Shown here in pieces: positions 1 to 64,000 of a stretch of 64,000 bases of DNA (position 1 is its first letter; each line of letters opens with the position of its first letter). The stretch comes from Gonatopus flavifemur (taxonomy: Eukaryota; Arthropoda; Insecta; Hymenoptera; Dryinidae), in NCBI GenBank assembly GCA_018340375.1, contig JAFFJZ010000106.1, forward strand, positions 124,001-188,000, given 5' to 3'. A model generated the notes under the pieces. The model was given only the letters and a program-made list of their open reading frames with translations. It was not told the DNA's origin and made no database searches. Both the position numbers and the translations under genes were made by a program.

Positions 1-371
1 CAATCCTCGTATTTCAGGAATATATTGGCAACCAACCACCGATTCATTTCATTTCAAATTTGATGCGTCTATACCCAATCAGCGTGTAACTGAGCGCACT
101 ATTCTATCCGATACTGCAAAAATATTCGATCTCATTGGATTACTGGCACCAATAATCATCGTTTCTGAATTAATCATTCAGGAACACTGGCAACTGAACA
201 TGAATTGGGATGCAACTGTTCCTTTGCATATTCATACAAAATGGACACATCTTAAGAATCAATTGTCTGCGTTGAATGATTTATCAATAGATCGTTGCAT
301 TAAACATACTACCCATGTAGAAGGTGTTCAAATCCATGGATTTTGCGGCGCCAGTAAACAGGCATATGGCG
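1..371 (+). pseudogene. BEL/Pao retrotransposon pol, fragment 1
   Basis: The window opens inside a pol frame (reading from base 2) typical of the segment of BEL/Pao elements between reverse transcriptase and RNase H (peptidase A17/Pao domain). It reads through without a stop to base 371, where a DNA transposon is inserted. The same frame resumes at 8544 once the transposon, its TGGCG duplication and a second TA-flanked insert are discounted, so this is the left part of the gene that continues at 8546-10963. Gag, protease and most of the reverse transcriptase lie outside the window. The family is inferred from its continuity with the BEL-type integrase downstream. Confidence 0.8.
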
Positions 372-409
372 CACAGTGGGATAAATCGAGGATGCGTGTG
401 TCAAAATCG
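372..409 (+). promoter_or_regulatory. Left transposon end resembling a recombination signal sequence
   Basis: The terminal heptamer CACAGTG equals the consensus V(D)J heptamer. After a 22-base spacer comes TCAAAATCG, which matches the nonamer consensus ACAAAAACC at 6 of 9 positions. This is the expected transposase binding and cleavage site. The heptamer match is exact; the nonamer reading is only suggestive. Confidence 0.55.
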
Positions 410-1118
410 TAGAACTCTTGATAGAAGTATGATAGCGACATGATTTTTTTTCAAATGAAGGTCAGACATCACAGATTTGAGAAAAAATACCCAGAATGTT
501 CGATGAGTCCGTTTAGCCCCTGAGAAAATTGATGGAAAGTCAAATTTTTGAGCAAAAAAACGAATTTTTCACGATTCCAGGGGGTAAAAAATTTTTAGTC
601 AATGTACTATGCATCATTTCTTATGTATTCCGATGTGTTGAATCCAAATTTGGAGACAGAATGTGTTTATTCCCTCAAATTTGCCCGGAAAACACGGTGA
701 AAGTCCCAAAAATCGGATTTTCCGGTTATTTACATATTTCAAAGAGGATAAAATGACTTCATCAATGGATTATACATTATTTAACATGGATTTTGATATG
801 CTGAACCCAAATCTGGGAACAGAATATGCTTATCTTCCCGGATTTTTCCGGAAAATGTGGTTAAAGTGGGAAAAATTCGATGAAATGTCTATTTTACTGT
901 TATGCATAGGATTTCCAGGGGAAGAAACGTTTTGGTCCATGTGCTATGTATCACTACTCATGTTTTTTGATATCTCAAGTTTGAATTTGGGAACAGACTG
1001 TGTTTATTCCTTGAGCGTTTTCCGAAAACACGGTGAAAGTACCAAAAATGTGGATTTTACGTTCATTTACGTGGTCCAAAGGGCATAAAATGATCTGATC
1101 AATGATTGAAATAGTATT

Positions 1119-1283
1119 CAGTGATGCCAGCATTTGGTCGACCGAGTCGATTTTCCCCCTCCATCACCCTGTATACAATCAATTTCTTTTGTCGGAGGTT
1201 TGATTGTGTGTGTGACATTTCTATACAGACAGATGTGATGGAGAGGGAAAATCGACTCGGTCGACCAAATGCTGGCATCACTG
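1119..1283. mobile_element. hAT-type MITE hairpin
   Basis: A 165-bp element with long, nearly perfect inverted repeats starting CAGTGATGCCAGC. It is flanked by an exact 8-bp duplication ATAGTATT (1111-1118 and 1284-1291), the length produced by hAT transposases. The opposite arm of the host transposon (around 6480-6510) keeps the corresponding site without the insert, so the MITE entered after the arms existed. Confidence 0.9.
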
Positions 1284-1608
1284 ATAGTATTCCGCATGGT
1301 TTCCGATATGCTGAATTCGAATCTGGAAACGGAATATGCTTAACTTCCCCGGTTTTTCCGGAAAGCGCGGTTGAAATCGGAAGAATACGATAAAATGTCG
1401 ATTTCACAGTAATTCATAGGATTTGTAAATGAAAAAATGTTTCGGTCTATGTGCTATACATCAGTACTTATGTGTTTCAATATAGTAAATCCAAATCTGG
1501 ACACAGAATGTGTTGATCCCTCCAAGTTTTTCCGGAAAACACAATGAAAACATGAAAAATGCGGATTTTCTGGTTCTTACATGGTTCAAGGGGGACAAGA
1601 TGATTTTT

Positions 1609-1948
1609 CTTCTTCTTTTATCTAGTTGATTGGCGTAACAATACCGAGTTGTCTTATTACATAAGTGAATAGTGCCGATGATACAAACAATGTAACAGTC
1701 GAATCGCGCGAACCTACAATAAAGCTCAAAACAAAAACTGCAATTGCTCACTTCACAGCAGTGGAGCAGCAGCTGTGTTGTTATACTGCAGTATAACTGT
1801 AACGTGAGCAATTGTGGTTTTTGTTTCAAGCATCATTAAAAGTTCACGCTATTCAACTGTTACATTGTTTGTATCATCACCGCTTCTCACTTCTGTAATA
1901 GAGAAAACTCAGTATCGTTACGCCAATCAACTTGATCAAAGAAGAAAA
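1609..1948. repeat. Nested subterminal palindrome upstream of the transposase gene
   Basis: Outer arms at about 1609-1698 and 1860-1948 are inverted copies sharing a GTTGATTGGCGTAAC core and a GATACAAACAATGTAAC core. Inner arms at about 1731-1750 and 1803-1827 share a GCAATTGCTCAC core. It lies directly between the terminal arm and the first transposase exon, so it probably contains the promoter or 5' untranslated region. No single-base promoter element can be assigned. Confidence 0.7.
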
Positions 1949-1987
1949 GTATTCAATTGACAAGTTTTGTGGTTTCGTGATTTCAAA

Positions 1988-2492
1988 ATGAATACACAAA
2001 AGCACTCAAGAAGGAGAATTAGTCAAAGAGGACGTCCTCGGAAGAGAAGCAAAGAAAGTGAAAATACGGGTAGATCGCGTGTTCCAATTGACAATGTGTC
2101 AAGACGCACAATGTATAGGCGAGCTGCAGAATTGTTGGGAGACAAGTCATATAACAAGCGTGTGACAGAGATAGCGGCTAATATTGCAAAAGCTCGAAGT
2201 ACTTGTGAGAATGAACAAGTTGATCATACTAAAAATGATTCGAAAAAACATACAGAAGAATCCGCGTTGGCATTCTACTTGGAATATGATTTCAGTAGGA
2301 GTAAATATATAGGTTTGATAAAAGATTGTAAATCAAAGGACTGCGAAATTTATCCACCCCATCAAAGCATTAAGGAAGCTATGATTGAATGTAAACCAAT
2401 AACTTACAATACGTCGGAAGTAGAAGTCCTCGTCTCCTTACAAGATATGATGGATAAGACTGCTGAGCGTTTGTGTAATAGTGTAGCTGTGA
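1988..2492 (+). pseudogene. Transib-like transposase, exon 1 (5' part)
   Basis: Open frame from the ATG at 1988. The start is rich in Arg, Lys and Ser (a basic, probably DNA-binding N-terminus), followed by a helix-rich RRTMYRRAAELLG segment. A LINE insertion ends the frame: the ten bases GTAGCTGTGA at 2483-2492 recur at 3790-3799 as the target duplication, and the same reading frame continues there. An in-frame GTG lies upstream at 1967, but the ATG is the more natural start. Confidence 0.7.
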
Positions 2493-3789
2493 GAACTACA
2501 GAACGATCAGTTTAACTTCACATGCTTCGAAAATACTGACCAAAATTATATACAGGAGGATGGAAAATAAAATAGAGAGTAGATTGGCAGAGGATCAGTT
2601 TGGTTTTAGAAAAAATAGGGGAACGTGAGAAGCAATCTTAGCACTCAGGGCAGTAATAGAGAAAAGGATAGCGCTGAAGAAATCTGTGTACATAGGTTTT
2701 GTAGATATACAAAAGGCTTTCAATAATGTGGACTGGGAGAAGATGTTTGCGATCCTGAAGAAGGTGGGAATAAATTATAAAGATAGAAGAATAATATACG
2801 AATTATATAAGAATCAAAGTGCAATAATAGACATAGAGGGTCAGGAAGGTGAAGCACAAATAAGAAGAGGGGTAAGACAAGAATGCTCATTATCGCCACT
2901 GATGTTCAATTTATATATAGAAGAAGCAATGAACGAAGTGAAGGAGGAAATTCAATCGAAATTACAGATTCAGGGAGAAAATATAAGTATGTTGAGATTC
3001 GCGGATGACATAGCTATATTGGCCACGAGTAGTACTGAGTTAGAAAATATTCTCAACACCATGAAAACAATATTATTGGAAAACTATTGTATGAATATAA
3101 ATAAAGACAAAACAAAATTCATGATGTGTACAGCAGCGAAAACAGCTAGAAGAACGAGAATCAAAATAGATACCGAGACAATTGAACAGGTGAAAGAATT
3201 CAAATATTTAGGAAGCATAATTACAGAGAACGGCAAAAGCGAAAGAGATATAAGAGCAAGAATAGCACAAGGGAAACAGGCTTTTTATCAAAAGAGACAG
3301 TTATTATGCTCAAAAAATATAAGCTTGCAAGTAAGGAAGAAATTCTTGAAAAGTTACGTTTGGAGCACAGCATTATATGGTTGCGAAACTTGGACAATGG
3401 GGAAAACTGATCAACGAAGACTTGAAGCTTTTGAAATGTGGTGTTATAGGAGGATGCTCAGAATAAAATGGATAGACAAAGTCAAAAATGAAGAAGTACT
3501 CGAGCAGATAAATGAAGAAAGAAATCTCTTGAAACACATCGTGAAAAGGAGAAGCAATCTTATAGGACACACATTACGGCATAAGAGTTTATTGAAAACA
3601 ATATTGGAAGGGAAAATGAATGGTAAAACTGGTAAAGGTAGACCTAGAGCAAGTTATATGAAGCAAATCGTACAAGACAAGGGATGTAGTAGATATGTAG
3701 AAATCAAACGTTTGGCGGATAATAGACAGGGGTGGAGGGTTTCATCAAACCAGTCGTAAGACTGATTACTTCATGATGATGATGATGAT
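2493..3789 (+). mobile_element. 5'-truncated RTE-like LINE with (GAT)n tail
   Basis: A non-LTR retrotransposon fragment that begins inside the reverse transcriptase domain and ends in a (GAT)n repeat at about 3772-3789. A 10-bp target duplication GTAGCTGTGA (2483-2492 and 3790-3799) flanks it. A truncated 5' end and a short-repeat 3' tail are usual for RTE-type elements. The insertion split the transposase exon without removing any of it. Confidence 0.85.
2508..3759 (+). pseudogene. RTE-like reverse transcriptase, truncated
   Basis: The frame shows the finger motif NYRTISL and then one stop codon (about 2627, in place of Arg in the QFGFRKNRGT stretch). The main open frame from 2686 holds the catalytic box FADDIAIL (about 2998-3021) and a C-terminal region with YGCETWT and a Trp/Cys-containing segment typical of BovB/RTE-like proteins. 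The endonuclease domain is absent because of 5' truncation. It would copy its own RNA at a nicked target if complete; this copy cannot. RTE assignment is by resemblance, and another non-LTR clade is possible. Confidence 0.8.
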
Positions 3790-3799
3790 GTAGCTGTGA

Positions 3800-4415
3800 A
3801 TTGGGACGAACATGATTCATTTAATTTGGAATTAATCGCTACTTTAGGATTTGATAGTTCATCAGGGCATGCAAACCCTCACCAGCATCATGAGAACGCA
3901 GAGAATGAAAATCGGAATGCTGAACAATCGCTTTTCGTCACAAGTTTGATTATTATACAATTAGAGAGTCCTGTATCAAATGATGTTCATTGGATCAACC
4001 CTTCACCACAGAGTGTCCGATTTTGTAGACCACTAAGAATCGCTTTCGAAAAGGAGGATCAACATGCAATTATGTGTGAATACGATCGATTGAACAACGA
4101 AATCAACCATCTTGTTCCATATAAGTCAAAACTAATTCATGAGAAATCCGTGAAAATAAAGTTCAACGTGTCGCAAACATTATTTGACGGAAAATGTTTA
4201 AACACCAAAATTGGGAACAATGCCACCAGTAGATGTCCCATGTGTCTGAAAACAACACATAATTTTGGGGAATTTAGAGGACGACTTTCAGCCAAAGAAC
4301 TCGTTAAAATTTGGATTAGGATTGTTACATTGTGAAATAAGAGCCTTCGAGCACTTGCTTCATATTTCATATCGTCAGACAATTCAAACCTGGGATGTAC
4401 GGAAAAATTTGAGAG
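3800..4415 (+). pseudogene. Transib-like transposase, exon 1 (3' part)
   Basis: Continues the frame broken by the LINE. It contains a segment ending in FDGK (Asp codon 4186-4188) followed about 16 residues later by a CPMC zinc-binding pair (4234-4245). That order matches the region around the first catalytic Asp and the CTLC pair of RAG1. Near 4308 a one-base shift ends the frame at 4335, but the next frame continues in homologous style (LLHCEIRAFEHLLH, around 4322-4363) to a splice donor GTGAG at 4416. The LHCE motif sits where RAG1 has LHCD, the second catalytic Asp. The frameshift makes this copy inactive. Confidence 0.7.
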
Positions 4416-4788
4416 GTGAGAGTGAATATTTCAATTATCCATAAGTTATGTCTTCGGTGGAAATGTAAGGTGGTATTGAGCGCACGTGAAGCTGCCGAGA
4501 AACGTTAGATGTTTGAATTTCTTCTTGCTAAAGCGTACAATAATCTTGTTCTCTGTGGTTCTAAATAGATCCATATTTTCCATTTTTTTCAGATCTGAAG
4601 GGATCTAATGCATTTTTCCCAGACTTTTCTATATGGGCTTCACTCACTTGTTTTCATTTTTGTTTCACCTTTCATTCTCACCAAGGACTTCATTGAAAAA
4701 ATATTGATAATCCATTTTTGAAGTGTTGTTGAAAATTGTGTGTTCATCAACTGTTATACATAGAGCTGTTAATTCTTCGAATTTTCAG
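4416..4788 (+). other. Intron 1 of the Transib-like transposase
   Basis: Begins GTGAGAGTG and ends with a pyrimidine-rich tract and TTTTCAG. Removing its 373 bases joins the two coding frames in phase. No other feature is visible inside it. Confidence 0.65.
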
Positions 4789-5377
4789 GACAATTTCAAG
4801 AAAGGAAGTGTTCAGTACAAAACAGTTCATACGGAAATTTGGGTGTTAAGGTTGATCTAATCCTACAAGGCCATGGGACTACTTATACAGGCAATATTGC
4901 AAAGAAGTGTTTTGAAAACCCTGATGAGTTCGCACAAGCTCTCGGAATAGATCAGAAACTTGTTGAAAACATTGCCTTAATCTTATCTAGTTTCAAATGT
5001 GAAGAACCATTGAAATTATTCGCGTTGGAAAAGTTTTGCTGGGAGACTTATTGTTTACATTATAAATTGTTTCCTTGGGCTCGAATGAATCCTTCTTTAC
5101 ATAAATTGTTGAAACACGGTTGTGATATAGCAAGACAATTTCCATTACCTATGTCATATTATTCGGAAGATGCTAATCAAGCGTGGCATAAATTGTATCG
5201 TTATAACATGACAAAGCCTTCTCGCCAAAATAGTCGGAGAAATAGAATGCTGGATGTGTTTAATCGAGCGGTATATTTAAGCGATCCATTCGTATCGCTC
5301 ATATTGATAGAGGATCGGCTGCGAAAATTCAAAACAAGAATACCTGAATCAAAAATCGCAAGATTTGTCGAAGACAG
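4789..5377 (+). pseudogene. Transib-like transposase, exon 2 (catalytic Glu region)
   Basis: An unbroken coding segment that contains a GHGTTYTGNIAKKCF motif, an LFPW-x4-SLHKLLKHG stretch and YYSEDANQAWHKLYRY. The last resembles the RAG1 WASEGNESGNKLFRR region that holds catalytic Glu962; the equivalent Glu codon here is 5166-5168. An RQ pair and a DV pair follow at RAG1-like distances. This is the main reason for calling the element Transib-like. The exon ends at a GTGAGT splice donor (5378). Confidence 0.75.
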
Positions 5378-5845
5378 GTGAGTTATTCAGAAATACCAAA
5401 TCCCTGACATTAGATCATTATAACATTGGATCATTCTTTTATACTGATGGACGAATCTGTGTGAGACCACAAGAATTGAAATCAAATTTTGCACGAAAAT
5501 CCCTTTAAGATAGAATTGTGTTTGAATTCCAATACAATAATGTAGTAAATTCCATGAAAAATATGTTATATCAATGACTTCGAAACTTTTATATTGAAAT
5601 TCATATGAATGATTTGGAATTTGCGGCAGGAATTTTCAACAGTGTTTGTGGAATGTGAATAATTATGTCTTATACGCTTTATTATACATTTATAGTTGTC
5701 TTAAAAATGTCTATCAATGCAGATTTCATGAAAGCTATCCAAACATGTTCACATTTTGCTGAACTCTTGAATTAATCTATACTTTTCTCTGTACGGGAGA
5801 AACTTTTAATTCAAGAAATGCTTTCATTTGGAAAATATTTTTCAG
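5378..5845 (+). other. Intron 2 of the Transib-like transposase
   Basis: A GTGAGT donor at 5378 and a TTTTTCAG acceptor ending at 5845 enclose 468 bases of AT-rich sequence with no long frame. Splicing joins exon 2 in phase to a short acidic tail. Confidence 0.6.
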
Positions 5846-5900
5846 CTACATGATCGGAAACAACGAAAGCGAGAGTGACAGCGATTCTTCAGATGAGTGA
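5846..5900 (+). pseudogene. Transib-like transposase, exon 3 (acidic C-terminus)
   Basis: A short final exon encoding a Ser/Glu/Asp-rich tail (NNESESDSDSSDE) ending at TGA 5898-5900. Its phase agrees with exon 2. Acidic serine-rich tails are common at the C-termini of nuclear proteins and are potential phosphorylation sites. About 260 bases without a recognisable feature separate it from the right arm. Confidence 0.6.
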
Positions 5901-6164
5901 ATTCATACACGAAAACGAATTTGACGCCGCACTACAAATTGATTGTATGGAATTCAATTTGATTCATTTGAATATCAAAGTGGTGTAACGGAACATTTAG
6001 TTGTGTCATTAGTTGTGAATTGTGAGTAAAGTGAACATTTCATCGTCATCTCCCGATTTTAACCACGTTTTCCGGGGCAACCTGGAGGGGCGGGGACATA
6101 TTATGTGCTCAGATTTCAATTCAGCGTATTGCAACCCATGGGAAATGGTGTCTAATCCATTGAG

Positions 6165-7232
6165 CAAATCATCTTGTCCCCCTTGGACCATGTAAGAACC
6201 GTGAAATCCGCATTTTTCATGTTTTCATTGTGTTTTCCGGAAAAACTTGGAGGAATCAACACATCTTGTGTCCAGATTTGGATTGACTATATTGAAACAC
6301 ATAAGTACTGATGTATAGCACATAGACCGAATCATTTTTCCATTCACAAATCCTATAAATTACTATAAAATGGACATTTTATCGTATTCTTTCGATTTTA
6401 ACCGCGCTTTCCGGAAGAACCGGGAAAGTGAAGCATATTCCGTTTCCAGATTTGAATTCAGCGTATCGGAAACCATGCGGAATGCTGTTTCAATCATTGA
6501 TCAGATCATTTTATGCCCTTTGGACCACCTAAATGACCGAAAAATCCACATTTTTTTGTACTTTCACCGTGTTTTCCCGAAAACCCTCGAAGAATAAACA
6601 CATTCTGTTTTCAGATTTGGACTTGACATATAAAAATACACGAGCAGTGATACATAGCACATTGACCAAAACGTTTCTTCCCCTAGAAATCCTATACATA
6701 ACAGTAAAATAGACATTTCATCGAATTTTTCCCACTTTGACCACATTTTCCGGAAAAATCCGGTAAGATAGGCATATTCTGTTCCCAGATTCGGGTTCAG
6801 CATATCAAAATCCATGTGAAATGATGTATAATCCATTGATGGAGTCATTTTATCCTCTTTGAAACATGTAAATAACCGGGAAATCCGATTTTTGGGACTT
6901 TCACCGTGTTTTCCGGGAAAACTTGAGGGAATGAATACATTCTGTCTCCAAATTTGGATTCAGCACATCGGAATACATGAGAAATGATGCATAGCACATT
7001 GACTAAAAGGTTTGTACCCCCTGGAATCGCGAAAAATTCGTTTTTTTGCTCAAAAATTTGACTTTCCATCAATTTTCTCAGGGGCTAAACGGACTCGTCG
7101 AACATTCTGGGTATTTTTCCTCAAATCTGTGATGTCTGACCTTCATTTGAAAAAAAGAAATCATGTCGCTATCATACTTCTATCAAGAGTTCTACGATGT
7201 TGACACACGCATCCTCGATTTATCCCACTGTG
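6165..7232 (-). repeat. Right inverted arm of the Transib-like element
   Basis: Inverted copy of the left arm (372-1605), without the hAT MITE, made of the same ~335-bp tandem units. A further diverged unit seems to extend inward to about 6030. Two short frames mirror frames of the left arm and are not genes. Confidence 0.85.
7195..7232 (-). promoter_or_regulatory. Right transposon end resembling a recombination signal sequence
   Basis: Read on the minus strand this end starts with the same CACAGTG heptamer and the same 22-base spacer as the left end. The putative nonamer is TCAACATCG, weaker than at the left end (5 of 9 consensus bases). Both ends therefore have about the same spacer class, unlike the paired 12/23 spacers of vertebrate antigen-receptor loci. 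Confidence 0.5.
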
Positions 7233-7247
7233 TGGCGCCTGCATATA

Positions 7248-8543
7248 CAGGGTGAGGCATTTATCTTGAGACAACTAAATATCTTGATGGGATCACTTTT
7301 TTTTGGGGAATGTTTTTTACAGAAGTTGTTATACAAAGATGGGGCCAAAAAACTACGATATCAGTTTCATCATAGATGGCGTTATGATCGATTAAAATGG
7401 GGTCAACATCATTTTGTTGGGAGGGAACCCCCACTTTTTATTGCATATCTTGATTCTACGCAAAAAACTAAGTAACTTTTGCTTGAAGCGTTTTTCTAAA
7501 TTTTTGAAGATGGCGCCACAATCGATGAAAAATACAGTATATGGGACAATATGCGGATATCTTGTGGAATGCATCCAAGAACCGAAATATCTCATTCGAA
7601 TGTTGTTGTTAAGAGAGGGGACGACACAACGACGATATCAGTTCCATAGTAGATGGCGCTGTGGTCAGTAAAACTGAGGTGAACTTCAATTTTTCAAATG
7701 GGAACTACTACTCCTTATCGCATATCATGATTCTACGCGAAAAAATGAGAAAGTTTTGTTTGACACATTTTCCCTAAATTCTTGAAGTTCAAACAGTGGA
7801 AAATGAGGTTGATGAAATAGTTCCACTGCATCAGAAGAGTTATATTGAATTGAAGTCATTTACAATGTTTTGGACATGACATTTGTTGTGTTTTGTGTTC
7901 GATTTCTCTCTGAAATTATTATCGTTTTGATTCGTTTGTTGAGCGTTGCTTCACACATAATGCAGTAGAACTTCTTAATCAACCTCATTTTCCACCGTTT
8001 CCATCTTCAAGAATTTAGGAAAAATGTTTCAAACAAGAATTCCTCATTTTTTCGCATAGAATCATGATATGCGATAAAAAGTAGGAGTTTACATTTGAAA
8101 AATTGAAGTTGACCTCATTTTTACCGACCGCAGCGCCATCTACTATGGAACTGATATCGCCATTGTGTCGTCCCCTCTCTTAACAACAACATTCGAATGA
8201 GATTTTTCGGTTCTTGGATGCATTCCACAAGGAATCCGCATATTGTTTCATAGACTTTTTTTTCATCGAGTGTGGCGCAATCTTAAAAAATTTAGACGAA
8301 CGTTTCAAGCAAAAGTTACTCAGTTTTTTGCGTAGAATCAAGATATGCAATAAAAAGTGAGGGTTCCTGTTTAAAAGAATGATGTTGACCCCATTCTAAT
8401 CGATCATAACGCCATCTATGATGGAACTGATATCGTAGTTTTGTGGCCCCCTCTTTGTATAACACCTTTTGTATAAAACATTTCCCACAAAAAAGTGATC
8501 CCACCAAGATATTTAGCTGTCCCAAGATAAATGCCTCGCCCTG
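7248..8543. mobile_element. 1.3-kb TA-flanked foldback element
   Basis: The ends are inverted: CAGGGTGAGGCATTTATCTTG at the left and its complement, with small changes, at the right. TA dinucleotides flank the element (7246-7247 and 8544-8545), as for Tc1/mariner-type insertions. The arms (7248 to about 7850, about 7950 to 8543) are largely complementary and carry an internal near-duplication around the phrase CTACGATATCAGTT. No transposase frame is present, so it is non-autonomous. It sits 10 bp from the TGGCG copy of the Transib-like element, in the same BEL gene. Confidence 0.85.
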
Positions 8544-8545
8544 TA

Positions 8546-8954
8546 TTTGCGCTCAGAAATCACCAATGGTGAATTTGAAACGGAACTCATTTGTTCTAAA
8601 TCTCGTGTAGCACCAGTGAAGGCAATATCGCTTCCATGATTAGAATTATGCGCAGCGCGATTATATGACAAAATCATTCAGTCACTCCCATTTCAAACAG
8701 ATCGTATCTTTTTGTGGTCAGACTCAACCATAACTTTTAATTGGGTAAATTCCACATCCAGGGAGTGGTCCGTATTCGTATCAAATAGAATCGAAGAACT
8801 GCACCGGTCAACTAAAATCGAAAACTGGTATCATGTTTCTACACATGATAATCCGGCTCATCTACTATCCCGCGGTTTAGAGGCATCAAAACTTATTCCC
8901 AACACTATGTGGTGGCATGGACCTAGTCGGTTGGAAGATGCTGAGGATTGTTGA
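8546..8954 (+). pseudogene. BEL/Pao pol, RNase H-like region
   Basis: The frame of fragment 1 resumes here. An in-frame TGA near 8637 replaces what is normally Arg just before the conserved LELCAARL-type motif. After it, WSDST (about 8716-8730, a conserved acidic RNase H-like site) and DNPAHLLSRG are recognisable. The frame ends with a second stop at 8952-8954. Together with the insertions this makes pol non-functional. Confidence 0.8.
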
Positions 8955-9051
8955 CCTAAATCGCAATTTCAAACAGTAAACAACCCCTCCTGAATTACGT
9001 AAAACAGTCTTAGCGGTCGTAAAAGACTCTGATAGTGTTATAAACCTGCTG

Positions 9052-10326
9052 TTGAATAGATTTCCCAATTTGAATAAAATAATTCGCATCACAGCTTACT
9101 GTTTTCGGTTTTACAAAGCATTAAAATATGAAAAACGTGCAAAGGGATTTTACATAACGCCAGAGGAATCATTAGATGCTTTGCATGGCTTATGTAAATA
9201 TGTACAAAATACTGTATTTGAAAACGAACTGCAATTATTACACCACGGCAAAGAAATAGAACCACACAGTAAATTATCACTTTTATCACCGTTTCTGGAT
9301 GGTGACGGGTTACTAAGAGTTGGAGGTAGATTGATGAAATCCAATTTGGATTTTTCGGTTTGTCATCCTATCTTGCTTCCTCAACATCATCGATTAATAT
9401 TCCTCATCATAGAATCTGAACAGGTTAGAAACCTACATTTAGGTATTCAAGCTACTATTGCTTCTGTTAGACAGCAATTTTGGCCAATCGCAATAAGGTC
9501 CACGACACGTAAAATAATACGTAATTGTATAGAATGCTTCAAATGCAAACCGATATCTTCTGAAGCCATTATGGGACAACTGCCTCACGATAGAATTCAA
9601 CCTTACAGACCATTTTCACGTTGTGGGGTTGATTATGCTGGCCCGTTGCTCCTCAAGGAAGGTCGAAGAAGAAATGCACGCAAGATCAAGGCTTATATAT
9701 GTATATTTGTTTGTTTTGCCACAAATGCAGTGCATATAGAGGTAGTGGGTGACCTCACAGCTGATGCATTTTTAAGCGCACTTAAACGGTTTATATCACG
9801 TAGGGGGATAGCGGAGGTGATTTATTCTGATAACGGTACGGCATTTGTTGGTGCTTTCAATCAGCTAAGAGAATTTTATGAGGTCTTCATGAATGATCAA
9901 ACTCAAATTAAGATTCATGATTTCTGCTCGAGTTCTATAATTTCGTGGAAGTTCATTCCACCAAACGCTCCCCACTTTGGAGGTTTGTGGGAAGCAGCAG
10001 TAAAATCCGCAAAGTTTCACTTATACCGTATTGTCGGTAATGCTTCCCTAAAATTGGAAGAATTACATACAGTCTTATGTGAGATCGAAGCAGTCTTGGA
10101 TTCAAGGCCAATCACCACGCTTTCTGAAGATCCCAATGATTTGAGGGTTCTTACTCCTGGGTATGTTTTGATTGGCCAATCCCTCAATAGTTCCCCTCAA
10201 CCTGATCTGAATGTGATGAACGAGAATCGCTTGACACGGTGGCAGAGGGTTGAACAACTTCGTGGACATTTTTGGAGACGTTGGAGTCAAGAGTATTTGA
10301 ATCAATCACAAGAAAAACATAAATGA
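9052..10326 (+). pseudogene. BEL/Pao integrase
   Basis: A 424-codon frame. It contains an H2C2 zinc-binding region (CIECFKCK near 9523-9546) and then the integrase core. The catalytic triad is readable: Asp in GVDYAGP (codon 9631), Asp in SDNGTAF (codon 9829) and Glu in GGLWEAAVKS (codon 9991). The following region (RPITTLSEDPNDLRVLTPGY) is the usual BEL C-terminal extension. The TGA at 10324-10326 replaces a Trp that is normally followed by more coding sequence, which is visible to 10376 and, after a MITE, from 10804 on. The catalytic residues survive, but the gene is truncated by that stop. Confidence 0.9.
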
Positions 10327-10376
10327 CGAGAATCAAAAGGCCTCCAATTGAAGTGCGGTCAATTGGTTCTAATTAA
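10327..10376 (+). pseudogene. BEL pol C-terminal remnant before the TTAA MITE
   Basis: Continues the integrase frame past the TGA at 10324 up to the TTAA target (10373-10376). It joins in frame with 10804-10963 when the MITE is discounted. Confidence 0.65.
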
Positions 10377-10799
10377 CTCTTTGAGCAAGGTGCACGCGAG
10401 CGCATGGAATTTCAGGAAACACATGAACATCTGAGCATAAAGCGCGAACGGGAGCGCCTCTATAGAGGTGTGCAAATCAAAATTGTTTGCAATAGTTGCA
10501 AGAGAGGTTAAGATTTTCTTGCAAAAAATTAAGAAAAAGAATAATTACATTTCCATTGGTATCATTCTCACGATTAATTTCCTTAGAGCAGATTTTTCAA
10601 CACTGGGAAACGGTATTATGAGAAAAAACAGAATAGGATTTTATGGGGTTCTTTCATTCTTGTGAACGTCACTGGACTCGATCAGCTGTTTACAAACTGA
10701 CACACCAATACAATCATCAAGTATTGCGCACGCATTCAAACTACACACACAATCTTAGATTCACATGTAGACACTTTTAGTCGTTTCTTGCTCAAAGAG
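10377..10799. mobile_element. TTAA-flanked (piggyBac-type) MITE
   Basis: A 423-bp insert with 13-bp inverted ends CTCTTTGAGCAAG, duplicated TTAA on both sides (10373-10376 and 10800-10803) and no transposase. The TTAA duplication is characteristic of piggyBac (and Kolobok) transposition. Removing it restores the BEL reading frame. Confidence 0.85.
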
Positions 10800-10803
10800 T
10801 TAA

Positions 10804-10963
10804 ACAACAGGGTCTCGCACCATTACAATGGTTACTTGGCAGGGTAACAAAGATTCATTTGGGATCAGATAACATCGCCCGTTCTGCCACCGTTCAGACG
10901 GATAAAGGAATTGTAGTTCGCCCTCTATCCAGATTATGTATTCTACTTATTGATAAGCAATGA
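10804..10963 (+). pseudogene. BEL pol C-terminus
   Basis: The in-frame tail of pol after the MITE, containing APLQWLLGRV and IVVRPLSRLC, motifs usual at the end of BEL/Pao polyproteins (DUF5641-type region). It ends with TGA at about 10961-10963. Some 300 bp of AT-rich noncoding sequence separate it from the polypurine tract. Confidence 0.75.
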
Positions 10964-11257
10964 TGAACAATAATGTAACTTCGAAATTGATAATTCAATT
11001 ATTGTTAGTAGCATAGAAATTTATTTTTTGTAAGCATTCAGTGTATCAATTGCTAATTTGACAAAACCTGTACCTTTCTGAATATAATTCTGAATTCATG
11101 TAACTGTATAATTTGATACTGAATATCACCGTTTGTAGATGTTCGATGTATCTATGAAATTCTTTGGATTTTACGTCGTTAATACTTTACATTTATATCA
11201 ATATTGTATTTTCCCTTGATATTTGTAAAATTGACACTTTCAACAGTTGAACCTTTC

Positions 11258-11268
11258 AAGGGGGCCGG
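11258..11268 (+). promoter_or_regulatory. Polypurine tract of the BEL element
   Basis: A G-rich purine run (AAGGGGGCCGG) lies immediately before a TGTA that fits the start of an LTR. This is where plus-strand priming is expected. Confidence 0.55.
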
Positions 11269-11560
11269 TGTACAATTTTCCGATGACTATGGAATTTGAT
11301 ATTGCGCATGTGCATGATTCTTTGTGTGAAGTCGCTAGCGTTCCTCATCGCGTCTCCCAAAAAAAAGTCAGTTGGTACAAGCCAAGGAAGCCATAAACAC
11401 GCACAAGCACATCTTGAAAGGCCCAACTCGCTACAGTGCTTAATCGAAAATAAATTAATATCGTTTAATTGAAAAAGTGAATCTCATTTCACGATCACGT
11501 CACTCTCGTGTCCGAGGCGAGAATTTTCGCGTGAATTTCAAACACGTGTCTCCCTGGGAA
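11269..11560 (+). repeat. 3' LTR of the BEL element (end approximate)
   Basis: Begins TGTACAATTTTCC after the polypurine tract and carries an AATAAA-type signal (about 11450). The right boundary is not certain because the 5' LTR is outside the window; ACA trinucleotides near 11544 and 11562 are both possible ends. Confidence 0.5.
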
Positions 11561-11904
11561 ACAAACTTTTCTACGAAATGTTAGTGTCCAAATTTCGTCA
11601 ATAATACAGGTTGTTAATTCAATAGTATAATTGAAAAACGTTTAGTTTGTAAGACTTTGAATCCGTGAATATGGTATATTGAGTCCAGTAGAATAACTAC
11701 AACAAGGTCACTTTTTTATACTATCTTTTGAATCCCTATGATGAAATGAAAATTACAATCCTCGATTTCAAAATCTCAACCCTCTGAAGTTGACTCAATT
11801 GAATAAAAATTACTATCTACAATTGCAAAATGTCAATCTTTTTCTAATAGAAATCATGTATTATAAATTCTGTGGTCGGAAATTCAGATTGCTACTATTA
11901 TGAC
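11561..11904. other. AT-rich stretch, nothing recognised
   Basis: Sequence between the BEL LTR and the 142-bp satellite. No long frame, inverted repeat or known motif was seen. Confidence 0.5.
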
Positions 11905-12351
11905 TGTAATTTTCAGACTTGGTCCGCGATGTCTCTGTTTTGGAAACGAAAATAATAATTTTTCATCCATATTTTCAATGAAAATTATTGTTTTTTTCTC
12001 TCAGTGTGATTAACAATATCGTTTGAAGTCCATCACGAGGAAAAATGATTTCTCCTTGCCAATAATTGCTCGGATCACTTCGTTGTTTATATAATTTTTC
12101 AATAATATTTGTTAGCGATGTCAAATGTGGGATCTTGATTTGAAAACTTTATCAACAATCTAATTTGAAATCCACCACGAGAAAAAATTATCCCTCCCGG
12201 CCAATAATTGGTTGGATCTCGGAGTTGCTTATATAATTTTTTATCACCTTTTTCCAACAATGTCGAATGTCAAATTTTGATTTGGAACCCATGTCAACGA
12301 TATAGGTCAAAGTCCACCACGAGAACAAAGGATCCCTCCCCGCCAATAATT
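11905..12351 (+). repeat. 142-bp satellite array, left part
   Basis: Tandem units marked by CCAATAATTG at 12059, 12201 and 12343, an exact spacing of 142. Units share TTATATAATTTTT and a CACGAGAAAA box. The array continues after the palindromic insert at 14223. The outer left edge is blurred by divergence. Confidence 0.8.
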
Positions 12352-14222
12352 GAGGAGCTGGATCGAATAACTCGCCGAGCGCTCGAACCGCGTCACAAGT
12401 TTGATGCAAGAGATCCTGTCGTAGGTCGAAAAAAAAGGTCGGAGTTTTGGAAATGTAAAAATACTAAGTGGTAGAGCTTGAAAAATCAATCCAAGTTACT
12501 CTTTACGATTTTTTTCTATGATTGACGAATCTCGAGAAGAAAATCACAAACCATCAATTTTGTCACACCAAAAATGATTATTTTTCAACATTCAACTCGC
12601 TCTAACTCGGTCATTTTTCAATGAATCGAAATGAATCTTGCGAATTTCGATTCGTGAGACTTCCCCGAAGATAAAAATGTAGGTCAAGTGCGTAAAAATT
12701 GATAACAAATTGATAAATTTTCTATACGAAGTAAAAATCACGTTTTTCATGCTTGGTATCAAAAAAGTGGTGGGGGAAGTACGAAGTACAAAAAACTTCC
12801 AGCGAGAAAGTTGTTCGCTAGTGTTTGAACTAACTTTGTGGGAAATTTCAGATCGATTCGACTAATAGTTCGCAAAATACAGACATTTATTCATTAGCGC
12901 GCAGCAAAAATTTTTCATAGTTTTGCGTCGTTTATAGGATGAATATCCGCGTCCGCGGCAAACGTGGTATTCGCTCGATTTCTGGACGTAGGTTTGTTTT
13001 TTGGGTCGGAGAAAACGAATATTGGATTATTCCTGTGAATAAAATCCATGATCGATGCCTTATTACAAATAATTTAATTGTTCAAAAGATCTTCACAAAT
13101 CAACTGATTTACTTCAAACTGAACGAGCAGAAGCAACTGGACTAAGCAAAGAAAAAATGAATGATGTCAAATCGTCAATGCAATATTTGAGTAGTGAAGG
13201 AAAAACAAAGTATCAAGATTTTTTTGAAGAAGCTGTAATAAAGATGAAAAGAAGAACAAATTACAGATAAACCTAGAAGCAAAAAGTGTGTAAATCCGTA
13301 GCAGTAAACGAGAAAAAAAATAAACAAATGTACATGTGGAAAATAGATTATGTGAATGAATAAATATATTCGAATAAAAAACAACAATGAAAAATGTTCC
13401 GCACCAAACTTATTTTTCGCAAGACAAGAAACTTTTTTCGTCCGAATAGCTTTCCCTTAATACCAATAGTTGATCTGTAAAGACCTTTTGAACAATTGAA
13501 TTATTTGTAATAAGGCATCGATCATGAATTTCATTCATAGGAATAATCCAATATTCATTTTCTCCGACCCAAAAAACAAACCTACGATCAGAAATCGAGC
13601 AAATACCACGTTTGCCGCGGACGCGGATATTCATCCTACAAACGACGCAAATCTATGAAAAATTTTTGCTGCGCGCTAATGAATAAATGGCTGTATTTTG
13701 CGAACTATGAGTCGAATCGATCTGGAATTTTTCACAAAGTTAGTTCAAACACTAGTGAACAACTTTCTTGCTGGAAGTTTTTTGTACTTCGTACTTCCCC
13801 CACCTTTTTTTGATACAAAGCATGAAAAACGTGAGTTTCACTTCGTATTAAAAATTTATGAATTTTTTTATCAATTTTCACGAACTTTATATACATTTGC
13901 ATCTTCGGGGAAGTCTCACGAATCGAAACTCGCAAGATTAATTCCGATTCATTGAAAAATGACCGAGTTAGAGCGAGTTGAATGTTGGAAAATAATCATT
14001 TTTGGTGTGAAAAAATTGATGGTTTATGATTTTTTTCTCGAAAATCGTCAATCACAGAAAAAAATCGTGAAGAGTAACTTGGATTGATTCTTCAAGCTCT
14101 ACCACTTAGTATTTTTACGTTTCCAAAATTCCCACTTCTTTTTTCGACCTACGACGGGACCTCTTGCATCAAAACTTGTGACGCAGTTCGAGCGCTCGGC
14201 GAGTTATTCGATCCAGCTCCTC
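12352..14222. mobile_element. 1.87-kb palindromic foldback element inserted in the satellite
   Basis: Both ends begin GAGGAGCTGGATCGAATAAC, reading inward. AATT flanks both sides (12348-12351 and 14223-14226), and removing the element restores a normal satellite unit. The arms (about 12352-13115 and 13460-14222) are long, well-conserved inverted copies around a ~345-bp centre. Each arm contains the same short frame on opposite strands (12939-13145 plus and 13410-13634 minus; VRGKRGI, FVFWVGENEYWIIP). These two peptides are about 80 percent alike over their first 45 residues. No transposase motif is visible in them. Confidence 0.8.
12939..13145 (+). other. Short conserved frame in the left arm of the foldback
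   Basis: A 68-codon frame with motifs FVFWVGENEYWIIP and HDRCLITNN. Its sister in the opposite arm (13410-13634 minus) keeps the same reading frame over about 45 codons. I do not recognise it. Conservation could simply reflect the recent age of the inverted duplication. Confidence 0.3.
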
Positions 14223-14560
14223 AATTGTGCGTATCACTCATTTGGTTATATAATTTCTTAATAATATTTGTCAACAGTCTCGAATGTCAAATTTCAATTT
14301 GGAAACCTAATCAACAATATAATTTGAAGTCCATCACAAGAAAAACTGATCCCTCCCCACCAATGATTGCTTGAATGCCTTATTTGTTTATATAATTCTT
14401 CAATAACATTCATCAACAATGTCAAATGTCGAGTTTTAATTTGGAAACCTCATAAACAAGATAATTTGAATTCCATCAGAGGAAAAAATTATTCCTTTCC
14501 ACCAATTATTGCTCGTATCAGATTTCGTTAATATAATTCGTTTATAATAATATTCATCAA
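14223..14560 (+). repeat. 142-bp satellite array, right part
   Basis: Continuation of the array: CCAATGATTG at 14360 and CCAATTATTG at 14502, again 142 bases apart and in register with the left part when the palindromic insert is removed. Confidence 0.8.
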
Positions 14561-15786
14561 AAAATAGTTTCTCAAGAATCTTTTCCATGTTCTGGAAGAA
14601 GAATTTTTCGTATGGTCAATGAGTTGCCTTTAAAACAATTCCATTGTGCGATTCTACGGATATGAAGGAAATGCTCAGGGAGATTACGTAGAACATCTGT
14701 GTGATACGTAAGTAATCAAAATTCATATTATTGGATGAATGTTGAGAATTCGAACATACCTTTGAAACTTTCATTGACTGTGCTGACTCTTCGAATGAAT
14801 CACTGCGTGATACTTTCATTGTTGGGAATCCCAACCGCTTCGAGTGACTTTCATATTTATTTTAAACATCCTGTTCACTTTCTGAAATGTCAGGGATTCA
14901 ATTGAACATTAGATGAAGTAAAACCTGCCTCACCTGCATAAAATGCAATAAGAACCATGAATATTCAGGTAATACATATACAAACATAAGAGATACGGGT
15001 ACCTCCTAGTATAAGAATATTTCCCCGCAGGAACATATCATTCGGTTTGTTAATCATCATGCTATATAATTTGTGAGCGTCAAAATCATTCTCTGACTCC
15101 GGATGGAAGCCCTGAATGTTCTCAAGAGGGATGATACAGCATTCATTGGTGATCCTTGACACGAGCATGTGTGATTACCGAGTTATTAGACATGCTGATT
15201 ACCGAGTTTGGACTGGTTTGGCGTAACAATTGTACGAACCTAGAAAGAAAATTCATATTATTCTCAGCAGCTATAACAAAGCATCATCATCAATAGACTG
15301 TGAAATGTTATCAAAAAGTATGTATATTCTTATACAATGAGCCTATGTACACTGTTAGAATTATCTGTATTAATTTTCATGTAGCAGATGTGGGAGTTTT
15401 TTACAAATACATTTGTACATTCAACTTGAACATACGAATGTCGATTCCATACGTATCAATAAACAAGTGAATAATGGAAAATGTTTATAAGTGGGTATGA
15501 AAATCAAACATTTTTAGAAGTGGATATTAGGTTCCTTTGAATATCAAAAATGTTCAGACCGTCTGAAATTTATTCACCTCAGAATAGTGCTCTTTTCAAT
15601 TCACTATTTATGTTAAAATATAACTCAAATCATGATTTGAAAACTTACCTACGATAATCTTGATCAAATCGTCGTTCTATCAGAATAATCTAATGGCATG
15701 AATGCTTCTTTGCTTTTTCGTCACAGGGAAGCTTTGTGATCGTTCTCGGGGGCCGAAAATGTTTTTGTCACCAAACTCAAAATCTC
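14561..15786. other. No gene recognised
   Basis: An AT-rich region with only short, unsupported frames. A short direct repeat (GATTACCGAGTT) occurs at 15173 and 15200. Nothing else can be assigned. Confidence 0.5.
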
Positions 15787-16700
15787 TCACAAGAGAACAT
15801 CCCCAACCCTGCGCCCCCGATTTTGCTGCAATTTGGATATGTTGTAGTTCATCGAAAAATAAGCGATACGTATTTTTTTGTATCGGCTGATAAACGGATT
15901 TAGGGGGTGAAAACGACCCTCAAAAGTCCCCTCAAAACAGTTTATCAGCAATATCTTCAGTTGTAATGCGTATTTTTCAATGAAACAAAATGGAAACAAT
16001 TCTTCACTCAGAAAGCAATCAAATTGCATGGGTTCCGTTCATAGGGGTTGCTACCTTTAAAATTTATAGGCTGAAAACTGTATTTTTAAGCGTATTTTCC
16101 ATTCAAAAATTCATAGAATGGTCATAAGAATATTATAGAATGTTTTTCTGGTAGAGAATGTGGAATGAAAGTTGATATATGTTGGTGTTCTTGCATAATC
16201 TGTGATTCCAGGGGTAAACTACCCCTCAATTCCATCATAACAGTGAAAACAACTCTCGATCACAGAATAAGCTAATCTTCACATGTTCCAGAACTCATCC
16301 TGGAAAATAAGACACGGATTTCGTCATTCTGCAAAAGAAACCGTGCAGAGGGGTAGGAATCACCCCCAAAAGTCACCCTCAAAACCAGTTCCACCGTAAT
16401 ATCTTTGGTTGTAATCAATGTTTCTCGATTAAACAAAATGGAACAAATTCTGTACTAGAAAAACAACACAATTTTATAGGTTTCTCCCGTGAGGGTTGCA
16501 ACCCTTCAAATTTATAGGAGTAAAACCATATTTTTCAGGCGTATTTTCCATATAGGAATGAAAAAAAGATTTTTTCCAAATATTTTATTATACAAGTATG
16601 TGCTGGAATTCGAAATTTCATCATCGCATTACGTTATAAATATCCATATTATATAACCAATCATTTCTCGAATGAACAATCACATATCTGTCAAAGTTTC

Positions 16701-18311
16701 TCACCATCCCACGTATCGTGAACAATCATGGTGCTCTGTGAATAAATGCTGTAGACACAGCAATGTTTTGTACCAGGCACATTTTATGATTACTATATTC
16801 TCACATATGTCGCAGATAGAATCTTCTACTATCTGAAAACAATATTCCACAGGATTGTCGAACCTAGGAACTTGCTCATTCAAATCTCCACTTTTGTACC
16901 AAGCATATTTGAACACATTCTTAAACCTAGGAGAAGATGATTGATTGTGGGTGATAGATTATGATTTTATAATATTATTCCTTTAATGTAAATTGATGTC
17001 TGATCGGAATAAAATCACACTATCAGATATTTTTCTGACAAAGTTTTTCCAGAATCTGAAACCGAAGACATCCAACGTTTGGATTTGGCCTGTCGTGCTC
17101 TTAGGGATTGTCATTAATCGAAAATTTTTTTCTTCCAGTATCACTTGTCTCACAGTGTGTCCACATTGTCCAGTCCATGAGTCTAATAGCAAAACTGCTG
17201 TTTGTCCACAATTAGGTGAAAACACATCTTGTAACCATGTTTGAAGTAATTCACTCGGTAATTTCCCAGATTTGCTTGCTCTCAAATACAGTATATTAGG
17301 AGCTGTGAATGGATTTTTTGTAACAATGGAACCGAATTCACCTTTTGCTTCTTTCAAAACCACGAAAAGCGGTGAGTGCAACTGACCTTCTGCAGATATC
17401 GTTGGTTGTATCGTATAACTATGTGTGGTGGATGATATTGATTGTACGACATTTTCAACTTTCTTACTACCTTTTGGAAACAATGTTCTACCGCTATACA
17501 TTTCTCTATTAAATCCACTTTGATCAGAATTATATACATTACTTTCACCATGGGTAGACAGTTGAGATTTTACTTCATCAATGAAATTTTGACAATGCTG
17601 CTGTAAGTTCTGCTCATTAGAAATAGATGCCTCTGTTACATATTTAGTTATCTTACGTGACACAATTTTATGCCGCCGCTTGAATTTTGATATCCACCTT
17701 GGTGAAGCTTTGAACCAATCCATATTCAATTCAAACTTGTTATGTCACGCCTATCTCTGGAGATCTAAATCATGGACTGTCAATTTTGATTGTAATGCTT
17801 CTCTTAATTTTTCCAGAGTGTATTCTGAAACTTTGAACAACCGATCTTTCTTTGACCCGCCTTCAGTAATTTGCAACTTTCATTTTCTCAATTGCCGTTC
17901 TGAAGAAACTACTTCATATCTATTCTGAACTGTGCTAATAGGTAACTTCTGCTTTGTCCCACTCTCCCAGTGGTCAACAGCTTTCTTTTTGTATTCATAG
18001 TCAACTGTTGTGTCTGTCGGATCACAAATAGGTACTTCAGCATAATCTTCGACACGCACTTCTCCATCACCATCGTCAATTATATGTGGACCGATATCAA
18101 AATTATCATCCAAAAGATATAAATTATCACTCGTCTCAACATCAAAATGATTATTCTTGACACTGTTGTTCAGTACATATTCGATATTTATTGCGAATGA
18201 TCGTGTGGCTGGGTTTCTGTATCATTCAATTCAGGTATAGTTTGCACAGTTGTAGTCATACGGAATGTTATTGATGAACGTTGTATAACATCGTGAATGT
18301 TAATTGCCATT
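16701..18311 (-). pseudogene. Pogo/Tigger-like transposase, broken
   Basis: Read on the minus strand. An acidic N-terminus at 18311-17880 leads into YKKKAVDHWESG, a CENP-B/psq-type helix-turn-helix, and then FKASPRWISKFKRRHKIVSRK (17710-17650, second DNA-binding HTH). The catalytic core at 17500-17030 has Asp in NSDQSGFN, Asp in LLLDSWTG and Asp in QTLDVFGFRFWK, with 36 residues between the last two. The C-terminal region (16916-16701) has Cys-rich DICENIVIIKC. Stops near 17740 and 16982 and a frame change near 18115 break it, so it is inactive. DDxD pogo-type assignment follows from motif order. Confidence 0.75.
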
Positions 18312-18399
18312 TTCACATAAAATGAATACTCAAGAAGCAAGACTATGTCAACCAAAGTTCTATTGATAATCTACTGAAATCTAGAATAATATGCTTATA

Positions 18400-19693
18400 C
18401 GAGGGTGGATTGATAAGTTTCCGGCCTGACCAAGAGATGGCGCCACTAGGCCTACCTTGAGGTGGCGTTCTATAGTACCATCCTTAGATAGCTTGTAGCT
18501 ATAGTTTCAGTCCAAACGCCATGTTAGTTTAGTTTTGAGAGCACGCTGACCAAGACGCCTCTGTGTTTTTCGTAAAAATGGAAAAGCTGGAAAATCGTGC
18601 TGTCATCAAATACTTTTATTTGAAGGGGTTAACGCCGAAGGAAATTAAAGAAGAGATGGACTCAACACTGGGGACATCCTCCCCATCATATTCAACCGTT
18701 AAGCAGTGGGTTTCCGAGTTTAAAAAGGGTCGTGTGAGCACCTCTGATGAGCCTCGCTCAGGACGCCCCATTGAGGTCACAACTCCAGATATGATCGAAA
18801 AAATCCATCAAATAGTGCTGAAAGATCGCAGATTAAAAGTTCGTGAGATAGCTGAGACCTGTAAGATGTCATATGAACGTGTACAAAATATTTTGCACCA
18901 ACATTTGTATATGGAAAAGCTCTGTGCAAGATGGGTGCCGCGTTTGCTAACAGTCGACCAAAAATTGATTCGAAAGAACATTTCTACCGCCAATTTGGCG
19001 TTGTATAAGCGTAATCCAAGCGAATTTTTGCGTCGATTCGTAACCGTTGACGAAACTTGGGTCCACCACTACACTCCTGAAACCAAAGAACAGTCTAAAC
19101 AGTGGATTGGACCAGGGGAACCAACTCCAAAGAAGGCAAAAACAATTTTTTCGGCGAACAAGGTTATGGCTACTGTTTTTTGGGATGCAAGAGGTATTAT
19201 ATACATTGATTACCTTGAAAAGGGTAAAACTATCACTGGTCAATACTACGCAGACTTATTGCAACGTTTGAGCCACGAAGTGAAAATTAAACGACCTCAT
19301 CTGGCGAAGAAAAAAATCTTGTTTCATCACGATAACGCACCAGCGCACACGTCAATCGTTGCGATGGCTAAAATCAACGATCTGAAGTTTGAATTAATGC
19401 CGCACCCTCCCTACTCTCCAGACCTAGCCCCGAGTGACTATGATCTGTTTCCTAACCTCAAAAAATGGTTCGGCGGTAAGAGATTTGCGGACAATGAAGA
19501 AGTAATCGAAGCTGTAAATGGGTATTTTGAGGAGCTTGACGAATCAGTCTATAGAGATGGCATTACTAGACTAGAACACCGCTATGAGAAATGTATCAGC
19601 CTTGGAGGAGATTATGTTGAGAAATAAAAAAAAAAAAATTCTTAAAAACGTTGTTTTTCTTGGTCAGGCCGGAAACTTATCAATCCACCCTCG
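18400..19693 (+). mobile_element. Complete mariner element
   Basis: A 1294-bp element with inverted ends CGAGGGTGGATTGATAAGTT and TA on both sides (18398-18399 and 19694-19695). The inverted repeats extend about 35 bp and look almost perfect. It contains one full-length transposase frame. Intact ends plus an intact gene suggest a recent arrival. It interrupts the upstream region of the pogo-like element. Confidence 0.95.
18578..19627 (+). CDS. Mariner transposase, apparently intact
   Basis: 349 residues from ATG 18578 (an upstream in-frame GTG at 18563 is less likely), the usual length for mariner transposases. The N-terminal half has paired helix-turn-helix DNA-binding regions with the linker GRP. 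The catalytic triad is complete: Asp158 in TVDETWVHHY, Asp252 in HHDNAPAH and Asp287 in YSPDLAPSDYDLF, giving DD34D. It would bind the terminal repeats and cut and paste the element at TA sites in the nucleus. The TAA stop is followed by an A-run. No frameshift or internal stop. I did not assign a mariner subfamily. Confidence 0.93.
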   Translation: MEKLENRAVIKYFYLKGLTPKEIKEEMDSTLGTSSPSYSTVKQWVSEFKKGRVSTSDEPRSGRPIEVTTPDMIEKIHQIVLKDRRLKVREIAETCKMSYERVQNILHQHLYMEKLCARWVPRLLTVDQKLIRKNISTANLALYKRNPSEFLRRFVTVDETWVHHYTPETKEQSKQWIGPGEPTPKKAKTIFSANKVMATVFWDARGIIYIDYLEKGKTITGQYYADLLQRLSHEVKIKRPHLAKKKILFHHDNAPAHTSIVAMAKINDLKFELMPHPPYSPDLAPSDYDLFPNLKKWFGGKRFADNEEVIEAVNGYFEELDESVYRDGITRLEHRYEKCISLGGDYVEK

Positions 19694-20159
19694 TATACCC
19701 AAAATGAACAAAACATGTTTTGCACGTGTGGTCATAACTGTTCCGGACTTATGGTCATAATTTTTGATCAACGTTCATGTGTCAAACCGAGATTAAATTG
19801 AGTCAAGATTAAAATTGAACTTGGAGAAATTTGTTTTTATTTCTTGCTAGTTAGTCATTCGGAAGTATTCATATCGTGAGGTTTTATTTATTGTTCTGAA
19901 TATATCAAATTCCATGTAATACATAGTGAAAATTGGGAAAGGTCATGGTAGTTTTCAATATGAAAATTATTTTTCATTCATATTGAATTATTAAAGAGTG
20001 AAAAATCGATGGTATATAATTAATCAGAATTTATCCATTACGAATGATCACATGGAAAATTAAAAAGAAAAGGAGTGAAATCATCAATCATATGAGAATT
20101 ATTTTCAATTGTGATAATTGATTTATTCTTCCTTAATGACTCGTTGGATGAGTATCCTA
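19694..20159. other. Upstream part of the pogo-like element, no gene seen
   Basis: Noncoding AT-rich sequence between the mariner and a MITE, presumably 5' flanking DNA of the minus-strand transposase. Only short frames. Confidence 0.4.
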
Positions 20160-20548
20160 CACGGAGGAAAAAAATGTGCTGAAAAGTACCAGACTTTATA
20201 GTGTTCAAGCCAGCGATGCCATTATTCCCTAGAAAAATCCGTAGCATCTGATGATTGGTTATTCCTTGTACAACCAGCCAATCATGTTCCCAATTTGGAA
20301 AGAAATGACCAATCACGAAAATTCTACGGATTTTTCTAGGGAATCATGGCATCGCTGGTTCGAGCATCAGTCTTGTCCAGATCAAATTATTCACGGGAAA
20401 ATATCTACAAAGCGATTGGACTTCTTTGAAAAAGTCCAAGCAAGTATGGTACTTCTAGAGGTATTTTCATATAATCAATTTGATTCAAGCAAGACTGATG
20501 CTCGAACACTGTAAGGTTGGTACTTTTAAGCGAATCGTTTCCTCCGTG
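20160..20548. mobile_element. TA-flanked MITE with nested inverted repeats
   Basis: The ends CACGGAGGAAA and TTTCCTCCGTG are inverted and bounded by TA. Inside, two further inverted segments share CCCTAGAAAAATCCGTAG and CAGTCTTG-type cores. It has no coding frame. The same terminal sequence recurs at 27718-27946. Confidence 0.75.
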
Positions 20549-21599
20549 TATTTTGAAGATAACAAATACATGATTCCGTATAACAAAATAATTTTTGTTC
20601 ATTATTGTACTCATGATGAGATATGAGCAAGTTGGAAAAGAACTAATCATCCGTCAACTGATCTGTATTTTCATTGAATGAGTACCTTTTTCAGTATCAC
20701 AAAAATAATCTCAAAATCCACATTTGGGTAACTCGGGAACTTACAGCATCATGATTGTTATGAAGTATTGTAATGATTTGTTACATTTCGTACGTAATAT
20801 CAACATCACTTACAAAAACTAGCACGATTGTGACTTCACCCATGATATTTTGAATGGAAGATTTGAATCGTGTTAGTTTTCGTAGAATGCGTCGACATAT
20901 AAGAAATTTTTGCCATCTCCATTAGTTATAATACAATACCATTGTAAAATTCATACATGATAATGCATAAAACCAAAGTGTGGAGGCATTGTGCCAATGT
21001 ATAAGCACCTGTTAGTAAAGAAAACAGGAATAATGAACATGTATATCAATGTTTGAATTCATATTCATTTTTTAGCATAATTAGATGAAATGTAAATAAC
21101 ATGCGCATGTGTATTGTCCCCATTCTCATAGATCAAAAATTCATGATAAGGAGTAAGAACAGCCAAGAGATTGACCACGAATGATGATATGAAAAGCGAG
21201 ACGTATCATTTTATTTTACCATATCGTAACTTGTGGTCTATCTTCCGAATTCTCTTCTTTAAGTATGATATGGCAGATTGTTATTTTTATAATACTGTTG
21301 ACTCACATAATTGATGAGCAAAACGTGATATACTGATTGAATCCATGAATAAATTCTTTGATACAAATCTAAATACACATTTGGCTAATAGTAGAATCAT
21401 TATCGTCCCCAACGCGTGGGAGTGTGTGAGATATGATCGTTCTCTGGTAACAAAAAACTTGTTGTTGCATATATGGCAATGTACTTACTTCTCAGATGGG
21501 AATCCTCCTTGGGAAATATAGTTTTTGACGTACAACATGTAAGGAGTGCGATCTTTAGGAAAGAATATCTTCATGCTTTTGTTGTTGTTTTCATAACTT
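20549..21599. other. No gene recognised
   Basis: AT-rich interior of the pogo-like element with no frame or repeat that could be supported. Confidence 0.45.
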
Positions 21600-22262
21600 A
21601 TTTTTTTACTTTGTTTCAATGAGAAATATTCACTGCAACCAAAGATATTGCTGTATAATTGTTTCTGAGGGTGGTTTCCACCCTCTGCATGGTTCCTTTT
21701 GCGGAATGACGAAATCCGTGTCTGGTTTTCCAGGATGAGTTCTGGAACATGTGAAGATTAGCTTATTCTGTGATCGAGGGTTGTTTTCACTGTTATGATG
21801 GAATTCAGGGGTAGTTTACCCCCGGAATCACAGATTATGCAAAAACACCAACTTTATGTCCAACCAGCATATGTCGACTTTCATCCGACATTCTCTACCA
21901 GAAAAACATTCTATAATATTCTTATGACCATTTTCTGAATTTTTGAATGGAAAATACGCTTAAAAAATACAGTTTCAAGCCTATAAATTTCAAGGGTAGC
22001 GACCCCTATGAACGGAATCTATGCGATTTTGTTGCTTTTTCAGTAAAGAATTGTTTCCATTTCCTTCCATTGAAAAATACACATTACAACTGATGATTTT
22101 GCTGATGAACTGTTTTTGAGGGTCTTTTTCACCCACTAAATCCGTTTATCAGCCGATACAAAAAATACTCGCTCATTTTTCGATAAACTACAACATATCC
22201 AAATCGCAGCAAAATCGGAGGCGGACCGTTGGGATTGTTCCCTTGTTAGACCAAAATTTTCC

Positions 22263-23085
22263 TCGAAGCTCGGGGAAAATTCTTGGTTGTGTGTGTGTGT
22301 GTGTGTGTGTGTGTGAACTTCTGCGACCATATCTTCCGTTCCTATTATCCGATCGTCATGAAATTCCAACCACGGTTAGATGTGGTGTTGCTAGTCGCCC
22401 CATATCAATTCCAACCTGATTCTTAAAGAAGGATGGGAGGGTTGAGGAAAAATGTGAAAAAAATCGTAATTTTGCGACCACGCAGATCTCCGCTTCCTAT
22501 TATCCGATTACAATGAAACTTATACCGCGTTATAGTTATGATCCGATAGTGGCCCCATATGAGTTTCATCTGAATCGGTTGAGAACTGTGGAAAATCTTT
22601 TCCGGCAATCTGCATTTTTTGGCAATATTTTGGAAGCATGCCTTCCCTATGTCCGTATCATCCAAATTCTATGGAATTCGGAGCATATTCAATTCACGAG
22701 GTGTTAGTTGTACGGTATGAATTTCAAGCGAATCGGAGGTCAGGGAAGAAAATGGCAAGTACTAAGCTTCGAAACGAAATTTGAAAATCTCATACATACT
22801 GATATCATGTGGATATAATTCGTTCCTATGATCCGATCGTTATGAAATTTTCACTATAGTCTCATAGAGTGTCGATAGTGGTCCCATATGAGTTTCAATT
22901 CTATCCTCACAAAAAACGGAAGAGGAAAAGGAATTGTGTCATCAAAAATTGTGATTTTGCGATCCAGCATGTTTTCACTTCCTGTCATCCGATTGCAATA
23001 AAATTTATACCACGACTTAGTTACGGCTTGATAGTGGTCCCATATGAATTTCATCCCAATCGGTTGAGAAATATGGGAAAAGAGT
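22263..23085. repeat. Diverged repeat array next to the pogo-like arm, with (GT)n
   Basis: A (GT)n run at about 22288-22315 is followed by several diverged copies of a unit recognisable by TTCCTATTATCCGAT and GGTCCCATATGA, near 22340, 22500, 22830 and 22985. The frames crossing it are repeat translations and not genes. Confidence 0.7.
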
Positions 23086-23728
23086 CTCCAGCAATTTTCA
23101 TTGTTTTTTTACGATGTTTTAAAAAGGTGCATTTTCTATTTTTTTCAGTCTCATTATTGGCGCAACATTGGCGAAGAGAATTCTTTCAATTGTTCACCAA
23201 TGATGGTCTATTTCATTGCCATTTTTTTTATATATGTGACAAGTGTCTTTTCTCGCGTTCCGTTATCGAGCTATCGTGTGATTCCAACTACTTTCCCAGA
23301 CAACTCAAGTTATTCCATAAGAATTCGTTTGGAGTACTGAAATTTCCGAAACAGTTCTCCACGAACATCGGAAGTATTCAAAACGGATTCATAGGAAGTT
23401 CAAGGAGAATACCAGTTATGTCCGCCTAAAACCGTTCGTAGTGGTATTCAATCGACATATCACATGCGTTCGCAAATAATTCATCTTCGCCACCAATCGC
23501 ATCATCATACAATTCTAAAAGAAGTAATTTTGAGTTCCGATCAAAATATATTTAGAATTCATCATGAATTGTTCCCAGATGTCAAATTAAAATGTTTCAT
23601 GAGCTTTTTCTACAATACATAATTGAATATGTGTTGGATAAATGTTCAAGATGTTTGAAACTCCTCATATTTTTTTACGTGGGGAGGAATTTTGTATGTT
23701 AACCCCCTAGACTTCATACCGAATTGAG
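23086..23728. other. No gene recognised
   Basis: Contains a splice-acceptor-like TTTTTTTCAG near 23148 and short frames, but no supported exon. Confidence 0.4.
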
Positions 23729-23884
23729 GATGTATCAAGATTTTGAGGTTATGTACCAAACAAGCTTCATGCAAATACCAGACTCCCTTTCATTTGACAT
23801 CATGAAAATATTATGAATTTCAGAAGAAAATCTGGTATTTTCATGAAGCTTGTTTGGTACATAATCTCAAGATACATCATCTTA
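23729..23884. mobile_element. Hairpin MITE
   Basis: Inverted arms share a TTATGTACCAAACAAGCTTC core and an AAATACCAGA core separated by about 45 bp. No coding content, and no clear target duplication beyond TA-containing flanks. Confidence 0.6.
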
Positions 23885-24547
23885 AAATGAATTTGTTATC
23901 AAGTCTGGTCATTTATAATAGAACAATATTTTTGGTGTAATCCTGTATGGAAAATTTCGCTGAAAAATTTCTACAAAACCAAGAGGTATCTCTGAATGAT
24001 ATCGCATTTCCTTTGCACAAATCTGATAAACTCAGATAAACTCTGAGGATCTCTGGAATCTTCATGAGAAATCTATGAAATTTGGAATACTCCGCACAGA
24101 CTTTTCTTAGAGCTTTCCGTCTTTTTTCATTTTTTTCCAGACAAATAGGAACGAAGTGCTTTACGAAAAAAAACGTTCTCTTCTAGTAAAAGATAATTAC
24201 AAGCTCATTTACTGAGATATGAACTGCGTTCAAAGTAACATAAGTTTCAAATTATTTCATCTCAATATCTTTAGCGTTTGGGGTAGTCTGATACTTCCCA
24301 GGAAAAATCCAACGCATTATGCGGCCTATTAAACAGACCACATCATGTCCAAGTAAAACTCACTAAGCTAAAACTGTCACCAGGTCAATTTGTTATGCTC
24401 ACTGAGATATGAGAATTGAACAGATGTTGTACAAATATGAACTTTAGAACAATTATTAACTTTATACTTTTGGAACAATATAATACGATAAAATGAGAAC
24501 ACCCGTATTTCATTGATTTTTTAAACATTATTCTCAGATCATATATA
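23885..24547. other. No gene recognised
   Basis: A noncoding region with a recurring phrase ACTGAGATATGA (24210 and 24399) that suggests an old diverged repeat. Confidence 0.4.
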
Positions 24548-25831
24548 CAGGTTGGTTGAAAAGTTTCTGCGCTCGAAATGGGAAAATACTGTTTTTGTTA
24601 CGAAATATATTTTTTTATTCAATTTAATCTCATAGAAGCTCAATACACTCGTTCCAATGATCTTCCAATAATTTTATCCCATCTTTATAATGGTTTTCCG
24701 GAAGCTCTGCAAAATAACCGTCTACGGCTGCTATGGCCTCTTCATTCGACGAAAAATGCTTTCCACGAAGGAATTGTTTGAGATTTCTGAAGAGATAGTA
24801 GTCGCTAGGAGCCAAATCTGGCGAATATGGTGGATGTTCAAGCGATTCGTACTTGAGTTCTTTGAATTTAGCGATCGTCAAAACACTTTTGTGAACAGGT
24901 GCATTATCTTGATGAAAAATGATTTTTTTCTTCTTTAAACCAGGTCTTTTCTCACGAATTTGTTCATCCAGCTGATCCAAAAGGCTGCAGTAATATTCGG
25001 AGTTGATTGTTTTACCTCTCTGAAGATAATCAATGAACGAAATTCCTTTTGCATCCCAAAAAACTGATGCCATAACCTTCTTTGCTGATCGTTGTGACTT
25101 CACTTGCTTTGGAGCTGAACAACCAGTTTCAGTCCACTGTAAACGTTCTTGTTTCAATTTAGGATCATGGTGGTAGATCCAAGTCTCATCCATAGTTATA
25201 AAACGACGCAAGACGTCGGTTTTATTCTGCTTAAAACGCTCCAAATTACGCTGAGAAATTTGTTTTCGATCCAGTTTTTGTTGAATCGTTAACGTGTGCG
25301 GCACTAACTTTCCAAACAGTTTTTTCATACGTAATTCTTCATGTAAAATATGGAGTACTCGTTCGTCTAAGAGGCCTATAGCATTAGCAATTTCACGCTT
25401 AGTCAAACTTGGATCTTCACCAACCATATTATGTACATGCTCAATGATTTCTGCTGTAGTTGCAGTTTTTGGTCGTCCTTCGCGTGGATCGTCTTCAAGG
25501 CTAGTACGACCACGTTTAAATTCACCAGCCCAAAATTCAACGGTGCGTTTTGAAGATGAGGACTCCTTATATACTTTTAACAATTGTTCATAAATTTCCT
25601 TTGCTTTTAAACCCTTCAAAACAAAGAATCCAATGACTGCACGATATTCAATTCTTTCCATATTGAGAAAAATCAATGACACGTCAACTTCAAATGGCTT
25701 GTAAACAAAGAATGAATTGACAGAATGACTTGTAACTTTGCATTTGTTCTCAGGACAGATATACCAACTTGAGAAAAAAAAGTTTTGAGCTAGCAGTGCT
25801 ATCTCTTGGTGAGCGCAGGAACTTTTCAACC
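24548..25831 (-). mobile_element. Second complete mariner (minus strand)
   Basis: Inverted ends share GGTTGAAAAGTT and TGCGCTC, differing by a small indel near the tip, and TA lies on both sides (24546-24547 and 25832-25833). It encloses one intact transposase gene on the minus strand. The transposase is clearly different from that at 18578, so it is a separate mariner family. Confidence 0.9.
24630..25661 (-). CDS. Mariner transposase, apparently intact
   Basis: 343 residues from the minus-strand ATG at 25661-25659; the open frame extends further upstream, but that part is the transposon 5' end. Two helix-turn-helix regions are joined by GRPKT. The catalytic triad reads TMDETWIYHH, FHQDNAPVH and YSPDLAPSDYYLF with 34 residues between the last two Asp, hence DD34D. 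The full mariner length and absence of stops imply a gene that may still make protein. It would cut and paste its element into TA sites. Confidence 0.93.
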   Translation of the reverse strand: MERIEYRAVIGFFVLKGLKAKEIYEQLLKVYKESSSSKRTVEFWAGEFKRGRTSLEDDPREGRPKTATTAEIIEHVHNMVGEDPSLTKREIANAIGLLDERVLHILHEELRMKKLFGKLVPHTLTIQQKLDRKQISQRNLERFKQNKTDVLRRFITMDETWIYHHDPKLKQERLQWTETGCSAPKQVKSQRSAKKVMASVFWDAKGISFIDYLQRGKTINSEYYCSLLDQLDEQIREKRPGLKKKKIIFHQDNAPVHKSVLTIAKFKELKYESLEHPPYSPDLAPSDYYLFRNLKQFLRGKHFSSNEEAIAAVDGYFAELPENHYKDGIKLLEDHWNECIELL

Positions 25832-26116
25832 TACAGAACATCATGATGGGACCTTGTGAATATGTTTGAATTGTAAAATTCCAAATCACAGAATCTCAGA
25901 GATAGACTCTTTCAATATAACGTTCCAACATCCAAAACAATGCAGTACTTGCCATTTCAACGAATAGTATGTTATGCAACCGAGTATTCTTGATAAATGA
26001 AAGTTTCGAAATATTTTTTTTTATTGTTCATATCTCAAGAAGTGATTTTTGCCAATTAAGCTTTGTCAAAGAGAAAAAGTCATTTTAAGGGTACTCCTCA
26101 TGAATTTTATTACATC
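25832..26116. other. No gene recognised
   Basis: AT-rich DNA flanking the mariner, with no supported feature. Confidence 0.4.
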
Positions 26117-26470
26117 CCCCTAGTGGAAATGCACCATATATGACCCATATATGCCCCATATATAAACCATATATGGATCATATATGTTATGAGTGATCCA
26201 AACATATATGAACCATATATGACCCATATATGATTTATTTCCATTTATTGAGGGGTATAAAAAAGTCTCTCTTACGAGAATTGAACGCGGTTCGTTGGGA
26301 CCGGACTCCATCCCCCTTCCACTGGAGCCACCGCCGGTCGCTTGGAAGGAGCGACTTCTTTCACGTATATGAACTCCCGCTTATTCTTGAAAACCATATA
26401 TGGCTCATATATGAACTCCGAATTGGTAGATCAACAATTGTGGATCACATATAAAACATGTATGAGTTAT
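26117..26470. mobile_element. ATATATG-rich MITE-like element with a tRNA-like insert
   Basis: Starts with CCCTAGTGGAAATG and continues with many spaced copies of CATATATG, as in the element at 28273-28654, which has the same tip. The right tip is not visible here. The run is interrupted at about 26263-26355 by GC-richer DNA that looks tRNA-derived. Confidence 0.5.
26263..26355 (-). ncRNA. tRNA-like or SINE-like segment
   Basis: On the minus strand a box-A-like TGGCTCCAGTGG is followed about 45 bases later by a box-B-like CGTTCAATTCTCG, the internal RNA polymerase III promoter arrangement of tRNA genes and tRNA-derived SINEs. The local GC content is higher than in the surroundings. I could not fold a convincing complete cloverleaf, so a decayed tRNA or SINE head is more likely than a working tRNA. 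Confidence 0.3.
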
Positions 26471-26829
26471 TGCAGGTCAGATTCACAATGAGTTCCTCAA
26501 TATTTTTAGAATAATTATTTTTGAATTCTTCGTTGAAAAATATGAGATATTCGTCAAATTTGTTTGTTTGCTCTTTTTTATTCCATTGTGTTCACCGGTT
26601 TACAATGTGTCAGAGCTTTTAGTTTTGACAAATCCAGTTAATAAGGCATGGAAGTTGGGATTTTTTCTGAACTTTTCAACAATTCGAGTCAAATTTTTTT
26701 TTCCCATTTGTGTCCAGTGGAATTCCTACGGTGGGAGTAAAAATGGTAGTTTATTCGAATTTGGACATTTTCAGCCCTTTGAGATCACCAGGAGTCCAAA
26801 AGGCTCTAGGGGGAGTCTGTGGTTCCGTA

Positions 26830-26984
26830 CCCTGACGAAAATTTTTGTCATAATTTCTCATAATTTCTCATTGTCCCAATTCATGGAGAAAATATGAGGA
26901 ATTCTATTGTCCTTTCTCATATTTTCTCCATGAATTGAGATAATGAGAAATTATGAGAAATTATGACAAAAATTTTCGTCAGGG
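26830..26984. mobile_element. TA-flanked hairpin MITE
   Basis: A 155-bp near-perfect hairpin with ends CCCTGACGAAAATTTTTGTC. TA lies on both sides (26828-26829 and 26985-26986). No coding content. Typical of Tc1/mariner-derived MITEs. Confidence 0.85.
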
Positions 26985-27717
26985 TAGCTTATAGTGCTTG
27001 TCGTGAATTTTAATTTGTGCTGCCTTCTGTTATTGTCAACGACACCGAGATGTGAATTTTACCGGGAAATCTGCAACAATATTTGAAAGACTGCGTGAAT
27101 GACATCTTTTGCTTTGGTTTGGGGTCCGAAAGACCCTGTGTAACCTTTACGTAAGTACTTTGAAGTGTGACCTCAACGGGTTAATTTTTTTATTTAACAA
27201 ACACGATCGATCTATGGTGCATAGCAATACTTTTGGTTCAGTTCTGAAAATGGTAATTTTCTACGACATTGAAGGAATATAAATAAAACAAGACAAAAAA
27301 GATAACTCAATAACTTGAAATTACACATCAATCCGTCCATGAAATGTCTCGTATCTATGCTGCATTACAAGTCTTGAATAATCGAGCACGCGGAGTTCTC
27401 AGGCCGCCCTTGTTTTGTCTAGATATCTCGAATGCCGTGGAATAACATTTTCAAAAACGAAACGAAAATTATCGTCATGTTCCAGAAATTAGTTTTGCTT
27501 GTGGAATTTGAAAATCAAACGTATTCGAATTTGAATGAAACTTTTCGTATAGACCAATGAGTATATTGAAGACAAAAAAATTTGGTGAGTTGAAAGTATT
27601 ACAATTCTTATTGAAAAAATTGAAGTGAGAATCCCTACAGAAACCCTTATGGATTTATATGTGTTCCTGTGAAAAGCGTGGATGGTTTCCTGTAGATTTG
27701 AACTCCATGGTATCCTA
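26985..27717. other. No gene recognised
   Basis: Noncoding between two MITEs; the short frame at 27489-27785 has no recognisable motif and runs into the next MITE. Confidence 0.4.
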
Positions 27718-27946
27718 CACGTAAAAAAAGTATGGCTATTATAACGATCTGGAGTATGGTTAAAAAGAGATAGCTGTAGTGACAATACTGTATCGCTATG
27801 GCGACGATACAGATGGCTATGCTGGCGATCTATATCATTCCTCGGATGATTTGTATGATCATAGCAACGATACTGATACCACTAAACTTTGGATAGTCAT
27901 CACAACTATCCAGTATCGTTATGACAGCGATACTTTTTCCTCCGTG
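27718..27946. mobile_element. TA-flanked MITE with CACG tips
   Basis: The right end (TACTTTTTCCTCCGTG) and the left end (CACG followed by AAAAAAAGTA) are inverted, the left lacking a few bases. TA lies on both sides. The interior holds repeated GCTATGGCGACGATAC-like phrases. Related by its tips to 20160-20548. Confidence 0.6.
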
Positions 27947-28272
27947 TATGTAAATTCTTACCTGGTTTCTCCCAGAGGAAGTTTTTATCGTGGATTTCTA
28001 GCAATTTTTCAGCTTCACGTGGGGAATTCACCTGGATTCCCGCCTGAAGTTTTGCAATAGGTTTGTGATGAATTATTTATCTATCTGATAACATGCGATC
28101 CATCCAATTATAGTTCATGGATGTTTAGGTAGTTAAAGAAACATGGGTCACAAACGAGGACGGTACATGAAGTATTTGGATGCTGATTTTGCAAATGAAG
28201 AGGTTCCTGCAAAAACTATGTATAGAATAAGAGAGCCGCTTGGAGCTTTTGCAGTAAATACCCGTATAACAC

Positions 28273-28654
28273 CCCTAGTAAAAATGAATCATATAAGAAC
28301 ATACATGAAGCATATAGAAACCATACATGGTCATATATGACCATATATAATTCATACGCAATCCATATTGAATCCGTATATGATCATATATGGCCCATAC
28401 AGAATCCATATATGACCTTTCGATGCAAGACTTTCCCATACATGTGAAAAAATTCTGTCACATATGAAATATTTTTCGTATATGGATTTTATATGGATTA
28501 TATATGAGTCATATATGATCATATATGGATCACATATGGATTAAATATGGATTGTATATGATTCTATGCATTCTCATATATGAATCATACATGAATTTTA
28601 TATGTATTATGTATGGATTATGTATGGGTCATATATGTTCGTTTTTTACTAGGG
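28273..28654. mobile_element. ATATATG-rich MITE
   Basis: The ends CCCTAGTAAAAA and TTTTTTACTAGGG are inverted. The interior is a degenerate array of CATATATG with 4-8 base linkers, able to pair with itself in many registers. No gene. Confidence 0.7.
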
Positions 28655-30646
28655 ACGTGATGTGTAAAACATATGTTCGGCATGTGAAAAATGCATAATC
28701 TCATGGACAACGGAATATTCTAAACAACATATTCCTGGCATATATCATTTCACATCATGTGGCAATATTGTAAGAATTATATTCAATCCACATGGCAGGA
28801 AGATTTTCATGAACTCAGTAAACTTTCACCTCTCATTTGCAAACAACCGATGAATTCATTGCTTTGTATACGCGAGTCGGAATGAAATGGTGATCTTTAT
28901 CAATGTTTATGAATTTGTATACTGTCTCAAAACTTTTTTTCAAGTAGTGTCGAATGCACGGGATTATCTCAGCCTTATTTAGATTAATTTATCGGATTTT
29001 TATCCAAATCACGGAGATACAGCGTGCACTTACGAAATATAGCTCCATGACCATGCAATAGGAAATTTTGAGATTTCGTCTACAGCAGCTCGACGCGTAT
29101 TTTTAGTGACAATGTTGAAAATGTATAAGACAAAACCACAATTAATATTTATGAAAGTTCAATTATAGTGACGTGTAGTGTTTTTCGTCAGTCATTAGGA
29201 GCCGACAGAACTTTAGAGGTTAAGCAATTCCAAAACACTTTTGAAAGATATCTCATGGAACATGACAAAAGCTGTTTAACAGTAATTCTTCTTCTGGAAA
29301 GGATTATGATTGAATTATGATACTGATGCTGCATAAGACATCCTGAATATGTTGACAGAAGTCTTTTAGAAATACATAACCTCTTTTGTCACACGAAAAC
29401 TAGATGCGTATGAGATGATCAACAGAACATGCCTCCCATATTCTTGAATTCAGGTCATTTAGGCGGACATTTCTATGTGCATGAATGTGCCTAGAATATG
29501 GATGGCCCGATCTCACACATGTATGGCGTGTTCCTATGTTCCCAAAAATACGTTCCTCCCATGAGCTTGACACGTCATGTGCTGTACGGGTAATATCTGT
29601 CAGGTAAATGGAAAATCCACATTTAAACATTTTTCTTGGAACTACCGTTCATGAACTCATCCCTGGTAAACGAAAAGAATCAGATTCGATCAAAACAGTC
29701 AGAAACCGCATAGGAAACGACACGGAATGTATATGTTCCTAAGCGTTTTTTGTTCCTTCCAATCGGTTTCTACCCACATAGCACCACAATTCAGAAAAAG
29801 TTCTAAACGAATTTATTTAGCACCACAATAATCCATTTCGAACTGTTCATGAATTGTGGTGCTGTGTGAGTATCGTTTCCTTTTTCCACAGATTCGATAC
29901 TAAGTTATGAGAGAAAATTTTGATCGACTCCACAAAAATTGCATCGTTAGATTAGGACTTCACAATGTTTTTATTGTTCTTCCCACATGCGACATTTAGG
30001 TGACAGGGACTCAAAAACGTTTTTGCGACAATCAAAGTTATGCGCTTTATTACCATCGTCGAATGAACAATGTTCTATGTCGTGATTGATACTGTGCGGT
30101 TTTTTGTACCTACTTGTCCCTGGTTGTCATTGTTACCGGGATGTAAAATCTTGACTGTATTACATCGTTAGCAATACTATATTGAACTATCCTGATAACA
30201 ATGCAATATAGTGTCGTGAGCTAAACGGTTTTTCGATTCTAAAATGAGCGTTCGTTCGGTATTTTGTGGAGATGAATAATCAACCCAAGTAGCACCCAAA
30301 CATTGTACATCTAGATATTATGAACGTTCATAGTATATATACAACATTCGAGAGCTACCAAGAAAACTGCAATTTAATATATTACAAATAACAAAACATG
30401 TCCATCAAATATTTCATTTTTATTGGATCAATTACAAAATTCACTGATATGAAAGATTTCTTGCTGATAACAAGGAACTTATTCTAAATGATAATCCAGA
30501 GGAACATAATAGCAACCGTCAGATGAGAAATGAATGCTTCTCGGTTGAATATAAGTCAAAGATTAAAAAAAAACGTCTTGAAACAGCTCAGTTCGAATAA
30601 CTTCGAATTCCTGAAGATGATCATTAATGCCAATACTTTCGAAAAT
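28655..30646. other. No gene; one small hairpin
   Basis: The only structure seen is an inverted repeat at 29775-29868 with arms CACATAGCACCACAATTCA and its near complement. Short frames here lack motifs. Confidence 0.45.
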
Positions 30647-33600
30647 TCAAACTTCGAAAACAAAGTCTTTTGATCCCACTACATCTACATCTTTTCTATA
30701 TAATTCTGCAATCGGTCCATACACTGGGAATTTGTGAACTCTGATTAATATGACTGTTCCTTTTTTATAAGTGTTTTCATTAATTTTAACTCGTTGGATA
30801 ACCTGATATATCTTTCCTAAATTAGAATCAGATGTTTGAAAGTTACGAAATTGTTTTTTTATATCACAATAATCTATAGTATCCTTAAAAATGTCTTGAT
30901 TCATGAAAATTCCACACATGTTCATTCGGTGTTTGATAGCGAGAATTTCACACAAATTGATTCGATTACATGTAGCATCCAGGGCTGCGGAGTCAAAGCT
31001 TTCACATCGCCGACTCCGACCCCGAACCACTTAAAATTCCCGACTCCGACTCCGACTCCGGCTCCGGCTCCAGCTCCGACTCAATATTTCAATACTTTAT
31101 TTATTGATATATTATTGAAATTTGATTTGCTAAATATGTCGCGGCTGAAATGCAAACAATGTAACAGAGTCGTAACTAATTTTAATGTTCTACTTCAAAA
31201 TTTTATGCATGAATTATTTCTTTCATCAACATTTTTCAACAGATATAAATATTCCAAATGTTAGAAAAAACTTCGTCAACAACTTTCGACAAAGAATTTT
31301 CTCTAAAACTTTCCTTCATGAACCGTTGATCTGATGCAGTACATAAATTTGTATGTTCTTATATGCAGCAGCTTGTTGAACAATTAGAACCAACCGGGTG
31401 TATCAAAAAGCACGTTGCTTGATTATTTCAAAATATAATGAACACAAGAATAAATAAATCAAAAATATTTTGTTTCCGAATCTTTTCATTCTTCACTGTA
31501 AAAAATAAATGTGGAATATTTCACCAAAAATCTTCCACCATGAATAGAAAACTTGACATCCTGATTTGGTAGAGTTTGCCCTTACTTTTTGGAGGATTCT
31601 ACACCCAAAAAACGGAATAGTTCCTCAAAATGGAGGAAAAATCCCCTATTTTTGATGGGAAAACAATTCTCCCACGACCAGGGGATGGAATCTGCCACTA
31701 AAGTGAGGAAAAACTCCCCATATTTTTTCTAGTGTTTGTGAATCTGTCACATCTCTGATAACATCAATGAATCAACACAATCTGCGAATGATTGTCAAAC
31801 AACTCTAAAACGATTTGCGTTCTGGTAATCAGAATAAGTGCAATATAAATCTATTAAGCAAATCAGCATGGAGTGATAGCAAGATTCGTTGGAAATGAGC
31901 AGTATGGAGCTTTTTGAATAATTAGGTAATAATTACGGATTTATCCTTCATTTGAAGCTTTCGTATTTATTGCAAACTTGTTATACTGATAAAAAGAGAG
32001 AGAAATCCCATACAGCAAATCAGTTCAGAAAGAGTGCGCAGAGAATTCAATTGGGGTCGAATGAATTCAATATGAATTCTTAAGAATTCTTTTTCAACTC
32101 CTATGCCGTATATATGGGATTTCAGTGCTGCAACAACCTGAGCTCTCCCTGCAGAAACGGAATCATTCAGAACGATTGATAGTGCAAATCTCTGATCAAA
32201 AATATGATTCGAACTTATTTAGAATCATTTGAGTCTGAAACGGCTAATTTGAAATTTGTACATTTCTCATTGGAAAAATTTCATTTTGAAAAGAATCAAT
32301 TCTTTGAATGATCTCAGTTTTACGGGGACGTCACATTCCCACTTAGAGATTTCCTATGACTCCCTTTCTCCATTCTCATACCTTTATAGTTGCATTGATA
32401 TAAAGAATTATAGCACCTTCTTATCGAACAGATTATGAAAACAGACACATTAATTCCTACTCTCATTTTTTTATTCATCTTATTTATGTCAACAGAGAAT
32501 TCTATGCATTCGATTTCGAAACATTACACTTTGAACTTCGAATCAACGGGTGAAAATACATTGTCCGTAAATTAACATATTAATTCCTCGTTTGTGTTGG
32601 AGAAAAAATTGAAAAAGTTTTTTGCATGCGAATTTCATCTCTCAACTGATGCACCTGAGATTCACCTAAGAAGATTGAATATGTGTATTTGAAAAAATGA
32701 GCCAAAGAAATGAAAACGTATTCCAAACAGCACACGAAGTTCTCTGAATGTTTTAAAAGCATAGCCTAGGTTCTGCGAGTCTTAACCCCCAAAAACACAT
32801 ATTTCCAATGTTTGGAGCATTTTCACTTTTAATGCAGCTAAACACGTTCTGAAAACGTTCTATTCATATACTACAGGACGTTCTCGTGATGTTTTTCTAA
32901 CGTACTTCCATGAACACTCACTTTTTTCTTGAGGAGTCGAAAGAGGAGTCGGAGTCGATAAGATAACATTCGACTCCGACTCCCCTTTCGACTCCATCCA
33001 TCATTCCTCGACTCCGACTTCCGACTCCGACTCCACAGCCCTGGTGGCATCAGCACATTTTTTGAGAGGACGGTGCTTAGATTCGAATCGCATTGTCCGA
33101 AAATTACGTACTGGCCCTACTAATTCCATTATCGTCCCATAATGTGTTGAGAAATGATCTTTGAGTTTCAAATCACTCCCAAAGGACTGTATAAACAAAT
33201 TGTGGTGTTCTTCGACTACCGTATCCAACAAATCACATGTCTCATACGAAATAGGAGTTTGGAGACAAATAGACAATATTTGTCTTGTGAGTATATATAA
33301 ACGCCATTCCGGCACGTTCTCATCAACCAAATTTCCAAAAATCAAACCAGCATTCAATCCAAAAAACATCATTTCGGCTGCAAACATTTTCAGTTTTTTT
33401 GCTTTCAAACGATGTTCTTGTACTAGCGGTGGTCGATTACAATTCGAAGGATACGCAAAGTATCTTAGCTTATTATTGAACGCGTCCAAAGTGAAGATTT
33501 TTTTTACCTTGATGAAAAGATAAAGGAGTTCCGACATTGTAAACATACATCTTCCCTGTTACCAATCATGTAATAAATCAACACACATGTTTTCTGCTCC

Positions 33601-35396
33601 GTGAAAATTAGGAACATTGTTCCATACAGATTTTTCTTTGATGCCGGTGTTTTTGGAGTCATTGGCAATGACGTCTATCTCGTAAGTTAGAACTGATCGC
33701 AACAAAGAATCATTTTGTCGACATGCGCATTTTGAATCCGACTTTGTTATTTTGCAAAAGCTACAAAAAAAATCAGAATTGAAGCTTGCATTATACCCTA
33801 GAATAGTGTTCAGTCTTAAGCTGTCCCCAATAATCATAATGAATTGAAAACGAACTTTGATTTTCTTGTTTCCAACTTCAATTTCAATTCCATTTTCTCT
33901 TAGAAATGTGAGCTCTTCAACAATTTTACTGTAAATGACTTCATTGCTCAGATGCTTGCAATGTTCGGAGTGCATGATTTGAAATGAAAAAATGCTGCTC
34001 AATTTCGAAGCATATTGTGGTGGAAAGCACGGTATAGAAATATAAACTCCTGACATGTTTTATATCGTTGCATGAGAACCTAAAGGATTATTTGTCATCT
34101 TGGTACACATATAAAGGAATCACTTGTTCCTCGCAATCATTAGTTTTATGTCCCCATAGTCGAGATTGCGTTATGTTTGCGATAAAACTATCGTTTTCGA
34201 GTGATGTCAAATATTTCACAGCTAGAGTGTAAACCCCTGGAATTTCAAAGAAAGCTTCCAAGATAATTTGCAACGGTATGAATTCACCTGTTATCTTCAC
34301 ATTTTCTATCGATTTATGATGATCTTGTTCTTATATGTAATCAAAAACAATAGTTTGAGGCTTAGAATAAAATTCCCGTTGTTTAGGTTCTTTAAACCTC
34401 ATATGTTCTGAGGATAATGTAGAAAAAACAGTTTCTAATTCTCGAAAACGTTCACGAACTTCTGAGTTGACATCCTGTTCAGTATTACGTGAACAAAAAT
34501 TTTTCAATCCGTTCACAAGTGTACTGTTCAAAAATGAGTTGATTTGTTGAGCGAAACGTCCTACTTGGATTCTGCTTAAAGACCAATCAGCATCGAATGG
34601 TGATAATATTCTGAGAGCTTCATCAGTCAACATTTTTTCGCGGGAAATCTCAGGTGCAGGAGTTTGAAAATTTATATTAATAAAATGAGCTGGATTGGTC
34701 CCGTCATTTGTATGTGTAGTCACAGGTAAATTGTTGTTATCACCACCAGAAGAAACATTTGACAAAGGGTTACGAACATTCGCATCGAATTCTTGGTCTA
34801 CATCATTCTTATCAGGATTGTCCGAATTATTAACAATCGTATCAAAAAACTGACTCTGAATGTCTTCTGAAGTTATTGGAAATTCTGTTGTCAACTGGTA
34901 ACCAACATGATTTTGTGGAAGCACAATTTTATGATTTCTTTCATGGTGCGTTCTCAAGCTTGATAAAGTACTGTAAGAGTGCAAACAACTATCTTCTGCA
35001 CAACGATAAACTACGTGAAGCTTTTGATGTTGAAATATTACATGACTGTTGATCTTAGATGACTTGATTTTTTTAGAGCAAATACTGCACTTAACCAACA
35101 TGGTTCTGTTGAACGAATGTATTTTATGTTCATTATTCTTGATCCGCAGTATTCTGGATATCCGACAATAGGGTATTAACGCCAGTAATGTCCCTGCTGT
35201 ATCCTTCAAATTTGTATACGACTTTTTCCAAAAATACCCACACAATGTTTCCTTCAACTGGGTACGAGGCATTCAGAGCAAAAAAAGACTTGGAGGTGAA
35301 ATCTACAGCTGATTGAACAGATTGAAACTTGTATTTTACATCCAGTATCACTAAGTATGCGGCTTCAATATTATCCAAAGGACCAACACTAATCAC
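30647..35396 (-). pseudogene. Zinc-finger transposon protein, decayed and interrupted
   Basis: Minus strand. Reading from 35396, an N-terminal segment overlaps, in another frame, a long frame from 35272 that carries two Cys/His zinc fingers (CSICSKKIKS..HVIFQH and CAEDSCLHSY..HERNH, about 35100-34940). A central region follows, then NNPLGSH (about 34075), CSFCKITKS, LLHDW and RTMRFESKHRPLKKCADAT, with the C-terminus at 30979-30647. Breaks are a stop near 34331, a frameshift near 34085, a stop near 33558 and a 2-kb hAT-like insert at 30980-33043. The order of motifs resembles large uncharacterised transposon-encoded proteins of insects and cnidarians. I cannot name the superfamily. Confidence 0.65.
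30980..33043. mobile_element. hAT-like non-autonomous element with GACTCC-repeat ends
   Basis: The ends CAGGGCTGCGGAGTC and GACTCCACAGCCCTG are inverted. An 8-bp duplication, GTAGCATC (30972-30979) and GTGGCATC (33044-33051), flanks it with one mismatch, as expected for hAT. Hexamer-like GACTCC/TCCGGC minisatellite lies just inside both ends (about 31010-31085 and 32935-33035). The interior has no transposase. It splits the zinc-finger protein gene, whose frame matches across the site. Confidence 0.85.
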
Positions 35397-35808
35397 AATA
35401 GGTTGTTGTGGTAATTGCTTTTATACAGTTCGCGTTCTGCTAACACGTTGTCAACGTCGCCCATGCACTGTATATCAATAAAAAATACCCATTACAGATA
35501 TTTTATAATTTAGAATTTTTTGAAACTTCAAATTATATTTGATGAAGTTGATTGTTTTATTTTTTTTGAAGAATTTTTTAATGTAGTGTCGCTCACGTTC
35601 ACCTAAGGAATGAACCTTTTTGACTGCTCTTCGGAAGAAACTCTTTGCCCTACTTGTCCTTTGCCCTTTGCTTCCCCTCTTCGAGATTTACTGGGTAGAG
35701 TTGGTGGACGGAATAAAAAGGGCAAAACTTTCAGTGCTTTTATTTCATTTGGAGCGATTGCTAAAATGAATTATCAATTAAATATTGAAGTATGACCCGT
35801 ATTGTACT
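35397..35808. other. Flank between transposon relic and Gypsy LTR
   Basis: No supported gene. The 61-codon frame at 35610-35795 has no recognisable motif. Confidence 0.4.
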
Positions 35809-36018
35809 TGTTGTATATCGGCCTTTGCCTGTGCGTACTCGCGGATGCGCCTGTATCCTAAGTTGGCACCATTGTAGCGTTATAGAGTCGGTGTGTCATG
35901 TCTAACACTTGTAACTAAGGAAAGGAGACAGAAACATATTATAGTTTGAATACGAACAAATAAATTGTACACGTTGCATATTGATCACGAGTCATTATTA
36001 TTAAAACCCACACAAACA
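35809..36018 (+). repeat. 5' LTR
   Basis: Begins TGTTGTATATCGG and ends CACACAAACA. An AATAAA lies near 35960. Identical in length to the 3' LTR. Confidence 0.95.
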
Positions 36019-36036
36019 TGGCGACGAGGATGTGCA
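36019..36036 (+). promoter_or_regulatory. Primer binding site (tentative)
   Basis: Directly after the LTR, TGGCGACGAGGATG fits the TGG start of a tRNA-primed site. Resemblance to tRNA-Arg sites of some Gypsy elements is noted but not verified. Confidence 0.5.
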
Positions 36037-36299
36037 AACTTTCGTAAACAAAGTAACAGAATCGTGATTTGTGTTTGTTAAAATCGTTGACGACAACGAC
36101 AATAACAGTATTACAACACGGGAAGCGTGTGTATAACAGAAAAGAAAACAGACTGTGATTTGTTTGATTACGAGAATTGTGATTAAGTTAACGTTATGAA
36201 TAGAAATATTTAGTGTGGAATGTGAATTGATACATTCAAGTGCATGAAAACTTGCATTCTAAAGATTCGGAAAGTGAATTGAATCATTAATTCGAAAAC

Positions 36300-36968
36300 A
36301 TGGCGTTGTCCAGTTCGTTGATAAGTCTTCCTACGGGGTTATCCCTTAATGGGAACCTTAAAGAAAACCTAAGAACATTCAAGAGGAAGTTCGAATTGTA
36401 CGCCATAGCGAATAAAAAAGCAGTGGATAAACCTGAGATTGAAACTGCTATATTACATTCGTGTATTGGAGATGACGCCAACGATCTAATAGAGACCTTA
36501 AAACTGACAGATAAACCAGTTGCTGATATATTCGCGGGTTCACAAACATACTGCAACCCGGAAACTGATATAATTGTGGAACAGTTTAAATTTTTTCAAA
36601 GATGCCAACAACCAGAAGAGTCTTTTGATAGATTTTTATTGGAATTACGGAAACCAATAAAATCCTGCGAATTTGGAGATCTATCTGACAATCTTTTAGA
36701 GGTGAGATTGATTTTGGGATTGAAAGACAAGCTGTTGCAGGAACGATTGCTGCGAGAACCGGATGTTACGCTCGATAACACCATCAAAATTTGTCGAGCA
36801 TCTGAAATAGCGAAAGGAAGCCAAGCTACGGTCATGGAGATGACTCCACGAGGTGATGTAGTAGGTGACAAGGTCGTTACTGATGCGGTTGCTCTTTCCT
36901 ATGGGAAGGGATCACAAAACGGTACTAGATTGAAGAGTAGAAATGTTACCAACAACTGTGGTGAGTGA
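36300..36968 (+). pseudogene. Gypsy gag
   Basis: A 222-codon frame from ATG 36300 with helical capsid-like sequence (DRFLLELRKPIKSCEFG, LGLKDKLLQERLL), as in Gag of K02A2.6-like Gypsy elements. A stop at 36968 cuts it off before the nucleocapsid. The zinc-knuckle region is found downstream in another frame (36990-37125, CGRHHNKRNC and CHLCPALHHFAVGC). Gag would form the particle. This copy is truncated unless a frameshift is used. Confidence 0.8.
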
Positions 36969-36989
36969 AATTGGAATTCTGAGATGTCA

Positions 36990-38022
36990 TTGAAAGAAGG
37001 GGATCAACTCTACTGATTTAAAAAATGTGGCAGACATCATAACAAGAGGAACTGCCCAGCCTATAACCAAAGATGTCATTTGTGTCCGGCCCTGCATCAT
37101 TTCGCTGTTGGGTGTCCTCAACGGAATAAAAACTCACATGGGAATTCGCATTCAAATCAGAGTAGAGGCGGGGGCTCCAATAAGGTAGATTCAATTAGAT
37201 CCGAAGAAGAATTTGATGCATGTGATGGTGTACAATTGAATAATATTACATTATCTCAATGTAATAATTCGACTGTTACTAGAAACATGCTCTCGGTAAC
37301 GCATGATTTGAAACCTGCGAGTAATGATTCTGATTATTTGCTCGGGAAAACTAACGCAGGTACAAAGTATAGTAATGAACCATGGAGAGAACCTTTGTTT
37401 TTTGGAGGAAAATATGAGATTAATTTTAAATTGGATCCGGGGAGTGACGTTACAACTTTGCCATTGAGCATTTTCTTGAAAATGAAAGATATGTACATGT
37501 TAGACCACATGTCTCAGAGTCATGTTACCGCGCATGCTTACGAAGGTTCAACGGTGAAAGTAATAGGGACAATTCAGTTAAAGTTTAAGTGTAGAAAAAT
37601 CGAAACAGAAAGAACATTTTATATCATAGATGATAATGAAATACCTAACTTAGAACCGCTATTGAGCCGAATGATGTGTGCAAAGCCGAATCTGATACGG
37701 AAAATAGATAATGTAGGGGCAAGAGTAAATAAGCGAGAGAATATATCTAAAGAAATTGCGTTCAAGGATAAAAATGATATCATCGCGAATTTTCCTGATG
37801 TATTTGAGGGTATCGGGAAATTTCCTGAGGTTTATAACTTCAAACTAAAGAGAGATGCTATACCACGACAGGAATCGTATTCTAGAGTCCCACTGAAACT
37901 TAAGCAATCGTATATAAAAAAATTAGAAGAACTTATACAAAAGGGAATTCTCAAGAAAGTTAATGAACCGGTGGAATGGGTCAATGAGATTGTCATAGTA
38001 GAAAAACCTAATAAGAGTTTTG
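36990..38022 (+). pseudogene. Gypsy nucleocapsid tail, protease and start of RT
   Basis: After the Cys/His knuckles comes a spacer and then a retropepsin-like segment with FKLDPGSDVTTLP near 37420-37460. The Thr/Ser of the usual Asp-Thr-Gly is Pro here, a change expected to harm the active site. From about 37790 the reverse transcriptase N-terminal region follows (NFPDVFEGIG, GILKKVNEPVEWVNEIVIVEKP). A one-base shift near 38017 moves the rest of RT to another frame. Confidence 0.8.
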
Positions 38023-38665
38023 AGAGTGTGCTTAAATCCACAAACGCTAAACGAGAATCTCATAATTGAAAAATATCCTATCCCGAGTTTGAAAGAATTA
38101 GTACCGGATCTCAAGGCAAAGAAATATTTCACCCTCTTAAACGTAAAGGATGCGTTCTATCACATTGAGCTGGGGAATGAGTCAAGTCACATGTGTTCAT
38201 TTTCATCACCAATAAGCATGTTATGTTTCAAACGTATGCCGTATGGTGTCAATGTTGCACCCGAAGTTTTCCAAAAATTAATGACGAAATATTTTGGAAA
38301 TATAGAAGGAGTTATCTTGTATTTTGATGATATGTTGATCGCGGCAGATACAAAGGAGGAAATGGATGAAATTATAACTGAAGTGCGTAATAGAGCTCGT
38401 TTATATAACGTTAGATTTAACCCGGATAAATTGGAATATTGTCAGTCCAAAATTAAATTCTTAGGGCATGTTTTTGATAAAGAAGGTATGTCTGTTGATC
38501 CAAAACGAGTTGAAGCAATTCAAGCTCTCAAGAAGCCTAGAAATAAACAAGAAATTCAAAAATTCTTAGGGGTTGTGAATTACGTTAGGGAATATATACC
38601 CAATTTGGCTGAAATAACACAACCATTATGCGAATTGTTGAAGGAAAACGTGGAAATTCATTTGG
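38020..38665 (+). pseudogene. Gypsy reverse transcriptase core
   Basis: Contains RVCLNPQTLN, YPIPSL, LLNVKDAFYHIEL, CFKRMPYGVNVAPEVFQ, the catalytic YFDD (38320-38331) and FLGHVFDKEGM. In the first catalytic motif, usually L-D-x-K-D-A/G-F, the first Asp is Asn here (codon 38140-38142). That Asp binds metal in known retroviral and Ty3 enzymes, so activity should be lost. A frameshift near 38655 follows. Confidence 0.85.
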
Positions 38666-39190
38666 ACACACGTTCATGATAAGGCAATAAACCGAATTAA
38701 AGACTTATTGACTCAGTCTCCAGTATTAGCAAACTTCGATCCGGAGAAAGAAGTTGTAATACAAACTGATGCGTCCCAGTCAGGTATAGGTTCATGCCTT
38801 ATGCAGGGTGGTAAAATCGTATCATACGCGTCTCGATCGTTGACTGATAGTGAAAAAAGATGGGCACAGATAGAAAAGGAACTTCTTGCGATACAGTTCG
38901 CATGCCAAACTTTTCATCAATATATTTATGGATCTGTTGTAAAAGTCCAAACTGATCATAAGCCTCTTCTTGCAATTCAGAAAAGTATATCGCAAATAGC
39001 AAATAATCGATCAAAACGCATCAGAGAGAAGCTGTTCCTTTATAATATAACATTGGAATATATTCAGGGTAAAAATATGCTCGTAGCCGATTATTTGAGT
39101 AGAGATTATTTGTCCGCAATTGAATTCAATACAGATAGTGAGGAAAATGTATTTATTCATGGTCTCTGTACATCGGAGTTAATAATATCG
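38666..39190 (+). pseudogene. Gypsy RNase H
   Basis: The frame carries PVLANFDPEKEVVIQTDAS (first acidic residue), KRWAQIEKELLAIQFA (Glu), VQTDHKPL (Asp) and NMLVADYLSR (Asp), the usual Gypsy RNase H set. It would remove the RNA template during copying. Another shift near 39190 separates it from integrase. Confidence 0.85.
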
Positions 39191-39207
39191 CTCAGAAACG
39201 TTTAGAA

Positions 39208-40710
39208 TTGAAGAAAGAAACTGCTAAAGACCAAATATTGAGTAAAGTCTTGAAATTTTATGTTGAGGGTTGGCCTAAATCGGGAAAACATTTGGATAAC
39301 AAAGATTTGAAAACATATTTTGATCAGAGAAATGATATTTCAGTTCTCGATGACCTTTGTTATTTAAATAACAAATTGATTATACCTAAAAGTTGCCAGA
39401 CCTATATCCTCAACACTTTGCATGAAACCCATGTGGGGATGAATAAACTGAGTGAGCAAGCGAATCAATTATTTTATTGGCCGGGAATGGTATCAGATAT
39501 AAAATTATTTATACGAAGTTGCGAAACATGTCAAAAATTCGCAGGGAGTCAAATAAAGTTCTCCTTGGTTCAACACGAGGTTCCTAAAGTGCCATTCTCG
39601 AAAGTTGGGATTGATATTGCAGACTACCAAGGAAATCCATACCTAGTCCTCCAAGATTATCATTCAAGATGGTTGGAGGCAATAAAACTAACCAATAAAA
39701 CATCAGAAGCTATAGTAGTCCAACTGAGGGAAATATTTGCACGCTTTGGAATTCCGAAACAAATAGTAGCAGACAACGTTCCATTTCCAAGCGCACATTT
39801 TGGTAAATTTGCAAAGAAATGGGGTATTGAAATCCTTTCGACAAGTCCATACCATTCTCAGTCAAATGGACTTGCTGAGAAGGGAGTAGGAATATTCAAG
39901 GATATGATCAAAAAATCAGGGCCTGAAAATATTGAATTATGCCTGTTAAACTATAATAACTCTCCGTTATCAGGATCAGGTATAAGTCCTGCTCAGTTAC
40001 TTCAAGGTAGATATTTAAGGTCTAAACTACCTATATCTGAAGAAAAATTGAAAACAAAAAATTATTACGTCGGTGCAAAAAATCAAATGGATGTGAAACG
40101 ACAAACAACCAAAATGAGGTATGATAAAACAAGTTGTAACAAAGATATCATAGAGCCTGTGAATTTTAAGCCAGGGGAAGTTGTTCTAACTAAGAATAAT
40201 TTGAATAACTCATGGGAGAAAGCAGAAATTATGAATAAGGTAGATGCGGTGCCTAGATCATATTTATTGAGAAATAAAAAGGGAAATGTTATCAGGCGAA
40301 ACATAGTATTGATAAAAAAGTACATTGTAAGACCAGAGCGATTTTGTGATCCATCGAGAATTCAGACACGCGTTTCAGCAGTCCAGTCCCGGGCTCCGTA
40401 CTTCGATGATATTGATAATCTATTAGATAATGAAAAACATGTTGAACTAGAGGTAATTGATAATCTCGCACTCGGGGCTCCGGATGTTGAGGGGGGTGCT
40501 GGACCCTTGATGGAAATGGAAGTCTCCGATCATGAGTCCTTAGAGGATGATTCGTTAGTTGAGTATGAGAGTGCTGAATCTACGGACGAGGATTCAAAAG
40601 AGATCAACGTTGGATTTGGTCCGGGCGATGGAAATGTTGAACCTATGAATCACCCTTATCGTACAAAAAGTGGTAGAATGAGTAGGCCTCCAGGAAGATT
40701 AAATTTATAA
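39208..40710 (+). pseudogene. Gypsy integrase, long intact frame
   Basis: 500 codons. The HHCC zinc region reads HETHVGMNK and CETCQKF. The core has Asp136 in GIDIADYQG, Asp189 in VADNVPF and Glu224 in NGLAEKG, i.e. DD35E. The C-terminal part (KPGEVVLTKN, AVPRSYLLRNKKGNVIRRN) is followed by an acidic Glu/Asp/Ser-rich tail (about residues 400-475) and ends in a basic stretch. This is the best preserved gene of the element but lacks its own start, because it is normally part of the Pol polyprotein. Confidence 0.88.
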
Positions 40711-40758
40711 TTGTAAGTGTATCGAATGTAAGAAAATATACAACCTAAGAAAAGAAGG

Positions 40759-40792
40759 AATAATAATATTAATAATAATAATAATAATAATT
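40759..40792. repeat. (AAT)n microsatellite
   Basis: A run of AAT/TAA triplets in the 3' untranslated region of the Gypsy element. Confidence 0.8.
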
Positions 40793-40930
40793 ACTTAGAA
40801 GTGTATTAAAATCAGGTATCGATGAGACTTGAAAATGTTCTAGCTTAAACTACTCCATTTCAACTCGTATTATCTTTTCATAGAACATGAGTATTTGATT
40901 TAGGGTAATGTTTAATTTGTCTTATTAATG

Positions 40931-40942
40931 AAAAAGGGGAGA
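40931..40942 (+). promoter_or_regulatory. Polypurine tract of the Gypsy element
   Basis: AAAAAGGGGAGA immediately before the 3' LTR, the expected plus-strand primer site. Confidence 0.85.
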
Positions 40943-41152
40943 TGTTGTATATCGGCCTTTGCCTGTGCGTACTCGCGGATGTGCCTTTATCCTAAGTTGG
41001 CACCATTGTAGCGTTATAGAGTCGGTGTGTCATGTCTAACACTTGTAACTAAGTAAAGGAGACAGAAACATACTATAGTTTGAATACGAACAAATGAATT
41101 GTACACGTTGCATATTAATCACGAGTCATTATCATTAAAACCCACACAAACA
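40943..41152 (+). repeat. 3' LTR
   Basis: 210 bp, 7 differences from the 5' LTR, ends CACACAAACA before the GTACT duplication. Confidence 0.95.
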
Positions 41153-41157
41153 GTACT

Positions 41158-44100
41158 GTACTTTATGTCTCGTTGGAAGTTAATTATTGCTATTATTGAT
41201 CGTTGTTATTTCGACATAGATTTTAAGTTCGATGCATATTCCTGCTTGAAAAATCTTATTGGACCGATTGATTCTCATTGATCCCGATACAAAACACTGG
41301 TTGAAACACATAAGAAATTGAATTTCAACGGGTTTGAATCAGTTTTCTGCAACAGAAACAATGAGGATCAATCGATCGAATGAGATTCTTTGAGCAGGGG
41401 TCCCATTTTCATCAAGAAGAGAACGGCATATGGTCCTTTTCTCAGAAACATTGATAATTTGCCCACAAATTTCTGACCACGTTTTGTGAAAAATATCCAA
41501 ATCTGTCAACTGCTTCAGTTCATAATCTATTTCCATCTGAAAACAAATACGTACTGTTTAATTATTGTGAGCTTGGTAATTGGAATATAGGGGATGATAA
41601 GAAAAGAAGGATTTATATGGAAAATTTACAGTGTATCGCAAAAGAACAATAAGAATTTTTGTAGCTTCGTTTTGGACAATGCTTTCAATTGTAATCATCA
41701 TGTATTCATCTAATCACATTATGAATTACCAAAGCAGCACCAATAGGGGTCACCAAAACTTTGAATCTGGAATAATAGCTTTCGATTCCTTCTTTGACTA
41801 CTTGCTCTTGATACTTGAAGGTTGATTTCCACAATCTTTGAATGCTTGAAAAGTCGTCTACACTTGTTCTTGCTGATTGCGAAATATTTTTCTCGAAATC
41901 TGCAGTGCTGTTCTCAGGTAGAAATCTAGGATCGGTTGTTTCGAGATCGTCCGAATTTTTTGGGAAAGCCTTATGAATTTTGCGTTTTACATTATTGTAT
42001 TTGTCCCATAGCCTCCCACCAGCGTTATGTGACTTGGATCCAGATTTGAAAGGTACATAATATGTACCGTTTTGTTCATTTTTGAACAGAAATGTGATTT
42101 CTCGAGTCCAAAAAGGAAAATCCTATTTCGTTGATTCCCGGCTAGAAATAAAATTAAACGGTTGTTGAAAAGTTTTTGATAAACAATGATTTGTGGAATC
42201 AATTAACTCACAATAAATCGGAGAAGAGCAAATTATTCATTATCAAATCGCAGAGTATAAGTCTATCTGCATTATCCAGAGCCGCTTTTTTGAAGAGACA
42301 ATTACCATTCACAGATTTTTGTCACAAGGTTTTCAAAGTCTGGAAGGCAATAATTTCGGATCAAAAGCAATGTAGCAGTGAGAAAATATTCTTTCCGCCT
42401 AACCACACAGAGAGACTGAAGATCAAATGGATGAAGTTAAATCAAAATCGATTCCAATTGAACTTCATTTGTTTCTTCGACTAGGACGATGATCCTAAAT
42501 GTCCCACGAACTTATGTTTTGTGCAGAGCGTACGGCAGAGAATTCCACGTTGCGCGATTGATTATCGAACTGATCGATCTCTCCAATAGTTGAAAAAAGT
42601 AATCTTTGGTCCCTTTGTGCAATGCTGCAAATATAACCTCCCCCTGATCTTACATGCAGCAACTTTTCATTCTTCTAGGAAATCAACACATCCTCTGATC
42701 ACCCAAATAGCATAAGAGAATGAAACTGCTAAAAGTGTTCTTTGGAGTTCTGAGCTTGTTCTATAAATATTCATAGAATCTCTCGAATGGCACTATTTTC
42801 GATGAGTATATTGTATGCATATTCTTGCAATGTCTTCTTAGAATTTATCCAAAACGATTCAATTTGCATATTTTATGTAACATCAGGGAATAAACTCGGG
42901 ATGTTTGAAAAGTACTTGTACTATTCCATAATAATCAAATCTTGAACAAATCGTACCTGTCCATTCGAACTGTCAATGCCCATTTGTTAATAGTAATTTC
43001 ACGGTTCTTCTGCTGACAATTTTGATTTCCATCCAACTATAGCTCCATTGCAACTTCAAAATGATTGATTTCGTTTTGCGCAACATTGTCACATGACACA
43101 TATGGAACCGCTTGCAAGCTTTCCAAGTATATCCTCCGCTTTTCTCAAAATCTAGACCCTCTCCTACCGCTCCGATTATCTCCTCCACCATGTCCTCACT
43201 CATTTTCAACATCACGTCCCTGTCGATTTTGTGTCCTGTGAATATATAGTTGTATAGTATATGTCATTTCTGCAATTGCTTGACATTTTCAAGAAATCAG
43301 AACCACTCTGAAATTTTCAAAAACCTACAATTTCTTTTTTGGTTCGAACTATTTGTACTTGAGTTAATGTTTGCAAATAAATCACGTAAATATTCCGAAT
43401 TCATTATAGATGATAACGATGATGACAATTCGAAGTGGTCAAGGGGAAGTTCGAATTTACCTATCACTACCAGTGGTTGGCATATTTATTATTCTAGACA
43501 GCACAAAACTTCAAAATGAGCCCATAATGAATGCTTTTGTAAATGTTGAAATTCACGAAGAATTCTAGATAAATACATCACGAACTATAATAATATTAGC
43601 GTGGAGGTTTATTGACCTGTTAACTTAGGGGTTAGACAAAATATTGTACACATTGAATGCTCAAATACTCACTTTCGAAGACGTCTATTAGTTCTCCCAT
43701 GTTCGATGACTGTAATAAATCTTCAATTGTGATCGTTAGGTATGTGCTCTTTTCCATATTTTTATGCAATTCCACGCTATGAAATGATCACAGGAGCAAC
43801 AAATGGCTCTCGAGATTACATGAAAGGGATGCGCGACGAGTCTGCTTTTCTTTGTTTTTTTTTTCGTTTTTTGAAACATTATACCCACAAAAATGTTTGG
43901 TCAAGTCAATGGTACAACATCGTACTCGCAACAACGTTTCATTCGTAGTGTCACCAGACTAGGGTTTTGGTTCAGTCACCGATACATTTCATGACAATGT
44001 TGCATTATTGATGTTGACAAAATATTTTAGCAATGCGAGCGATAAATATTGTGACTTTCACAATGTTTGCAGCTACAATGCTCCATTGCCAACACTACGA

Positions 44101-44240
44101 TGTGAAATCCTCTCAGTGTATCAGAATGTGAGAAATTGGATAAGTAAAATATAAAAGGAATGTTGAAACCAAAAGGCACAGCTCGGATTTCTGAATAATT
44201 CTCAAATACTATTATATATTTCGATAAACAAATATATATA
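41158..44240. other. Possible minus-strand exon relics; no firm gene
   Basis: Minus-strand frames at 41536-41339 (preceded by a good TTTGTTTTCAG acceptor and containing LKQLTDLDIF and ISFDRLILIVSVAEN) and 43215-42973 (MLKMSEDMVEEIIGAVG) look protein-like but carry no motif I recognise. They may be exons of a decayed gene. The rest is AT-rich without repeats. Confidence 0.3.
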
Positions 44241-44790
44241 CAGGGGGAAAAATTCAGACACATTATATTTGAGGAGCGTATCCTGCGGGTAAAATGCAAC
44301 AACTTTGCTATTCAGCAAAATGTTTTTCGAGACTCAGTTTTTGAGATATGAGCATTTTTAGATTTTCTTTCAAATCTAAATGATTCAAAAGGACTGTATG
44401 TTATATACTCGGGCTTGAGACTATTCGCTGAGTTGGAAAACGCCGGATCTCTGAATAAGAATCAAACGATCATATTATTCTCCGTTTCGGAGGTGAAGCG
44501 ATTTGGAATGTTCGGGCCTCCAACTAATTGGAATCGAGCGACTTCAAATCATTGTAGCTCCGAATGGAAGAATGATGGGATAGTGTAAATTTTGTTCCAG
44601 AGATCCGCCTTTTTCCAACTCAGCGAACAATGTCAAGTCCAAATACGTAGCATACAGTACTTGTGAATTATTTGGATTCGAAAAAAAAATATAAAAATGC
44701 TCATACCTCAAAAATTAAGCCTCAAAACAAATTTTGCCGAATGGAAAAGCAGTTGCATTTCACCCGCAGAATATGTTGTACGTGATAGTA
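44241..44790. mobile_element. Foldback MITE beginning CAGGGGGAAA
   Basis: Inverted arms at about 44275-44480 and 44560-44785 share CTGCGGGTAAAATGCAAC, AGATATGAGCATTTTTA and GCTGAGTTGGAAAA cores. The left tip follows TA; the right tip appears lost. A half copy is at 46916-47095. Confidence 0.65.
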
Positions 44791-45192
44791 AATGATAAAA
44801 ACTTTACTCCTAATAAATAGTTGCGTATCCTTTAAGGTTTCATTATAATCACTTATGTATACTTATATATGCAGATGGTACATTTCTTGCAGAGGCGTCT
44901 CTTCATGGTCCGTGGTACACCATGAAACGGGCGTTTCTCACCACAATTGATCATTCTGACGCGTATTGTCCGGTAGCGTTCAGTCCCTCCGGAGTACAAT
45001 GAAACCGCATTTAGAGCAGACAAACGAGTCGTGTTTTTTCCAACCCACTAAAACCCATGTCCCATCGCTGCGGGAAAAGGAAGCGAAGAACTAGAAGAGC
45101 GGCGAAGGAAGGAGAAAGAAAAACAAGGACAGCACGTAGAAGCCGAAGATAACGGCGACGACGTAGTGGTTGCTCTTTCCAGGGCAATCATA
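44791..45192. other. GC-richer segment, no gene assigned
   Basis: Includes a purine-rich stretch (45070-45160) rich in Arg/Lys/Glu codons in several frames. No motif supports a protein. Confidence 0.35.
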
Positions 45193-45269
45193 TTGGCAGT
45201 ACAAATTAATTCGGTCCGTTTTTTTACAGTTAAAGATGCGTTTATTTCAGAAGAACATGAATTATCGAA

Positions 45270-46614
45270 TTAATCAAAGTATTGTCCATCGCTGGCTATA
45301 ACTTTTTCCCATCTTTCGGGTAATTTTCGAATCTCGTGACGGGAAAACGTCTCATCTCTCGAGGCGATCCAAGTTAGGAGCCAATTTTCTATTTCTTCGA
45401 ACGGAGTGAACCGGTGGCCTGCCAAATCGTGCTGCATCTGTCGGAGTAACCAGTAATCAGAAGGAGCAATGTACAGTGGGTGCGGTAGAATATCCCACTT
45501 CAACGTTCCCAGATAATTTTTCACTACTTTTGCGACATGAGGCCGAGCGTTATCGTGTAAAAGAATGACTTTGTCATGTCTTTCCTTGTATTCCGGACGT
45601 TTTTCTCATGACGCATGACTCAAACGAATCAATTGTTGCATATACCGATCACCCGTAATAGAATCACCAGGTTTTAGCAACTCATAGTATATGAGTAACA
45701 CCCTTTTGGTCCCACCAGATACACAGCATGATCTTTGAACCATGAAATTCCTCTTTGGTGTCGATGTTGAAGTCGATGGCAACGATTGACCGGGCATGGC
45801 ATAGTATTTTCTTTTCTTGGGGTTATCATAGAATATCCATTTCTCATCTCCTGTCACACTGAGAAAAATGAAATGTGAAAATAACCTCCATTTCGTATAT
45901 TTTTCACCCGTCGAATAATGAAAACTGAAGCCAGCCTTTCAAAAGTGGAAAGTACCTTCCCAGTGTTGAATTTCACCGTACATTTGGTTTGATTCATCAA
46001 AAAGATGGTATTGATCACCCAGCTCATGGTAATAATAACTACAAAGATAGTATTCATCACCTAACTCATGGTAATAATAACCAAAATAATGTATTGTTTA
46101 CTGTCATATACATTACTATATTGAAACATGATTTCTACAATGCAGATTTTTCTCAGTGCACAATCCGATGTCAGAACCCCTTTCTTCGTTGTCTTTGAAT
46201 CAGCTGCTCGCAAGTGAAAAATCGCCGTTCAATGTCTCTAGGCTGTAAGTCATGAGGCACCCAATTGCCTTGCTATTGAATCATGCCCATGGATTGTAAT
46301 CGTACGGAAACTGCTTGTTGCGTAACTCCTAATGATTCCGCAAGCTCCTGTTGCGTTTGACTCGGATCTTCGTCGAATAAAGCCTCCAATTCCTCGTTCT
46401 CGAATTTCTGTGGTTGACCTGAGCGAAGCTTGTCTTCGACACAGAAATCGCCATTCTTAAAACGTCGAAACCATTCCCTACATGATTTATCAGTTGGAGT
46501 ATTGTCACCATAAACTTCCACAAGCATTCGATGAGCTTCAGCTGCACGTTTTTTCCAATAAAAACAGAAAACTAGCACCTCCCGCAAATGCTGCTTAGTA
46601 ACGGAATTTGACAT
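45270..46614 (-). pseudogene. Mariner transposase pseudogene
   Basis: Starts MSNSVTKQHLREVLVFCF at 46614. Recognisable parts are an HTH region with SGQPQKFENEELEAL, then after stops near 46271 and 46187 and the insert, TGDEKWIFYDNPKKRKYY (first Asp), LLHDNARPHVAKVVKN (second Asp) and IAPSDYWLLRQMQH (third Asp). A further stop lies near 45605. Only 31 residues separate the last two Asp because SPD is missing from the usual YSPDxAPSDY, a 9-bp loss. Wording of the motifs points to the mellifera subfamily. Not functional. Confidence 0.85.
45857..46158. mobile_element. Small MITE inside the dead mariner
   Basis: The ends CACTGAGAAAAAT and ATTTTTCTCAGTG are inverted. The dinucleotide CA appears on both sides, and discounting the insert brings the two halves of the transposase frame together. 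A TTATTATTACCATGAG-like phrase is repeated inside. Confidence 0.7.
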
Positions 46615-46786
46615 ACTTCACCGAGTAAAAATCGGGATTCTAGAAGGAACTCGGAGTGATATCAACTGAATATTATTCACAGGTGTCCAACCTGTGTGAA
46701 AGAATTGAAATCGGTTGTGACTATGAAACATTCATGAGAACGGGAGGCATCTTTTCAAACCGGACCGAACTAATTTGTACTCCCAA

Positions 46787-47455
46787 TATATGAAGAGCCG
46801 GTCTTCACTCGTCGTTGTCTTCCTGATTCTCTCTCTTTTTCTAGAAAAAAGATTTCGTCTCTTTCATCGCTGGGTATATCAAATACGCTCCTGAAATATT
46901 ATCTGTCCGACTTGGGTCACCCTGTATATATACACAAGGTGTGCCAGAATTCATTATTCGTATTTCCATGGCATATTCTGTCGCCAAAATGCAATCATTC
47001 CCCGTTTGAAAACATTTTACGTTGAGCTTAGTTTTTGAGTAATGAGTATTTTCTGATTTTTTTTTCAAATCCAGTTCACTCCAAAGCATTGTCTCCTACA
47101 TACTTCAGCTTAGCATTACACTGAGAAAAGTGCTGGTCGAATAAAGGATAGTCATCTGTAACAGAAAATTTGAGAATATTCCTTGAAATGTGAGAATATT
47201 TCTTGGATTTGTAATAAAGATAAAACGGTTCACATTTTCGTGGCACATTGCTCGAAAACCCTGGTAAAATTAGAGTGTACATTCGCGGCATGAATTTTAC
47301 TCTGCATATGTTTGTGACGCATTTCAAGGCACGAAACAGCGTTTTGTATACATTCGGATTGACCTTGCGTTGCACTTTGACACTTAATTTTTGCCAGGGA
47401 AGCAATGAAAAATTACCATCCTCAATAATCAATAAAAACGAATATAAACTTTCCA
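46787..47455. repeat. Half copy of the CAGGG-type MITE and flank
   Basis: About 46916-47095 resembles one arm of the element at 44241 (ACCCTGTATATA tip, CAAAATGCAA, TTGAGTAATGAGTATTTT). The remainder shows no gene. Confidence 0.45.
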
Positions 47456-47562
47456 GAAGTCTTACATGAAATTTCACAAAGTGGAGAACAGAAGTTCGAC
47501 ATCTGATTTTCTCAATTTCGAAACTTCGTTATTCACTTTGTAAAATTTCATGCATGACTTCT
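47456..47562. repeat. Inverted repeat
   Basis: The arms AGAAGTCTTACATGAAATTT and its near complement at 47543-47562 enclose about 50 bases. Frames on the minus strand across it are hairpin translations. Confidence 0.6.
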
Positions 47563-47864
47563 GGGAACCCTGGTGAAGATGACAACTTGTAGGAAGCGTC
47601 AACTGGAACGAATGTACGCTCAGAATGTTCCAGTTCACATTCAGTATACGTTCTCTTAACTCAACGTATATTCTTGGTACACGCTTTACACTTTCCTTTT
47701 CACTAAGGGAGTTCATATTTGTTCCTATTGTTTGTTAATTACTGATGATTTTTCTTTTTTTTTTTAAGTTACACTGGAAAAAAAATTTCTTCCAGTCAAA
47801 TAAATGGTTATTTGTCCTCTCCCAAAAAAAATATTCATTAGAATGAACTGAATATTCTTCGACC

Positions 47865-47932
47865 CCAAAATGATTCATTTGAATCAAATAAATGATGATA
47901 ATCATTTATTTGATTCAAAAAAATTATTTTGG
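47865..47932. repeat. Palindrome around AATCAAATAAATGAT
   Basis: A nearly perfect inverted repeat with a 3-6 base centre, AT-rich; probably the core of a small MITE. Confidence 0.6.
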
Positions 47933-48433
47933 TTCCAAAGAAAGCAGTGCCAGGTGGCAAAGTTTTTTGAAAATGCAACCATACCAACACAGTTCAGTTC
48001 AGAAAAAGCTCTTGATGTATTCATCTTGAATTACCTCAATTCCAAACTAATTCATTATCAACTCGTTCCAAACTGGTATGCCAAGTGAATCAGGATTACA
48101 AGTGTGTAATGGATAATGAAGAATTTGAAAGTATGAATTGCTCACAGTTATGATTTTTATATCCGCATCTTCAAAATTATAAAAATTTCTGTTCAGCTAT
48201 CCCGGTAAAGTAAGTAACAATGTGTCATGACATGTATTAAATATGGTGTAAATGATAGAATATTGAAGATTCCCATTGAAGTGATCAATTCAGATGCGGA
48301 ATCAATCGGTTCTATGAAATTCTTCCAACAGAGACATTACGATTCCCATGAGTTATAGTCAGTCTCATTATGTGTCCAACAGTATGCTTTTTGCAACCCT
48401 TGTAAGACAATTTAATTCCCTTCTGAGTATATC

Positions 48434-48778
48434 ATGTTTGGAAACTGTTCTCTAAACATAATATTTCTCAAAGAAAGAAGAATCCCCCTTTATAATATTG
48501 ATACCCAGATAAAATGTACACAGCCGTACAGTGATGAAGGAGACGTGAACAATGAAAATGTCGACAATGATGATATTGATGAGACGAATGACATGGACGA
48601 TGATTTGCGGAATCAAGAAAATTTTTCGTCTATTACCGATTACAGTTTTGATACTGAGGTATACAATGTTCAGTACATTCAAACAATTCCACATGTTTGT
48701 TTTGTTACGTCAAAACTATTGGGAATTTCAGTTTCTTCGCAACTTTCGGTAGTTAAAGGAAAGCATCGAATCATCTAG
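48434..48778 (+). other. Unidentified acidic frame
   Basis: A 114-codon frame with an Asp/Asn/Glu-rich centre (DEGDVNNENVDNDDIDETNDMDDD). No recognised domain, no upstream support. Could be an exon of a decayed transposon gene or chance. Confidence 0.2.
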
Positions 48779-50756
48779 TCCGATGTTCCCTTTATTACCC
48801 CACTTTAGCTAGAATAGGATCTAGACAAGGACTGGGGAAAGGATATCGATTCAAAAATACTAAAAGTTTGTGCTGAAATGTATACAATTTATATTCTAAT
48901 TTTAGTGTTGTACAATTGTTGTGTATGAAAGGAGTTGAGTGTATTGTGTTTTTGATGTAAAAACGATTCTTTGTAAAATTAAAGTGAATGGAGGGTAAAT
49001 CTTCTTTTATGATGGAAGATTGTAGATATGGAAAATTTAATAATCGTTTCTTCTGAGGGTTTCTCAGTAAGAATTGAAAAAGGAATTGAAAAAGGAATAA
49101 GAAAGGAATGTCTGATCAAAAAGAAAATTATGTTTGATTTTGTTAAATTTTTTTTAGATCGGAGTTCGAGCTTGCAAAGCTCTGATTTTATTCTCAATAT
49201 ATCTTCCCACAACAACAAAGAAGGAATAATCGAAGAATATCAATTTCATATGATGGAACAAATCCACTTACTTTTGATGAATTGTTGAGATGAACTCCTA
49301 GCAGGATTGTAGGGCCACTGAATTTACACTGATTTTAACTATTTGGAACTTTAACTTTGATTTGAAACTTTTACTAGAAATTAAACAAATGTTTTGAACT
49401 TTATATCTTTTAACTAGAAATTGCACAGATACTTTAACTTGAAACTTTTCACTAGTGATAGAACCTTTCAATAAAAACGATCGAACGAGAGTGAATTGTT
49501 GATGCATTTTTGCTGAATTCTCAGCTCGGTTTTTTGGTAGTGAGAGGAAAATTTTAGTAATAGGGAAATGTGGATGGGAACAACAGAATTTTAGGAGAAA
49601 AAGATGGGATTCAGATAGGTTGAAGAAGCATGGATTCTTGCTTTACCTGAGGGTAGGCCTGTCCTTGAGAAGGAAATTCTCCATTTTCTTTAATTAGGAC
49701 TACCCACTTACCCTTTCTCTTGAGCATAATGCCTAACTTATGCTCTCTTTTCAATTTGTATATATATATCTCTTTCTATATGTACAATTTGGAAGAATCC
49801 TTATTTTCAGTTCGAAATCAAATATTAATCAGAAAATTTGATATTCATTAATGATGACCTATGTTATTCACTAAAAGAACATTCAAAAATAATGATTCTC
49901 TATTTAAATTATTATAAGAAGAATTTCAACATTTATATTCAGTTTACCTACTTTCAACTTACCAAAACTTACCATTTCAAAGATGTGAAACTTTCATCAT
50001 TGCAACTAATGCTTTATTCTGGTTTGAACTCGGGATTTTGCATTATATAAATGCTAGATTGGGCCAGCACCGTCACCCAATCTTCAATTCCAAAACCAAT
50101 GGTGAGATTGGTGTTAAAATTTGAATTTACATGTGTATTAACACAGTCAAGGCTGAATTTAACCAGGATCGATGAAGATCGGCAACCGATACTTCACCAA
50201 CCCTGGACCAACCTTGGCCCAATGAGGAATATTGGGGCTTTTTAATTGTAAAAAAGGAACAAATTGAATGTTCTTCATATTCTCAACAGCGAATTTATTG
50301 AGAAATTTTAAAACAGATTTGGCAACACGATTCTTTGCTCTAATCCTCTGCTGTCTATGTTTTTAATGAGTTTTTTATTGCAGGGTAGTTTGGAACGTGC
50401 TTCCATTTGAAAAAGGAAGCAATAAAAGATAAGAAAAGGGGTCTCTGGTTTTCCAGATTTACTTGTCCCTTTCAAATATGGTGGAAACATAACGGGAACA
50501 CAAGTCGTTCTCAACTTGTGTTTTAAAGGAAGCTTCCTTTTTCTCTATAATTAGAGTGTACAGAAATCTTCTTTCATCGTATGCGTTTATTTCCTAGGAT
50601 GAATTTGTCGATAGGGCAACAGGTTTCTGTTTTACCCTTATAGACAATTCATCCATAGAAATTCAACAGAAGGGAAAGACTGAGAGAGCAAATAGGAAGG
50701 AGAGAGAGAAAAGAAATAAAATTTGAAGGAAATTCTACGTTCTCGTTACGGTTTTT
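48779..50756. other. No gene; degenerate TTTAACT repeats
   Basis: At 49325-49470 a phrase like ACTTTAACTTGAAACTTTTACTAG recurs with changes, a decayed minisatellite. Elsewhere only short frames, including a Lys/Glu-rich one at 49028-49288. Confidence 0.4.
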
Positions 50757-51302
50757 TTGGAGAAAACTTCATGCATATCTGTGGAAAAATTTCAGGATGA
50801 ATGTGAAAATGATAATGCGTTTTTATATGAAACTTCAAGCAACGATACTTGTTCATCCACATCACGTTGTGACCAAATATGTGACGAAGAAGAATATAAC
50901 GGAGACTTCAAACGCTTGCAGAAATTCATCATTAATGATAATGTTTTCGACCTAATTGATAAATCGATAAAATGCAGCAGGAGGGATATTGTAATATTAA
51001 GTATAGTTTGAGTTTTTCTCTTCCAATCACGGCCATTTCATGTCTGTTCGAATTGATTCACTGTATGTTTGCGAGGCCTATACTACCTGACACAAGTTAT
51101 TTGATAGATATTATACTCAATCGTGTGAATCATATATCGGCCTTATAACATTCAAAGAGCGAAGTATTACTTGTCCGAATATAACGTGTGAACAAAATAC
51201 TGATGTGACGACGTCAGATGATGGAGAATCTTTCATAACTTCAGATTCTCGGACAGATATCGAAGATTTCATAGAACAGAACGAGGAGTATTATTCATTA
51301 TA
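50757..51302 (+). other. Unidentified frame, possible exon pair
   Basis: An 84-codon frame (50757-51011) rich in Cys, Asp and Ser, followed at about 51203-51302 by another acidic stretch (SDDGESFITSDSRTDIEDFIEQNEEYYSL) that ends in TAG. Codon content looks protein-like; no family recognised. Confidence 0.25.
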
Positions 51303-52032
51303 GGGTCATTCCATATGAAATCAGCAGATCGCTAAAGCTGCGATATTTTAGATTTTCGCCGTACTTGGTAGGAATCTTCTCCGAGGTGTGAGGGGGGGAA
51401 ATTCCCGGCTATTTGATTTTTATATTCGGTCAGATCCATTCCAGACCGATGAACACACTTCACTGTTTTTGAGCTCTTATGTTTTTGACTGCCAATCCTT
51501 TGGAATGAGAGATACTCCAACGTTCAGGATGGCATTTTGAAGCTGAAAGATAGCAGTTGCTCTGAAAAATATCGGAAGTGACTCAATATGTACCCCCCAA
51601 AAATAGCAGTGTACTGAAAAAATATGTTTGTTCACTATTTTCCGTGATTTTCAAGTTACTTGTGTGCCTGTTCTATTCAATATGAGGTAATAATCTTCTT
51701 TCCCATATGAGAAGCATACATGGAATGAACAAGAAAAAATGCCATCGGACCTTTCGGTCTGATCTGGATGAGAAAATTTTCAACTTGGAATTCGTGAATT
51801 TTTAAAAACAGCATATTATGCGGTTCAAACTTGGTATGTGGGGTGAGTGCTAGAAATCTTAAACTTACAGGAAAATTTGTCCTCGGCTTTAACTTTGAAA
51901 ATTTCAAGCCCTCGTTCCATGATTCCCATCAGTGTCGTAAGTATAGTGAGGTTAAGGTAGTGGAAACCACTAAAATTTATTCTCATCATTCATTGAATAA
52001 ATCTTCACGAACAATACGTTAATATATATGAA
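51303..52032. repeat. Possible transposon terminus (GGGTCATTCCATATGAAATCAG type)
   Basis: Begins TAGGGTCATTCCATATGAAATCAG, whose ATGAAATCAG core also occurs at the terminus at 52033. A related but not identical end is likely. The rest is noncoding and ends in an ATATATATGA-rich run near 52022-52040. Confidence 0.35.
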
Positions 52033-52740
52033 TATATATATGAGGCATTATTTATGAAATCAGCCGCCCCCCTGCACATTTTGTTTCTGAGAATAAAAAT
52101 TTCAGAAGATATTCGAAATTTTCGTTGAAGCCTTCACCTTTTGATGCTGTCTGGTGTTCTTTGATTGGAGCCCCATGTCCACCAATATAGCGGCTGAAAC
52201 ACGGAAGGGTCGAGGTCGAAATCACCAAAACCAGATATAGGAGCGCGGGGAGTGCTCTACGGATCGTTTTTATCATTGCTCACCATAGTCGTGTGCCTCT
52301 GAATTACGTTTACGAGGCGCGATTCCTGAAATTGCAAATGACGGATTCATTATGGTGGTCGGAAAATTCAACTCCTCCGATTGCACCAAGAATGGGTATT
52401 TGGGGGTTTGGGGGGTCGCTGGAACACTAATTCCGGGTCGGTTTCCTGAAATTCGATATGGCGGACTTGGAATTTGAAACATTCTCGATCCTTGTGAAAA
52501 TCGGTACAAGGGAGTTATTAGGGTCGCTGAACACGAAACCAAGGTTACTTCCCAAAAATTGAACATGACGGTTCCAATATGGCAGACTGAGGATCCGAAA
52601 CATGGCTGATCCCAGGGAGAATCGGTACCAGAGAGTTCTGGTGGTCGTCCGACTCGGACCCAGGGTTAGTTTTCTCAGAATTGGACATGGCATATCCAGG
52701 AGGATCCACAATGAGATCGTTTCCAATTGGAGCATGATGA
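52033..52740 (+). repeat. Left minisatellite arm, copy 1
   Basis: Strongly conserved inverted copy of 57890-58603; several short frames (for example 52566-52273 minus and 57959-58363 plus) are the same arm read twice and are not genes. Confidence 0.85.
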
Positions 52741-54539
52741 TCTTCCAGGAGTTGTTGAGCCCTCTACAACCAATTTCTAAAGTGCTGCTCAGGTCCTTCT
52801 GTTTCGGCCTTCACCGGAGTGACATGGAATGAAAAAAAAAAATGTGAATAAAAGGTTTCTGACATGCAGAATAATGATTCCAGAATTGTTTTTCCAGTAG
52901 ATATATATTCTGAAATTCAGTTCCTATGATGGAACAATTCAATATAATATAATTATAATCAATCTTATTGGTATTACAAAATTATTCAATCATCCGATAA
53001 TACTTTAAACTATCGCTGTTGAATTTAAGAAAGTGGAATTACACATCGGCAAGCGGACTGTAAATTAACTGATAACCTAAATTTATCATGATTGATTGAG
53101 GATGAGACGAATTTACTCTTACGCGGACCGCAGCATAAAGAAAAGACTCGCAACTTACAAACAAAAATTCTGGCCAGAATTAAGCGCACGATTCGAATTA
53201 TTTGCAGGGTAAATGATGAAGTTCCTCCTGGAAGATTTTGAATTAAACGTTGATGAGTCGGTCGAAACGTGATCGGAGATCGAGACGTCGAAAGGTGCAT
53301 CTCAGAAGATTAAGAACCTCTTGAAACTTTGATTCTTCCTTTAGGATGAATAACGTGAATCACGGTTCATCATTCCACCGTGAGCACAAAAATTCCTCCA
53401 CTTATATTCCCGTAAATATGTGAAAATGATGATCGAGGCGTGTACATTAGACGGGAGTTAATCGTGCTCTAGCCATGCTTCAAACGTCGTTACACGAGCG
53501 ACGTACGAATAACAACGCCGAGAATCAGCGGAGAAGGGGATCGATCCAAATTCAAACGATCGAAAATAATTTGAGATCGAACACCTTCACTGATTCTTAT
53601 TATCTTCCCGAGCCCTTCGACGTGGGGAGAATTCATTCAAGAATGTGTGAGGCTAGCGATCCTTCTGACGCGTCCTGACGAACGTATCATATGAGTACAC
53701 GGAAACAGATTGAATAACATTAAGGGTTGATTGAGAGAATGATTTTCCGTCACTCCGAGAGAATACACTCTCGGTTCAAGTGAACTTTCTTTAATCCGAT
53801 CTTCGTTTTTGTTTTGTATCTCCAATCCAATTGGAAGGCCAGATCGAGGAATCGGTTGTGCGCGTGACTTCTTGTGCAGTGCAACTGAAAATAGACAATC
53901 ACCGCCCATCGCATTTGAAGACTTCCATATTGGAAATGAATGAGAAAATCGCGATACTGAGAAAACTCCCAGTGGGAAAGTTGTTGCACATCTATTCAAC
54001 AAAACTATGTGGAATTTTGAGACAATGCAGTATCGTAGGTGGGGGATTATTTCAGGTGGAATAGAAAAAATGCCGTATGCATTGATTGAGATGTTGGGAT
54101 ATTGGTGTTTGCAAAGGAGATGAAAATTCTCATTCACACGTAGTTGTTGTTGGTGGAAAATCATTCCCAGAAGCACTTCACACAAATGGATGGAATATTC
54201 ACATTGTTTGTTCATAAAATGATCATTCCTTACACAGAAGAACACCATATTATGGTTATTTGAACGTTTTATTGGGACGAACTAATAACTGGATGTTGAC
54301 GAATCTGAGGACATAAACGCTTCTAATCATTCAACATGGTTCTTGAATGATATGTTCAATCTAACAAAGTCAATTCCGCGATTATGATGTTGATAAACAA
54401 CATATCTAATCATCCTCAGTTTAGATTCTGCTTCAATGAACGATCAAACCCCGGAGATACATGAAACATTCTGCTGGATAGAAAATATTTTTATTCCAGT
54501 AAATTGAATTAATTTCTTTCATTTAGCAGAAGAACGACG
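52741..54539. other. Interior of copy 1, no gene recognised
   Basis: Mixed noncoding DNA. A short stretch around 53240-53290 contains TGATGAGTCGGTCGAAACG, vaguely hammerhead-like, but the stems do not form convincingly. Confidence 0.35.
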
Positions 54540-54770
54540 AATCGAATGTTATGGAATCAACATGGGCCAGATTTTCCATCGAAATTTGTCTCCTGACGTT
54601 CCGAGTGGTTTCCACCCATCATCAAAGGCACATTCCGGAGGAGGGATGGTGCAGTGAAATCGCTCGGACCCACTTCCATCGGGGGAGGGTTGAAATACAA
54701 AATTCTACCCAAAGTGGCTGGGACCGTACTCGTGGACACAATCGATCAGTGAAATGAATGACGGATGATC
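54540..54770 (-). repeat. ~230-bp repeat family A, copy 1 (minus)
   Basis: Shares with 56210-56880 a ribozyme-like motif, a GGAGGGATGGTGCAG segment, a CACTTCCATCGGG segment and a CGTGGACACAATCGATCAGTG segment. Carries a hammerhead-like motif at 54592-54628. Confidence 0.8.
54592..54628 (-). ncRNA. Hammerhead-like motif, family A copy 1
   Basis: Minus strand: stem I CCT/AGG, core TTGATGA, stem II GGGTGG-AAA-CCACTC, then GGAACGTC. The usual GAAA is GGAA here, which should reduce activity. Confidence 0.45.
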
Positions 54771-56209
54771 CTGTGATGTGCCTACCAAATACAATTCCGG
54801 TGAATGCAAATGAAAAATTATCAATATCAACGATTTCTCCTAATGGTTTTCTCGGAAGAAAGTAATAACATTTAACAGAACTGGAGAAGAATTGTAATTC
54901 GAGAAAACACTTGAGGGAGTGGGATAGAGACGAAATATTGGAGACATAGAACAACTCCTCTGCATCTATCCATAACGAAAATGAAAGCGTGCATGCATGC
55001 AAGGAAGGATAAACGAATTCACCTAAGATTCTCTATCATTGGACCTCCTGTTGTCATCATTTTCAAACTCATTGAACTTTTTGTCAAATAATCATCATAA
55101 CATATCGATATGCGAAGAATTCGCTTACATTCTTCTGTTCATATAAAGATTAGGTCACTTGCAACATTTCGATGTGCGAAGAATTTGCTGAAACTGCATC
55201 GAGCTGAGTCCAAGGTGGCCCGCACACCTTCCATCCATCCCCTCCCTAATTCATTACTTCTCTCTGACACACATTCATTGATTATGGAGCATGGCAACTG
55301 AAATCGGCAAAAATCCAATCGCGTGATTCCCCACTCCCAACGGCTAAAAGAAATCATTCGCTCTTTTAAATGAGAGCGATCCTGATGGAAAGCCAGAGTA
55401 TACTTCCGGGATGTATCGGGGATACGCCTTGCAAAAGCAAGCTCGATAACACGCGGATTCACCAAGTTAAACGAGACAAAGTTCTCGTTTGGTACCGTGA
55501 TCGAACTCGCGCAAGTTCCACGTGCCGGTAACAATTTTTGACGGAATACCTATTCCGCCAAACCCGTTTGTACCGCTCTTACTCTCTTATTCAAATCTTC
55601 GCACTCGGACTTCCCGAGTTAATTTTCAAGTCAGAGTATTACTTAATTCAGTGCATCCAAACCGTATCCAAACTCCTGATCCAGTTGCCACCATCTACAA
55701 GATCTTGGTCGCTCACTTTGGATCCAGCTCGCAGCCAGATAGTCAAAGGTCAGCTTGAACGGGAGTAGGTTCGTAAATTGTTCCTATATATACACACATA
55801 CACATACACAAACTATCTCGATGTCACTGTTAAACATCTTGTCACTAAAAAGTCATTGTATCTGTTATTCCATTCTATTCAAATCGTTTCATTGTGATAT
55901 CTTTCATTTTTTTTTCTCTCTCTTTCTCTTTCCGAAAGGAATGGATATCAAAGCGAATAACACTCGCATTAAAAACTAAAGCTCAATCAATCAGTTCATT
56001 TCTCTTCCCTTTCATCATCAGAAAGAAATCATTGAACATATCTACAGGTGCCGCCTTGGAATTCGAAGTTCTTCGGCAGGCTTAGAACGTGAGCAGACCC
56101 ACACATTCGATTCGGTCTAGCCACTCGGGCCGTTTCGAACAATAAATAATATGTGACGGGGTGATATGAACTACACTTGCCATCTCACTTCGTAACAATC
56201 CATTTACGA
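54771..56209. other. Between family A copies, no gene recognised
   Basis: Contains a CA/TA-rich microsatellite (about 55788-55815) and a pyrimidine-rich run (55900-55930). Frames lack motifs. Confidence 0.4.
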
Positions 56210-56243
56210 GTAATTAAGCCAGATTTTTTATTAAAATTCGTCG

Positions 56244-56280
56244 CCTGACGTTTCGAGTGGTTTTTACTCATTATCAAGGG
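56244..56280 (-). ncRNA. Hammerhead-like motif, family A copy 2
   Basis: Minus strand: TTGATAA core (U3-A8 in place of C3-G8), a shorter stem II GAGT/ACTC, then GAAACGTC and AGG. Confidence 0.45.
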
Positions 56281-56465
56281 TACATTTCGGAGGGGGGATG
56301 GTGCAGTCGAACCGCTCGGAGCCACTTCCATCGGGAGGGGTCGAAAAACCAAATTTTACCCAAAGTAGCTGGAACCGTACTTGTGGACACAATCGATCAG
56401 TGAAATGAATGACGGGTGATCCATTTACGAGTAATTAAGCCAGGTTTTCTATTGAAATTCATCTC

Positions 56466-56502
56466 CTGACGTTTCGAGTGGGTTCCACCCATTATCGAAG
56501 GT
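56466..56502 (-). ncRNA. Hammerhead-like motif, family A copy 3
   Basis: Minus strand: TCGATAA core, stem II GGGTGG-AAC-CCACTC, GAAACGTC and AGG. Confidence 0.45.
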
Positions 56503-56525
56503 AACCATCTCCCCTCCGGAATGTA

Positions 56526-56562
56526 CCTTTGATAATGGGTGGAAACCACTCGAAACGTCAGG
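56526..56562 (+). ncRNA. Hammerhead-like motif, family A copy 4
   Basis: Plus strand: CCT, core TTGATAA, one extra T, stem II GGGTGG-AAA-CCACTC, GAAACGTC, AGG. The cleavage site would follow GTC. Stem III would be only the two pairs of ACGT, as in dimer-type hammerheads. Confidence 0.5.
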
Positions 56563-56745
56563 AGACAAATTTCAATAAAAAACCCGGCTCAATTGCGCGT
56601 AAATGGATCTCCCGTCATTTATCCCACTGATCGATTGTGTCCACGAGTACGGTCCCAGCTACTTTGAGTCAACATATGTTTTTAAACTCCTCCCGATGGA
56701 AGTGGGTCCGAGCGATTTTACTGCACCATCCTTCCTCCGAAATGT

Positions 56746-56781
56746 ACCTCTGATGATGGATGGAAATCTCTCGAAACGTCA
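56746..56781 (+). ncRNA. Hammerhead-like motif, family A copy 5
   Basis: The only copy here with the exact CTGATGA core, followed by GAAACGTC, but its stem II (GGATGG/TCTCTC) is poorly paired. Confidence 0.45.
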
Positions 56782-56926
56782 GTAGACAAATTTTGATAAA
56801 AAAACCTGGCTCAATTACTCGTAAATGGATCACCCGTCATTCATTTCACTGATCGACTGTGTCCACGAGGACGGTCACATCTACTTGGAGTAAAATTTTG
56901 TTACTCATACGTTTGTCCAAACGCTC

Positions 56927-57553
56927 CACAGGCATTTCACTTCAACAACGACCAGTGTACCGTTTTTCCGGCGATTTGCTATCATGAGGAAGGAGACCAC
57001 GTGAAACATCGAAGTTACGTTTTTTGCTCAGATAGTTCCAAACTCGACACTTCCGCTGTTTACGCCATCCGAATGTCAAAAATTCCGGAAATTATACGTC
57101 ACGTGAGGAAGCTCGAGAAGATAATTCATATTGGTGACGGAACCAAGCAGCATTCCGAAAATAAATTCCATCGCGAACTCACTTCACCATAAAGAAGATT
57201 TCAGCATAGAAGCAGGATGGCATTAAAGTGCGACCGCTCGCGGTGAGAGTATCTGCGATGGAATCGGTGCCGCATTCAAACGAGAAGCATATAGAGCAAG
57301 TCCTATCGTCAAACCACAGGATTCACTCCTCCCACCGAGAAATCATTACACAAGCATCAAAGTGATACATTTTAATGAGACGTATCATGAGGAAATGACC
57401 CGAAAACTCAACAAACGGTTTTCAGAGGCTATCCGAGTGCCGAAGATTCTCCGAAATCATAGATTCGTTGTACTTCCCGACAATAAGGTGATGATCAAGA
57501 GGTTCCCCAATGACAAGGGTGAGCGTGTGTGGTATCCGAATAAGAAGAACTGA
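56927..57553 (+). pseudogene. 3' part of an unclassified transposon protein
   Basis: Three frames in succession show continuous protein-like sequence. First AFHFNNDQC and VFCSDSSKLDTSAVYAIRM (to 57192), then in a second frame LHHKEDFSIEAGWH, a stop, and ICDGIGAAFKREAYRAS (57175-57340), then in a third frame HEEMTRKLNKRFSEAIRVPK and KGERVWYPNKK (to 57553). The LHHKEDF..W..ICDGIG segment is widespread in uncharacterised insect transposon proteins and may be an RNase-H-fold nuclease part. Two frameshifts and a stop make it non-functional. The 5' end is cut by the repeat cluster just upstream. Confidence 0.6.
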
Positions 57554-57889
57554 GATAGGTCATACGACAGTCCATCCATCGCGATAGATGAGGAAACCAA
57601 TCGGCCCTTCTAAGGGCCACTCGATGTGCAAAGTCCGATCGCGCAACATCCTCGTGACGCACATTGGATAATGCTCATGCTGAGAGCTGGGGATTGTATT
57701 TGAGGTGATCACATTGATTCTCTCCTTATATTAGCGCTCCAGCTCTCATTTTATCACGATGACATGTCATGACGGTTCACCTAGAATATCGGTCTTCGGA
57801 TCTATGAGAGAATCTTCATCAATATACGTACACTTTGTGCCAAAATTATTCTGATAGAATGAGACGGAGTCTGATTAGGGTCTGATACC
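57554..57889 (+). other. 3' flank of the transposon protein
   Basis: Noncoding; leads into the right arm. A short GC-richer stretch (57590-57660) may be the element's 3' untranslated region. Confidence 0.35.
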
Positions 57890-58603
57890 CACAACGGTAT
57901 GCAAAATTCTGTGGTACCAAATTTCATGTCGGCTGTATTGGAACCATCATATTAAATTTTGGGAAATCAACTCAAGATTCGTGTTCAGCGACCCTCAAAA
58001 CTCCCTGGTACCGATTCTCCCTGGGATCAGCCATGTTTCGGATCCTCAGTCTGCCATATTGGAACCGTCATGTTCAATTTTTGGGAAGTAACCTTGGTTT
58101 CGTGTTCAGCGACCCTAATAACTCCCTTGTACCGATTTTCACAAGGATCGAGAATGTTTCGAATTCCAAGTCCGCCATATCGAATTTCAGGAAACCGGCC
58201 CGGGATTAGTGTTCCAGCGACCCCCCAAACCCCCGAATACCCATTCTTGGTGCAATCGGAGGAGTTGAATTTTCCGACCACCATAATGAATCCGTCATTT
58301 GCAATTCCAGGAATCGCGCCTCGTAAACGTAATTCAGAGGCACACGACTATGGTGAGCAATGATAAAAACGATCCGTAGAGCACTCCGCGCGCTCTTATA
58401 TCTGGCTTTGGTGATTTCGACCTCGACCTTTCCGTGATTCACCCACCATATTGGTGAACATGAGGCTCCAATCGAAAAACACCAGACGGCATCAAAAAGT
58501 GGAGGCTTCAACGGAAATTTTGAATACCTTCTGAGATTTTTATCCTCAAAAACAGAATGTGCAGGGGGGTGGTGGCTGATTTCACAAATAATCCCCTATA
58601 TAT
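57890..58603 (-). repeat. Right minisatellite arm, copy 1
   Basis: Inverted copy of 52033-52740. The outermost tip reads, on the minus strand, TGAAATCAGCCACC and a C-run before TGCACATTTT. Confidence 0.85.
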
Positions 58604-59266
58604 ACCTATACCTCCAGAATGTATGTGCGAATACATGCATTACATATATACGTATATGTATACATGTGTATACCTCCAGAAACCTAATTTCTTCCAAAAA
58701 TGATGTTTGCTTTGATGTTTGAACAATTAGTTTTTCTGAGATCATGACGTTTGCTCAAATTCCATGTGGATTTCTTTGAGATTCAAAAGTATTATTCGTT
58801 TTCGCTCCTCCGACTTTGCAACGTTTTCTTTACGTACGGATATACAATCTTTTTGACCTGGCATCGACCTTATAACTCCACCATCCCGATGAAAATTTTT
58901 AACTGTATTTGTGATTTCTCCAGTTAATTTCCGCCCACTTTCTTTCTTCTATACTTTTGGTGATATATGAGATTATTCTCTAAATTTCCTTGCGTTCCTA
59001 ACCAGATATTCGCTGCATTCAAATTCCGCCCGTATCTTAGGAATTGTCCATTTTTTTGGAATAAACTCAAAATTTGATATTATTTAACGAATGTATCTGC
59101 AGATTTGAATTTCTTTTGTGACAATCTTTTGTTTCTGAGATCGGCGCTTTTTTGTTCCACTAGTGGCAGTCTTTTATCACTCATGGTGTGAAATCAGAAC
59201 ACATTTCTGTGTGTAGTTGTGATTTTGAGCTCAAGTGCAGTATGAATAATTTACTGAAACATAATA
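58604..59266. other. Flank with TATATA/TACATG microsatellite
   Basis: 58600-58680 is rich in ATGTATA-type steps. No gene recognised. Confidence 0.4.
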
Positions 59267-59935
59267 ATGGAGTGTTCAGTTGGTTCGTTTTTGAAAGAAG
59301 ATTGTCGCAAATTAACTCATTCGCGATCATCGAAGTCGATAAGTGCAAATGAACCAAGTGATACTAATAGACAGTTATTGAAGAAACGATTACAAATCGA
59401 TTCCATCACCAATATTTGTACATATCATCATCGTCAATATGTGCAAGAGTTCTCCCATCTGTTTGGTGACGAATGTTGTGATCCGTTTGATATTCACAAA
59501 AAATTCATTCATGAATCTTCAAAAGAAATCACAATAGAATTGAGTTTTACAAATGAGAATCTACATCTTGTGCCTGGCCACGCAATTTGTTCACGGTCTA
59601 TCGATATTTTGAGTGATAATAATATCAATGTTGATAATACTAGTGAAGATGCTCATGGGGTATCATCATATATTGACTCCTGAAGCAATGTTCAATTTTT
59701 CGGTGCAATGAAATTCCTGGTATCAAGTTTCTCTTTGTATCGAATTCTGATATTCAAGTCACTGACAACTTTTTATCTCAATGGTTTAGGAATGCGAACA
59801 CTATTGAGGATACAAGAACGTATCACAGTTTTTTTCCTCTCCCTCGCTATCAATTAAAAGTCCCCAGATATTCACCTTCCAATAAATTCGAAATTGTTGA
59901 TGTGGTGAGTTCATCAAAAACAGAAGTATCAAGGG
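59267..59935 (+). pseudogene. N-terminal region of an unrecognised transposon-type protein
   Basis: A 138-codon frame with a possible zinc-binding arrangement (ICTYHHRQYVQEFSHLF..CCDPFDIHKK, about 59410-59510) and later HAICSRSIDIL. It ends at 59683, but similar codon content continues to about 59935 in another frame. Cys/His-rich N-termini of this kind are seen in uncharacterised insect transposon proteins; the family is not assigned. ATG 59267 is preceded by an AT-rich leader. Confidence 0.4.
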
Positions 59936-60350
59936 AAAAGTGATACAAAATCGAATAACTTCCGATTCGATTTCTTTCAATTATATTATATTCAACCTTT
60001 CATTTTTGCATCCAACGTTGTTGTGTTATATATGGAATCATGATTGACAATGAATTGTAAAACAAACATCTTTCATTGGGAATCATTTATTTCTTATTTT
60101 TGTCAGATGTCATGATATCAGAAAAACTAATTCCTCAAACATGATAGTTTTTGGAAGAAATCGGTCTTCCGGAGGTTTGTAGATTCAAAATTCCTTATTC
60201 ACGATGTCATCATCGGAGTATGGTATGTTTATTCACTCGTAGGTTGAGGAAAGTGGAGTTGGCAGATGCCCGTATCGTTCCTTATTAACGGATAGAAGAA
60301 GTCCAATATCGCGGGCAATGGCGAATAACTTTCATTTGAAAAAGTATAAT

Positions 60351-60386
60351 CCAACGTTTCGACGGAGTTTCGGCTATTTTCAAGGA
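60351..60386 (-). ncRNA. Hammerhead-like motif, family B copy 1
   Basis: Minus strand: TCC, core TTGAAAA, T, stem II AGCCG-AAACT-CCGTC (imperfect), GAAACGTT, GGA. The cleavage triplet would be GTT, permitted by the NUH rule. Confidence 0.4.
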
Positions 60387-60701
60387 TAATACAAAATCAT
60401 AATGGCGAAGGATTTGTCCGTTCCATCGTCGTTACAAAACCTCGTTGACAAGGGGACAGAGGTAGAATTAGAATATTCACTCGTAGGTTGAGGAAAGTGG
60501 AGTTGGCAGATGCCCGTATCGTTCCTTATTAACGGATAGAAGGAGTCCAATATCGCGGGCAATGGCGAATAACTTTTATTTAAAAAAGTATAATCCGAGT
60601 GACCTACGAGTGAATATTTTAATTCTACCTCTGTCCTCTTGTCAACGGTTTTTTAACGACGATGGAACAGACAAATCCTTCGCCATTATGATTTTGTATT
60701 A

Positions 60702-60738
60702 TCCTTGAAAATGGCCGAAACTCGGTCGAAACGTCGGA
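60702..60738 (+). ncRNA. Hammerhead-like motif, family B copy 2
   Basis: Plus strand: stem I (A)TCC/GGA(T), core TTGAAAA, one extra T, stem II GGCCG-AAACT-CGGTC, GAAACGTC. All three stems form as far as they can in a monomer. Confidence 0.5.
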
Positions 60739-60946
60739 TTATACTTTTTTAAATAAAAGTTATTCGCCATTGCCCGCGATATTGGACTTCTTCTATCCGT
60801 TAATAAGGAACGATACGGGCATTTGCCAACTCCACTTTCTTCAACCTACGAGTGAATATTCTAATTCTACCTTTGTCCTCTTGTCAACGAGGTTTTTTAA
60901 CGACGATGGAACAGACAAATCCTTCCCCATTATGTTTTTTGTATTA

Positions 60947-60983
60947 TCCTTGAAAATAGCCGAAACTCGGTCGAAACGTGGGA
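60947..60983 (+). ncRNA. Hammerhead-like motif, family B copy 3
   Basis: Plus strand: as copy 2 with stem II AGCCG/CGGTC and GAAACGTG in place of GAAACGTC. A G at the cleavage position breaks the NUH rule, so this copy should not cut. Confidence 0.4.
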
Positions 60984-61066
60984 TTATACTTTGTTAAATA
61001 AAAGTTATTCGCCATTGCCCGGGATATTGGACTTCTTCTATCCGTTAATATGTTATGTGTATATAT

Positions 61067-62015
61067 ATGTATGGGGCATCCTTTGTCAGATCAGCCACCC
61101 CTCCTGCGCATTTGAATTTTTTAATTAAAAAATGTTTGATGGGCTTAAAGATTTCGTTGGAGTGTCTACTTTCCAATGCCGTATGGTACTTTCCGAACAT
61201 GACGACTATTCAACCAATATGGCAGCGGAAACGAAGAGGGAACGTGATGATGATGATGATGATCAAAACCGGTCATAAAACTATGATACACGGGGGTTGG
61301 ATAATTCTGTGGATTGTGACATGCAATTCGAGCATCTCGGATTAATTGCATCCGGTTGGAATATTGGAATTGCAAATGGTGGATCCAATATGGCGGCCGG
61401 AATTTCGGAATCACTCTGAATTTCCTGAAACGTGAGGAGAGGGGGTTTTTGGGGTCGCTGATGACGAATCCGAACTCAGATTTCCGGAATTACGAATAGC
61501 GAATCCAATATGGCGCTCAGAAAATTTCTAATTCACTTCAATTTGTGGAAACATTACCATCCTGAGGGTTGTTTGGTCTCTGATCACGAATCCGGACTCA
61601 GATTTCCGGCATTGCGAATTTCGAATCCAATATGGCAGCCGGATTCTCAGAATCACTCCGAATTCCCTGAAACATGGGAGAGGGGAGTTTTTCGGGTCAC
61701 TCATGATGAATCCGAACTCAGATTTCCGGAATTACAAATAGCGAATCCAATATGGAGATTGGAAAAATCTGATTCGCTTCAATTTATGGAAACATCAACA
61801 TTCTGAGGGTCTCGTGATCGCTGATCACAAATCCGGACTCAGATTTCCGGAATTGCGAATGGCCCATCCAATATGGCGGTCTGAAAAATTCTAAATCTCT
61901 TGAATTTGTAGAAACATTGTCGTACTGGGGTTTTTGGGTTCGCTGATCACAAATCCAAACTCAGATTTCCGGAATTGCGGATGGCGAATCCAATATGGTG
62001 ATTATTCTACTGTTT
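61067..62015 (+). repeat. Minisatellite arm of copy 2, ~121-bp units
   Basis: GATTTCCGG recurs at 61479, 61601, 61721, 61842 and 61964, spacings of 122, 120, 121 and 122. Each unit also has GAATCCAATATGG. The frames crossing it are repeat translations. Confidence 0.88.
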
Positions 62016-62096
62016 ATGTTACTAGTATAAAATCCATCTACTTTCTTCAAAATTGTATGAGAGTTTCCTCCCCCCTTGCACTGCTACAGGGTGTCT

Positions 62097-62194
62097 ACTG
62101 ATACTGGTGATCCAATGGAATCGACCAATCATTTATATTCCATGAAGAAAATGTCCAATGAAAGAAACCGAAATTTCCAGTAGTGGACACCCTG
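62097..62194. mobile_element. 98-bp MITE
   Basis: The ends CAGGGTGTCTACTG and CAGTAGTGGACACCCTG are inverted, flanked by a 5-bp repeat TGCTA (62092-62096 and 62195-62199). No coding content. Confidence 0.75.
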
Positions 62195-62199
62195 TGCTA

Positions 62200-62680
62200 G
62201 CAGGTAAAATGTCGGCTTTGAACTCCAGTTCCTTCGATTTGTTGGCTGAATATTGCGTTGCTCCGAATTCTTGGACGATTTTTCTCCCACCCCAAGATGA
62301 CAGGACGATAGTAAAAGTTTGTAATCTCAATGGATTGTTGGGTTCCAAGATTGCAAGTTCCTCTTCGGGTTCATCAAGCATTCCTCCTAGTTCAATTCCC
62401 CTGTTCAAGCGCGTCTCATTGACATCTCCGAGTGTCTCATTCTCCAAATGAGAGTCCATGCTCATCGAACTCTCGATACTTTCAATTCCTCCACTCATAT
62501 CGTTTGATTCATTTACCACCTCGTTATCTGGTAATTTGTACGAGGAACCCTTTATCCATACATCCGACACAAATTTGGAAATTCGTACATGAATGAGAAA
62601 ATTCCTCAAACATGATCTCCGATATCTTTCGTAAATTTCTACCACCGTGTCCGGCTTTTTTCAATGAATTTGAGTATCAA
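62200..62680 (-). pseudogene. Inverted partial copy of the transposon protein N-terminal region
   Basis: On the minus strand, IKGSSYKLPDNEVVNESNDMSG leads to IELGGMLDEPEEELAILEPNNPLRLQ and GGRKIVQEFGATQYSANKSKE. This closely parallels 63120-63480 on the plus strand. The Cys-containing segment of the plus copy is altered here. It lies head to head with the plus copy, about 340 bp away. The frame continues through the MITE to 62133 by chance. It is a relic, not a working gene. Confidence 0.6.
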
Positions 62681-62987
62681 TTCTTTGGAAGAATTCGCGG
62701 CATCATGTATGAGGAGATCGAATGAATCAGATGAAAATAAGTGGACAAATGCATGGAATCGATTCTTATCAACCAATGCTGTATTGTTCTGTGATCTCTG
62801 AACCTAATTTCATGTTGGTTAGTTGTAACGTCAATTGTTTTTCTCGTCTCCTGTTTTGTATTGTTTCACGTTGTCACTTCATGAATGCTCGCGACGTTTG
62901 AACTTCAAAGTTTTTGTGTTTCAACTGATAAGACCTTATTAGGAGTTCGCATATTGTCATCTGATTAATTCGATCATCTCATACACG

Positions 62988-63540
62988 ATGCCGCGTATTA
63001 TTGGAATGGACCGATGTGCAAATCCATTAAAAAAAGCCGGACACATTGGTAGAAGATCACGTAAGATATCGCAGGTTATGTTGCAGAAATTCCCTCACCT
63101 TTCCGCGAATTCTAGAATTTGTGATGCATGTATGAGAAATGGTTCATCGTACAAATTACGAGTTGACGAGGTGGTTGATGAATCGAATGATATCAGTGAA
63201 AATATTGATGGTAATTGAGAGTTCGATGGAAGTGGATGTCCCAGTGGAGAATGAGACATACGAAGGTCCTGATTATACACGCTCAAACAGAGAAATTGAA
63301 CTGGAAGGAATGCTAGATGAACTCAAGCAGGAATTTTCAACCTTGGAATTCAACAATCCATTGAGATTACAAATTTTGACTATCACCCCATCACCTTGGA
63401 GTGTGAGGAAAATCGCCTAAGAATTCGATACAACGCGATACTTGGCCAACAAATCGAGGAAATTCAAGTCCAAATCCGGCATTTCACCTGATAGCATTGC
63501 AAGGGAGGGAAAAAAACTCTCTCAAGCGATTTCACAAGAA
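62988..63540 (+). pseudogene. Transposon protein, N-terminal region (copy 2)
   Basis: ATG 62988 starts a basic segment (HIGRRSRKISQ) and then a Cys pair ICDACM (zinc-binding-like) before SSYKLRVDEVVDESND. The frame shifts near 63205, then continues with IELEGMLDELKQEFSTLEFNNPLRLQ and SVRKIA to a stop at 63418-63420, after which ANKSRKFKSK is still readable. The order Cys pair, acidic linker, leucine-rich helix (possible coiled coil, 63298-63345) suggests a DNA-binding and oligomerisation region. No known name. Confidence 0.55.
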
Positions 63541-63579
63541 GTAAATTGATTTTATACCAGTGACATAAACAGTAGGATA

Positions 63580-63993
63580 ATGCCTGGGAAGAAAGATGTC
63601 GTTTCTGTGAAGATTAATGGAGAGCGAACGTTGAAACAGAAACGTCTCTCACTTGTGGGTTTGAAAGAACTTAACACTGTATTCATACAGTCTCACCCGG
63701 GAGATAATATCAGCTTTAGCGCGTTCGCTAGACTTAGACGAAAGAGTTGCATACTCCTTGGAGCTTGTGGAACACACTCAGTTTGTGTTTGCACAATAAA
63801 TCAAAATGCGAAATTGATGTTGGATGCAATTGATATTCAAAAGCTGACCTTGAATACAGAAAAGCCACTAACGAACTACAAAGATTGCCTCAGTGGAATT
63901 GTTTGTGAAAGACCTGGGGCTGATTGCTATCTTGATGCATGTGAAGATTGTCAGGAGTTTCGCAGTTTTCGAAGAAATCAAATGATCTACTAG
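63580..63993 (+). pseudogene. Transposon protein, central region (copy 2)
   Basis: A 137-codon frame, KDVVSVKINGERTLKQKRL through FIQSHPGDNISFSAFARLR, LLGACGTHSVCVC and ERPGADCYLDACEDC, with paired cysteines at about residues 66, 72, 74 and 124-130. I recall very similar text in uncharacterised proteins of ants and other insects, always upstream of the LHHKEDF region found at 56927-57553. It ends at a TAG at 63991-63993, 7 bases before the window edge. The coding phase is different from 63300-63420, so an intron or frameshift lies between. Confidence 0.55.
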
Positions 63994-64000
63994 AGAATCC

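Follow-up and report, generated by a model that had tools for sequence, protein, structure and literature searches.

Predicted minimal hammerhead motifs with a mostly U-A core pair in the end repeats of two apparent Penelope-like families of Gonatopus flavifemur

Judged from their sequence, eight motifs found in a 64,000-nucleotide stretch of the Gonatopus flavifemur genome (hereafter the window) are small hammerhead-type, putatively self-cutting RNA sequences, some of them decayed, that lie within the end repeats of two Penelope-like families. While the link between hammerheads and Penelope-like elements (PLEs) is already known, what is unusual here is the mostly U-A core pair that replaces the textbook C-G. 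The two repeats, termed A and B, are very probably PLE pseudo-LTRs (pLTRs), left in the window as ORF-less head-to-head arrays with one hammerhead per full pLTR. This explanation draws on the anatomy of the insertions, on an ORF for a PLE-like reverse transcriptase (RT), seen in family B only, on the covariation of the stems, and on the U3-A8 core. A previous sequence-only reading had proposed Penelope-type minimal hammerheads, and it is supported by the B pLTR with its PLE-like RT ORF, by the anatomy of A and by stem covariation. Its description of the two families as unrelated does not hold in kind, both looking like PLE pLTRs, although the units align only over 59 bp around the hammerhead, with 64% identity.

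The eight motifs announced by that reading were all located in the window, each 37 nt long and with its parts in the common order that had been given (Table 1). The strings it quoted are complete in A2, A4, A5, and B2, and inexact in the four others, namely A1 (GGAAC for GAAAC), A3 (TCGATAA), B1, and B3 (GTT and GTG, respectively, for GTC); the stem II quoted for family B, GGCCG/CGGTC, does pair, its full length being 6 bp (GGCCGA/TCGGTC), as in family A. The 12 pairs (three in stem I, six in stem II, 3-8, and two in stem III) are all formed in A1, A3, A4, and B2. Every core letter together with every pair is kept only in A4 and B2, a lesion in the core or the stems being present in six of the eight copies. 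More precisely, A4 and B2 possess UGA, A9, GAAA, and GUC, a paired U-A at positions 3 and 8, an extra U after A9, and a stem III of only 2 bp. This absence of a stem III loop, in a motif located within tandem pLTRs, is that of the minimal hammerheads of PLEs. Hammerhead cut sites follow the NUH rule, under which the GUG of B3 is not cleavable.

Table 1. Positions, in window coordinates, of the repeats, motifs and associated features
Feature	Position	Strand	Remarks
Family A pLTR fragment, single copy	54563..54771	-	blastn with A unit
Hammerhead motif A1	54592-54628	-	U3-G8; A13 -> G; likely dead
Family A left arm	56198..56503	-	two hammerheads; units point left; outer end (around unit position 49) not classed
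Hammerhead motif A2	56244-56280	-	U3-A8; broken pairs: one stem I, two stem II
Hammerhead motif A3	56465-56501	-	U3-A8; U4 -> C
Family A right arm	56504..56902	+	two hammerheads; units point right; outer end tailed, at unit position ~121
Hammerhead motif A4	56526-56562	+	intact: 12 pairs, U3-A8 core, GUC
Hammerhead motif A5	56747-56783	+	only C3-G8 copy; three stem pairs broken
Possible target-site duplication TATGTT, left copy	60224..60229	+	weak in this copy
Family B left arm	60230..60598	-	~1.5 units of the pLTR, pointing left; outer end tailed, at unit position ~123
Hammerhead motif B1	60350-60386	-	GUU at cut site; two stem II pairs broken
Family B right arm	60602..61050	+	~1.8 units of the pLTR, pointing right; outer end tailless, at unit position ~70
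Likely start codon of PLE ORF (MEQTNPSP...)	60662..60664	+	near pLTR unit 3' end; by-eye comparison with L093/L094
Hammerhead motif B2	60702-60738	+	intact: 12 pairs, U3-A8 core, GUC
Hammerhead motif B3	60947-60983	+	GUG at cut site; one stem II pair broken
Possible target-site duplication TATGTT, right copy	61049..61054	+	2-nt overlap with arm end

Beyond the window, U3-A8 is found in all 114 family B copies, a sample biased by the picking of loci through the motif, and in 31 of 42 family A copies, a proportion on which the C3-G8 of A5 was rejected as the ancestral state of family A. It also occurs in further motifs of the genome, alongside C3-G8 motifs, so that compensatory mutants of the catalytic core occur naturally within a single genome. 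Tentatively, and with somewhat less than even confidence, we propose that a set of PLE families exchanged the highly conserved C3-G8 for U3-A8 while remaining catalytic, and that PLEs integrate by coupled priming at two ends, each strand of one target break starting on a different site of the pLTR RNA. If true, double mutants of the ribozyme core would be available here as a natural series. In the main explanation, each full pLTR carries one minimal type I hammerhead, with A-U and C-G as its whole stem III, no loop, and a U between A9 and stem II. Transcripts of tandem pLTRs would form hammerheads, probably by pairing between adjacent copies, whose two ACGU stretches can build a 4-bp stem III, or with the help of the element's protein, and the cut after GUC would trim the multimeric RNA into units. 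At a staggered break, the RT would prime on each of the two strands, using two internal start sites, the outcome being one tailless and one tailed cDNA arm with their 5' ends joined in the middle. Cleavage, dimer use, and two-ended priming, like the membership of family A (from anatomy alone), are parts of the explanation that we infer.

The motif, with its U3-A8 pair and without a stem III loop, could also be non-catalytic and persist because the PLE protein binds or primes there, its hammerhead likeness being a fossil, which we regard as rather unlikely. The insertion of an Anolis PLE in vitro, for which cleavage is not required (PMC11167929), speaks for such a fossil, as do the weak folds of single motifs: among the five folded (z-scores from -0.5 to -2.2), stems I and II appear in the best fold only for B2, while A4 retains stem II with its core paired elsewhere. 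Against the main explanation, the modelled dimer is less stable than the best cofold, both for A4 (-15.5 vs -23.9) and for B2 (-18.5 vs -22.7). The cDNA 5' ends also speak for a fossil, no clear pile-up at the cut being found over 61 starts (including a few restarts after inserts in L103, L106, and L120, and leaving out 16 starts at the pLTR start, position 199). Only one of them lies exactly at the cut (L115, by eye belonging ~7 nt away), and eight lie within 5 nt of it for 2.75 expected (P 0.006, uncorrected and for the best of six widths). The window family B left arm starts 0-2 nt from the cut, near-cut starts being often ambiguous because the arms overlap at the joint; B-arm starts at the cut were rejected as a proof of in vivo cleavage given the lack of a clear pile-up. 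Nevertheless, both C-G and U-A are found at position 3-8, the B sample has U3-A8 without exception, and GAAAC and GUC are the most frequent form of the catalytic letters, which a mere binding site need not keep. As for the conservation of the motif relative to the rest of the repeat, it is modest in A (0.943 vs 0.913, 17 of 221 repeat windows being as high) and in B (0.988 vs 0.968, 6 of 245), and no conclusion is drawn from it because of this modesty and because the motif itself served to pick the B loci.

The anatomy of the insertions bears on the second half of the proposal, coupled priming. The 28 two-armed family B loci, that of the window included, are all head-to-head, 16 further B places being one-armed, and so are, by eye, the 18 two-armed insertions of family A. 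One tailed and one tailless arm are combined in 20 of the 21 B loci with both outer ends classed and in 14 of the 15 classed among the 18 tabulated for A, i.e., in 34 of 36 classed insertions, with end-class limits (60-80 and 112-134 for B; 55-75 and 105-130 for A) that were chosen once the ends had been seen. An inverted pLTR with an optional tail is present in both families. Besides, the 22-nt flanks share a word of at least 7 nt in 16 of 28 insertions, vs 25 of 756 control pairs. The rule that an insertion has a tailed arm and a tailless one turns the puzzle of the tail into a testable claim, namely coupled priming on both target strands. The arms might instead arise from self-priming (snap-back) of a single cDNA rather than from two primings, as proposed for the rotifer Penelope, where, in the relevant sections of PMC3846280, self-priming was inferred from palindromic junctions. 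We consider this unlikely here: among 21 insertions with abutting arms, only 16 nt in unit coordinates separate the two starts of L096, in agreement with snap-back, but in the 20 others the starts lie 41-122 nt apart (pairs typed by hand); in 12 of the 21, the abutting arms have an overlap of 1-13 nt, suggestive of end joining; and one arm is tailed while the other is tailless.

The family B repeat (~244 bp) is identified, on the basis of the coding sequence that it surrounds, as a Penelope-like pLTR. An internal region of ~5 kb lies between its copies in L093 and L094, and the ORFs of this region, both with internal stops, match RVT_1 (E 1.7e-15 for one L093 piece) and have 1475 homologues at E up to 0.001 out of 7994 proteins scored, which places a putatively telomerase-like RT ORF between the pLTRs; among the 120 homologues listed, nine bear an organism name and all nine are from ants. 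Some homologues carry PF01541; a C-terminal GIY-YIG endonuclease reaches 17.4 and 19.4 bits in family B, below the Pfam cut-off of 22.6, and the only match of PF01541 in a genome search lies outside the loci studied. Most of the fetched B loci are arrays without a long ORF region, and the window lacks the rest of the PLE ORF: by tblastn, the ORF piece matches there with no more than its first 45 residues, which the pLTR encodes. A Pfam scan of 10 of the 47 listed window ORFs gave a single match, RVT_1 at 2629-3759, which was rejected as part of these elements, being by eye another kind of retroelement. Family A, a tandem unit of ~221 bp with one type I motif each, is taken as a PLE by anatomy only, and no coding element was found for it, PLE matches staying within noise in four stretches between or beside its arms (L166-L169). 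The arrays could alternatively be metazoan non-LTR retrozymes, which are non-autonomous and use a circular RNA route, rather than pLTRs. The size of both tandem units, their single type I motif, and their low GC are as in the retrozymes presented in PMC7229834, but the B units flank a PLE-like ORF and end at two fixed places, like PLE tails, and the stem III loop of the canonical type I hammerheads of retrozymes is absent, which makes a retrozyme origin improbable.

In the window, the core-plus-spacing pattern gave 5 matches vs none in 100 dinucleotide shuffles. Across the 636-Mb genome, a 31-nt pattern with up to 3 mismatches was found at 124 + 112 places (236), vs 0 + 0 in the reversed control, these counts covering T-bearing motifs only since the genome patterns required the extra T. 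A looser core pattern matched 69 stretches of viral contigs, none of which has 3 bp in both stems I and II; the canonical motif has no match in the viral contigs, nor the family A string in the prokaryote genomes. In the window set, 90.6% of the 96 pair cells are standard, none of 500 shuffles being as high and slid controls giving 17.5-46.6%, and two of the five covariation measures fail to stand out, namely double-sided pair changes, a level reached by 28 of 500 shuffles, and pair types, reached by 479 of 500. Stem II covaries in all three motif sets, i.e., in the window, among C3-G8 motifs genome-wide, and among U3-A8 motifs of other stem length (none of 5000 shuffles as high), while stem I does so in the window set only. 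The C3-G8 count includes all 39 matched strings (35 distinct, 31 after merging one unrelated 5-variant repeat), of which 27 are long enough for 4 pairs and 26 for 5; their multiple alignment was set aside because gaps broke stem II. The earlier claim that the stems differ and pair in both families is upheld by covariation in the window set and in motifs with other stems genome-wide. The covariance-model check that had been advised gave no match: with no known PLE hammerhead as positive control, no Rfam hammerhead family was hit, either over the window at the gathering threshold or, with E up to 10, over 54000-61500 and around B2 and A5. Matches to MIR9563, Leu_leader, and mir-2856 were rejected as they span palindromic centres. 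A chance resemblance within an AT-rich repeat, for which the shortness of the motif and the six damaged window copies might plead, is practically negligible in view of the shuffles, the reversed genome, the viral-contig stretches, and the covariation.

Among known systems, the minimal hammerheads of PLEs (Cervera and de la Pena 2014; Lunse, Weinberg and Breaker 2017), as presented in reviews (PMC7761336, PMC6155905), have in common with the present motifs their type I, the lack of stem III, the tandem arrangement in Penelope-like pLTRs, and a possible cutting as dimers; unlike them as reviewed, both window families and further motifs have a U-A pair at 3-8. Neither a U-A core nor a count of tailed arms was found in the literature searched, the primary papers of 2014 and 2017 standing outside it. 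In Anolis Poseidon (PMC11167929), the tail is the stretch between two RT start sites, both strands are cut and extended, and the hammerhead (PAc) lies at the pLTR-ORF junction; two start sites defining the tail and the extension of both strands are likewise proposed for our families. The extra T of our motifs fits this element, in which the start codon lies at the beginning of stem II. However, the PAc core is C3-G8 whereas the window families are mostly U3-A8, and the PAc ORF starts at the stem II AUG, while in family B the same AUG opens a 13-codon frame only (by eye), the PLE ORF starting ~195 nt beyond it (L093). PAc start sites are also alike between strands, whereas classed insertions here mostly use one of each.

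The Penelope of Adineta vaga, in the relevant sections of PMC3846280, has pLTRs of 193-218 bp including the first 12 codons, a head-to-head inverted pLTR, and an optional tail. Families A and B resemble it in pLTR size, in the first ORF codons inside the pLTR, in the head-to-head inverted pLTR, in the tail on one arm, and in short target-site duplications; the word hammerhead is absent from the main text of that paper. The differences are that most fetched B loci are ORF-less and that the one-tail rule was counted here. Metazoan non-LTR retrozymes, as outlined in PMC7229834, share tandem units of ~170-400 nt with a type I hammerhead, but theirs are canonical, whereas the motif here is minimal and tied, in family B, to a PLE-like ORF. 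Finally, the pDo500 satellite of Dolichopoda, as described in PMC2837043, is likewise an insect tandem repeat with a hammerhead and compensatory changes in its stems.

The eight hammerhead motifs that the sequence-only reading had claimed for families A and B (A1-A5 and B1-B3) were all recovered at their positions and strands, and share a 37-nt layout consisting of a 3-bp stem I, the core, a U, a stem II of 6 bp capped by a loop of 3 nt, then GAAAC, GUC, and stem I again. The strings quoted in that reading occur as a complete set in A2, A4, A5, and B2 and not in the other four, while the pairing of the stems holds for all twelve pairs in A1, A3, A4, and B2 and fails somewhere in the remaining four, both features being united in A4 and B2 (2/8). 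Standard pairs occupy 90.6% of the 96 pair cells of the eight motifs, compared to 80.2% in shuffles (0/500 as high) and 17.5-46.6% in partner-slid controls. Their covariation score exceeds that of 500/500 shuffles, although, since the structure was derived from the same sequences and the motifs are akin within each family, this reflects the contrast of two families rather than eight independent motifs. Among the eight, neither a clear excess of pairs changed on both sides (28/500 shuffles equal) nor an excess in the number of pair types (479/500 shuffles reach the value) was observed. Support from a hammerhead covariance model was not obtained either, Rfam naming no window sequence as a hammerhead.

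In the customary hammerhead numbering, the core pair 3-8 is U3 and A8 in 114/114 copies of family B, whose loci were searched with a pattern fixing U3 but allowing A or G at 8. In 42 copies of family A (five in the window), fetched via whole-unit similarity and not via the motif, it is U-A in 31, U-G in 6, C-A in 3, G-A in 1, and C-G in 1. Exchanged Watson-Crick pairs at 3-8 can reportedly preserve activity in some hammerheads (a finding ascribed to Przybilski and Hammann, 2007). C3 and G8 are described as a base pair in PMC2837043, and cleavage by the motif of the Anolis Poseidon element, a Penelope-like element (PLE), is partly restored by C3G/G8C (PMC11167929).

At the genome scale, a 31-nt pattern with at most three mismatches was found at 236 places in the 636-Mb assembly, about 100 of which were listed, and nowhere with its reversed control. 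The C3-G8 form gave 39 matches in the same genome versus 6 for the reversed control, and a U3-A8 pattern with other stem lengths (16-20 nt, so that families A and B, at 15 nt, are excluded) matched 51 times, with 50 distinct sequences, versus 11 for its control. In stem II shuffles of these sets, which are not independent events since some matches are copies of the same family, 54/65 cells pair in the 13 sufficiently long C3-G8 motifs whose stem II ends in C (C11.1; shuffle mean 38.6, 0/5000 as high), whereas those lacking C11.1 show no excess (24/65 versus 25.3); for U3-A8, the values are 98/135 with C11.1 (n=27; mean 66.1, 0/5000) and 57/115 without it (n=23; 42.7, 10/5000). This pairing indicates that the fold is maintained with several different stems, and with both C-G and U-A at 3-8. 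The dispersed repeat GACGTTTCAAAAAATTCCTGCTACTGGAATCTTCAG also fits the C3-G8 search pattern, for instance at G000:C1:3044455; its excised copy L165 is devoid of hammerhead stems.

Stem III comprises two pairs and no loop. Because ACGU is its own complement, a joint stem III of 4 bp could form between two adjacent copies on grounds of geometry alone, energies not favoring the dimer. PLE motifs may cleave as dimers according to PMC7761336, and the Anolis motif required protein (PMC11167929). Cleavage would trim multimeric transcripts. The 61 cDNA arm starts are not clearly concentrated at the cut, 8/61 lying at most 5 nt from it versus 2.75 expected (uncorrected P 0.006); cleaved RNA is therefore not established as the template, in agreement with Anolis.

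The family B sample covers 44 places (40 fetched stretches, L070, L073, L074, and the window), of which 28 are two-armed, head-to-head in 28/28, and 16 one-armed. With unit coordinates counted from the first base past the cut, outer ends were classed as tailless at 60-80 and as tailed at 112-134. In 21 insertions, each of the two ends fell into one of these classes, leaving seven two-armed ones unclassed (L070, L091, L094, L095, L119, L123, and L126), and 20/21 have one tailed and one tailless end, the exception, L093, being tailed at both. L093, L094, and L095 may be composites, given the long stretches separating their arms. In family A, 15 of 18 hand-tabulated insertions were classed (L144/L145 are omitted from the table; L133, L134, and the window A array are unclassed), with one end of each class in 14/15 and two tails in L141. 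Taken together, 34/36 insertions have one end of each class, with P about 1e-8 if the choice were independent and even, the class limits having been fixed after the data were seen. Besides, the flanks share a word of at least 7 in 16/28 B insertions versus 25/756 mismatched flank pairs. In L106 and L120, inserts of about 1 kb split the B arms at unit positions ~71 and 112-114, near the arm-end sites.

The simplest reading of this anatomy is two-site priming: each insertion would involve two priming events, one per start site, joined in its center. If both arms instead arose from one snap-back cDNA, the arm starts would not lie 41-122 nt apart in unit coordinates, as they do in 20/21 insertions with abutting arms (16 nt in the remaining one, L096). 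Close palindromes may be lost through instability, and the wide separation of the starts, at least 41 nt in 20/21, perhaps reflects such loss of tight palindromes. In Anolis, two RT start sites delimit the PLE tail; the enzyme cuts the two target strands and extends each of them, and the start sites do not differ from one strand to the other (PMC11167929).

Further features of the window
Feature	Positions	Strand	Basis
RVT_1 frame	2629-3759		
Long open frame, mariner transposase-like	18539-19627	+	by eye
Long open frame, mariner transposase-like	24630-25895	-	by eye
Gypsy-like frames	36291-40710		by eye
Resembles histone 3' UTR stem-loop	57598-57643	+	25.1 bits, below family cut-off of 34
~120-bp tandem repeats flanking B array on both sides	57936-58180, 61366-61998		

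A literature search of partial coverage, without the 2014 and 2017 PLE hammerhead papers, recognized neither a natural U3-A8 hammerhead nor a count of tailed versus tailless arms. Such a search is no proof of novelty. The U3-A8 PLE-type hammerhead is regarded as a variant of known PLE hammerheads. The B units of L093 and L094 enclose a region of about 5 kb with open frames, whose pieces match RVT_1, GIY-YIG below the cut-off only, and solved retron and group II intron reverse transcriptase structures (E 7e-6 to 2e-4). They have 1475 protein matches, and the nine organism-named proteins among the 120 listed are all from ants (38-47% identity). Since the PLE frame appears by eye to begin close to the unit end (MEQTNPSP), the family B unit is identified as the pseudo-LTR (pLTR), starting about 10-13 nt upstream of the hammerhead. 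The Penelope pLTRs described in PMC3846280 are of comparable size to the B unit and contain the first 12 codons.
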